Source of the DNA: a virus
IMG/VR virus record: IMGVR_UViG_3300050821_006855
Coordinates: 1 to 34,579 of that record
Strand: one strand, 5' to 3'
DNA: 34,579 bases
The stretch's first letter is position 1. Each line of letters starts with the position of its first letter. The notes under the pieces were generated by a model that saw nothing but the letters and a program-made list of their open reading frames with translations, searched no databases and was not told the origin of the DNA. Of this stretch, positions 1 through 34,579 are shown in pieces. Made by a program: the position numbers and the translations under genes.

Positions 1-332
1 GAGGCCGCGACCACAATAGACGGATAATCGGGCAAAGCGTCCGGATCGATTTCCCCGGTGATGCTCAAGGGAATTGCGCCGGCGTAAATCCGCGGCGCTA
101 ATTTGCCCGAAAGCGTTCGGATTCGTTCGCGGCCAAAACCGTCCAAATCCTCGGGTTCGGGCGGCAACTTGTCGATCGCCTCATTGTCCAGCCTGGCATG
201 TTCAAAGAGCCGGCCGACGAACCGAACTACCGCCAATTCAATTTCGCCATAATCGGTCGGCGCGATCGGCTCAGAACGTTTGCGGGCCCGGCGCAAAACG
301 GTGCTATCGAATTCTCTGGACGTGCCATTCAT
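1..332 (-). CDS. Partial phage protein of the head-tail junction cluster, unrecognised
   Basis: An open frame begins at ATG 332 and runs off the left edge, with 110 codons visible. Its ATG overlaps the TGA of the upstream gpZ-like gene as ATGA, which fixes the start. The visible protein starts MNGTSREFDS and has a helical region (GEIELAVVRFVGRLF, about residues 30-44) followed by IPLSITGEID and DYPSIVVAA near the cut. Its place directly after gpZ in a contractile-tail phage, and the late 'P.IVVA' stretch, are reminiscent of Mu gp37-type (DUF1834) tail-completion proteins, but this is a weak resemblance. The C-terminus lies outside the window, so length and family cannot be judged. The coding call is strong and the function is a guess from context. 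Confidence 0.75.
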   Translation of the reverse strand, partial: MNGTSREFDSTVLRRARKRSEPIAPTDYGEIELAVVRFVGRLFEHARLDNEAIDKLPPEPEDLDGFGRERIRTLSGKLAPRIYAGAIPLSITGEIDPDALPDYPSIVVAA

Positions 333-871
333 TTGGCCAATAGCCGATTGATTTCGTGATCCATTCGTTTCTCGAAAACTTCGTTCATTTTCTCCATGGC
401 CGGCTCGGCAACCGGTTCCTGGCTAATCATGATCGGCGCCGAAATCGCCCGCAGCTCGCGCACCGGTAAGCGCTTGTCGGTGCTCCGAGCGAACACGCCA
501 ACATGCCCGCCCATGGCGCCGATGAACGCGCGGCCGAGGGTGCCACCGCCGCCTTTCTTAACCGCCGCGTGCAAGAGCCGGCCGGAATAGAGCTTTTTCG
601 GCCGCACTTGGAAATCGATTAACGGCAACATGCCGGAATGTTTCGAACGAATCTCGCCCCTCATCCCCGCCAGGCGAGTCGTCAAGCTCCCCTGAACATC
701 GCGCGCTTTGATCAAATAAATATTCCGCGTTTGCCGAGTCACTTCCGTACGGCCGCTTCGCATCGTGCGGGCCAAAGCGCTCGTGATCGCTTTAGGCGCC
801 CCGCCCTTGATCTTGTCCAGCCGGCGGGCGTGGCGCTTTAGGGCTTTGGTATCGATCGCGACTTGGATCAT
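329..871 (-). CDS. Minor tail protein Z-like (GPZ) head-tail completion protein
   Basis: This 180-residue protein resembles the prophage minor tail protein Z family, which works at the tail terminus or head-tail junction. The visible family pattern is a basic N-terminal helix region (KALKRHARRLDKI), then 'TRQTRNIYLIKARDVQ' (about 45-60). After it come a hydrophobic strand segment (MLPLIDFQV), a glycine-rich 'GRAFIGAMGGHVGVFAR' segment, and 'KRLPVRELRAISAPIM' (about 133-148). The last of these is the characteristic 'RLPI.EL.GPS.P' type signature. It ends in a charged helix. The start ATG overlaps the upstream stop by ATGA, and the end overlaps the next gene in the same way, so it is embedded in a translationally coupled head-tail operon. 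The family assignment is by eye and I consider it good. Confidence 0.8.
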   Translation of the reverse strand: MIQVAIDTKALKRHARRLDKIKGGAPKAITSALARTMRSGRTEVTRQTRNIYLIKARDVQGSLTTRLAGMRGEIRSKHSGMLPLIDFQVRPKKLYSGRLLHAAVKKGGGGTLGRAFIGAMGGHVGVFARSTDKRLPVRELRAISAPIMISQEPVAEPAMEKMNEVFEKRMDHEINRLLAK

Positions 872-1215
872 TGGCTTGGGGCCCCGTGACGGTTAAGGCC
901 AATCTGGTAACGGCCCTCGAGCTCGATCGATTCGACAATTTGCCAGGCCTGGTTTTTCGGATAGAAAAGCAATTCGCCGGGCAACGGTCGCCGCGGCAAA
1001 TCTTGGGTGCGAACCACCAAAATCGCGTCACAACTAAAGACGATATCGCTTCCAATCATTTGTTTGGCTGCGGTCACATCTTCGAACCAAAACCCCTCGA
1101 GCTTGATCGGTTTTAGAAAATCCTTGCCGCCTTTGACCCAAATTTCCATCGAGCGGCCGGCCAACGGTGCAAACCGGTCAAAGGCCTCTTTGAAATTATC
1201 TAAAACCGTTCTCAA
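868..1215 (-). CDS. Head-tail joining (connector) protein
   Basis: This is a 115-residue protein between the major capsid gene and the gpZ-like gene, the slot normally held by lambda FII/HK97 gp7-like joining proteins. It has a short helical N-terminus (DNFKEAFDRFAPLAGR) followed by predominantly beta sequence with 'IVFSCDAILVVRTQDLPRRPLPGELLFYPKNQAW' split over several strands. It ends in 'YQIGLNRHGAPSQ', a form common in phage joining proteins that clamp the tail tube to the connector. The start is TTG at 1215, overlapping the TGA of the small upstream ORF. An internal ATG is absent until late, so TTG is favoured. Position supports the function more than sequence does. Confidence 0.65.
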   Translation of the reverse strand: MRTVLDNFKEAFDRFAPLAGRSMEIWVKGGKDFLKPIKLEGFWFEDVTAAKQMIGSDIVFSCDAILVVRTQDLPRRPLPGELLFYPKNQAWQIVESIELEGRYQIGLNRHGAPSQ

Positions 1216-1352
1216 TCGAATTGTGGTTCCTCACGCTTCCGGATCCGCGCTTTTAAATCTTCTTCACGATTGGCTTTGGGCGGTTCTTTAACTGGTTTAT
1301 TTGCCTTTTGGCGCCGGTGCCGGGCCGTTCCCTGCTTTTTGTTCTTGTCCAT
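1212..1352 (-). CDS. Small highly charged protein after capsid, hypothetical
   Basis: This 46-residue, Lys/Arg/Glu-rich protein starts MDKNKKQGTARHRR and ends RKREEPQFD. It begins inside the last 56 nt of the capsid gene in another frame, and its stop overlaps the TTG start of the next gene. That arrangement would couple capsid and connector translation. Composition suggests a disordered, nucleic-acid- or capsid-binding peptide. No family is recognised. It is supported only by its operon fit, because the stretch between capsid stop (1297) and connector start (1215) is otherwise unexplained. Confidence 0.45.
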   Translation of the reverse strand: MDKNKKQGTARHRRQKANKPVKEPPKANREEDLKARIRKREEPQFD

Positions 1353-3330
1353 GTGATAGCGGGAAAAGGTCGGGCGGGTAACCGGGATCGGTCGAAACCG
1401 CGAACGCTTCGGGATAACGCACGTTGCAATCGAACCATTGCAAAACCACCACCCGAACAATTGCCTCGGCCGCGCGGGTGTAGGGATCAACGATCACATC
1501 GAGCCCATCCCATTGGCCAATTAGCAAATCACTCCAATTGCCAAAGAAAACGAGGCCTTCATTTGCGCCAGTGTTCGGAACTTGCTGCGTTGTCCGATAG
1601 GGATAACCTAAACAAGTTTGGTTATCGGCAATGACCGTGATTCCGGTATTAGGAAACTTCGGGGTCGAAATGCCGGCGCCCCAACTTCGCGGGTTTGATA
1701 TCCAGCCAAGCCCAGATAATGGGATTCTGGAATCATCGATCGAGACAACGGCCCGCACATAACCTTCAAAAAGCGGATCGGTGCCAAAGCTCCACCGGTT
1801 AATGCCGACTTGGTTTAAAATGCCGCGCGGAATCGGCGCAACCCCGGTGCCAAAAAGTGCCGTCGAATCAAGCAAAATGGCCATCGCGGTCATTAGATCG
1901 GCCCGAATCACAACCTCGATATCGACCGCCGATTGAATGACCAGTTGCCGGGTGTATTCGGTCATTGAGCTCAACCGTTTCGGGATCAATGGCACTTGGC
2001 CAAATACTTGATCCGTTGGGGTCACCGGTGCAGTTTCACTCAACCAAAAAGCCGTTGCCCCGCCGGTTTGTTTGGGAAATGCGATATTCCCTGAAAGGCC
2101 CGGCAACATCGTCGCGCCAGACTGTATGACTACCATGCGGTTGCGCAAAAGGTCAATCATCGGCAAAAGCAACTCGCTTGGGATCAGTGCATCGGCGGCC
2201 GTCTTGTTTGCCGGCGGCGGGGTTGGCGTCGCGCTGACTACCCGGCTCATCGCGAACGGGTTGGGCCCTCGGACCACATCGGGCGGCAAGAAAAACCCTT
2301 GCGGTTGCCTCTTTAAAAGCGTGGCCATCGCGGTTGAAGCTTCCAATTCAAGCCCGGTCAAGCGCGGCCCGTTTTGAATATCGGAAAGCTCCCTGATCGC
2401 TTTCAAAATGGAATATCGGCGCACCTCGCGATTCGACATCCCGAGCTCTTGATTGGTCGCCACTGGTTGCGCGTTCAAGCGTTCGGTCAAAATGAAATGT
2501 TGGAAATCGGCCAGGGTCCGATTCTCATCGATATATTGTTGTGCTTCGGCCTGGCAATTGAAGCGCGCTCCCATTGCCAACATTTCGCGCACCCGTTTGG
2601 TTTCATCCTTGCGCGTTTGTTCGCGCACCACTTCAATAGTTGGTTCTCCGTTACCGTTATTGGGCGGATCATTATTTTCGCCCGCCGCGGCCGGTTGACT
2701 ATTTTGGGCTCTTGTCGCCATAATGCTTGACTGTCTTTTTCTTGCTTTTGGTTCTCGGCCGGCTCGCATACGCACGGCATAAAGTTGTCCGTTCTCGGCC
2801 TGATCCCGGCCCATGCCGACGCTGAAATCCGCCGGCACCGAAACGATCGAGATTTCGTGCGGTTCCCAACGAGTTACTAAAATGGTTGGCAAATCGTTTT
2901 CGTCGGCCTCTTCGTCGTCGTTCTCGACCATCTCATATTCGTCGATGACGTAGCCGACGCTGACGTTGCGTTTAACTTCGTCAACGACATCCCGCCAAAC
3001 TTCTTCCGGATGGGCGTTTTTGCTAAACCGAGCGGCGCACCAGGCGCGCGTATTTTTCTCAACCCAGAGTTTTTCGATTACCCCGATTTGAGAATCCCAA
3101 TCGTGATTTTCTAAGAGCGCGCCGCCCTTTAGAATTCGTTCGCTATCGATCGCGCCGACTTCGTGGCTGAGAATTTCGAAGCCGAACCAACGTTCGATGC
3201 GGGTATCGGAAGAAAAGGGGAATTCTATCGTCCGATGCTTTTCATCGATCCATTCCCGACGAATCTCGAGCGATCGATATTGAACCGGTAATTTCGTTGG
3301 TAACGGGGTTCGGGTCGCGCGTGTAGCCAT
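1297..3330 (-). CDS. Prohead protease-major capsid protein fusion
   Basis: This 677-residue polyprotein joins an S78-type prohead protease to an HK97-fold major capsid protein. The protease domain covers about residues 18-190. It has the catalytic-His motif LLENHD (His76), the Ser motif RNVSVGY (Ser124) and the EPHEISIVSVPAD stretch (156-168). A charged, Asn/Gly/Pro-rich scaffold-like (delta) region at about 200-300 precedes the capsid domain. That domain contains 'FPKQTGGATAFWLSE', 'LLDSTALFGTG' and the C-terminal 'WDGLDVIVDPYT', typical of HK97-fold subunits. The protease presumably cleaves itself and the delta region during maturation. An in-frame ATG at 2721 (residue 204, MATRAQ) could give separate capsid subunits. 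The first 106 nt overlap the portal ORF in another frame. Fusion of protease and capsid is known in some phages, but it removes independent dosage control. Confidence 0.9.
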   Translation of the reverse strand: MATRATRTPLPTKLPVQYRSLEIRREWIDEKHRTIEFPFSSDTRIERWFGFEILSHEVGAIDSERILKGGALLENHDWDSQIGVIEKLWVEKNTRAWCAARFSKNAHPEEVWRDVVDEVKRNVSVGYVIDEYEMVENDDEEADENDLPTILVTRWEPHEISIVSVPADFSVGMGRDQAENGQLYAVRMRAGREPKARKRQSSIMATRAQNSQPAAAGENNDPPNNGNGEPTIEVVREQTRKDETKRVREMLAMGARFNCQAEAQQYIDENRTLADFQHFILTERLNAQPVATNQELGMSNREVRRYSILKAIRELSDIQNGPRLTGLELEASTAMATLLKRQPQGFFLPPDVVRGPNPFAMSRVVSATPTPPPANKTAADALIPSELLLPMIDLLRNRMVVIQSGATMLPGLSGNIAFPKQTGGATAFWLSETAPVTPTDQVFGQVPLIPKRLSSMTEYTRQLVIQSAVDIEVVIRADLMTAMAILLDSTALFGTGVAPIPRGILNQVGINRWSFGTDPLFEGYVRAVVSIDDSRIPLSGLGWISNPRSWGAGISTPKFPNTGITVIADNQTCLGYPYRTTQQVPNTGANEGLVFFGNWSDLLIGQWDGLDVIVDPYTRAAEAIVRVVVLQWFDCNVRYPEAFAVSTDPGYPPDLFPLSHGQEQKAGNGPAPAPKGK

Positions 3331-4925
3331 CCCGAATTTATTACAAGCGCATGCGCCCCATTTCCATTTTGGGCCCCGGCCGCCGCCGGTTCGCCGTTCC
3401 CGCCGGCGCCCCCGGATCCGCCCGCGGCGCCGCCTGGTTTTCCTTGCGTGCCTACCGGCGTCAAATCGAGGCCATGTTCCTCAGCCAAATCTTCCTCAAA
3501 TTCGAGCGTTTCGAAAACCTCTTCGATATCTTCGCCGCGGCGGGCCAAAACTCCGGTGCGCGTTTCTAACTTGTTGTTGATCAGCAACAAATCGCTTTGC
3601 CCATCTTTGAGCGGGTCAACGTAATGGAAGCCGCGCGGGTGCCATTTGATCGCCTTTTTGACCATCGGAATATCCTCAAAACCGTAGCCATCAACGTCGA
3701 TTCGGCCGCTCAAGGTTGCCATCTCTAACCACGCCGAAAATATGCGCCACCGGGCCACCGAAATAAAAAATTGTTGAATCTCGCGATACACCTCAACATC
3801 GTCCTTTTGACCATGACGCAAACTCGAGTAATTCACCCCCTCGAGATCACTAGCCAAAGCGTTATAGCCAACGTCAAAGGCGCAACTAATTCCGCGCAAG
3901 AAAGCTTTCCGGAACGTGGCAAATTCGCTTTTGGGTTGGCCGGGATCAAAGGGCACAAACTTTTGGCCAGGATCCAAGAGCTCGATCACGCCGGCCGCAA
4001 CTTCGCTGACCAGGTTGCCTTTCGGATCTTCGGTTGCCCCCGTATAAGCCACCGAATCCATCGAGCGCTCAATCATGCCCATCTTGCTAGAACAAACTCG
4101 AGCCGTGACGACCTCGGCCGCCTCGTACTCGCCGAATTGGCGCAAGTTATTAATCGCGGCCACCGGCCATGGCACGCACCGGCTTTGGGGCGATCGCTCG
4201 AAAATCCCTAAATGAATGATATCGGCCGCATCGATCCGGATCCGCTTGCCTCTTGCGCCGTTCGCGCTTGGATAAGAATTGCCGGCGCCCTTTTCCGTAA
4301 TCCAATAGGCCACCGGCCGGTCCCACTGGTTAAATTCGATCCCCATTCGGACCACGTTGCCGTTGTTGAGTTTTTCCTGGTAATCGATATCGATCCAATC
4401 AGCCTCGATAAATTGCACGGCAAAGTGCCAAGGGTTATCGGGAAAACCGCGCACCAGGCGGATAAAAATCTCGCCGTCAACGACACAACGGCGCAAGGCA
4501 AAAATGTCGCCAGTGCGGCAACTGAATTTGCCCGTCACATCGTAATTGCCGAGCTCGCCAAATTCGTTCCATTGCTCCTTGATCGCATCATTGAGTTCTT
4601 CATGTGGCCGATCGCGCCGGCGTTCGTGCCGGCATTTGCATTCAATCCGGATCCCGCGATAACCGAACACATAAACTTTGAGCAACGTTAGAAACCGGCG
4701 CATGTAAGGATTCTCGCGCTCGAGCGATCGGCACTTATTGCGCAATCGTACCCCGCCGGCCTTGATCGATTCGTCGGCCGTCTGGCTGGTGAAAATCCAA
4801 TCGGCTGTAAGGTGCGACGGGTCGGCTTGTTCGTAATGACGTTTCGGGCCAACGACAATCGGCCGCGGCCGGCTCGAAGCAATCGGCCGGTTGTAGGGAT
4901 CGTAAAGCGTAGGTGCCGCGGTCAT
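3225..4925 (-). CDS. Portal protein, lambda gpB type
   Basis: This 566-residue protein of the lambda-type portal family forms the dodecameric vertex channel through which DNA is packaged. Visible family features include an N-terminal 'PMRRFLTLL'-like helix region (ENPYMRRFLTLLKVYVFG, about 70-87), 'GEIFIRLVRG' and 'VQFIEADWID'. Further along are 'IIHLGIFERSPQSRCVPW' and 'FDVGYNALASDLEGVNYSSLRHG', the last matching the conserved 'Y..ls.D....NYSS.R' portal segment. The C-terminus from about residue 495 is a Gly/Ala/Asn low-complexity tail. Its final 35 residues are encoded in the region that overlaps the start of the protease gene. The start ATG overlaps the upstream TGA (ATGA). I am confident of the family but less so of the exact C-terminus. 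Confidence 0.92.
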   Translation of the reverse strand: MTAAPTLYDPYNRPIASSRPRPIVVGPKRHYEQADPSHLTADWIFTSQTADESIKAGGVRLRNKCRSLERENPYMRRFLTLLKVYVFGYRGIRIECKCRHERRRDRPHEELNDAIKEQWNEFGELGNYDVTGKFSCRTGDIFALRRCVVDGEIFIRLVRGFPDNPWHFAVQFIEADWIDIDYQEKLNNGNVVRMGIEFNQWDRPVAYWITEKGAGNSYPSANGARGKRIRIDAADIIHLGIFERSPQSRCVPWPVAAINNLRQFGEYEAAEVVTARVCSSKMGMIERSMDSVAYTGATEDPKGNLVSEVAAGVIELLDPGQKFVPFDPGQPKSEFATFRKAFLRGISCAFDVGYNALASDLEGVNYSSLRHGQKDDVEVYREIQQFFISVARWRIFSAWLEMATLSGRIDVDGYGFEDIPMVKKAIKWHPRGFHYVDPLKDGQSDLLLINNKLETRTGVLARRGEDIEEVFETLEFEEDLAEEHGLDLTPVGTQGKPGGAAGGSGGAGGNGEPAAAGAQNGNGAHALVINSGWLHARPEPRYQRNYRFNIDRSRFVGNGSMKSIGR

Positions 4926-5464
4926 ATTTTCCTAAATTGCGTAAAAACCAGTTTTTTGCTTCGGCCTGGCCCGCCGCCCTCTTCGCCGGCAAGTTCGTCC
5001 TGCAATCGCCGAATCGCGCGATCAAGTTTATCCAGGTCGGCCATCGTGTAGGAATGCCCTTGAAAAGTGCTTTGGTGAATCGGCGAGCTCATCACCTCGC
5101 GCCTGGCCTTGAGCGCTTCGTCAAGAGTCTGACGCAAGATTGAACGCGGCTCGATCGGCTTGTCAGTGTGCGGGTTTGGCAAAACTTCGACCTTGCCAAA
5201 TTCCGCGGTAATTATCTCGGCGGCCTTAGTGCAAACGATCCAATAAAGCCATTGGCCAGGCGGCACCGCCTTTTCAGTTTCCGCCGGCGGGAAAACGAAA
5301 AGCCATTGTTCGTCAGCCTCGCCGCGCTCGCCCGCGACATGTATTCGCACCGTCCCAAGTGCAAAAAACAATTCGGCCGAATACCCATCCACTTCGCGAT
5401 AAGCCGGCGTATCCCAAGTTAAGGCCCAAGAATCGCCGGCAACTAGGCTTTCGGGAATCGCCAT
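4922..5464 (-). CDS. gpW-like head-tail connector with extra N-terminal domain
   Basis: This 180-residue protein lies between terminase and portal, the usual position of a lambda gpW-type connector. The last 40 residues contain 'YTMADLDKLDRAIRRLQDEL', the short helical 'slaeL..l...l..L' pattern seen in gpW-like proteins. It is followed by a basic tail (GRSKKLVFTQFRKI). Residues 1-95 form a separate beta-rich domain (ESLVAGDSWALTWDTP; LFFALGTVRIHVAGE; QWLFVFPP; PPGQWLYWIVCT) of unknown role, with a possible immunoglobulin-like or binding fold. A helical linker (RSILRQTLDEALKARREV) connects them. It is coupled to portal by ATGA. The connector call rests on the C-terminal pattern and position. 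Confidence 0.65.
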   Translation of the reverse strand: MAIPESLVAGDSWALTWDTPAYREVDGYSAELFFALGTVRIHVAGERGEADEQWLFVFPPAETEKAVPPGQWLYWIVCTKAAEIITAEFGKVEVLPNPHTDKPIEPRSILRQTLDEALKARREVMSSPIHQSTFQGHSYTMADLDKLDRAIRRLQDELAGEEGGGPGRSKKLVFTQFRKI

Positions 5465-5482
5465 TTGTCGCTAGAATATCGC

Positions 5483-5683
5483 ATGGCCTCAAAACATGCC
5501 AGAAAGGCTATCGATGACCTCCCCCTAATTGTGGCTCATCTACTCGGCGGCACGAGCGGTTTAAATTTGTCTCAATCGATGAGCAATGAAGAAGTTTTCA
5601 TGATGGTCAGTCAGGCGGTTCGGATCGCGCGCGAAATTGAACGGCAAACCCAAGAGCTTAAAACCGCCCTCGCACGTTCCTAA
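5483..5683 (+). CDS. Small plus-strand protein inserted in the packaging operon (moron-like), unknown
   Basis: This 66-residue protein is encoded against the direction of the surrounding late genes and fills the only gap between TerL and the connector gene. ATG 5483 is preferred. A TTG 18 nt upstream, the longer possibility, adds only SLEYR-like residues. The protein is predicted all-helical: a first hydrophobic segment (DLPLIVAHLLGG), a middle 'NEEVFMMVSQAVRIAREIE' amphipathic helix and a C-terminal 'RQTQELKTALARS'. No family is recognised. A TAGAAT element lies only 6 nt before the ATG, so it may have its own promoter with almost no leader. Its 3' end lies in one copy of a 23-bp direct repeat whose other copy encodes the end of TerL. 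Confidence 0.55.
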   Translation: MASKHARKAIDDLPLIVAHLLGGTSGLNLSQSMSNEEVFMMVSQAVRIAREIERQTQELKTALARS

Positions 5684-5752
5684 AAGGGTATTACATAATT
5701 ATGCCATAATTATGCCATAATTATTGGCATTAAAACCGCCCTCGCACGTTCC
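5658..5752. repeat. 23-bp direct repeat pair bracketing an AT-rich spacer
   Basis: Positions 5658-5680 and 5730-5752 are identical over 23 bp (core AAAACCGCCCTCGCACGTTC), 72 bp apart start to start. The left copy encodes the C-terminus of the plus-strand 66-residue protein. The right copy encodes, on the minus strand, the last residues (WNVRGRF) and stop of TerL. The 49-bp spacer is AT-rich, unlike its neighbours. This looks like the scar of a short duplication or insertion that brought the plus-strand gene next to TerL. Confidence 0.9.
5694..5725. repeat. Tandem CATAATTATG palindromes at 11-bp spacing
   Basis: The 10-bp palindrome CATAATTATG occurs at 5694-5703 and 5705-5714, and a near copy (CATAATTATT) at 5716-5725. 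They are spaced exactly 11 bp, about one helical turn. The whole block can also fold as an imperfect hairpin (ATGCC...GGCAT outer ends). It lies between two convergent gene ends. It may be a protein-binding array or an unusual AT-rich bidirectional terminator. Confidence 0.7.
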
Positions 5753-7706
5753 ACATAGAACGTGGCCGCTGAACCCTTTGGGTACCGGCCGTCCCAGAGT
5801 CGGCCGCTAACCTTTCCTTGACCTCTTTGGTTTGTTCGCTCGGGATCCGCCGCGGTTGGGCGATATCAAAATTGATATGCGTCAAGAGCATGGCGGCAAA
5901 CCCGTAAACCCAACAATCCAGCCGATGATTGTTTAGGTGCACGTATTTGTGCCAAGTGTAGACCGGGTAACCGTTGACCATTTTCTTGCGCCGGTACTCG
6001 GCGGTGAATTCGCCGATCGTTTCCAGATCAAAGCCGCGCACCTCTTCACCGGTTGTCCCGCACGGGAAATGCACAATACCGGGCCCGGCGTTCTCTTTGC
6101 GACTTAGCATGGTCGCCAGCGCGGTTTTGGCCGCGTCAACGTCGATGTTTTGAATGGGCACCTTGAGCGTGTGATCAATGTAAACGTTGCGAATTATGCT
6201 GGCCTTTTGTTGGGTGCTCTTGCGTTTGTCGGCCCCTAAGCCGCGCACCCCGCGCAGGCCTTTCGAGGCCTGCATTCGAACAAATTGTAGGCAACGTTCG
6301 TAATGATCGCCTTGCACGTCCAAAGCGCTCAAGATCGGCCGATAACCGTTCCCGTCTTTATCGTACCAAAGGCGTTTAAGCAGGTTGGCCAGTTCGTTCC
6401 AAGGGCCCTCGGTAAACGGACAACTCATGTCGCCCACGATCGAGCCGGTTTCGATCAAATGGAGTTCGTGACGCCGGCCCCAGGCGCACAAGAGCCAACG
6501 GAAACCGTCCGCTTGGGTATCGGCACCCAAGGTCAATGCGATAATGCCCTCCGGCACCTCGGCCTCGCCAAAATAGGTGCGCCGATCGTAAAGCTCGGTG
6601 ACCTCAATTTTGTACTCGCCAAAAGCGCCGCTCGGCTCGCCTAAACGCGAATTTTCAAACACGCTCATCAATGACGGATCGCCTTCCTCGAGCGCATCTT
6701 GCGCGTCCTTGAATTCCTCAATCAAGGTTTCCCATCGGATAAAGGGATTGAAGAGGCCCGAAACGTGAAAGCTTTTGTGGGTCGAATGAGCCATCTTGTC
6801 CCGCGGTTCGCCTGGTTGATTTAACCAGGTATCTTGATCGAAACCGTGTCCGCAATATTCGCAATAACCACGCGCATCTTCGAAGTGAATATGTTGCCAG
6901 CGCAAATTGACAAATTGCCCGCAATCCAGATTTGGACATTGCAAAAACCAGCGGGTTTGTGTCCCGCGCAAAAAGTGCCGGTTGATTCGACTTTTATCTA
7001 CGGTCGTCGGCTTGGAGAACCGCAAAACCATGCCGCCGGTTTCCGAAAACGTGGTGATCCGTTTGGCTACTAGCGCATCGGCGTCACCTTCCCGCGGCAA
7101 TTGCCGCAGTTTATCGGCCTCATCAATGATCACATATTTGACGGTACGCACCGCCAGGTTCGTTGATGAGCCACCGCTCACAAACGTTACCTGGCCGCCT
7201 TGAAAGGTTTTCCGCCGAACACTGTTTGACGTGCCTTTGACGGTCCCTTTTGAAACCTTGCGCCGTAACCGATCGCTTTGCCGGATCATGGGCTCGATTT
7301 CGTCCCTCACGAAATCTTCCATGGCCAATCTGTTCGGCATCGTCCAGAGCACCCCGGCCGGGCACCGATCGATAATGTAGCCAAGAATATTGCTAGCGAT
7401 CGTCGATTTGCCGATGCGCTCGGCGGCCATCACCGTCATTTCGCGCACCCCGGGAATAGTGAAAGCGTCTTGAATGGCCCGTTGGTAAGGTAGGCGCTCG
7501 GCGACATAACGGCCGGGCTCGCTTGCCGTTGGCGGCAAATAGCGGTTAGCCTCGGCCCATTCGGTGACGCTCTGAAAGGAAAGTGTCTCAAAGCGGATCC
7601 GGACGATTTGAACGACCGCCCGCCGAAAAGCCGCTTGCCGTTGCGCCGCTAAAGTATCGAATTTGCGTAGCCACGGCGCTTGATCACTCTTGCGCCTCTT
7701 GCTCAT
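5730..7706 (-). CDS. Terminase large subunit, GpA family
   Basis: This 658-residue DNA-packaging motor and nuclease is of the lambda GpA type. The ATPase half has an adenine-motif region near 70-77, a P-loop AAERIGKS (94-101) and Walker B VIIDEAD (192-198). A zinc-finger-like CPNLDC...CEYC set (Cys257, 262, 282, 285) follows. The nuclease half contains LGADTQ, LDVQGDH and the late NHRLDCWVYG, which supply the acidic metal ligands. Length and motif order match the family. It overlaps TerS by 23 bp and is followed, after the plus-strand insertion, by connector and portal. GpA-type terminases normally cut at cos sites, so cohesive ends are expected. Confidence 0.95.
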   Translation of the reverse strand: MSKRRKSDQAPWLRKFDTLAAQRQAAFRRAVVQIVRIRFETLSFQSVTEWAEANRYLPPTASEPGRYVAERLPYQRAIQDAFTIPGVREMTVMAAERIGKSTIASNILGYIIDRCPAGVLWTMPNRLAMEDFVRDEIEPMIRQSDRLRRKVSKGTVKGTSNSVRRKTFQGGQVTFVSGGSSTNLAVRTVKYVIIDEADKLRQLPREGDADALVAKRITTFSETGGMVLRFSKPTTVDKSRINRHFLRGTQTRWFLQCPNLDCGQFVNLRWQHIHFEDARGYCEYCGHGFDQDTWLNQPGEPRDKMAHSTHKSFHVSGLFNPFIRWETLIEEFKDAQDALEEGDPSLMSVFENSRLGEPSGAFGEYKIEVTELYDRRTYFGEAEVPEGIIALTLGADTQADGFRWLLCAWGRRHELHLIETGSIVGDMSCPFTEGPWNELANLLKRLWYDKDGNGYRPILSALDVQGDHYERCLQFVRMQASKGLRGVRGLGADKRKSTQQKASIIRNVYIDHTLKVPIQNIDVDAAKTALATMLSRKENAGPGIVHFPCGTTGEEVRGFDLETIGEFTAEYRRKKMVNGYPVYTWHKYVHLNNHRLDCWVYGFAAMLLTHINFDIAQPRRIPSEQTKEVKERLAADSGTAGTQRVQRPRSMWNVRGRF

Positions 7707-8253
7707 CGATCCCGCCTGGTAACGCGCGCAAAGTCGGCGCCTCTAAATCTTCCGGCCGCAGCTTGCGCAATTCCGCAAAGATTTCCCCGGCCAGGTTTTC
7801 GGTACGTTCTTGCGCATCAGTCAAACTGGACGCGCCATAACATTCTTTCGCAATTCGCGGAAAAACGTTTTGCACTTTCGCGCGGAACCTTAAAACCATG
7901 GCATCAATCGCTTCTAAGACTGGTCGCATCTCGATCATTTCGCCGCTTAACCGTTTAACCCGCATTTCGTTCACGGCCGCCGAGGCCAACGCGCGCCGAG
8001 CTCGGGCCTCATCGTAATGATCGCGCGGTGCGTGTTCACGCTGGTGCGTCAAATAGTTGACGTAATCCGCCACCGCCTGGTTGAGCAAATATTTGCCGCC
8101 GATCGGCACGCCGGCCGCGTCCCGCATGTGATGCAAAACGTTCTGGTGCGTCAGCGCGATTAATTTGTGCGGGCCCATTTGCAAAAGCGACGCGGCCGCC
8201 GTTGTGCCAATCGGAATCGCCAGGTCAATCGTCGGTTCGGCTTTTCGCGGCAT
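7684..8253 (-). CDS. Terminase small subunit, Nu1-like
   Basis: This 189-residue protein lies directly upstream of TerL and overlaps it. Nu1-like subunits bind the packaging site and recruit the large subunit. The sequence reads as an N-terminal helical DNA-binding part in which the protein is told to bind by a helix-turn-helix (AAASLLQMGPHKLIALTHQNV), then 'GVPIGGKYLLNQAVADYVNYL'. A long central charged helix follows (RARRALASAAVNEMRVKRLSGEMI), typical of the 'e..rl.ka.ae..elk...gelv' segment of DUF1441/Nu1 proteins. The C-terminal part 'AGEIFAELRKLRPEDLE' probably contacts TerL. Family assignment is from position and the central helix pattern. Confidence 0.8.
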   Translation of the reverse strand: MPRKAEPTIDLAIPIGTTAAASLLQMGPHKLIALTHQNVLHHMRDAAGVPIGGKYLLNQAVADYVNYLTHQREHAPRDHYDEARARRALASAAVNEMRVKRLSGEMIEMRPVLEAIDAMVLRFRAKVQNVFPRIAKECYGASSLTDAQERTENLAGEIFAELRKLRPEDLEAPTLRALPGGIDEQEAQE

Positions 8254-8392
8254 ACCATTCAGGGGTTGGGATGTAGATCAAAATTTATTTTTGATGCGTT
8301 TCGTTTTCTGGGGTCGTCTCCGCCCGCACCCCAAAATCCGGCGGAAGAACCTAACGCGCGAAAATTTTGTCGCGAATTTTGTTTTCCCCGCT
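8254..8392. other. Noncoding gap upstream of TerS, candidate cos/TerS-binding region
   Basis: These 139 bp have no plausible gene. They contain a TGGGGT/ACCCCA inverted repeat (8309-8314 with 8328-8333) and two adjacent similar units, CGCGAAAATTTTG (8357-8369) and CGCGAATTTTG (8371-8381). In GpA-terminase phages, cos and the terminase-binding repeats lie just upstream of the small subunit gene, so this is the best candidate site in the window. There is no direct evidence of cleavage. Confidence 0.35.
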
Positions 8393-8584
8393 TCATTCGG
8401 AAGGTGCCACGCGCACCGCCCTCAATTGATCTTTAAGCCGATGGTTCTCATCTTGCAGGCTAACGACTTGCTGTTTCAAATCTACAATCTGCATTACCAA
8501 ATAAAAAAAAGTTTCGGTGCTCGATCGCTTGGACAGCTTGAACATACTTTCAATCGGGTCAGGTTGCTGCGTTCGTTCACTCAT
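8393..8584 (-). CDS. Small coiled-coil protein, hypothetical
   Basis: This 63-residue protein is preceded by ATGA-type overlap with the next upstream gene. Residues about 28-55 (FYLVMQIVDLKQQVVSLQDENHRLKDQL) form a heptad-like amphipathic helix, probably a dimeric coiled coil. The N-terminus is short and polar. It is the last gene before the TerS upstream gap. No family is recognised, and a role in packaging or early regulation cannot be inferred from the sequence. Confidence 0.65.
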   Translation of the reverse strand: MSERTQQPDPIESMFKLSKRSSTETFFYLVMQIVDLKQQVVSLQDENHRLKDQLRAVRVAPSE

Positions 8585-8727
8585 AATTCTTCAAGTGCCG
8601 CGTCAACCCATTTCCGAAAGGCCTGGTCGCGCACCGATTCGTTACCTTCGGCATGCGCTTCCCAACCAGCATTGAAAGCGTCCTCGAAAAGTTTAAGCAA
8701 ATCGCCAAGTTTAACCTTATCGCTCAT
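8581..8727 (-). CDS. Small acidic helical protein, hypothetical
   Basis: This 48-residue protein (MSDKVKLGDLLKLFEDAF...WVDAALEEL) resembles many short phage proteins with a 'FeaGweA..e....d.af..Wv' pattern (FNAGWEAHAEGN and FRKWVDAALEEL). ATG 8727 was chosen because it overlaps the upstream TAA by 11 bp. A longer TTG-started frame reaches 8784 but would run well into the upstream gene. Function is unknown. Confidence 0.6.
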   Translation of the reverse strand: MSDKVKLGDLLKLFEDAFNAGWEAHAEGNESVRDQAFRKWVDAALEEL

Positions 8728-8872
8728 CTGTTCTAATTTTGAAACGCCTGGCCCATCGTTGTTCATCAGTCTCATTCGGAACAAATGGAATCGGGTGATC
8801 TAATTCCCATGCAACCAAAAATAACTGAATCAATTCCAGATCCGCGTTGGCTATTGCTTCTTTTGCGTTCAT
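8717..8872 (-). CDS. Small helical protein, hypothetical
   Basis: This 51-residue protein starts at ATG 8872, which forms an ATGA overlap with the stop of the upstream gene. The longer frame to 8953 is therefore not needed. It has a hydrophobic helix (DLELIQLFLVAWELD) and then a basic C-terminal segment (DEQRWARRFKIRTDER). No family is recognised. It is part of a run of four coupled small genes (9168-8393) upstream of packaging. Confidence 0.6.
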   Translation of the reverse strand: MNAKEAIANADLELIQLFLVAWELDHPIPFVPNETDEQRWARRFKIRTDER

Positions 8873-9168
8873 TGGATGCCTCTGCGTCTTTCCCGTCGTC
8901 GCTGGCAAATATGTTCGCGATGCTCTTGGTAGTAAGTGCGCCACCGTGCGCAATAAACTTCGCGTTCCATTTCAGACAGGCCGACGCCGGTCGGCGGGAA
9001 TAGAGTCGGGCTCGCCAGGCTCACCCATTCCTTGGCCCAACAAGCGGCTACTCGCGCGACCGTGCCCTGCACTCTGGGATCATAAGAGCCGATAAAGGAT
9101 TGCACGGTTTGAGCAAACCGTTGCTCGGCCGAGCTGACATCCAGAAAATGGGTTGATCGCGGCGCCAT
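8869..9168 (-). CDS. Hypothetical phage protein
   Basis: This 99-residue protein is the first gene of the small-gene run leading to TerS. The sequence is mainly helical with a Trp/Arg-rich second half (EREVYCARWRTYYQEHREHI) and a very basic tail (QRRRERRRG), which suggests nucleic-acid contact. No family is recognised. A 172-bp noncoding stretch lies upstream, so a promoter for this small block may be there. Confidence 0.6.
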   Translation of the reverse strand: MAPRSTHFLDVSSAEQRFAQTVQSFIGSYDPRVQGTVARVAACWAKEWVSLASPTLFPPTGVGLSEMEREVYCARWRTYYQEHREHICQRRRERRRGIQ

Positions 9169-9270
9169 TGGCTTTGAGTCTCGGAAAGGCTAGCAAACTG
9201 CTATACAGGCGGCAAATCCCAAAATCGAGAAAAACAAAACGCTCTAAAATCGTTTATAGGCGCGTTTGAT

Positions 9271-9291
9271 TGGTAGGCTGGTACATTGGTA
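9271..9291. repeat. Three TGGTA repeats at 8-bp period in an intergenic gap
   Basis: TGGTA occurs at 9271, 9279 and 9287, exactly 8 bp apart, within the 172-bp gap 9169-9340. The gap also holds the 12-bp palindrome AGGCGATCGCCT (9301-9312) in a GC-rich stretch followed on the minus strand by TTTT, a weak terminator candidate. It contains a TATAGC element near 9200 on the minus strand as well. No gene is seen in this gap. Confidence 0.5.
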
Positions 9292-9340
9292 AGGGGTAAA
9301 AGGCGATCGCCTGCCAGGCGCCAGCCTCGCGCGGCGGCGG

Positions 9341-9526
9341 TCATTTTGGGTGATGGGTCCAGGCCTGAAAGACGTCACAAACTTGTTGCATCATCCCGAT
9401 TTCCTTTTCGGCCTCACGTTTATCGATGATCGCCCGGGCAACCATCTTCGGATATTCCCGCCGGCGGCGGGCGACTTCGCGGCGCAGGCATTCGGCGAGC
9501 TCCGCGGTTGAATATTGATCAGCCAT
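9341..9526 (-). CDS. Small conserved-type phage protein, unknown
   Basis: This 61-residue helical protein reads MADQYSTAELAECLRREVARRRREYPKMV and then EKEIGMMQQVCDVFQAW. The pattern 'EL.ECLRREv..R...Yp..v......ke.eI..M..v...' is one I know from many short phage early proteins of unknown function. It follows the 132-residue gene by 6 bp and is the last gene of that block. The coding call is good; there is no functional inference. Confidence 0.7.
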   Translation of the reverse strand: MADQYSTAELAECLRREVARRRREYPKMVARAIIDKREAEKEIGMMQQVCDVFQAWTHHPK

Positions 9527-9532
9527 ACAATT

Positions 9533-9931
9533 TCATTTCGAATCGTTCACCAATAAATCTATGCCCAGGCGTTCGCATTCAGCCGCAATTTCATCGACCA
9601 ATTTTTGCAAATAAAAGCGGCCACAACCAAGATGGCCCTTGAGTGGGAAGCTAATCAGGCCGCGGGCCATAATCTTTTGCGCATCGGTCCCGTACAATTT
9701 AACGAAATAAAAAGCGATTTGGCCATCGACCACGGCCGGGCCGCTCAACACCGCGGCCAGGCCTTCGGCCTTGAGTAGGGCAATTTGGTCGGCCACCTCA
9801 TCCCAAACCCCGAACGATTTGAGCCAATAGGGCACTTCCCGGCCTTGAATTTCGAAACAAGGCACCCCGCCACAAGCGGGATAAAAGACAGTTTTGGCCA
9901 GATCGGCCGCGTACTTTGCCGGATCGCTCAT
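9533..9931 (-). CDS. Hypothetical phage protein
   Basis: This 132-residue alpha/beta protein contains 'FYPACGGVPCFEIQGREVPYWLKSFG', 'LLKAEGLAAVLSGPAVVDGQIAFYFVKLYGTD' and a C-terminal helix 'YLQKLVDEIAAECERLGIDLL', here listed as separated pieces. Start ATG 9931 overlaps the upstream stop by 4 bp (ATGA). I do not recognise a family. It belongs to the accessory part of the early operon. Confidence 0.65.
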   Translation of the reverse strand: MSDPAKYAADLAKTVFYPACGGVPCFEIQGREVPYWLKSFGVWDEVADQIALLKAEGLAAVLSGPAVVDGQIAFYFVKLYGTDAQKIMARGLISFPLKGHLGCGRFYLQKLVDEIAAECERLGIDLLVNDSK

Positions 9932-10401
9932 GTTTTATCGGGAAGCAGGTTAAGGAACTTAAACCGCGAATCTTTGATGCGATCATAAACGGTGACACCG
10001 GCGACATCTTGCGCATAAGGCAAAAAGACTTGTTCGAGGTCGACCAGGCCGGCCGCAATCATGGCAAGTTGCGCATCAAGCCAATGGAGAATAATGCGCC
10101 AAGCGACTCGTTGCGCCTGAGCTCGGGAATTTCTCAAAGCGCGCGGAATACTGGTCGAACGCATTAAAACGGCAGAAACGCCGTCGACATTGGCCGGCAA
10201 CCGAAAGGTCAAAACGCCAAACTCGGTTTTTATCCGGAACGAAACCGCGGCCAGTTTACCAGGTTCGCCAGGTTGGTTCGGTGCCCCGTATTCGGACAGG
10301 ATCGCCGTCGCGCCCGCGCGCGCTAGAAGCGTCATGATTTCGGACGCAGTTTTTTCCGCGGCAATGCTGGTTGAATAAAAAGCAATTGATTCCCGGCTCA
10401 T
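9928..10401 (-). CDS. Conserved phage protein of unknown function (AWRI/LPY type)
   Basis: This 157-residue protein starts with a helical segment (EKTASEIMTLLARAGATAIL), then 'AAVSFRIKTEFGVLTFRLPANVDG' strands. The characteristic 'AQRVAWRIILHWLDAQLAM' and 'AAGLVDLEQVFLPYA' block follows at about 96-130. I recognise this block from many phage and prophage early-region hypothetical proteins. Its function is not known to me. Both ends overlap neighbours by 4 bp, so it is co-translated with the genes on either side. Confidence 0.75.
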   Translation of the reverse strand: MSRESIAFYSTSIAAEKTASEIMTLLARAGATAILSEYGAPNQPGEPGKLAAVSFRIKTEFGVLTFRLPANVDGVSAVLMRSTSIPRALRNSRAQAQRVAWRIILHWLDAQLAMIAAGLVDLEQVFLPYAQDVAGVTVYDRIKDSRFKFLNLLPDKT

Positions 10402-10547
10402 TTTTTCATCGCGCTTTCGTTAGTTTTGATATTGGCAATCGCCGTTTGGGCTTCTTCCATGGTCGCATATTCGCCCCATACTTTGCCCCATCGATAGATC
10501 ACAAAGATCCATCGCAACTCCTCTTTGATTTCCATTTCATCGGCCAT
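10398..10547 (-). CDS. Small hypothetical protein
   Basis: This 49-residue protein reads MADEMEIKEELRWIFVIYRWG and then a short helix 'TMEEAQTAIANIK'. ATG 10547 shares one base with the TGA of the upstream Lar-like gene (TGATG). The longer frame to 10625 would lie wholly inside that gene. It looks like a beta-strand pair plus helix. No family is recognised. Confidence 0.6.
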   Translation of the reverse strand: MADEMEIKEELRWIFVIYRWGKVWGEYATMEEAQTAIANIKTNESAMKK

Positions 10548-10741
10548 CACCGTTTCCAAGAGTTGTAAGCGATCATTGCTTCCTCGACCGTCGCCGCGTG
10601 CGGGCCATGGGCGCCGCACTCGCATTCACCAAAAAACGTGCGGTAAGGGTCGCCCCATTGGTCGGTTCGATCTTCGAAAGCGATTCGGCGATCAGATTCC
10701 GGGTTTTGGCACCACGGGCAATCGATCAAATGGGTATTCAT
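10547..10741 (-). CDS. Lar-like restriction-alleviation zinc protein
   Basis: This 64-residue protein has a short zinc-ribbon layout: CPWC (Cys8, Cys11) and CEC (Cys40, Cys42), then 'GAHGPHAATVEEAMIAYNSW'. The 'CPFCG...C..CGA.gP....eEAi..WN' pattern is that of the Lar restriction-alleviation family. Members in Rac prophage and lambda-like phages modulate type I restriction, although many homologues are uncharacterised. The second cysteine pair is CxC, not CxxC, so metal binding may differ. It sits in the accessory early block next to the vWA protein, consistent with a host-defence role. Start ATG 10741 overlaps the vWA stop. Confidence 0.7.
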   Translation of the reverse strand: MNTHLIDCPWCQNPESDRRIAFEDRTDQWGDPYRTFFGECECGAHGPHAATVEEAMIAYNSWKR

Positions 10742-11388
10742 CGCTTTTTCGGCTTTTGGGTTTTCGAGAGCGTGATCGAGTAAGTATCCTGCAATGCAAG
10801 TGCTTGCAGTGAACCCGAACGCGAAAACTCGCTAAAGGCCTCGTTGACCACCGCGAACGCGGCCGCGGTGCCCTCTCTGGTCGCCTGGGTTGAGACACAA
10901 TACTTGGGCAATATCCCGAGGCCTTGACCGGTCTTTTGGGCGTTCTGGTTGGCAGCCAAGAGCATAAAGACCCATCCGTGCACGTTGCCCATGGCCTCAA
11001 TGAGCGTTTTTAAGCGCTCGAGGGTGTATTCGGTCGACGAATTCTCAAAGCCATCGGTCAGAATACAAACCAACACCTTTGGGAGTGTTCCACTCATTTT
11101 GAGTGAATCGGTCAAGTCGGTAATCGTTCGGCCGATGGCATCCCAGAGTGCGGTCATCCCGCGCGGCCGATAAGTTGCCGCGGAAAGATAAGGCGCCTCG
11201 GCGAATGGTTTGGCGACATAGATTGACTCATAACGGTGATCAAATTGGGTTTGGGAGATTGAAGCCTTTGGGTTGGCCGCTTTTTGATGCGCCAAAAAGC
11301 CGTTAAACCCGGCGATCGTTTCGGCGGCCAGGATATCCATCGATTCGGACCGATCGAGTAGGATGGCAAAATGGGGTTGATTAGGCAT
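10738..11388 (-). CDS. von Willebrand factor A (vWA) domain protein
   Basis: This 216-residue protein consists almost entirely of a vWA fold with a complete metal-ion-dependent adhesion site. It has DRSES (Asp12-Ser14-Ser16, the DxSxS motif) after the hydrophobic strand HFAILL, Thr79 in PRGMTALWDA and Asp112 in ILTDGFEN. No signal peptide is present, so it is cytoplasmic. Such domains mediate Mg-dependent protein-protein contacts and in bacteria often pair with AAA+ ATPases. The only ATPases nearby are the helicase (11553-12623) and the Sak4-like protein, and a partnership is speculative. The C-terminus ends in a basic tail (KTQKPKKR). It lies just downstream of a large hairpin. The role in the phage is unknown. 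Confidence 0.85.
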   Translation of the reverse strand: MPNQPHFAILLDRSESMDILAAETIAGFNGFLAHQKAANPKASISQTQFDHRYESIYVAKPFAEAPYLSAATYRPRGMTALWDAIGRTITDLTDSLKMSGTLPKVLVCILTDGFENSSTEYTLERLKTLIEAMGNVHGWVFMLLAANQNAQKTGQGLGILPKYCVSTQATREGTAAAFAVVNEAFSEFSRSGSLQALALQDTYSITLSKTQKPKKR

Positions 11389-11436
11389 TTGAATTTTTGG
11401 TCCAGTTCAATTTTAGGAATTCGATCATTTTGGTAA

Positions 11437-11510
11437 GGCCCCAAAGTTTGTTTACCTACCAGTCCAGAAAATCTCTTTAGATTTCTGGTACTGGAAACTT
11501 TTTGGGGGCC
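11437..11510. other. Strong 74-nt imperfect hairpin in the helicase-vWA gap
   Basis: The 164-bp gap between the helicase stop and the vWA start contains nested inverted repeats. The outer arms are GGCCCCAAAGTTT (11437-11449) and AAACTTTTTGGGGGCC (11495-11510). The inner arms are CCAGTCCAGAAAATCT (11459-11474) and AGATTTCTGGTACTGG (11479-11494), around a CTTT loop. Only small bulges interrupt pairing. No T-run follows on either strand, so it is not a standard terminator. It could be a structured RNA, an mRNA processing or stability element, or a replication origin. Confidence 0.75.
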
Positions 11511-11552
11511 AAACCCATAAGTCCACAAATAGAGTTTCGGGAAAGCGGGAAA

Positions 11553-12623
11553 TTAGGAATTAGTGGGTGATTTAAACCAGAGTTGGGTCAGCTTACTTTT
11601 GACAATAAGTTTTTGAGTTAAGGCCTGGTTAAGCAGTAAATAAAAACGGCTTTTACTCATCCCGGTTTCGTTCATCACTCGGATTTTGAATTGGGTTGTA
11701 GTCAGTTCATCGTTGCCTAGATGCTCAAGCAGATCATCAACGCTGTATTTTGTCGGCCGACCGCCTGGCCGTTTAAGGCTATCGGGATCAAGGCCTTGAT
11801 CGTCTCGGAGTAACAAAGGGCATTTCCAACGGGCGACAAAATTGTCGATTGGTGCAAATTCGCGCACGGTGATTTCGACCTTAAAAATTCGCTCGGTTTT
11901 GGTTGAATCCTTGTGATCAACCAAATCAAGCAATGCGTCCGGATCCCGCGACCAACTACCAGCACCGCTTGAACGATCAAGGGCCTCTTTAGCGGCCTGG
12001 TTACCCTTTGAATGGTGATGGACCCAGGCCATGGCGACATTGGTTTCCTCGCAAAAGACCGTCATGCCCTCGAGCATGTCCGCCACTAAGGCGTTGTCGG
12101 CCTCGTTGCGGCCCAAGAGGAATTTGTAAACCGGGTCAATAATGACCACCCGAACATCTTCCAACCTGATCAACGGTTGGATCTTTTGGAAATTCGCACA
12201 GAATTTTCGCGCCTTTCCCCGTAACGAACAGACAATGATATTGTCAAAAGTGCCTTGCCCAAGGGCGCCCCGGATCCGCTCGAGCCGGCGCCGGATCCCG
12301 TAACGCGACAGCTCAAGATCAAAAATCATCACCTTCGATTTGTAAGTAGTAAATCCGAGAAAAGGCAGCCCATTTGCAATGCAATAGGCCATATGCAAAA
12401 GCATCCAAGTTTTGTTGCTTTTGCTTCCGGCGGTAATCCCGAGCTTTTCGCCAATATGCAAAAAGCCATCAATGATTTTTTCGGGTTCGTGATCGGCCAA
12501 TTCGTCAACCGATTCGAATTTTAGCCAAGGGAAATCGTCATCGTCGTTATGACCATTGGCTCCGTTGACAGCGCCATGACGCGCCGCAAAGGCCTCGTTT
12601 TCTTCATGGGTTCGGAATCGCAT
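11553..12623 (-). CDS. RepA/DnaB-like replicative helicase ATPase
   Basis: This 356-residue AAA_25/RecA-fold ATPase is probably the phage replicative helicase. It has a P-loop GSKSNKT (66-72), Walker B VVIIDP (Asp163) and the 'AWVHHHSKG' motif (199-207) that follows the 'SGAGSWSRDPDALL' region as in RepA-type helicases. The P-loop has Asn where Gly is usual before Lys-Thr. Similar 'SK..KT' loops occur in phage RepA-like proteins. The C-terminal 70 residues (GRPTKYSVDDLL onward, with ELTTTQFKIRVMNETGMSKSRFY split here) look like a winged-helix DNA-binding domain. It overlaps the primase gene by 20 bp, and helicase and primase together form the replication core. Confidence 0.85.
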   Translation of the reverse strand: MRFRTHEENEAFAARHGAVNGANGHNDDDDFPWLKFESVDELADHEPEKIIDGFLHIGEKLGITAGSKSNKTWMLLHMAYCIANGLPFLGFTTYKSKVMIFDLELSRYGIRRRLERIRGALGQGTFDNIIVCSLRGKARKFCANFQKIQPLIRLEDVRVVIIDPVYKFLLGRNEADNALVADMLEGMTVFCEETNVAMAWVHHHSKGNQAAKEALDRSSGAGSWSRDPDALLDLVDHKDSTKTERIFKVEITVREFAPIDNFVARWKCPLLLRDDQGLDPDSLKRPGGRPTKYSVDDLLEHLGNDELTTTQFKIRVMNETGMSKSRFYLLLNQALTQKLIVKSKLTQLWFKSPTNS

Positions 12624-13578
12624 AAATTTCCGCTGCGGTTTTGGTTTTTTCTTCTGAGGTGGCTTTCGCCATGAAATCGTTCAAATCGCTATAAGGCGCC
12701 TCGAGCTCGACCGTCTCAACATCCTGGCAACCAGCATTTTTGAGTTGGTGAAACCAGCGGCCGGCGGCGCCGTAACCAGCCGGGTCGTTATGGCACATGA
12801 TCCGGACAATTTTGGTTTGCAGACGTACCAAGGCGATATCGCGAATGAGCGACTCGCCGCCGAGCATCGCGCAGACGATCGCGTCCGAGCTCGCGTAATT
12901 GACCATCAAATCAACGCCGGCCAGATAATCGGGCCCGCCTTCCACGATCAGGATTCGCTCAACGGCGCCGAGTTGCGGAACGCCAAGGCCCACCGGCCAA
13001 TTCTTTTTCGAGCCTTTGAAGGTGTGGCTTTTGCGTTCGCCCAAGTTGCCAAAGGCCGGATATTTTTGGTTATCAAGCCGGCGCGCTTCGGCCACCACTT
13101 TTTTCGCGTCGGTCAAAACCCAAGAAGCAAAACCGAACACCGGCCCAATTTTGATGGTGCCCCAGAGGCCGGCCAGGCTAATCGCACCGGCATCGATCGC
13201 CCGAGCTTGGGCGATCGCGCGGCAATCGTCGATCGATGGCGCCTTGAAAACCCCGAGCTCTTCAATGGTCGGCCCAGGTTGGAAATTTTGGGCTTGGACC
13301 AAGGCCCCGTTTTGGCCGAGCCAAGCCGCGTACTCGGCCACTTGGCGCTCTTGCGGGATCCCTTTAACCGCGCCAAAAAAATCGATGGCTGAATAGGAAA
13401 CCCCGAGCGAAAAATCGCGCGCCTTAAACCCGTCATCGAAAATGGCAAAGCTCGGGTGCTTATCGTCGCGTAATGGTGAACAAACTTTCCCGCCTGGCCG
13501 CGGCGGATCGCCGGGCAAACCTAATTTGTGCCAGAGATCGCGAATCGAATAAACATGATTGAGTTCGTCGGGCGTCAT
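12604..13578 (-). CDS. DNA primase with Toprim domain
   Basis: This 324-residue primase-like protein has an N-terminal region resembling the CHC2 zinc-binding domain by pattern (KVCSPLRDDKHPSFAIFDDG, residues 31-50, then FSLGVSYSAIDF). Most zinc ligands are missing, with only Cys33 seen. The Toprim domain follows: ILIVEGGPDYLAG (209-221, Glu213) and CHNDPAGYGAAG (262-273, Asp265), which supply the acidic residues for primer synthesis. Length is typical of minimal phage primases lacking a fused helicase, and the separate helicase lies next to it. The start overlaps the upstream DUF3820-like gene by ATGA. Confidence 0.85.
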   Translation of the reverse strand: MTPDELNHVYSIRDLWHKLGLPGDPPRPGGKVCSPLRDDKHPSFAIFDDGFKARDFSLGVSYSAIDFFGAVKGIPQERQVAEYAAWLGQNGALVQAQNFQPGPTIEELGVFKAPSIDDCRAIAQARAIDAGAISLAGLWGTIKIGPVFGFASWVLTDAKKVVAEARRLDNQKYPAFGNLGERKSHTFKGSKKNWPVGLGVPQLGAVERILIVEGGPDYLAGVDLMVNYASSDAIVCAMLGGESLIRDIALVRLQTKIVRIMCHNDPAGYGAAGRWFHQLKNAGCQDVETVELEAPYSDLNDFMAKATSEEKTKTAAEIYAIPNP

Positions 13579-13916
13579 TTGCTCAAAACGTGTTCAACCG
13601 CCTCGATCAGATCGGCGAATTTTTTGCGTTTGTCGGGTGCGTCAGTCATCCAACCCAAGAGCCAAGAGAGATAAGATCGCGGGCAATCTCTCAATGGTTT
13701 GCCCTTATGCGCTTTGAAAGGGCAAATCATCGCGCCGTAATCTATCCCGGGCGGTTCAATGCCGGGCTCTTGGCCGTTGGGCTCGAAATCCTCAATGACC
13801 ACTTTGCGTTTGCGCCAGGCGGCAATCAGCTTAACCGCACAATTCTGGATTTCGCCCGAGGCCGCGGCCGGATCCAAGGCGAGCGCCAGAATCTTTTTTT
13901 CCTGGTCGGTCAGCAT
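13575..13916 (-). CDS. DUF3820-like small protein
   Basis: This 113-residue protein has an N-terminal helical segment, MLTDQEKKILALALDPAA...CAVKLIAAWRK, resembling short regulatory or DUF2786-type helices. The C-terminal half carries 'CPFKAHKGKPLRDCPRSYLSWLLGW' (about 65-89, split by one line). That is the 'fGkyKGk.i.dvP..YL.WL' pattern of DUF3820 proteins, common beside phage replication genes. The biochemical role is unknown. It is coupled to primase by ATGA, so a role as a replication accessory factor is a reasonable inference. Confidence 0.7.
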   Translation of the reverse strand: MLTDQEKKILALALDPAAASGEIQNCAVKLIAAWRKRKVVIEDFEPNGQEPGIEPPGIDYGAMICPFKAHKGKPLRDCPRSYLSWLLGWMTDAPDKRKKFADLIEAVEHVLSK

Positions 13917-13932
13917 AAAAACTCAGGCCAAC

Positions 13933-14118
13933 TTAGTTCCTTTGAAAAATCGGCCCGTAAAGTTGCCATCGATGCGCCTTAACGGAGTTTTGACACTCCA
14001 ACAAAGTCCAACCGATAAAGCGTTTCAGGATCGGCGCCGCTTTAGTGCAAACGCCGTCCTCAACGATAAAGCCGGCCACAAATCGCAAGCTTCGGACTTG
14101 GTAAAGTGCCACTTTCAT
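13933..14118 (-). CDS. Small basic phage protein, unknown
   Basis: This 61-residue protein reads MKVALYQVRSLRFVAGFIV and then KAAPILKRFIGWTLLECQ. The 'lY.VRs..FvAGfvv.dg.....APiL..ligw' pattern is shared by short proteins in phage early regions. ATG 14118 lies 5 bp after the exonuclease stop with GGTGA as a weak ribosome-binding site. A longer frame to 14274 would read antisense-like Arg-rich sequence inside the exonuclease gene and is rejected. Function is unknown. Confidence 0.7.
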   Translation of the reverse strand: MKVALYQVRSLRFVAGFIVEDGVCTKAAPILKRFIGWTLLECQNSVKAHRWQLYGPIFQRN

Positions 14119-14123
14119 CAAGG

Positions 14124-14900
14124 TCACCAAAACGTTGCAGCCACCGCCGCCTCGAGCTCGGGCTCTTCGGCACCATCGCCGCGGCCGACGCCGGCCGGCT
14201 CGGTCAAATCTGGGCCACTGGCCGCCTCGGCCTCGGCCGGTCGGATCACGCCCAAGCGTTCGGCAATCTTCCAAGTCAGCACCAGGTCATTGGAAAGATA
14301 TTCGATCGCCGCCTCTTGGTTTTCGTAAAGCAGCGCGGCAAAGGCGGCCCCGCTATTGGTTTTCGAGCCGACGCCTAAAAACCTGGCTAACCGGTCGAGG
14401 CTAATCAGTTCCGGATCCCGGCTCGAGGCCCGCCAGAGTTCGGCCAGGTCGACAAACCAATTTGTTAGGTATCGGCCCTTAACCAGAGCTCGCGCCGGCA
14501 CCGGAATATTCAGCGCCCAAGCTCGGCGCATCAAAAACGGGATATCGAAATCGGCAATCCGAAACCCAATCCATTGAGTAAGGTCGCCGAGGCCCGTTTC
14601 GAACCGTTGGAAAAATGTCTCGATCAGTTTCCGTTCATCATCGACCACAATGAGTTTGTCCTCGGTGGTTGGATTGTAAATTCCGAGCGCCATCACCCGA
14701 CCGGTGAGCGCCGAGAGCGCGGCCCGTTCCATGAAACGGGCCTTATGCTCGAGCCGCTTTTGCTCAATATAGGCCTCGGCATTCTCGGGCTTGCGATTAC
14801 CGATCTTTATTTCATCGGGATTAAATTCCGGCATCAAAGCCAGAACGTCCTCTTCCGAAAGGGCCACCGTTTCGATATCGAACACGTATTGGGTTTTCAT
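14124..14900 (-). CDS. 3'-5' exonuclease, DEDD (PolB-exo-like) family
   Basis: This 258-residue RNase H-fold exonuclease has motif Exo I FDIETV (Asp8, Glu10), Exo II GFRIADFDIPFLMRR (Asp117/119) and Exo III YLSNDLVLTW (Asp205). The arrangement matches the predicted 3'-5' exonucleases related to the PolB proofreading domain. These degrade single-stranded or mismatched 3' ends in phage recombination or repair. A disordered Ala/Glu-rich tail (EAEAASGPDLTEPAGVGRGDG and beyond) follows the domain from about residue 222. It lies in a block with SSB and a Sak4-like annealase, supporting a recombination or replication role. The start overlaps the upstream stop (ATGA). Confidence 0.85.
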   Translation of the reverse strand: MKTQYVFDIETVALSEEDVLALMPEFNPDEIKIGNRKPENAEAYIEQKRLEHKARFMERAALSALTGRVMALGIYNPTTEDKLIVVDDERKLIETFFQRFETGLGDLTQWIGFRIADFDIPFLMRRAWALNIPVPARALVKGRYLTNWFVDLAELWRASSRDPELISLDRLARFLGVGSKTNSGAAFAALLYENQEAAIEYLSNDLVLTWKIAERLGVIRPAEAEAASGPDLTEPAGVGRGDGAEEPELEAAVAATFW

Positions 14901-15118
14901 TTCAATGGAAGGCGCACTTTGTCTTTGCGTCGGTAGCTATCGTCAAGAACTTCCAACACTGCATCGCCCATTGAATCCCATAAATCCGGCAACCGATGGC
15001 GCCCGCCAAGCGAACGCCAAACACCCCATTGTTGACTTTCCGGAATATAACGAACGGCATATTTGACGCCGTTGATTACTAGATCCGCTTTATTCAAACT
15101 TTTTGTTAGGCTTGGCAT
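14897..15118 (-). CDS. Small hypothetical protein in recombination block
   Basis: This 73-residue protein begins MPSLTKSLNKADLVINGVKYAVRY (split here: MPSLTKSLNK, ADLVINGVKYAVRY), followed by 'ESQQWGVWRSLGG' and a helical 'SMGDAVLEVLDDSYRRKDK'. It reads as a small beta-hairpin plus helix. ATG 15118 lies 4 bp after the SSB stop. The longer frame to 15211 would overlap SSB with Arg-rich sequence and is rejected. No family is recognised. Confidence 0.65.
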   Translation of the reverse strand: MPSLTKSLNKADLVINGVKYAVRYIPESQQWGVWRSLGGRHRLPDLWDSMGDAVLEVLDDSYRRKDKVRLPLK

Positions 15119-15122
15119 AAAA

Positions 15123-15638
15123 TCAGAAAGGAATGTCGCGCGGTTCGCCTCGAGCCGCCGGCGGCGGCGGAATAATCGCTTTGCCGTCGCCCGGCCGCGA
15201 TCGCGGCACATCTGGCGGTAACGGGTCGCCGGCTTTTTTGTTATCTTCCCAAAGGTAATAGTGCACCTTATTAACTTCTTGGCCGGCCAGTTTGCCCTCT
15301 TGCGCGATTTCGATTTTTATTCGCGCCGCGCCGCGGGCCCCGACCAGGTTAGTCGCGCTCAAGTTCGGTCGTTCACCGGGCTTGGGATTTTTGCCGATCG
15401 CTTTGAGGAAACCGGCAATATTGTCGTAAGGCCCATTTTTGCCGACGCCGGCGCTCGGATTATCATAAACCGGGGTTTTGTCGGGGCCCACCGCCAACAC
15501 CACCGGCAAAACCAGGTTATTATTCGGTTTGCTCCGATAGATCGGATTGACGCTCGTGACCGCGAAATCATAATCGCCGGCCGGGATCGGCCCGAATACT
15601 GGTTTGACCGGTTCTTGGTAAGTATAGCCTTCGTCCAT
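15123..15638 (-). CDS. Single-stranded DNA-binding protein (DUF669-like)
   Basis: This 171-residue protein resembles phage SSBs of the DUF669 group: an N-terminal 'FGPIPAGDYDFAVTSVNPIY' strand, a central OB-like region (ARGAARIKIEIAQEGK; NKVHYYLWED) and a disordered proline-rich linker. It ends exactly in DIPF. A terminal D-I-P-F is the hallmark tail by which bacterial SSBs recruit partner enzymes, and finding it at the very C-terminus is strong support. The adjacent Sak4-like ATPase is its usual genetic partner, because Sak4 annealases need an SSB. Start ATG 15638. Confidence 0.85.
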   Translation of the reverse strand: MDEGYTYQEPVKPVFGPIPAGDYDFAVTSVNPIYRSKPNNNLVLPVVLAVGPDKTPVYDNPSAGVGKNGPYDNIAGFLKAIGKNPKPGERPNLSATNLVGARGAARIKIEIAQEGKLAGQEVNKVHYYLWEDNKKAGDPLPPDVPRSRPGDGKAIIPPPPAARGEPRDIPF

Positions 15639-15643
15639 AGGTG

Positions 15644-16447
15644 TTAGGTGGTGGTGGTTAAGGTTTCGTTTTTGGAATCGTAAAATTTGAGTACCGCCTG
15701 GCGCACCGTTGGGAAATCCAACGGCATTTCAAAAGGGAAATCGAACCGGTTTTTGGCGTCAAAAGACGGCCGGTTTTCCGTATAAATGACGCGCGTACCA
15801 TCGGTCAAAGCGCGGTTGGCCTTTGGTTGTTTGGCCCGAATCAGATCGATTTTAAAGGTGGCGAAAAGTACCGCATCAACCGCTTCCCGAACCAAGCCGG
15901 CGACTCGTTCATTAACCTTGAGCTGGTAGCGATCGTAACCGCTCGCCTGGTTTGGATCCTGAAAAGTTTTCACTTGGGCGTGACCGATTAAAATCATATG
16001 GAACCGATCGGCGATCGCATCAAAGCGCGGAATCAAATAGGTGCGCCAGATTTCCGCGGCCCGAATATAACCTTTGCCGAACCCGCCCATATATTCCTCG
16101 ATTGAGTTAACGCTGACCTCCGCACAAGCTTGCCGCCAAACCAAAGGCTCGAGCCAATCGATCGAATCAACGACCACGGTATGATAATCGTGCTTTTCCT
16201 GTAAAACCGTGTCGAGTTGCCCGAGGACATCGTTGAGCGTTTCCGGCCGCGGGAATCGGGCCACTTCTTTTTGCAGGGTACCGGTTTCGGTCCCGATAAA
16301 AATCGGGTTCGAGGCGGCGGCGCCAAAGGTGGTTTTGCCTACTCCGTCGATCCCGTAAATAGCGAGGTAAATCATCCGCCGAATTTTGCCGGTCGTCACG
16401 GTGGCTAAGAGTCCGTCAAGTTTAGGTTGGTTAGTTAGAGTTTCCAT
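15644..16447 (-). CDS. Sak4-like RecA-fold recombinase/annealase ATPase
   Basis: This 267-residue ATPase of the AAA_24/Sak4 type promotes single-strand annealing in phage recombination. It has Walker A GIDGVGKT (32-39), Walker B TVVVDSID (Asp94) and the later 'MILIGHAQVKTF' and 'YQLKVNERVAGLVREAVDAVLFA' segments typical of these proteins. Length fits. It lies 5 bp upstream of the SSB gene and close to the VRR-NUC and DEDD nucleases, forming a compact recombination module. The C-terminus ends in a poly-Thr stretch encoded by a GGT-type repeat. Start ATG 16447. Confidence 0.88.
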   Translation of the reverse strand: METLTNQPKLDGLLATVTTGKIRRMIYLAIYGIDGVGKTTFGAAASNPIFIGTETGTLQKEVARFPRPETLNDVLGQLDTVLQEKHDYHTVVVDSIDWLEPLVWRQACAEVSVNSIEEYMGGFGKGYIRAAEIWRTYLIPRFDAIADRFHMILIGHAQVKTFQDPNQASGYDRYQLKVNERVAGLVREAVDAVLFATFKIDLIRAKQPKANRALTDGTRVIYTENRPSFDAKNRFDFPFEMPLDFPTVRQAVLKFYDSKNETLTTTT

Positions 16448-16450
16448 GTT

Positions 16451-16636
16451 TCAAATTCTTTCTTTAATCGGCCGGCCATCATGGTCGCGGGCCACTTCTG
16501 GCGGCCGTTGGTGGCGCGCCCAATGGGTGTACAGGCTAAATGCTAAGGCGAGCGCATAAACCGTGGCCGCGGCGGCCAAGAGAAACAGAATGGCCGCACC
16601 CAAAAGCATAAAATTCAAAAGGTCTTGCGGGTTCAT
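16451..16636 (-). CDS. Small single-pass membrane protein, hypothetical
   Basis: This 61-residue protein starts MNPQDLLNFMLLGAAILFLL and has a long hydrophobic helix through about residue 33, then a basic/polar tail (HWARHQRPPEVARDHDGRP). Topology is probably N-out/C-in. ATG 16636 forms ATGA with the upstream stop. It lies in the early operon, so a superinfection-exclusion or membrane-anchoring role is possible but unsupported. The longer frame to 16774 is not used. Confidence 0.6.
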   Translation of the reverse strand: MNPQDLLNFMLLGAAILFLLAAAATVYALALAFSLYTHWARHQRPPEVARDHDGRPIKERI

Positions 16637-16941
16637 ACTTCCTTGGGTTTGTGGCCGCGTTTCGGTCGTTGCGCGATCGGCCCCATCGGCAACATTGAAT
16701 CGCCATCGGGTATCGTGACCTCGACCGAATCCTTGATACGCGCACCAAAGGCGATCGCGCTTTTGGTGACACAATCGGCCGGTTCAAAATCGACGGAATG
16801 CGTCATGGTGATTTTCACCGTGGTATTAGCAAAAACCGCGGCCGCTTTGCTCCAATGATCTTGGAGCAGCGTCCGGGTATTTTCGGTTAGTTGTTCAATT
16901 AACTTTTCTGGGGTTGGTTTGCTCATTTTGGTTAGTTTCAT
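16633..16941 (-). CDS. Hypothetical early protein
   Basis: This 102-residue protein begins with a helix (TPEKLIEQLTENTRTLLQDH) followed by strands 'TTVKITMTHSVDF', 'SAIAFGARIKDSVEVTIPD' and a basic tail (RPKRGHKPKEV). The layout is one I recall from phage proteins of unknown function in recombination regions. ATG 16941 gives ATGA with the upstream stop, although ATG 16926 (MSKPTPEK) is a reasonable alternative start. It is coupled downstream to the small membrane protein. Confidence 0.65.
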   Translation of the reverse strand: MKLTKMSKPTPEKLIEQLTENTRTLLQDHWSKAAAVFANTTVKITMTHSVDFEPADCVTKSAIAFGARIKDSVEVTIPDGDSMLPMGPIAQRPKRGHKPKEV

Positions 16942-17369
16942 TGGTGAAATTTTTCAGGTAGCGTTTCCTGATTAAGCCATAGGGTTAGAATCTGGTGGCC
17001 TTCCGCGGCGTTATAAACCACGCCGGCGGGATTGCCGGCCGCCCATTCGGCCTGAATAAATTGCTCTTGAGATTCGGTTAGCCGGCCGCCAGGCGCCTTG
17101 AATTCAAGCGATAAACACCGGCCCCTGGCTCGGATCATAAAATCGACATGGCCGACTTGAATGGTAGTGGCTCGATCCGGCCGCGGGTGCGTAAAAGTCA
17201 AAATGTTTTGCTCTCTTTTAAAACGGAGTAGAGCGTCAAAAATCGCTTGTTCCTTGAGCTCTTGGCGCCGAGCTGCTTTCGCGCTAGCCTCGGCCGCGGT
17301 CCCGCCCAAGCGTGCGCGTTCGGCGGGATCGGCAATTTTCGAAATGATATGTTCTGGGAGAATAGTCAT
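16938..17369 (-). CDS. VRR-NUC family nuclease
   Basis: This 143-residue protein has the PD-(D/E)XK core of VRR-NUC nucleases: 'HVDFMIRARGRCLSLEFKAPGG' (read as GHVDFMI and LSLEFKAPGG), then 'RLTESQEQFI' and 'GNPAGVVYNAAEG'. The D...E-x-K acidic set and the Gln of 'ESQ' are present. The domain lies C-terminal after a helical N-terminus (AERARLGGTAAEASAKAARRQELKE). Such enzymes cut branched or structured DNA and are common in phage recombination blocks. ATG 17369 is preferred over TTG 17441 because the extra residues look non-family-like. Confidence 0.85.
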   Translation of the reverse strand: MTILPEHIISKIADPAERARLGGTAAEASAKAARRQELKEQAIFDALLRFKREQNILTFTHPRPDRATTIQVGHVDFMIRARGRCLSLEFKAPGGRLTESQEQFIQAEWAAGNPAGVVYNAAEGHQILTLWLNQETLPEKFHQ

Positions 17370-17441
17370 TTGGTGAATCTGAAAAAGCGCAGCATTAACC
17401 AAATGCCGACCAGCCAACAAAAAATCGCCAATGATAAGCAA

Positions 17442-17762
17442 CTATGCGGGTTCATCTTTTTGCCGTTCGAAAAAGCGTCGAATGGTTCGATTGATCAGGA
17501 TCCCGAGCGCCCGCGGCGCACAATAAAAGCGCAAGCGCGGCCAGGGTTTGCCGTTCGGGCTCGAGCCGTAATGCATAAAGACCTCGCCTAGAATGAACGT
17601 CGAGGCCGCCGGCCCTTGGGGCCCGCGCCGAAACTTGGCCACCACATCACGCAACAATTGTTGCTGTTCTGCGGTAAGCTCGATTTCGGCGGTCGCCACC
17701 CCGCGAAAATCAACGGAGATCGAGCGCGGCGCTTTTCCTATTTGCCCATCTTTTCCCACCAT
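17442..17762 (-). CDS. Hypothetical early protein
   Basis: This 106-residue protein starts MVGKDGQIGKAPRSISVDFRG (split: MVGKDGQIGK, APRSISVDFRG), then 'IELTAEQQQLLRDVVAKF' and 'FMHYGSSPNGKPWPRLRFYCAPRAL'. It ends with a basic helix (INRTIRRFFERQK). It looks like an alpha/beta protein, and no family is recognised. It overlaps the upstream HTH gene by 25 bp and is the second gene of the leftward early operon. Confidence 0.65.
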   Translation of the reverse strand: MVGKDGQIGKAPRSISVDFRGVATAEIELTAEQQQLLRDVVAKFRRGPQGPAASTFILGEVFMHYGSSPNGKPWPRLRFYCAPRALGILINRTIRRFFERQKDEPA

Positions 17763-17947
17763 TTTTGGAATGGCGCCCGCTTAAATCGCCAACCGCCACG
17801 TTTGCCGAAAGGTTGATAGGCGCCGGGAATCAATCCTAATCGAGCATATTTGCGGATCGTCTTTTGAGTGTAGCCAGTCACCTCGGCCACCTCTGCCGTA
17901 TCAAGGGACGCTCGGCCATCGAGCGGAGAAAGTAAGGTTGAGCTCAT
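17738..17947 (-). CDS. MerR/AlpA-like winged-helix regulator or excisionase
   Basis: This 69-residue protein has a clear HTH_17/MerR-type motif: 'LDTAEVAEVTGYTQKTIRKYARLGLIPGA' (about 15-43, shown as a landmark only in pieces LDTAEVAEVTGYTQKTIRKY and ARLGLIPG). A basic wing 'GKRGGWRFKRAPFQKWW' follows. This is the size and fold of phage excisionases (Cox/Xis) and AlpA-type activators. AAGG lies 8 bp before ATG 17947. As the first gene of the leftward operon, opposite the repressor, it occupies the position of a Cox/Cro-like early switch protein in P2-type phages. Confidence 0.8.
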   Translation of the reverse strand: MSSTLLSPLDGRASLDTAEVAEVTGYTQKTIRKYARLGLIPGAYQPFGKRGGWRFKRAPFQKWWEKMGK

Positions 17948-18008
17948 GGGGTTGCCTTAAAGTGCGAGAAGTTTTAGCACGCCTTTTAAAGCCGATTTTT
18001 CCAAGAGC

Positions 18009-18059
18009 CCGAATGGGGCCTAACATGGGGCCCGCAACGCCCCACCGAATGGGGCCTAA
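18009..18059. repeat. 15-bp direct repeats upstream of early operon (possible operators)
   Basis: CCGAATGGGGCCTAA occurs at 18009-18023 and 18045-18059, 36 bp apart. A third TGGGGCC lies between them (from 18025), and GGGGC/GCCCC inverted arms can pair. The 118-bp gap 17948-18065 upstream of the HTH gene contains no gene. The repeats are candidate binding sites for the repressor or the HTH protein at the early promoter. Confidence 0.6.
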
Positions 18060-18065
18060 AAAAAT

Positions 18066-18293
18066 TTATTGACGACTTTTCTTGGCAATTTTGGCAATTC
18101 GCTTTTTTGCTGCGTTCGGACTGATATGCAAGATCGCGGCCACCCTGGCCGGGCTTAACGAAAGGCCGTGCGTTTCCAAAGCTTTTTGCGCAATTTTGAG
18201 AGCGATCTCTTCGTCGGTGCCGATCAAGAGTGAGGCCAAGCGTTTAGCCTCATCGCTTGCCAAGGGCAAAAGCGGATCGCCGGCAGAATCCAT
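18066..18293 (-). CDS. Small helix-turn-helix protein
   Basis: This 75-residue protein starts at ATG 18293; a TTG two codons earlier is less likely. The C-terminal half reads 'LSLSPARVAAILHISPNAAKKRIAKI', a helix-turn-helix of the type used to read a DNA groove, ending in a very basic tail (KKSRQ). The N-terminal half is helical (SDEAKRLASLLIGTDEEIALKIAQ). It is the first leftward gene from the immunity region and lies opposite the XRE repressor module, so it probably regulates early transcription. It is separated from 17947 by the repeat-bearing gap. Confidence 0.65.
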   Translation of the reverse strand: MDSAGDPLLPLASDEAKRLASLLIGTDEEIALKIAQKALETHGLSLSPARVAAILHISPNAAKKRIAKIAKKSRQ

Positions 18294-18437
18294 AAACAAA
18301 CCGAAAGGGAAGCCAAAAACATCAGGGTTTCACCCGATAAATTCATCGGGCGACGGCAATAGGACTTGCTTAAAACGCGAATCTTGCGTTAAAACGAGAC
18401 GACGTTGCGAAACGTTAAGAGGCCCTCGAGGCCCACA

Positions 18438-18480
18438 GAACCGGTCAGAAAGGCATTTCTGGCCGGTTCCTTATTTTAGA
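18438..18480 (+). terminator. Rho-independent terminator on the plus strand
   Basis: A 14-bp stem (GAACCGGTCAGAAA at 18438-18451 with TTTCTGGCCGGTTC at 18456-18469, one G-T wobble) closes a GGCA loop and is followed by CTTATTTT. The form is classic for a plus-strand transcript. No plus-strand gene precedes it, so it may end a short RNA from the immunity region. Confidence 0.75.
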
Positions 18481-18572
18481 TTCGAGAATGATCTTTGGTG
18501 GCGGTCGCGGCAAAAAAAAATGACTTTGATTTTTCATGAACACCGAACTCCATTTCAACGTTCTTGTGTTTT

Positions 18573-18598
18573 CGTGTGGCAACCGCCACGTGTGGCAA
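18573..18598. promoter_or_regulatory. Operator-like repeats upstream of the lysogeny genes
   Basis: CGTGTGGCAA occurs at 18573-18582 and 18589-18598, and the middle forms overlapping palindromes GTGGC-AACC-GCCAC and CCAC-GT-GTGG. The 429-bp noncoding stretch 18294-18722 also holds a CCCGAT/ATCGGG hairpin (18333-18350), the terminator at 18438, and AT-rich promoter-like sequence from 18630. These repeats are good candidates for repressor-binding sites. Confidence 0.5.
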
Positions 18599-18722
18599 AA
18601 TCCGTTACATGAGGCAAGACAATTTCTCTCAAAATTGAAAACAATTCTTGGCAATGCTTTTATTCGCAATTTGCATGATTTTAGTGCATCTTTAACGTGT
18701 AGCATTTAACGGCATTTTAAGC

Positions 18723-19010
18723 ATGGCCAAGAAAACAACGGCATTTAGTAATAAGCGGGTGACTCACGAAAAACGTTCCGTCAATCTGCCAACTTGCCGC
18801 GCTACCCCGACCGAGGCCCAAAAGTTTCGGGCTCAAATCGAGCCCCACGCTTTCACCGGTCCATCACATTTTTTTCGGCATTGCCTAGAAAAATGGTTTG
18901 CCATGATTGAGGCGGGTGAAGAGCCAGAGCTCCCATTGGATTTCGTAAGAAAGAAAACGCCGGCGGCCAAACCTAAAAAGCCCAAGCGCCGACACGTCGT
19001 GAAAAAATGA
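18723..19010 (+). CDS. Lysogeny-region protein, unknown
   Basis: This 95-residue protein is encoded divergently from the early operon, with an ATGA overlap into the XRE repressor gene. It has a basic N-terminus (MAKKTTAFSNKRVTHEKRS) and a central helical part 'SVNLPTCRATPTEAQKFR' and 'FFRHCLEKWFAMIEAGEEPELP'. The C-terminal tail is strongly basic (KPKKPKRRHVVKK). The 'SVNLP' start followed by helices is reminiscent of ribbon-helix-helix DNA-binding proteins, but the match is loose. Its coupling to the repressor suggests a role in immunity control. Confidence 0.7.
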   Translation: MAKKTTAFSNKRVTHEKRSVNLPTCRATPTEAQKFRAQIEPHAFTGPSHFFRHCLEKWFAMIEAGEEPELPLDFVRKKTPAAKPKKPKRRHVVKK

Positions 19011-19198
19011 CTGAGCTCGAAAAGTTAATTGCCGAGCTCGCCGAATGGACAAATAAAAAACACGGCCGCCAAAAAGAGCTCGCCGAGGCCTTGCGAGTCA
19101 ACCAGGATGTGGTGAGCCATTGGATTGCCGGCCGCAAAAAACCAAATGCTGAACACGCCTTAGAGCTCGCCGCCTTCCTTCGAAATCGATCCAAATGA
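19007..19198 (+). CDS. XRE-family HTH repressor (CI/Cro-like)
   Basis: This 63-residue protein is almost entirely a Cro/C1-type helix-turn-helix: 'GRQKELAEALRVNQDVVSHWIAGRKKPN' (here in pieces GRQKELAEALRVNQDVVSHW and IAGRKKPN), followed by 'AEHALELAAFLRN'. It has no C-terminal dimerisation or cleavage domain, so like P2 C protein it would not be RecA-inducible. It is the only canonical repressor-type gene on the plus strand, opposite the HTH genes, and close to the integrase. The short size fits either a P2-type immunity repressor or a Cro. Confidence 0.85.
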   Translation: MTELEKLIAELAEWTNKKHGRQKELAEALRVNQDVVSHWIAGRKKPNAEHALELAAFLRNRSK

Positions 19199-19223
19199 GC
19201 GACTTATATTGCTTATAATTTCG

Positions 19224-19253
19224 AGAAAAAAAGGCCATTTTCGCATGGCCTTT
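19224..19253 (-). terminator. Rho-independent terminator downstream of integrase
   Basis: AAAGGCCAT (19230-19238) pairs with ATGGCCTTT (19245-19253) around a six-base loop, a 9-bp stem. Read on the minus strand, it is followed by a run of T residues to about 19224, the arrangement needed to end the leftward integrase transcript. It lies 26 bp beyond the plus-strand repressor stop, so it may also act on that convergent transcript. A second AT-only hairpin (19352-19374) lies against the integrase stop. Confidence 0.75.
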
Positions 19254-19376
19254 AAACGCTCTAGGAGGCGATTTGGCGCACTTGACCGCCCGGCAAGTAG
19301 ATTCATCGTCTTTTACTTGAAACGCGCCAGAATTGACTCACAGGCAATCTTTATACATTTATTTTTCATGTATATT

Positions 19377-20582
19377 TTAGGCGGCCGCCGGTGCCGGCAT
19401 TTGAATGATTTTTGTGCCCATCGTCGGCCGGATCCCAAACCAGGCCGCCCCGAGGCCGGGCTCGAGCCGCTTCATGTAAAAGCGTTTCATGGTGCTTTCA
19501 TTATCGCCCATCGCGTCGGCCACTTCGCCGGCCGTCCGGATCGAGGCCGCAAAACTCGCGTAAGAGTTGCGCAAAGCATTGTCGGGCACGTCGAGGCCAA
19601 GTGCATTGAGCAATTCCTTATTCAGCCGTTGCAATGTCGATTGCGAGATTTCCATTACCGGCGTGGTCTTGATCGGCACCAGGCGCAACCATTCGGCCGC
19701 CGCGGGCTCGAGCGGCACCCATCGCGATTGATCGGTTGCCCCGGTCTGTTTGCCGACCTCGTGGCGAATGCGGATCAAGTTGCGCGTCCAAAGGATATCG
19801 GCCCATTCAATCACCGGGTCGCTAGCATATGAGGAAATGATTTCGCACCGCCGCAGGCCGGCCAGACCGCCGAGCACATAGAACGGCAAAAGGCGCAAAT
19901 AGCGATCGGTCACCGGCTCGGCCGGCTTGATCGGCTCGAGGCCGGCAATCACAAAGAGAATTCGCCGAAACTCTTCCACTTCCAAATGATCGTTGTTGAC
20001 GCCCCACTTGTCCGTTGGTTTCATCCTGGCCATGGGATCGGCGCCGAGATAGCGCTCTTGAAAGGCCCAGGTCACAAAGGCGTGGATGTTGCGATATTGA
20101 CTCAGTCGCGTAGTCCCGGGCCCGAACCGCTTCAAATAAAGGTTGATCTTGTCCTCAGTCAATTGAGCCATTGGAAGTTTCGGCCCTACATCATGGCAAA
20201 GGCGGCGCAAGGTTGACCGATACTTGTAAATGGTCCGCGGGTTGCGCCCCTCGTGCTCCTGGTGCTTCATGTAGGCATCGCAGGCCTCTAACAGTGTTGC
20301 CGGCTTGGCGATCGAGAGCACGGTTTTTTCATGATGATCAAAAGCTTCGAAAATCTGGTGCGGGTTGCCTTTGTATTTGGCCTTGATCAGTTGTAAAAGC
20401 GCTAGGTCATCGTCGGTCACTTCTAACTTTTTGAGCGTGCCATCCTTTCGGATCCGCCGGGCCTCGGCCTCGGCTTGCTCTTTAGTGTCGAAAAACCGCA
20501 TTGCCCGTTTGCCGGTTCCGGTGAGTGAAGCGGGTAAAATAAGCCGCCACTTGCCATGTTGTTCGCAGAAGTTTGCTTTCAT
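19377..20582 (-). CDS. int: Tyrosine recombinase / phage integrase
   Basis: This 401-residue integrase has an arm-binding-type N-terminus (WRLILPASLTGTGKRAMRFF, like SAM-like AP2 folds), a core-binding helical domain (about 93-190) and a catalytic domain. Catalytic residues visible are Arg244 (GLRRCEI), a likely Lys278 (GKQTG), Arg338 (NALRNSYAS) and the nucleophile Tyr369 (MKRFYMK). The usual His of HxxR is Asn335, and the second His position is Asp360 (AMGDNES). I associate NxLR with integrases of Verrucomicrobiota/Planctomycetota. It ends with WFGIRP, common in that group. It lies beside attP and its start overlaps the 70-residue upstream gene by ATGA. Confidence 0.93.
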   Translation of the reverse strand: MKANFCEQHGKWRLILPASLTGTGKRAMRFFDTKEQAEAEARRIRKDGTLKKLEVTDDDLALLQLIKAKYKGNPHQIFEAFDHHEKTVLSIAKPATLLEACDAYMKHQEHEGRNPRTIYKYRSTLRRLCHDVGPKLPMAQLTEDKINLYLKRFGPGTTRLSQYRNIHAFVTWAFQERYLGADPMARMKPTDKWGVNNDHLEVEEFRRILFVIAGLEPIKPAEPVTDRYLRLLPFYVLGGLAGLRRCEIISSYASDPVIEWADILWTRNLIRIRHEVGKQTGATDQSRWVPLEPAAAEWLRLVPIKTTPVMEISQSTLQRLNKELLNALGLDVPDNALRNSYASFAASIRTAGEVADAMGDNESTMKRFYMKRLEPGLGAAWFGIRPTMGTKIIQMPAPAAA

Positions 20583-20791
20583 CCGAGTTGTTCTCCCTTT
20601 TCGCTAAGGTGAGCGATTGCGCCAAAGGGGATTTGATATAATCGGCCGGCATGCTTTATGACGACCATGCCGAGCCCCAAGAGCGTATTGCGAGGGTCAT
20701 CGACGGCGATGGCAAAGCCATCTTTGGTCGTCAGCACAAAAGGATTAAAGGTTTGCGGGTCAAGAATGTGTTCGAGTTCGTCTCTGTTCAT
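20579..20791 (-). CDS. Small conserved-type protein between attP and integrase
   Basis: This 70-residue protein has the pattern 'L.p..FnPFvl.t.DG..iavddP....lg...v.ik..g..y.ipf..I': TFNPFVLTTKDGFAIAVDDP, then LGLGMVVIKHAGRLYQIPFG. I recognise the 'PFxxxxxDGxxxxVxxP' form from short hypothetical proteins, often in planctomycetes and verrucomicrobia. It forms an ATGA overlap with integrase, so the two are co-expressed. Its ATG lies directly at the edge of the integrase-arm repeats, which makes expression sensitive to integrase binding. It could be a recombination directionality factor, but no HTH is visible. Confidence 0.7.
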   Translation of the reverse strand: MNRDELEHILDPQTFNPFVLTTKDGFAIAVDDPRNTLLGLGMVVIKHAGRLYQIPFGAIAHLSEKGEQLG

Positions 20792-20793
20792 TT

Positions 20794-21063
20794 TGTATAC
20801 TTGGGAGTTGTTCAGGTTTACTTAGTATACTTCGGCGGGGTTTTTCGGTTCTTTAGGGGTTTTTCGTTCCCCTTTAGTTTAATAAATCAGTAAATAGACA
20901 ATCGCCCTTGAATCCTCAACTAGAGCCATTCTCGAGGGAACTACCGCGGAAGGATTCGAACCTTCAAAAGCGCCTCCAAAGGGCGCGAGTCATCTTTGGT
21001 AAGTGCTTGATTTTTCAACGCTTTGCGATGAGCCTCAAAATCCAGTGTACTTTTAGTGTACTG
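20794..21063. other. attP region with integrase arm-type repeats
   Basis: The tRNA-Gln fragment (20941-20986) is flanked by four copies of a consensus (A/T)GTRTACT(T/G): 20794-20802, 20824-20832, 21044-21052 and 21055-21063. Two are on each side; the right pair is 11 bp apart. A second direct repeat, GGGGTTTTTCG, lies at 20837-20847 and 20856-20866. This is the layout of a lambda/P2 attP: core between arm sites next to int. Stretch 20792-21138 has no gene. Confidence 0.7.
20941..20986 (-). tRNA. 3' half of tRNA-Gln (attP core, not a functional tRNA)
   Basis: Read on the minus strand, this is an anticodon arm GCGCC-CTTTGGA-GGCGC (anticodon TTG), a 4-nt variable loop, a perfect T-arm GAAGG-TTCGAAT-CCTTC and the acceptor 3' strand CGCGGTA with a G discriminator. 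The implied U1-A72 pair and G73 are glutamine identity elements. No D-arm or 5' acceptor strand precedes it. Such 3'-half copies restore the host tRNA gene on integration, so the host target is very probably tRNA-Gln(TTG). Confidence 0.85.
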
Positions 21064-21138
21064 GCCGAGCCGAATTTTGGCTTGAAACCATGGCCCGGCC
21101 TTGTGTAGCAATTAAAAGCATTTATATGCTAAAGCCTT

Positions 21139-21300
21139 ATGATATTTCGATACGCGAACATCGCCGAGAATAAAATTTACAGTCGTTTATTGGAGCTTTC
21201 CGATCCGGATTGGTTATTCGGTGTAGGGCCAACTTGGAAAACGATCATTGGCCGGTGCGCGTTTTTTGATTACGCAATGTTGTATGGTTGGATCCCATGA
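21139..21300 (+). CDS. Small protein coupled to the lysin, hypothetical
   Basis: This 53-residue ORF (MIFRYANIAENKIYSRLLEL ... GWIP) ends in an ATGA overlap with the lysin start, the same coupling seen throughout this genome. The sequence is moderately aromatic (WLFGVGPTWKTIIG; CAFFDYAMLYGW), with no clear transmembrane helix. It could be a lysis accessory protein by position, but no family is recognised. It is supported by coupling and by filling the space between attP and the lysin. Confidence 0.45.
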   Translation: MIFRYANIAENKIYSRLLELSDPDWLFGVGPTWKTIIGRCAFFDYAMLYGWIP

Positions 21301-22007
21301 GCACTCCCTTTAATTCGCAAACGATTGGCTTTATTCGCCGAATTCTTTCGGTGGCCGAAACGGGCAAACCCGAATGGGATCCGAGCGCCGTCTACATTTA
21401 CGCTGACGACAACCGTTTCAGCCCGGCGCGCAAACAGATCACGCTTTCAATCGGTTTCACTGAAGGCGGCGGGAATCTGAAAAGAGTGCTCGAGCGCTAC
21501 ATCGTCAAAGGCGGCGCTTTGGCCGGCGCATTCGCAACTTACTTGCCGAGCTTGGGCTCTAAAAACCAGCCAAGCCGAGCCGGCGATTCAAAGTTTACTG
21601 CTCTCTTGAAAGATGCCGGCAAAGAACCGGTGATGCGCCAGGCCCAAACCGAATGCTTTGACGAATTTTACTTAGAGCCGGCGTTTGTTTGGGCGGCCGC
21701 CAACGGTTTCACTTTGCCGCTTTCTCATCTAACGATTGGCGATAGCTTTTTGCATTCGGGCTCGATGTTGCCCAAACTTTTGAACAGTTTCAGGGAACCG
21801 CGGCCGAACAAAGGCGGTAACGAAAAAATCTGGATCCGTGACTATTTACGGGCCCGGCACGATTGGCTAAAAGGCCATTCCAACCGGCTTTTAAACAACA
21901 CGGTTTATCGCGTGAATTGCTACCTAGAACAACTCGCGCGCAACAATTGGCTGTTGGCCGATTCGCCCGTTGTTATGCACGGAACGCCCGTCAACCGCCT
22001 GGCGTGA
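21297..22007 (+). CDS. GH46-like lysozyme (chitosanase-family endolysin)
   Basis: This 236-residue enzyme resembles the chitosanase-like (GH46, lysozyme superfamily) endolysins of phages. Recognisable blocks are 'YIYADDNRFSPARKQITLSIGFTE' (read as YADDNRF then QITLSIGFTEGGGNL), 'FTALLKDAGKEPVMRQAQTECFD', 'NGFTLPLSHLTIGDSFLHSG' and 'WIRDYLRARHDWLKGHS'. The last two form the cleft side typical of this group. It lacks a signal peptide, so a holin would be needed. ATG 21297 is preferred because it gives ATGA with the upstream ORF; an in-frame TTG at 21288 is possible. It is the only clear peptidoglycan hydrolase in the window. Confidence 0.78.
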   Translation: MSTPFNSQTIGFIRRILSVAETGKPEWDPSAVYIYADDNRFSPARKQITLSIGFTEGGGNLKRVLERYIVKGGALAGAFATYLPSLGSKNQPSRAGDSKFTALLKDAGKEPVMRQAQTECFDEFYLEPAFVWAAANGFTLPLSHLTIGDSFLHSGSMLPKLLNSFREPRPNKGGNEKIWIRDYLRARHDWLKGHSNRLLNNTVYRVNCYLEQLARNNWLLADSPVVMHGTPVNRLA

Positions 22008-22022
22008 AACCGCCCGCCTGGT

Positions 22023-22244
22023 ATGAGTAAACCAATATTCGGAATTAAAGGGACTAATCAAAGCGGCTATTGCATCGCCTTTGATGAGATCGAAAAAATC
22101 TGGTGCGTGCATGAAATGCCAAGCAAAGCATTGGTGCAACGCTATCACTCATTGCCCAATGCTTTCGCTAGAGTCGGCGCGGAATGTGAAAGGAGGATCA
22201 ATCAAGATCCACCAACCGAATCGCTAAAAGGATCATCCAAATAA
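22023..22244 (+). CDS. Small hypothetical protein downstream of lysin
   Basis: This 73-residue protein begins MSKPIFGIKGTNQSGYCIAF and contains 'EIEKIWCVHEMPSKALVQRYHSLPNA', with a polar, probably disordered C-terminus (NQDPPTESLKGSSK). It follows the lysin by 15 bp on the same strand, so it probably shares its transcript. No transmembrane helix or family is recognised. Its 3' end lies antisense to a possible 29-residue membrane peptide on the other strand. Confidence 0.5.
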   Translation: MSKPIFGIKGTNQSGYCIAFDEIEKIWCVHEMPSKALVQRYHSLPNAFARVGAECERRINQDPPTESLKGSSK

Positions 22245-22287
22245 CGAAGTGAATCAGCAACCCAGCAAAGACGATTTGTTTAGTCAC
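22198..22287 (-). CDS. Possible 29-residue membrane microprotein after sulfatase
   Basis: A GTG-started frame overlaps the sulfatase stop by 8 bp. It encodes MTKQIVFAGLLIHFVIWMIL followed by LAIRLVDLD: Lys near the start, about 20 uninterrupted hydrophobic residues and a charged end. This is a convincing single transmembrane helix. The overlap suggests re-initiation after the sulfatase. It lies antisense to the end of a plus-strand gene, so chance is not excluded. Confidence 0.35.
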   Translation of the reverse strand: MTKQIVFAGLLIHFVIWMILLAIRLVDLD

Positions 22288-24244
22288 GGAAATTGTGAAA
22301 GAGCCGACGCGGTTCTTTAAATTCAAGCACCAAATTCGCTAGCCCCGAGGTCGCATAATTCAGATCCGCCGGCCCGGCTAGTGGCCCTAATTGCTTCGGC
22401 CAATCGGCCAACGATTGGACAAATTCGGCAATCGATTGGCCCACCGGCACAAAGAGCCAGAGTTGATCGCCGTAAAACTTCATGTATTGCCCGGCTTCCA
22501 AGTGCATCACCTCATAGGGATCACTCCGTAAATGGTTGATCGTCGGATTAGCCGGCACCTCGCGCAATGCGTCGAAAATGTTGCCAACCATATGCGCAAA
22601 AGACACTTTCCAATCGTTCCAGCGCACGGCGTTCAGTTGGCCGCTTTGGCCGAAATAGAGGAAATATTCCCGCGGCGCTCGGTCAACTTCGCCCAAGAAA
22701 TAGGGCATAAAGTCGAACCCGTCTAAATGCACCTTCCAGGTCTTATCGCGTAGCCGGCGCGATTTGCGGCCGGTCTTGAGTTCGGCGACAACGTTGGGAT
22801 TGCCGGCCGAGGCCATCAAGGTCGGAACAATATCCTCAAAAGAGAAAATGGCGTTTTCCCAAGTGCCGGGCTCGATCACGCCAGGCCAACGCATCACGAA
22901 CGGCACGCGGAAACCGCCCTCAAATGTCGTGCCTTTCTCGCCGTGAAAAGGGGTATTGCCGCCATCAGGCCAACTCGCGTGCTCGGCGCCGTTGTCGGTT
23001 GTCCAAATGACAATCGTGTCATCGGCAATTTTGAGTTTGTCCAATAACTCGAGCAACCGGCCGACAAACTTGTCATGCTCTAAGATCGCATCACCAAAGA
23101 GCCCGATCCCGGTGACTCCTTCACTCTCTTTTTTCAGCCGGGTCCAGACATGGCATCGGCTCGGGCAAACCCAACAAAAGAACGGCTCTTTCGCACGCGC
23201 GGCCTCTTTAATGAAACTCTCGGCCCGCGGCGCAATCTCTTTGTCATCATAATCGGGCATCCGAGCTCGGGTTAGCGGCCCGGTATCTTTAATTCGCTGA
23301 TTGCCTTGCGGGCCGAATCGCGGATCCTCGCGAATGTCTGGCGGCGGCCGATCCGTCGCCTGGCAATCCAACACCCCGCGCGGGCCGTAGGATGCAAGAA
23401 AGGCCGGGTCTTTGGGATAGAATTCCCCCTCGGGTTCCTCACTCGTGTTCAAGTGATACAAGTTGCCGTAAAATTCGTCGAACCCGTGCACGGTCGGTAA
23501 ATGCTTATTCCAATCGCCCAAATGATTCTTGCCGAATTGCCCGGTGCGATAACCTTCCTCTTTGAGTAGATCGGCCAGTGTCGGGGTCCAGTCCGGAATC
23601 CCATGTTCGCTCCCGGGCATTCCCACCGCGGTCAAACCAGTTCGAAACGGACATTGCCCTAGAATGAAGGCCGAGCGGCCGGCGGTACAACTGTTCTGCC
23701 CATAAGCGTCGGTAAAGATGGCCCCCTCGGCCGCGATCCGATCAATGTTAGCGGTGCGAAATCCTTGAATGCCGTGCGTGTAACAACTCAAGTTCGAAAT
23801 GCCCACATCGTCAGACATGATCACCAGGATGTTAGGCTTACTCTTGCGCCGTTGTCGCCGGCGCCGAATAAGATGGCCAAGGCCCAGTTTGCGTTTCTGT
23901 TCCTCGGTGATTGGCTCATCAGGTAAGGGTTGCGCCGGCGCCTCGGGCTCGCCTGGTAGCGGTTGCACAGGCACGCCAGCACTCGGCGGTTCCATCGGAT
24001 AAGTCGGGCTCTCGGGATCCGGCAAACTAATTGGCGGCGCAATCTCAACGTCTTGGTCGGTGTGGCCGTCAGGCAAACTAATCGGCGGCGCCACCTCGCC
24101 GCCTTGATCGATCAGTTTACGTACCAGTACCCATTTGGCCTGGTAAACGTAATAAAATCCTTCCGAACGGACGGCATAAACATCACCGATTTGGGCGTGG
24201 TCAGGTAATTGGTCAACTGTCTCAACGATTCCTTTGATGTCCAT
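22280..24244 (-). CDS. Virion-type sulfatase: tail-fibre-like N-terminal module fused to arylsulfatase
   Basis: This 654-residue protein is in three parts. Residues 1-45 ('VDQLPDHAQIGDVYAVRSEG', 'YYVYQAKWVLV') match short beta modules found in phage tail fibres ('GDVY.V....y.y...kWv'). Residues 46-130 are a proline-rich linker with repeats APPISLPD (twice) and QPLP(G/D)EP, ending in a very basic RRRRQRRK. Residues 137-600 form an arylsulfatase domain: metal ligands Asp145-Asp146 (IMSDDVG) and Asp417-Asn418 (TTDNGAEH), formylglycine motif CTAGR (Cys186-Arg190), and Lys239/His241 (GKNHLGD). GEKGTTFEGGFRVPFVMRWPG (residues 435-455, shortened here) is also typical. It would remove sulfate esters from polysaccharide. 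Lack of a signal peptide and its place as last gene of the tail operon indicate a virion protein. It needs a host formylglycine-generating enzyme. Confidence 0.9.
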   Translation of the reverse strand: MDIKGIVETVDQLPDHAQIGDVYAVRSEGFYYVYQAKWVLVRKLIDQGGEVAPPISLPDGHTDQDVEIAPPISLPDPESPTYPMEPPSAGVPVQPLPGEPEAPAQPLPDEPITEEQKRKLGLGHLIRRRRQRRKSKPNILVIMSDDVGISNLSCYTHGIQGFRTANIDRIAAEGAIFTDAYGQNSCTAGRSAFILGQCPFRTGLTAVGMPGSEHGIPDWTPTLADLLKEEGYRTGQFGKNHLGDWNKHLPTVHGFDEFYGNLYHLNTSEEPEGEFYPKDPAFLASYGPRGVLDCQATDRPPPDIREDPRFGPQGNQRIKDTGPLTRARMPDYDDKEIAPRAESFIKEAARAKEPFFCWVCPSRCHVWTRLKKESEGVTGIGLFGDAILEHDKFVGRLLELLDKLKIADDTIVIWTTDNGAEHASWPDGGNTPFHGEKGTTFEGGFRVPFVMRWPGVIEPGTWENAIFSFEDIVPTLMASAGNPNVVAELKTGRKSRRLRDKTWKVHLDGFDFMPYFLGEVDRAPREYFLYFGQSGQLNAVRWNDWKVSFAHMVGNIFDALREVPANPTINHLRSDPYEVMHLEAGQYMKFYGDQLWLFVPVGQSIAEFVQSLADWPKQLGPLAGPADLNYATSGLANLVLEFKEPRRLFHNFRD

Positions 24245-24247
24245 TTT

Positions 24248-24583
24248 CTAGGGGTTTTTCTGGGCTTGTTGTTCTAACTTCTTGATTGAATCCAGCATGA
24301 TTTGTTGGTTCGCTAAAGCTGTCTTGACTTGCGTATCTAATTTTTTTTGCGTTTCTAATGCTGTTTGATAGCCGTTCGCGATAGCATGTATTTCACTAAT
24401 CGCTCGGGCGAAATCCTCCCGCGTCTCGACTTCGGCCTGATGCCCTTGCCAAAGGTTGCCGCCGCCGGCCAAGACCACTAAGGCCATCAAGAGCTTTTGC
24501 CCGTTCTCACCCTGCAATAGCGTGACTAGGAGTCCTCCGGGGCCGTTACGCTTTCCTTGAGCCGGTCCAGCATTCGCGTCCAT
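24248..24583 (-). CDS. Membrane-anchored coiled-coil protein, possible holin or i-spanin
   Basis: This 111-residue protein has one hydrophobic helix (LLMALVVLAGGGNLW, about 31-45) and then a long helical region 'ISEIHAIANGYQTALETQKKL' and 'VKTALANQQIMLDSIKKLEQQ' with heptad character. One N-terminal membrane span plus an external coiled coil is the topology of an i-spanin (Rz); small holin-like proteins can look similar. It lies between tail-fibre genes and the sulfatase, 3 bp before the latter. Its first 58 bp overlap the preceding gene in another frame. Confidence 0.55.
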   Translation of the reverse strand: MDANAGPAQGKRNGPGGLLVTLLQGENGQKLLMALVVLAGGGNLWQGHQAEVETREDFARAISEIHAIANGYQTALETQKKLDTQVKTALANQQIMLDSIKKLEQQAQKNP

Positions 24584-24759
24584 AGGGTTTTGTCTTTCAC
24601 TTGCCGGGCCTTGAGCTCGGCCAATTGGTTTTGAAGTTCGCGCACTTGTTTCACCAGTAGGCTCACGGTGCCGGCCAGGTTTTCGAGCCGGGCCGCGTCC
24701 AAAGCTATCGCCGGTTCGGTTTGCACAAATCCAACGAAACCGCCTTTAGTCGTTTTCAT
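24526..24759 (-). CDS. Small coiled-coil protein in tail-fibre region
   Basis: This 77-residue protein starts MKTTKGGFVGFVQTEPAIAL and then forms a long helix 'LVKQVRELQNQLAELKARQV' with leucines at heptad spacing, probably trimeric or dimeric. ATG 24759 makes ATGA with the upstream stop, so the longer frame to 24921, which reads Arg-rich antisense-like sequence, is rejected. It may be a fibre-associated chaperone or connector. No family is recognised. Confidence 0.65.
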   Translation of the reverse strand: MKTTKGGFVGFVQTEPAIALDAARLENLAGTVSLLVKQVRELQNQLAELKARQVKDKTLWTRMLDRLKESVTAPEDS

Positions 24760-24914
24760 AGTAACCAGTCCGGAATTTCCGCGGTGCCGAGCTCGGTTCG
24801 AATTTCGGTTTCCGCCGCGGTTTGTTCTTCGGTCGTAATCCGCCGATCGGCCGGCGCATGAAACCCGAAACCGGCGCCAGGCCCAAACTCTGTGACTTTC
24901 GAACCGAATGGCAT
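24756..24914 (-). CDS. Small protein in tail-fibre operon
   Basis: This 52-residue protein (MPFGSKVTEFGPGAGFGFHA ... TAEIPDWLL) has a Gly/Phe-rich N-terminus and an acidic helical C-terminus (RRITTEEQTAAETEIRTEL). It begins 3 bp after the stop of the 234-residue fibre gene and ends with ATGA over the next start. These two couplings are the support for a real gene. Function is unknown. It is too short for most ORF callers. Confidence 0.6.
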   Translation of the reverse strand: MPFGSKVTEFGPGAGFGFHAPADRRITTEEQTAAETEIRTELGTAEIPDWLL

Positions 24915-24917
24915 AAA

Positions 24918-25622
24918 TCAAAGAGGTAAGGTTAAATCGAAAATCTCATTTAGATAAAAAACCAGCGTCGCGGTCGGCACGAATACGCTCAACGTGCCGG
25001 TGTTTTGCAAAACTAAACCGACGGCGTGAAATTGGCCCGATCCGCCAGCCGAGCCGGTCGAAAGGCGATATTGAAGAGCAGTGACGGGCCGATAGCCAAC
25101 CGGGAATGTACCCATTAAAACTGGTGTCGCCCCTGGATTAACAGGATCGCCGGTTATCCGGCGCATTTCTCCAATCACTTCTAATTGATCCCCAAAGTGC
25201 AAGGTGCGATAGCCGACTTGCCAACTAAACCAGCCGGTGGCCGCTTGAAAACCTTGCGCCGGCCCCGCGCCACGGATCCAAGCGCCATCGCGCCGGCCAT
25301 AAACCTGGCCATCAATGGGTGCCTCGCCGATCCCGGCGGCTCCGATCCGCTGATTAGTGTCTAGGACGTAGGTCAACGGGCCCTCGGCCACCAGCGAGAT
25401 TTCCATAGAACGCGGCGCGCTCTCGCTATCGGTAAAGGAAAAGCCGCGTTCGAGCTTGGTCGAATCATGGGCGCCAGGCGAGGCGTGCCCGCCCGAATAG
25501 TTAAACCATAGGGTGCTCGGCCCGTAATTGACAATTGACCATTGAGCACCGCGCGTAAACCACTCGAGGGTTTCACTTTCTAAGGCGGCCAGTTGCCGCG
25601 TGTTTTGCCGGTGCGCTTGCAT
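24918..25622 (-). CDS. Tail-fibre-like protein B, short paralogue
   Basis: This 234-residue protein is paralogous to its upstream neighbour. Both start MQA(H/N)RQNTRQLAA, carry 'EWFT(R/Q)GA(Q/E)WSI(V/L)NYGP.TLWF.Y' and 'FTDS.SAPR', then '(T)N QR.GA...GEAP.DG..YGRR..AW' and a C-terminal receptor-type domain with 'PVGYRPVTALQYRLS'. This copy lacks the roughly 195-residue middle section of the longer protein. The 'YGRRDGAWIRG' turn is typical of phage fibre linker repeats. It is probably a structural component of the tail-fibre tip or an alternative receptor-binding protein. Confidence 0.75.
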   Translation of the reverse strand: MQAHRQNTRQLAALESETLEWFTRGAQWSIVNYGPSTLWFNYSGGHASPGAHDSTKLERGFSFTDSESAPRSMEISLVAEGPLTYVLDTNQRIGAAGIGEAPIDGQVYGRRDGAWIRGAGPAQGFQAATGWFSWQVGYRTLHFGDQLEVIGEMRRITGDPVNPGATPVLMGTFPVGYRPVTALQYRLSTGSAGGSGQFHAVGLVLQNTGTLSVFVPTATLVFYLNEIFDLTLPL

Positions 25623-25627
25623 CGAAT

Positions 25628-26917
25628 TTATAGCAACCGTTCCAAGCCGGTGCCGCCCATTGTTAAACCAAAAATATTTGAAATATAAACTCCCATCGTT
25701 CCTTGGAGCGGCGGTGTTGCCGCCGAGTCAAGCGGTGCGTGCCCGTAAAAACTCAAACTGCCGGTTACATCAAGTGACAAAAAACCGTACTCGATAACTT
25801 GCTCAGGCGCCGAATCCACACCAACACCGGCAACAGCCGCACAAATTTGGATTTGATTCCCGATGACGGGCCGAAACCCAGGCGGGAATTGGCACAAGTT
25901 AACTTGTCCCGCAACGCCCGGGGGAATGGCAGTCATTCGGTTAAGGAATCCGGTAATTTGTAGGACGGCGCCACCGTGTAAAAGCCGATAGTTCAAGGTT
26001 TGCGCCGCCGACCAGCCGGCGCCGGTCACTGGAATTGTTTGAATCGGCCCGGCGGCCGCTAAGGCGTCAACGTAAAATTTAGTGGTCGCGTGAAGAGGGG
26101 AACTTGGTCCGCCAGCATCCAAAGTAAGGTTACGCGCCCGGATATCGATTGGGGTTTCGCTCGTGCCGGCTTGGAACATTAATTCGTCCGCGAAATCGTT
26201 TAAAGCAATTTTGCCGATATGAAATCCACCGTTTTGCACCTCGTTATTGTTCATGAACACAATTGCGACGGTGCCCGGGGTCGGACTTTGATTCATACCC
26301 TTGGCAGCATGTATCAAAAGAAGATGTTGCTGATTATAGAAGTTCGCCGGGCCGGCCGGCCGAACCACCTCAACCCGCCCGTTATCAAGCAGTACATGAG
26401 CACTATCCATTACCAGGTTGCCGGTCATGCTATCCCCGGACTTATTGACAACCGCCACCCAAGCCTCATCACCGCCGCGCCGGCCGTGCGTTAGTGTAGC
26501 GCTCGGCCCCGTTCCCGGCGCCTCGGGAATACCAGGCGGAACGCGATCCCAGGCCGCACTACGTCGGCCGTAGAGCTCGCCATCTTCAGGCGCCTCACCA
26601 ATCCCACCGCCTGGCGGCAATGTGCCGGCACCGTAACGTTGATTGGTGTTCAAGCAATAGGTCAAGCCGGTGCCCTCGGCCATTAAAGAGAGTTGCAAAG
26701 CCCGCGGCGCGCTCGCGCTATCGGTGAATGAATAGCCGGCCTCGAGCTTGGTTGCTTGCACCTCACCGGGTGCCGCATCAACCCCGGGCGTGTAGCTAAA
26801 CCAGAGGGTGCCCGGGCCGTAATTGAGAATCGACCACTCGGCCCCTTGCGTAAACCATTCCATTATTTCGGAAGCGCCGGCGGCCAGTTGGCGGGTATTT
26901 TGGCGATTAGCTTGCAT
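25628..26917 (-). CDS. Tail-fibre-like protein A, long paralogue
   Basis: This 429-residue protein has the same N-terminal domain as the next gene, then an 'YGRRSAAWDRV' linker and a central section with 'NKSGDSMTGNLVMDSAHV', the phage fibre repeat that precedes trimeric beta structure. The beta-prism-like C-terminus has 'QFPPGFRPVIGNQIQI', paralogous to the 'FPVGYRPV' segment of the shorter protein. The 'GDSMTGNL' repeat is diagnostic of tail-fibre proteins. It probably forms the host-binding fibre and is attached through the 619-frame fibre (26920-28710). Confidence 0.82.
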   Translation of the reverse strand: MQANRQNTRQLAAGASEIMEWFTQGAEWSILNYGPGTLWFSYTPGVDAAPGEVQATKLEAGYSFTDSASAPRALQLSLMAEGTGLTYCLNTNQRYGAGTLPPGGGIGEAPEDGELYGRRSAAWDRVPPGIPEAPGTGPSATLTHGRRGGDEAWVAVVNKSGDSMTGNLVMDSAHVLLDNGRVEVVRPAGPANFYNQQHLLLIHAAKGMNQSPTPGTVAIVFMNNNEVQNGGFHIGKIALNDFADELMFQAGTSETPIDIRARNLTLDAGGPSSPLHATTKFYVDALAAAGPIQTIPVTGAGWSAAQTLNYRLLHGGAVLQITGFLNRMTAIPPGVAGQVNLCQFPPGFRPVIGNQIQICAAVAGVGVDSAPEQVIEYGFLSLDVTGSLSFYGHAPLDSAATPPLQGTMGVYISNIFGLTMGGTGLERLL

Positions 26918-26919
26918 GA

Positions 26920-28710
26920 TCAGATTTCCGGTAAAGTTTCGGCTCCTTCTTCTTCTTCAAGTGCACCGCCCGGCCGGAAGAGACAACCATCTGCGCTAAC
27001 TGCCGCCGCATTGGCTGGCGTATTAGTAGTTACATAAGACAACGGTGGCGCTCCGGAATTTTGTAATGACGAAAGGATGTTTAAAAAAACATCTTGAACC
27101 GGTGTATTTACGCTAATGAATGATTGGTCACCATAGAAACTCGCATGGGAAGCATTTTGAGAAATGCCACCTTGGGCATTGTAGAAACTTTCGGTTCCGG
27201 AAAAAGTCAAGGAAGCGCCCGAGGTAAGGAAAAGACCAGCGCCAGCGTTTCCACAAGTTCGGGTTGAACTAATGACCAAAGCAGAACCGAGAAGCCACAA
27301 ACCGCGCCGCAAATTGATATTAATAAATGAATTGACTATCTCGCCATCAGCCAAAAAATACGCGCCATCCGAATTCCGACTACTGTAACAATTATCTAGC
27401 CGCAAATAACCAGAGCCGCTATTGATGAATCCTTGACTAACATTGCTCGGATCGGTCCATGCAGAAACGCCGACTTGACGAAATTGAGCGACGCCGACGC
27501 TATTATTTATTCCGTTAATGATGGTTGTGCCGCTTGCGGTCCCGACCACCGCAAAATTGGCTAGTAACAATAGACCATTGCCGCGAATTGAAATGCCGCG
27601 AATCCCTGGGCCGAATGTTAAAACGCTTGTGAGCGGGAAAACATTTCCGGTTACTCCGGTGAAAGCCAACCAACCGGCGCGACCGGTTGCATATTCAAGT
27701 TCGGTATTACTTGGCCGAGCAGTAATCTGCCAAACACCGCTAGCCGTGGCACCTTGCGCATTGGCGGTGACAAGGCTAAGTTGTACCCCGATAAAATCGC
27801 CAACCGCTAATCCATCGAAAGCGCCCGCGGCACCAGTTAATCTAATGACGCCGCCGCTAGGGTTAGTAACCGAAGCGACCGCGCGCGTTGTGCCAAGTGT
27901 CCCGATGATTTGGATTCGATCACTGTTCGGATGAGTAATTGTGATGGGACTAGCAGAAAGATAAACGCCGGAATCAACATGAATAGTGGCAGTTCGTTCC
28001 GGTGGAATACTGATTGGTGTTAAATAATCGAGGGCATTTGGAATACTGGAAAAGTTAGGGAATACATCGAGATTGCCGAGCGCCACATATAAATCGAGAT
28101 CAATTGCCAAAACTCTTTGGGCGATTTCAACCGAAAATGGATCAAGCGGGTTCTCCGTTAGTTCAATCCCGAAACCGGCTACAGCTCGTTTGAACCTGAG
28201 GGTGTTCCCAATCTTTTCTCTAAACCAGCCAGGCCCCACGGTTTCAGCACCGATATTCTCAACCAGGATATCGCCACTTGTGCCAATAACCACCGTGACA
28301 TTGGGCGCCCGATCGATCACCACTTTGACCTTGAAAGCGTGAATGGATTCCACCGCCGGGTCGACATTATCCGCACCCGTCGCCAAGACGTTGGCCACCG
28401 AATAGAGCCGGTCGGGCTCGGCCCCGATATGAGCCATAACCCCGAGCTCGCACAGCTCGAAAGCGTTCGGCGCCTGGCTCGAATTAAAGGCCGCATCAAC
28501 TAACAAAATTCCGTCACCCTGGTCGACTTGCTGAATGATCCCGATATTCATTTCGGGACTAAAGAGCTCGGTCCTCGGCCAAAGGTCGGCCGGCGCGTTC
28601 GCCCGACCACTCCCGATGACCACGCCGGTAATCGTCAGGTTCTCGCCGGCATTGGCTCGGCCTAACATGTCGCGGCCGGCGTTCGTAAATTCTTGGCGGT
28701 TAATGCTCAT
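26920..28710 (-). CDS. Tail fibre protein with P2 gpH-like N-terminus and beta-helix body
   Basis: This 596-residue protein's N-terminal 150 residues are of the P2 gpH/Mu S attachment type: 'FTNAGRDMLGRANAGENLTITGVVIGSG', 'FNSSQAPNAFELCELGVMAHIG' and 'FKVKVVIDRA' (each a piece). This is the baseplate-attached end. The remaining part is a right-handed beta-helix-like region rich in short strands and Asn/Ser/Gly turns (RGISIRGNGLLLL; TTIINGINNS), ending in an acidic tail (LEEEEGAETLPEI). ATG 28710 makes ATGA with gpI, so the longer frame is rejected. It belongs to the fibre module that also includes the paralogues and probably the sulfatase. Confidence 0.88.
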   Translation of the reverse strand: MSINRQEFTNAGRDMLGRANAGENLTITGVVIGSGRANAPADLWPRTELFSPEMNIGIIQQVDQGDGILLVDAAFNSSQAPNAFELCELGVMAHIGAEPDRLYSVANVLATGADNVDPAVESIHAFKVKVVIDRAPNVTVVIGTSGDILVENIGAETVGPGWFREKIGNTLRFKRAVAGFGIELTENPLDPFSVEIAQRVLAIDLDLYVALGNLDVFPNFSSIPNALDYLTPISIPPERTATIHVDSGVYLSASPITITHPNSDRIQIIGTLGTTRAVASVTNPSGGVIRLTGAAGAFDGLAVGDFIGVQLSLVTANAQGATASGVWQITARPSNTELEYATGRAGWLAFTGVTGNVFPLTSVLTFGPGIRGISIRGNGLLLLANFAVVGTASGTTIINGINNSVGVAQFRQVGVSAWTDPSNVSQGFINSGSGYLRLDNCYSSRNSDGAYFLADGEIVNSFININLRRGLWLLGSALVISSTRTCGNAGAGLFLTSGASLTFSGTESFYNAQGGISQNASHASFYGDQSFISVNTPVQDVFLNILSSLQNSGAPPLSYVTTNTPANAAAVSADGCLFRPGGALEEEEGAETLPEI

Positions 28711-29354
28711 AAATTCCAAGGCGGCGGCGGCGCCTCGCTCGTGACATATTTCCAGGTTAAACTTGCCGCGCCCCACCAAATTTCTAGATCACTTCGGCGC
28801 GCTCGGATGATTCCCTCGGACCATCGCGTTAGCGGTTTGTAAGCTTGGACAATTTGCGCAACCCGTTGCTCGGCCTCGGGATTAACTACGTCTTGGTCAA
28901 TAATAATCCGGAACCGATAGCGATCGTGCCAAGTGCCGGCGCCGCCAGGATCGTCGATTGGATAGTTTGGCGGAACCGGGTTGGTTTTATATTCAAACCA
29001 TTCCTGCACAACGGCCGAGCTGGGCGGGAAAAACTGATCGCAAACATCTTGAATCAATTGCACCGTGCCTTTGCGGGTGTGCCAATCTAGGCTCGCTTTA
29101 ATCACCAGTTGCTTTAGTGCTACGGGTGCGGCCGCGTCATAGAAATCGACATGGAATTGCCAGGCCAACAAATCCAAAAGCTTGTGATCGGTGATTTGAT
29201 CGATCGCCGGCAAAATTATCGTTTGGGAAATGTCATCGATTAGTTCTCGAAATTGCCGGTCGAGCGCTTCGCAAACCGCCTGGACATTAACGTCATCCGC
29301 GATCGATGGCGGGCACGCATCAATTAACCGGCTTTCTCTGATTGGCACGCTCAT
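28707..29354 (-). CDS. I: Tail protein I (gpI)
   Basis: This 215-residue protein is of the P2 gpI family, a baseplate component linking gpJ to the tail fibre. The visible pattern is 'RLIDACPPSIADD', then 'LLDLLAWQFHVDFYD', the 'LAWqf.vdfyd' signature, 'SLDWHTRKGTVQLIQDVC' and 'YRFRIIID' followed by an 'AYKPLTRWSEGI' segment near the C-terminus. ATG 29354 is preferred over TTG 29372 because the extra residues overlap gpJ. It lies directly after gpJ and before the fibre, as in P2. Confidence 0.9.
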   Translation of the reverse strand: MSVPIRESRLIDACPPSIADDVNVQAVCEALDRQFRELIDDISQTIILPAIDQITDHKLLDLLAWQFHVDFYDAAAPVALKQLVIKASLDWHTRKGTVQLIQDVCDQFFPPSSAVVQEWFEYKTNPVPPNYPIDDPGGAGTWHDRYRFRIIIDQDVVNPEAEQRVAQIVQAYKPLTRWSEGIIRARRSDLEIWWGAASLTWKYVTSEAPPPPWNL

Positions 29355-29358
29355 TTTT

Positions 29359-30582
29359 TTAGGGATCCTCAAATCCGCGGAACGTCACGACTTTTTGGTC
29401 CGGATCATTTACGGCCAACTGATTGTAGGCAAGGTCTTGATAAGCCGGGATCACCGGCACGAAAGCCCCGGGCGCCGAACCGGTCCCGGCAACTCGTTTC
29501 GCACCGGCCTGGATCACGCGCCGCACCAATTCATCGGGAATAATGTCGGCGCCGATCGCGCCGCGTTCCCATAGAATCCAATCGTCAACCGCCTGGTCAA
29601 CCTTTTGCTGAATTTCGGCGATCACGATTTCGTTTTCCCGCAAGGCCCACCAATCCAACCCGATCGGATAAAGAACCTCTTGAGGCGTGAACACGCTCAC
29701 GTAATCGGCCACCGGCCGCTTGTCGCGCGGATTGCAAGCCGCTAAGACCGCGGCCAAAACTTCCGGCGGCGGGATTTGGCCACCGCGCAAGAGCGGATAA
29801 AGATGCGCCTCGCCGGCGATCGCGGGCGCCGAATACACCACACATTGGATAATGTCCGGGTGTGCCCGCAAAGCCCAATAGCGATAAGCATCCTCGGGCC
29901 CGCAGGTCGAAAAGCTTTCGGGCGTTAGCCACGTTCGATATCGATAGCGATCGTCGGCCTCATCGTCAGCGCCGCCAGCGGTTTCAGAGATATTCCTAAC
30001 ATTGACGCCGAAAGGTTGATTCCAGTTGACCAGGGCCGAAACCTGGCCCGGGACGTAGCCGTTACCAACTCGGCCAATGGTCAAGCATTCCGCCGGGCTC
30101 GAACCGCTTTGCTCTCCCGCTGGAATGATAATCGTTTCAGTTGTCTCAAAAACCAGTTCGTTAATTGTCGAGGCTTGGGCGCCTGGCGTGATCACCGTAT
30201 CAACCGTCATGGTCGCGGTTAAGGTGAATTCGAGCGTGGTCTTTGCGGCTTGCGCCGGCACCCGATCGGCCCGCGGCCCGTAGAGCGCGGCCAACTCGGT
30301 TAAGAAATCGCCGACCGAATACTTGAGCAAATTCATTTTGCACCCCTGATCGATCAAAACGCGCAATTGCACGATCAATTGGCAAACGGTCAAAATCAGC
30401 ATTCGGATCGGATCGGCCGGCGCGAGGGTCTTGGCAATGTTAGTTAAGGCCAAATACGCCGTTTGATAATCGGCGATCGCCTCGGCCTTGATGAGCGCGG
30501 GATCTTTCACCGCGAACTCGACATCGGGCACGTGCGCCAGGCTCGGCGGGTAGGTAGGCTGATATATGGGCCCGTTGCTCAT
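29359..30582 (-). CDS. J: Baseplate assembly protein J (gpJ)
   Basis: This 407-residue protein is of the P2 gpJ/Mu gp47 family, forming the baseplate wedge rim. Family segments are 'LLKYSVGDFLTELAALYG' (about 102-119), 'ITPGAQASTINELVFETTE', 'ISETAGGADDEADDRYRYR' and 'RAHPDIIQCVVYSAP'. The 'GGADdE.ddryR.R' loop is diagnostic. Start ATG 30582 shares one base with the stop of the gp25-like gene (TGATG). It sits between gpW/gp25 and gpI as in P2. Confidence 0.93.
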   Translation of the reverse strand: MSNGPIYQPTYPPSLAHVPDVEFAVKDPALIKAEAIADYQTAYLALTNIAKTLAPADPIRMLILTVCQLIVQLRVLIDQGCKMNLLKYSVGDFLTELAALYGPRADRVPAQAAKTTLEFTLTATMTVDTVITPGAQASTINELVFETTETIIIPAGEQSGSSPAECLTIGRVGNGYVPGQVSALVNWNQPFGVNVRNISETAGGADDEADDRYRYRTWLTPESFSTCGPEDAYRYWALRAHPDIIQCVVYSAPAIAGEAHLYPLLRGGQIPPPEVLAAVLAACNPRDKRPVADYVSVFTPQEVLYPIGLDWWALRENEIVIAEIQQKVDQAVDDWILWERGAIGADIIPDELVRRVIQAGAKRVAGTGSAPGAFVPVIPAYQDLAYNQLAVNDPDQKVVTFRGFEDP

Positions 30583-30977
30583 CAGTAGGAATAGCTCGGT
30601 TGCGATGAATAAGGGGTCCGGGTGCCATAGATCACGTTGCGGATCCCGAGCTTGATACTTGGCACCAGGCGGCCGTTTTCGGCATCGCCGGCAAAACTCA
30701 CATCGAGAATCTCAACTCGGTTTTCCCAAAAATGGATCACCTCTAAAATCTCGGCTACCAAGAGTTCGGGCGCCTGGTCAATCGGTGCGTCGATTACGTT
30801 GGATTCAAAGCCCATCAGGCGCTCGAGCGGAACAGAGAATTTCGGGGTCAACATCAGCCGATAAACATTTTGCAGTATTTCGAGCTCGCCGGCGGCGCCG
30901 AAATCAATCACCGCCAGGTCGGCCATCGTGTAGGGGTAGGGTTGGCCGTTGGGATCGATAAAATTGATATCTGGCAT
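30582..30977 (-). CDS. W: Baseplate wedge protein W (gp25-like)
   Basis: This 131-residue protein is of the GPW/gp25 family, with weak lysozyme ancestry. It shows 'LEILQNVYRLMLTPKFSVPLERLMG' (pieces: EILQNVYRLMLT and GFESNVIDAPID), then 'LVAEILEVIHFWENRVEILDV', 'RVPSIKL'-like strands and 'RNVIYGTRTPY'. It forms the baseplate wedge core beside gpJ. Start and stop couple tightly to gpU (1-bp gap) and gpJ. Confidence 0.9.
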   Translation of the reverse strand: MPDINFIDPNGQPYPYTMADLAVIDFGAAGELEILQNVYRLMLTPKFSVPLERLMGFESNVIDAPIDQAPELLVAEILEVIHFWENRVEILDVSFAGDAENGRLVPSIKLGIRNVIYGTRTPYSSQPSYSY

Positions 30978-30978
30978 T

Positions 30979-31440
30979 TTATCCCCTCATTAAAAGCGGT
31001 TCGTACTCCGTAAAGGAAAGATCGAGCTCGACTCGCAACGGTGTCCCGTCTTTAAACCATTGGGTTTGCGCTTCGTCGAGCGATCGCAAAACGAACATGC
31101 TTGCTCGCGGGCCCATGGGTTTGCCGGCTAAAAGCAAAGTCGCGGCCAAAGCGTTGCGCTCATAAAATTGCAGTTGCGAAATGATCGGTCGCGGATCGCC
31201 GCAGGCATTCGCGTCCAAACACATTTTTATATCAAGTTTGATCAACTCCGGCCCACCGTATTCGGTGCGCGGTTTGTTTAACCAAACCCCGTGATCCTCG
31301 TAACGGCCGGCCTCGCTCCGGGTCACTTCATAAAATGTCTGAAAGCGCCCAAGCACTCTGCCGAAAAGGAAACTCCCAAATATGCCGACCGTGCCCATGT
31401 TATGCGTCGTGCTTTCCGATTCGGTCCTCGTGTTCGCCAT
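30979..31440 (-). CDS. U: Tail protein U (gpU)
   Basis: This 153-residue protein is of the P2 gpU family: 'GIFGSFLFGRVLGRFQTFYEVTR' (pieces GIFGSFLFGRV and RFQTFYEVTR), 'TEYGGPELIKLDIKM', 'LLLAGKPMGPRASMFVLRSLDE' and 'QTQWFKDGTPLRVELDLSFTEY'. The 'tf...G.p....f.L.l.eY' ending is typical. In P2 this gene lies after the tape measure, but here it lies between gpV and gpW/gp25. It overlaps gpV by 41 bp. Confidence 0.85.
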   Translation of the reverse strand: MANTRTESESTTHNMGTVGIFGSFLFGRVLGRFQTFYEVTRSEAGRYEDHGVWLNKPRTEYGGPELIKLDIKMCLDANACGDPRPIISQLQFYERNALAATLLLAGKPMGPRASMFVLRSLDEAQTQWFKDGTPLRVELDLSFTEYEPLLMRG

Positions 31441-32029
31441 CGAGTTGCAGCATGTCGCCGTTTGCCAGAATCCGGATCCGCGGGCCGCCGCCGCCGGTTT
31501 CCAAAAGGATTTCGCCGCCGGCCCGTAAGGTAATATCGCCGGCCGATTCTAACCTAACATCGGCGGCACTCTTCACCGTGACCGGGCCCTCGGCCTCGAT
31601 ATTCGCCGGCCCCATGGTCTTAATGTTCACCGGTCCTTTGAAATCAACTAGGAGGTCACCGGTTGCCGGATCCACAATCACAAAAGAACCATCATCAATT
31701 TGGATCCCAACTTGATCAACGGTGATGCCATCCGGCGGCGGATTGGTCGGCGTGTAAATGGCGGCCGTGACAACCCCGTCCTCGATCGAATTGCCCAAAT
31801 GATTAATGAGCACCTCTTGGCCAATCCGAAAACATGAAACCGTCCGCATCCCACCGGCGCCAGGTTGAGCGACAGGCAACCATTTGGTAATCAGGTTTTG
31901 GCGATCGGGACAAATCACGCGAACATAAACCCCGGTCTTATCTTTCTTGCGCTCAACTACGCGGCCGACTCGGTTCAAGTTTTTGACCAGGCCATCAGAA
32001 TCGCGGCGCTTTCGATCGGAAAGTTGCAT
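31400..32029 (-). CDS. V: Baseplate spike protein V (gpV)
   Basis: This 209-residue protein is of the P2 gpV/Mu gp45 family, the membrane-puncturing spike. An N-terminal OB-like domain has 'NLNRVGRVVERKKDKTGVYVRV', 'WLPVAQPGAGG' and 'CFRIGQEVLINHLGN'. It is followed by a repetitive beta-helix stalk with period-like 'GPVNIKTMGPANIEAEGPVTVKSAADVRLESAGDITLRAGGEI' segments (short pieces only) and an apical 'HEDRIGKHDA'. The final acidic/His residues may bind metal at the tip. It is coupled to gpD upstream. Confidence 0.88.
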   Translation of the reverse strand: MQLSDRKRRDSDGLVKNLNRVGRVVERKKDKTGVYVRVICPDRQNLITKWLPVAQPGAGGMRTVSCFRIGQEVLINHLGNSIEDGVVTAAIYTPTNPPPDGITVDQVGIQIDDGSFVIVDPATGDLLVDFKGPVNIKTMGPANIEAEGPVTVKSAADVRLESAGDITLRAGGEILLETGGGGPRIRILANGDMLQLDGEHEDRIGKHDA

Positions 32030-32035
32030 AAAAGA

Positions 32036-33196
32036 TTAATAGCCTTTGCTGGCAAGCTCCCGGTGCAATGAATAACTGCTTAGGTAAGGCGGGGTTTTGT
32101 GGGTCACCTTTTCCAAAAAGTAAATCCCATCAAAGGCGCCCCAATTCTCGAGCGCGACCGTTAAACCGCTTTCAGCCGCCGGGTTTCCGATCACCTCAAA
32201 TTGTGCGGTATCCCGGTGTTTGTTAGCTTCGCGCAAAGCCGCCTTAGCTTTCTTGGTGCCCTTGGCTTGCAGGCCGGCGCCTTTGCCGGCGTTCTTATCG
32301 GGCCGATTATCGTAATAATCCGCATCGGCCAAAGGTGGCGGATCGGCGAGCGTGCCAGGCGAAACAAAAGGCGCCCGCGGATCCGGCAAAAGGTCCGGAT
32401 CACTTTTCGGGTTATCGTAAGAGCGAATCTTGCGCGCGTTTTTGAGTTTGGGATCATTGTCGACCGCCTTGGCTTTGGTTAGCTTGCCGGTTTCCGGATC
32501 CAAAAATTCGACCTCGGATTCTTTGGCCGTGTCGGCCGTCTTAGTGTCGAAACTCCAACCCAAGATTTCGTCGGATCCGTACCGCAAGGTAAACGCCGGC
32601 GGCCGCTGTTCGTACTCGGCCTCGGCAAAAATCTTTATCTGGTTGCGTTTGATTTTTATGATCAGCCCGGCCTCTTTGCATTGAGCATCTAAAAACTCGA
32701 GGTCGGTTTGGTCGTTCTGATCGATCCTCTTGAATCTCGGGTTCTCTTGGGTATCCCAATTAATTTCGAGCTCGTTGGCACCCGAGATATCCTCGGCAAT
32801 TTGGCGCAACGTTTTGCCTTCCCAAGCGCGCACCTTATTTTCGCCTTTGGCCGTGACGCTGATCGGGATCGAGTTGCCTTTAATCGAAACGGTATTCGGC
32901 GGACCCTTATGCGATATCGCATCGATTTGGAAGGTGCCGCAATCCAGCCGTTGCACCGCACCAGGCCAAGGGAAATGCAACGGTAAAATTGCCGCATCGA
33001 TTGTGACCGAACCTTTGGCCGGGAAAGAATCTTTGATCCATTGGCGTTCGATATCCTGCAACTCGATTTGCAGGTCATCGGCCTGGCCGAGATTGTCCGA
33101 ATAGGAAAAAGACAACATATCGGGTGCAAGCTCGGGATAATAGTCGCGGCCATCGATTAGGAGTGAAACGCGGGCATGTCGAACAGGCGTAATCAT
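32036..33196 (-). CDS. D: Late control protein D / baseplate hub (gpD)
   Basis: This 386-residue protein is of the P2 gpD (gp27-like hub) family. It shows 'LLIDGRDYYPELAPDMLSFSYSDN', then 'GQADDLQIELQDIERQWI', 'WEGKTLRQIAEDIS', 'TDLEFLDAQCKEAGL' and a C-terminal 'LENWGAFDGIYFLEKVTH' with 'YSLHREL'. It forms the trimeric hub that carries the gpV spike. It starts 1 bp after the gpX stop. Confidence 0.9.
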   Translation of the reverse strand: MITPVRHARVSLLIDGRDYYPELAPDMLSFSYSDNLGQADDLQIELQDIERQWIKDSFPAKGSVTIDAAILPLHFPWPGAVQRLDCGTFQIDAISHKGPPNTVSIKGNSIPISVTAKGENKVRAWEGKTLRQIAEDISGANELEINWDTQENPRFKRIDQNDQTDLEFLDAQCKEAGLIIKIKRNQIKIFAEAEYEQRPPAFTLRYGSDEILGWSFDTKTADTAKESEVEFLDPETGKLTKAKAVDNDPKLKNARKIRSYDNPKSDPDLLPDPRAPFVSPGTLADPPPLADADYYDNRPDKNAGKGAGLQAKGTKKAKAALREANKHRDTAQFEVIGNPAAESGLTVALENWGAFDGIYFLEKVTHKTPPYLSSYSLHRELASKGY

Positions 33197-33197
33197 G

Positions 33198-33407
33198 TCA
33201 CGTCCAAGGGATCCGCGGGTTGGCAGTTCTGGCCGGCGGCTCGGGAATGTTCAAAACCAAATTTGCACTCAATTGCTTCAAATTTGCGTAAGCCAAATTC
33301 GCCTCGAGGACGATATGCATTAGGTGATCGTCGCCGGGCTTTTGGCCGTATTGGATGCATGCGACCAGATCCCACCAATCGCCGGAATTTGTTCGGCACG
33401 TTTTCAC
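33198..33407 (-). CDS. X: Tail protein X (gpX), LysM-like
   Basis: This 69-residue protein is of the P2 gpX/LysM-type family: 'SGDWWDLVACIQYGQ' (the 'Gd..DliA...YG' start), 'HIVLEANLAYANL' (the 'vleaN..la' centre) and 'LVLNIPEPP' (the '..i.lP' end). GTG at 33407 is the likely start. It precedes gpD exactly as in P2, which gives good support despite the short length. Confidence 0.82.
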   Translation of the reverse strand: MKTCRTNSGDWWDLVACIQYGQKPGDDHLMHIVLEANLAYANLKQLSANLVLNIPEPPARTANPRIPWT

Positions 33408-33484
33408 CTACTGTTCAAAAGAGAAGCTTCCGATTCGTTTAGTTTGGGTTTTCTTTGGCGGCGCCGGCATGAAATTAAATGCTC

Positions 33485-33844
33485 CTATGGTAACGGGACG
33501 GGAATGCTCGGCACGATCTTCATTCCACTGGGAGCGGCCGGCACGCCCTTTTGGAACGTGAAAGGGGGGGCGCTCTGCGGGCTCTCCAGACCATAACCGT
33601 TTACGGCCGCAGCCGTAACGCTGTAAGTGTTGTTCCCGAGCGGCGCCAAATCGTAAAACATATATTGCAAGCCGCTCGTGCCAATTTGGGCTTGAATCGT
33701 CACCGGATTAGTCGCGACTCCAGTGATGACAAAGGAAACCACATTTAGGTTTGCATCCGCATTGGTCGGGTACGGATCACAAGTTAGGTACGGTGCAGCA
33801 AAGGCCTTGCCGAGCAGACAAAGCAAAATCAATAGTGCTTTCAT
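33485..33844 (-). CDS. Secreted beta-sandwich protein of tail operon, unknown function
   Basis: This 119-residue protein has a signal peptide MKALLILLCLLGKAFA-APY, a charged start followed by a Leu-rich core and an AxA cleavage site. The mature domain has 'PYLTCDPYP', 'SFVITG...NPVTIQ' and 'YDLAPLGNNTYSVTAAAVNGYGLESPQSAPPFTF' (shown in pieces), an Ig/FN3-like ending. Similar signal-peptide proteins ('CDPYP ... G.y.v.a.A.n..G.ES..S.PF.F') occur in many phages. A secreted phage protein inside the tail operon could modify the host envelope or block superinfection; it is not a canonical structural part. Confidence 0.75.
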   Translation of the reverse strand: MKALLILLCLLGKAFAAPYLTCDPYPTNADANLNVVSFVITGVATNPVTIQAQIGTSGLQYMFYDLAPLGNNTYSVTAAAVNGYGLESPQSAPPFTFQKGVPAAPSGMKIVPSIPVPLP

Positions 33845-33859
33845 TTTTTTTAGCGGGGT

Positions 33860-34579
33860 TCAACTAAAGGCCAAACGTCTTTCTTGCTCTTGGGCTTGGG
33901 TGAACTTGGCTAGAAAATCGTCGGCCAGGTTGCGCAAGGATCGGTCAAGTTCGGTCACGGTTTCGCGAGTCGCATTGCCGGCAATCGAAATGTTCGGCGC
34001 AAAGTTGAGGGTCGATCGGCCGCCGCCGATCGCGCCGGCGCCGGCTCCCCCGCCTATTGCGGCCGCGGCGGCCCCTAGTAGCCCCTGTGAGCGCGCGGAA
34101 CGGTTTAATGGAATCACCGCCTCGGGCGTGCCGGCCTCGGCAATCTGGCGGATCGCCGGCCGCGTAAAGATGCCACCGTATTGGGCGCCCTCGGGTTTTT
34201 GCCACGGCATTCGTGGCATTTTGAATTCGGGAAATTTGAAGTTCGTAAATGCGCTAACCAGATCGTCCCAAACTTTTTTGATGGCATTAAAAGCGTCTAA
34301 GAACGGTTTCTTGATTGCCTCGGCCACTTTATCGATGGCCGCTTTGACGGCCGCCTCGGCGCCCGAAAAGATTTCGGGCAACTTGTCCCAAACGGCCTTG
34401 GCCGCTTGATAGCCTTTGTCAAAACCGGCTTTCATATCATCGCCGATTTTCGTTAAGGCCGGCCCGGCCGCGTCCCAAACCCCTTTGATCCAATTGAAAG
34501 CGTCACCGATCTTGCGGATCACCTTCGCGGTGCCCTCGATCAGCGCCGCAAATTCCTCAATTGTTTGGATGATTTCGCC
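33860..34579 (-). CDS. Tail tape measure protein, C-terminal part (partial)
   Basis: The frame runs off the right edge; the last 239 residues are visible. They contain long amphipathic helices (AVWDKLPEIFSGAEAAVKAA, FLDAFNAIKKVWDDLVSAF) followed by 'RQIAEAGTPEAVIPLNRS', the 'AEaGpEaViPL' motif typical of tape measure C-termini. A Gly/Ala-rich stretch (AAAAIGGGAGAGAIGGG) and a final coiled region (LRNLADDFLAKFTQAQEQE) follow. It controls tail length and is probably injected with the DNA. The N-terminus lies beyond the window. Confidence 0.88.
   Translation of the reverse strand, partial: GEIIQTIEEFAALIEGTAKVIRKIGDAFNWIKGVWDAAGPALTKIGDDMKAGFDKGYQAAKAVWDKLPEIFSGAEAAVKAAIDKVAEAIKKPFLDAFNAIKKVWDDLVSAFTNFKFPEFKMPRMPWQKPEGAQYGGIFTRPAIRQIAEAGTPEAVIPLNRSARSQGLLGAAAAAIGGGAGAGAIGGGRSTLNFAPNISIAGNATRETVTELDRSLRNLADDFLAKFTQAQEQERRLAFS

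Follow-up and report, generated by a model that had tools for sequence, protein, structure and literature searches.

Why would a temperate phage, known from metagenomes only, end its run of tail genes with an enzyme whose bacterial relatives mostly look exported, joined to a module of the kind found in tail fibres? The question is raised by a gene on the minus strand of the window, which is the whole stretch of 34,579 nucleotides analysed here (IMG/VR record IMGVR_UViG_3300050821_006855). A first-pass annotation had read its product as a tail-spike-like sulfatase. Two phage relatives are used for comparison throughout: L002, 97% identical and from the same phage type as the window, and L003, 76% identical, from the same metagenome as L002 and the closest phage relative outside the window's phage type. 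The gene and the parts of its product are as follows.

22280-24244, minus strand: sulfatase gene, 654 residues (open reading frame, PF00884, fold, dN/dS of 0.045 against L002)
24098-24244, minus strand: fibre-type N-terminal module, similar to the collagen XV/XVIII trimerization domains, residues 1-49 (sequence and predicted fold)
23912-24103, minus strand: disordered proline-rich linker with two doublet repeats, residues 48-111 (model and repeat test)
23840-23911, minus strand: helix ending in the arginine-rich stretch IRRRRQRRKS, residues about 112-135 (model; L003 is basic here too)
22379-23839, minus strand: S1-type sulfatase domain with the C186-T-A-G-R formylglycine motif, residues 136-622

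Based on the domain score and the residues, the protein is assigned to the S1-type (formylglycine) sulfatases, with a predicted activity. PF00884 spans residues 137-481 (E=1e-49; 169.9 bits, with a Pfam gathering cut-off of 25), and the AF2 model, like all models of this protein a monomer prediction, shows a pLDDT mostly above 90 across residues ~137-620. The catalytic set is complete (D145, D146, C186-T-A-G-R190, K239, H241, H365, D417, N418, and K437), comprising the metal- and sulfate-binding residues and the C-x-A/P-x-R formylglycine motif of S1-type enzymes, and these positions are invariant in a 34-sequence alignment with the exception of K437, which is nearly so. The nearest solved folds are arylsulfatase A, steroid sulfatase, GALNS, and carrageenan and fucoidan sulfatases (Z about 43-45.5), the human arylsulfatase A (PDB code: 1n2l) aligning over 423 residues with Z=45.5; the complete arylsulfatase domain described at first pass is thus borne out. 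However, although PsFucS1 (PDB code: 7aj0, Z 43.6) and arylsulfatase A are alike the window protein in fold and active site, they share just 26-31% identity with it, so that their substrates are not transferable and these modelled fold matches do not reveal the substrate of the window enzyme. Also, an insert at residues ~297-318 was considered as a phage-specific mark and rejected because L015 and L020, which bear export signals, show a similar one.

For the N-terminal module, evidence from sequence and from predicted fold points in the same direction. Residues 1-49 match phrog_35286 (E=2e-5) and, at E values of 0.004-0.05, phrog_3904 and phrog_9525 ('tail fiber protein'), whereas the INPHARED matches are tail-fibre and BppU baseplate proteins, the best with E=4e-4. 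Pfam does not recognize these residues, an IMG/VR search with the module alone returned only a near-identical copy, and a sequence search of the PDB gave no informative match. Predicted alone, the module folds as a small beta module (pLDDT 81), whose best PDB match is the N-terminus of ORF18 from Geobacillus virus E2 (PDB code: 7chu, residues 4-60, Z 6.4), followed by the trimerization domains of collagen XV and XVIII (Z 5.4 and 5.0). These Z-scores are middling for a module of 49 residues, and the weight of the assignment comes from sequence, fold, and position pointing the same way. Moreover, collagen-like, tail-fibre, minor-tail, and head-fibre proteins of phages make up most of the best 50 fold matches in BFVD (probability 0.99-1.00), which also include two phage hydrolases, one being a GDSL hydrolase. 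The same module occurs in L014, another phage with a sulfatase, within a collagen-like fibre of the late operon (IKGxVxTxxxLP...IGD...WV; shuffle z=4.4), and this copy matches 59 INPHARED records that, among those listed, are mostly tail fibre, collagen-like, or virion structural proteins. Together, this suggests a widespread oligomerization-type unit with a putative attachment role.

Downstream of the module, the linker contains APPISLPD twice, 17 residues apart, and PxQPLPxEP twice, 11 residues apart, an arrangement that none of 2000 shuffles equalled. Residues 1-135 hold no hydrophobic stretch, the best 11-mer having a hydropathy of 0.56 by a heuristic that is not SignalP. Thus the fibre-type module, the repeated proline-rich linker, and the missing signal peptide of the first-pass annotation all hold, the last by this heuristic, and the structure prediction that it proposed for the N-terminus agrees.

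Could such a fusion simply be debris of domain shuffling or a mispredicted start, functionless? In L003 the N-terminus is only proline-rich and basic and the fibre module is absent, as debris would predict. Nonetheless, in the comparison with L002 the dN/dS is 0.045 for the whole gene, 0.061 for residues 1-135 (dS 0.8), and 0.032 for the rest, values below the 0.124 of gpJ in the same comparison, and the active site is intact. Both halves of the protein thus appear to be maintained by strong purifying selection, and because of this result debris is very improbable.

The position of the gene is informative on when the enzyme would be made. The neighbouring features, in the order of late transcription and then beyond the sulfatase, are the following.

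29359-30582, minus strand: baseplate J (domain search)
28707-29372, minus strand: tail protein I, Tail_P2_I (domain search)
26920-28779, minus strand: gpH-like tail fibre with a beta-helix region (domain search)
25628-26917, minus strand: fibre protein with the N-terminus MQA-RQNTRQLA, common to both fibres
24918-25622, minus strand: fibre protein with the same shared N-terminus
24526-24921, minus strand: small coiled-coil open reading frame between fibres and sulfatase
24248-24583, minus strand: 111-residue protein that combines a single TM segment with a coiled coil, possibly holin- or lysis-related (a like protein lies in the same place in L010)
21288-22007, plus strand: GH46-family protein, a probable endolysin (E=2e-14), convergent with the sulfatase and 273 bp from it
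19377-20582, minus strand: integrase, as in a temperate phage (domain search)

The late genes run in the order J, I, fibres, two small open reading frames, and sulfatase, with a like order in L002, and the sulfatase ATG lies 3 bp past the stop of the frame before it; beyond it come the convergent GH46 gene and then the integrase. The first pass was therefore right to place the sulfatase last in the tail operon, except that two small frames separate it from the fibres. Promoter and terminator scans around the sulfatase gave signals no clearer than in shuffles. A GH46-family (chitosanase) protein also recurs beside late genes in L009 (12243-12950) and L035 (10567-11346), the window copy matches no PHROG family, and such neighbours are probably an under-annotated endolysin type. 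In a 6.4-kb contig from another metagenome (L007, IMGVR 3300020581), gpJ is 100% identical to that of the window, and the contig stops before the sulfatase slot.

Display on the virion is favoured because a fibre module and linker are fused to the N-terminal side of the enzyme, no export signal is present, the gene sits with the late genes, and the module is under selection. In this reading, the phage-encoded S1 sulfatase would be made late together with the tail genes, assemble into a trimer through the fibre module at its N-terminus, and be displayed on the virion as a spike- or whisker-like structure by the flexible proline-rich linker; after conversion of C186 to formylglycine by a host formylglycine-generating enzyme (FGE), it would cleave sulfate esters of a sulfated polysaccharide on the host surface, and the desulfation would expose or alter the receptor layer during adsorption. 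We give a late-made, trimeric, virion-displayed sulfatase with an adsorption role a probability of slightly below one in two. The sequence itself shows the domain architecture, the intact active site, the gene order, and the purifying selection; trimerization, virion location, polysaccharide substrate, and adsorption role are all inferred. Counted against it are the module-less L003, whose gene lies outside a tail operon, the difference between the module and the N-terminus of the phage's own fibres, and the contents of the corresponding slot in L010, described below.

A comparison with the relatives shows where the enzyme comes from. The family is, judging from its sequences, a common bacterial one: S1 arylsulfatases with CTAGR from Vibrio, Rhizobium, Planctomycetota, and Verrucomicrobiota, about 50-60% identical, share the catalytic domain, motif, and C-terminal region of the window protein. 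However, an export-type N-terminus (heuristic) is present in 71 of the 80 closest cellular sequences, and no fibre module was seen in the N-termini inspected, the window protein being the opposite on both counts. The homologues are not all chromosomal and signal-bearing without a phage-like N-terminus, a pattern that the first-pass annotation had regarded as fatal to its proposal, given the signal-less phage homologues and the remaining 9 signal-less cellular ones. In a tree of 100 sequences (quick method), the window protein groups with L002 and L003 with full support and on a long stem, and at least four label changes are required to account for the eight clear phage copies that it contains; related sulfatases thus appear to be spread over four or more phage lineages.

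The contexts of these phage copies are diverse. In L014 and L016 the sulfatase has a signal peptide and lies in the tail operon after J, I, and a fibre, whereas in L003, an unrelated phage, the gene is found between HNH and the terminase small subunit. Signal peptides are also found in L017, a tail-sheath phage where the gene adjoins a proline-rich gene, in L035, a phage with a Mu-type portal where it precedes GH46, and in L023, L030, and L034, where it is close to head or tail genes, lies between them, or runs on the opposite strand. No signal is present in L022 (before GH19), in the actinophage-like L033, or in L151 and L152, where the gene is at a prophage end next to an integrase-like gene. 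The L030 copy (7908-9527) is on the opposite strand in a tail-gene cluster, between the tape-measure and a small gene, like a moron insertion.

This diversity bears on a second explanation, in which a bacterial sulfatase was captured as cargo (a moron or auxiliary metabolic gene) and would open organic sulfate as a resource to infected cells or lysogens, the virion having no use for it. A common bacterial family, phage copies in at least four separate lineages, and the signal-bearing copies of L023, L030, and L034 are in line with it, as are the distance of 1.7 kb to the integrase, a frequent cargo position, and a review in which sulfatase is mentioned among the auxiliary genes of groundwater viruses (PMC10029852). 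Also, the gene varies between sister phages, being absent from the L009 and L010 records, which may be incomplete (L009 is a fragment). Nonetheless, the window protein has no signal peptide, in contrast to most cellular relatives, is fused to a conserved fibre module, and follows a late gene at a tight spacing rather than standing as an independent unit. We consider cargo unlikely.

A third explanation emerges from the lysis genes. A late enzyme without signal peptide would accumulate in the cytoplasm, be freed at lysis, and act on a sulfated extracellular matrix so that the progeny disperse or diffuse. An endolysin or endolysin-like gene lies at most 0.8 kb from the sulfatase in five phage contexts (GH46 in the window, L014, GH46 in L035, GH19 in L022, and the amidase of L033), and in L033 the signal-less, proline-rich sulfatase starts 9 bp after the endolysin stop. 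Moreover, in L010 the same slot, between a 112-residue TM/coiled-coil protein and an M15 endolysin, is occupied by a 171-residue proline-rich protein and a signal-bearing beta-helix protein of 583 residues without a Pfam match, and L009 has GH46 and a proline-rich protein; these contents suggest a slot that takes polysaccharide-type enzymes and, in L010, a place for exported or released ones. In the window a proline-rich part is fused to the enzyme, whereas in the L010 slot a proline-rich protein is encoded separately. However, the adjacency count is post hoc, and a crude chance estimate for it, also post hoc and made on too small a set of contexts, receives little weight; no endolysin was seen beside the sulfatase in L003, L017, L023, L030, L034, or L151, cargo genes collect at operon ends regardless, and release at lysis leaves the fibre module unexplained. 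This is a rather unlikely account, and both it and cargo keep some probability because L003 lacks the module, some relatives look exported, and lysis genes lie nearby. The tail-spike-like sulfatase of the first-pass annotation stands in its module, linker, intact sulfatase, missing signal, tail-operon position, and purifying selection, and is weakened by L003 and by several phage relatives that look exported or like late cargo, some beside endolysins.

The 583-residue protein, seen in the record of L010 (L141 4314-6065, minus strand), has by eye the look of a right-handed beta-helix with proline-rich linkers and an SH3-like tail. Small unannotated proline-rich proteins also recur by fibre or lysis genes in L010 (20248-20763), L009 (12993-13439), L014 (10611-11105), and L017 (1522-2334).

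Activation probably depends on the host. FGE was found in none of 12 related virus records, a set outside which the window record lies, and activation would thus fall to the host. Among bacterial genomes with a relative of the sulfatase, all 14 that were checked encode FGE. A phage-borne FGE has been reported for Pseudoalteromonas phages (PMC10232697). As for the host itself, no gpJ relative was confirmed in GTDB, with matches of only 32-35% in 388 Verrucomicrobiota and 396 Acidobacteriota genomes.

Returning to virion display, the closest known architecture is ORF18 of Geobacillus virus E2 (PDB code: 7chu), where a module of the same predicted fold is likewise at the extreme N-terminus of a polysaccharide-type enzyme encoded among the tail genes of a temperate phage, ahead of holin, endolysin, and integrase. 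In that case the enzymatic part is annotated as a 'putative pectin lyase', whereas in the window it is a sulfatase. The first-pass statement that known phage depolymerases cut glycosidic bonds has to be corrected: deacetylating tail spikes or fibres are known from Acinetobacter phage Aristophanes (PMC8471582) and from Pectobacterium phages Possum (PMC9569702) and PP99 (PMC6989608), and they remove a side group with the backbone uncut, as proposed here for the sulfatase. However, those are isolated phages that remove acetyl, whereas in the window the group is sulfate and the action is predicted from sequence. A phrase search of the open literature, subscription literature aside, found no paper on phage-encoded sulfatases, so the mechanism claimed at first pass as undescribed has a precedent for acetyl and none in that search for sulfate. 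Tentatively, a tail-mounted trimeric sulfatase that desulfates host polysaccharide at adsorption would be the desulfating counterpart of deacetylating and depolymerizing tail spikes, implying sulfated host coats as receptors or shields; we regard this fuller proposal as possible, at somewhat less than even odds.

Even if the enzyme is released at lysis, one sulfatase family would have been captured repeatedly, by at least four phage lineages, a pattern missing from annotated phage records: INPHARED gives only weak and mostly unannotated matches, BFVD only giant-virus sulfatases, and the phrase search of the open literature no paper. INPHARED matches below about 40% identity were set aside as faecal fragments or bacterial-looking contigs. 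If the sulfatase rides on the virion, coat sulfation of bacteria could be tested as a trait in phage resistance and reception, and work on sulfated glycans would gain phages as a source of sulfatases.
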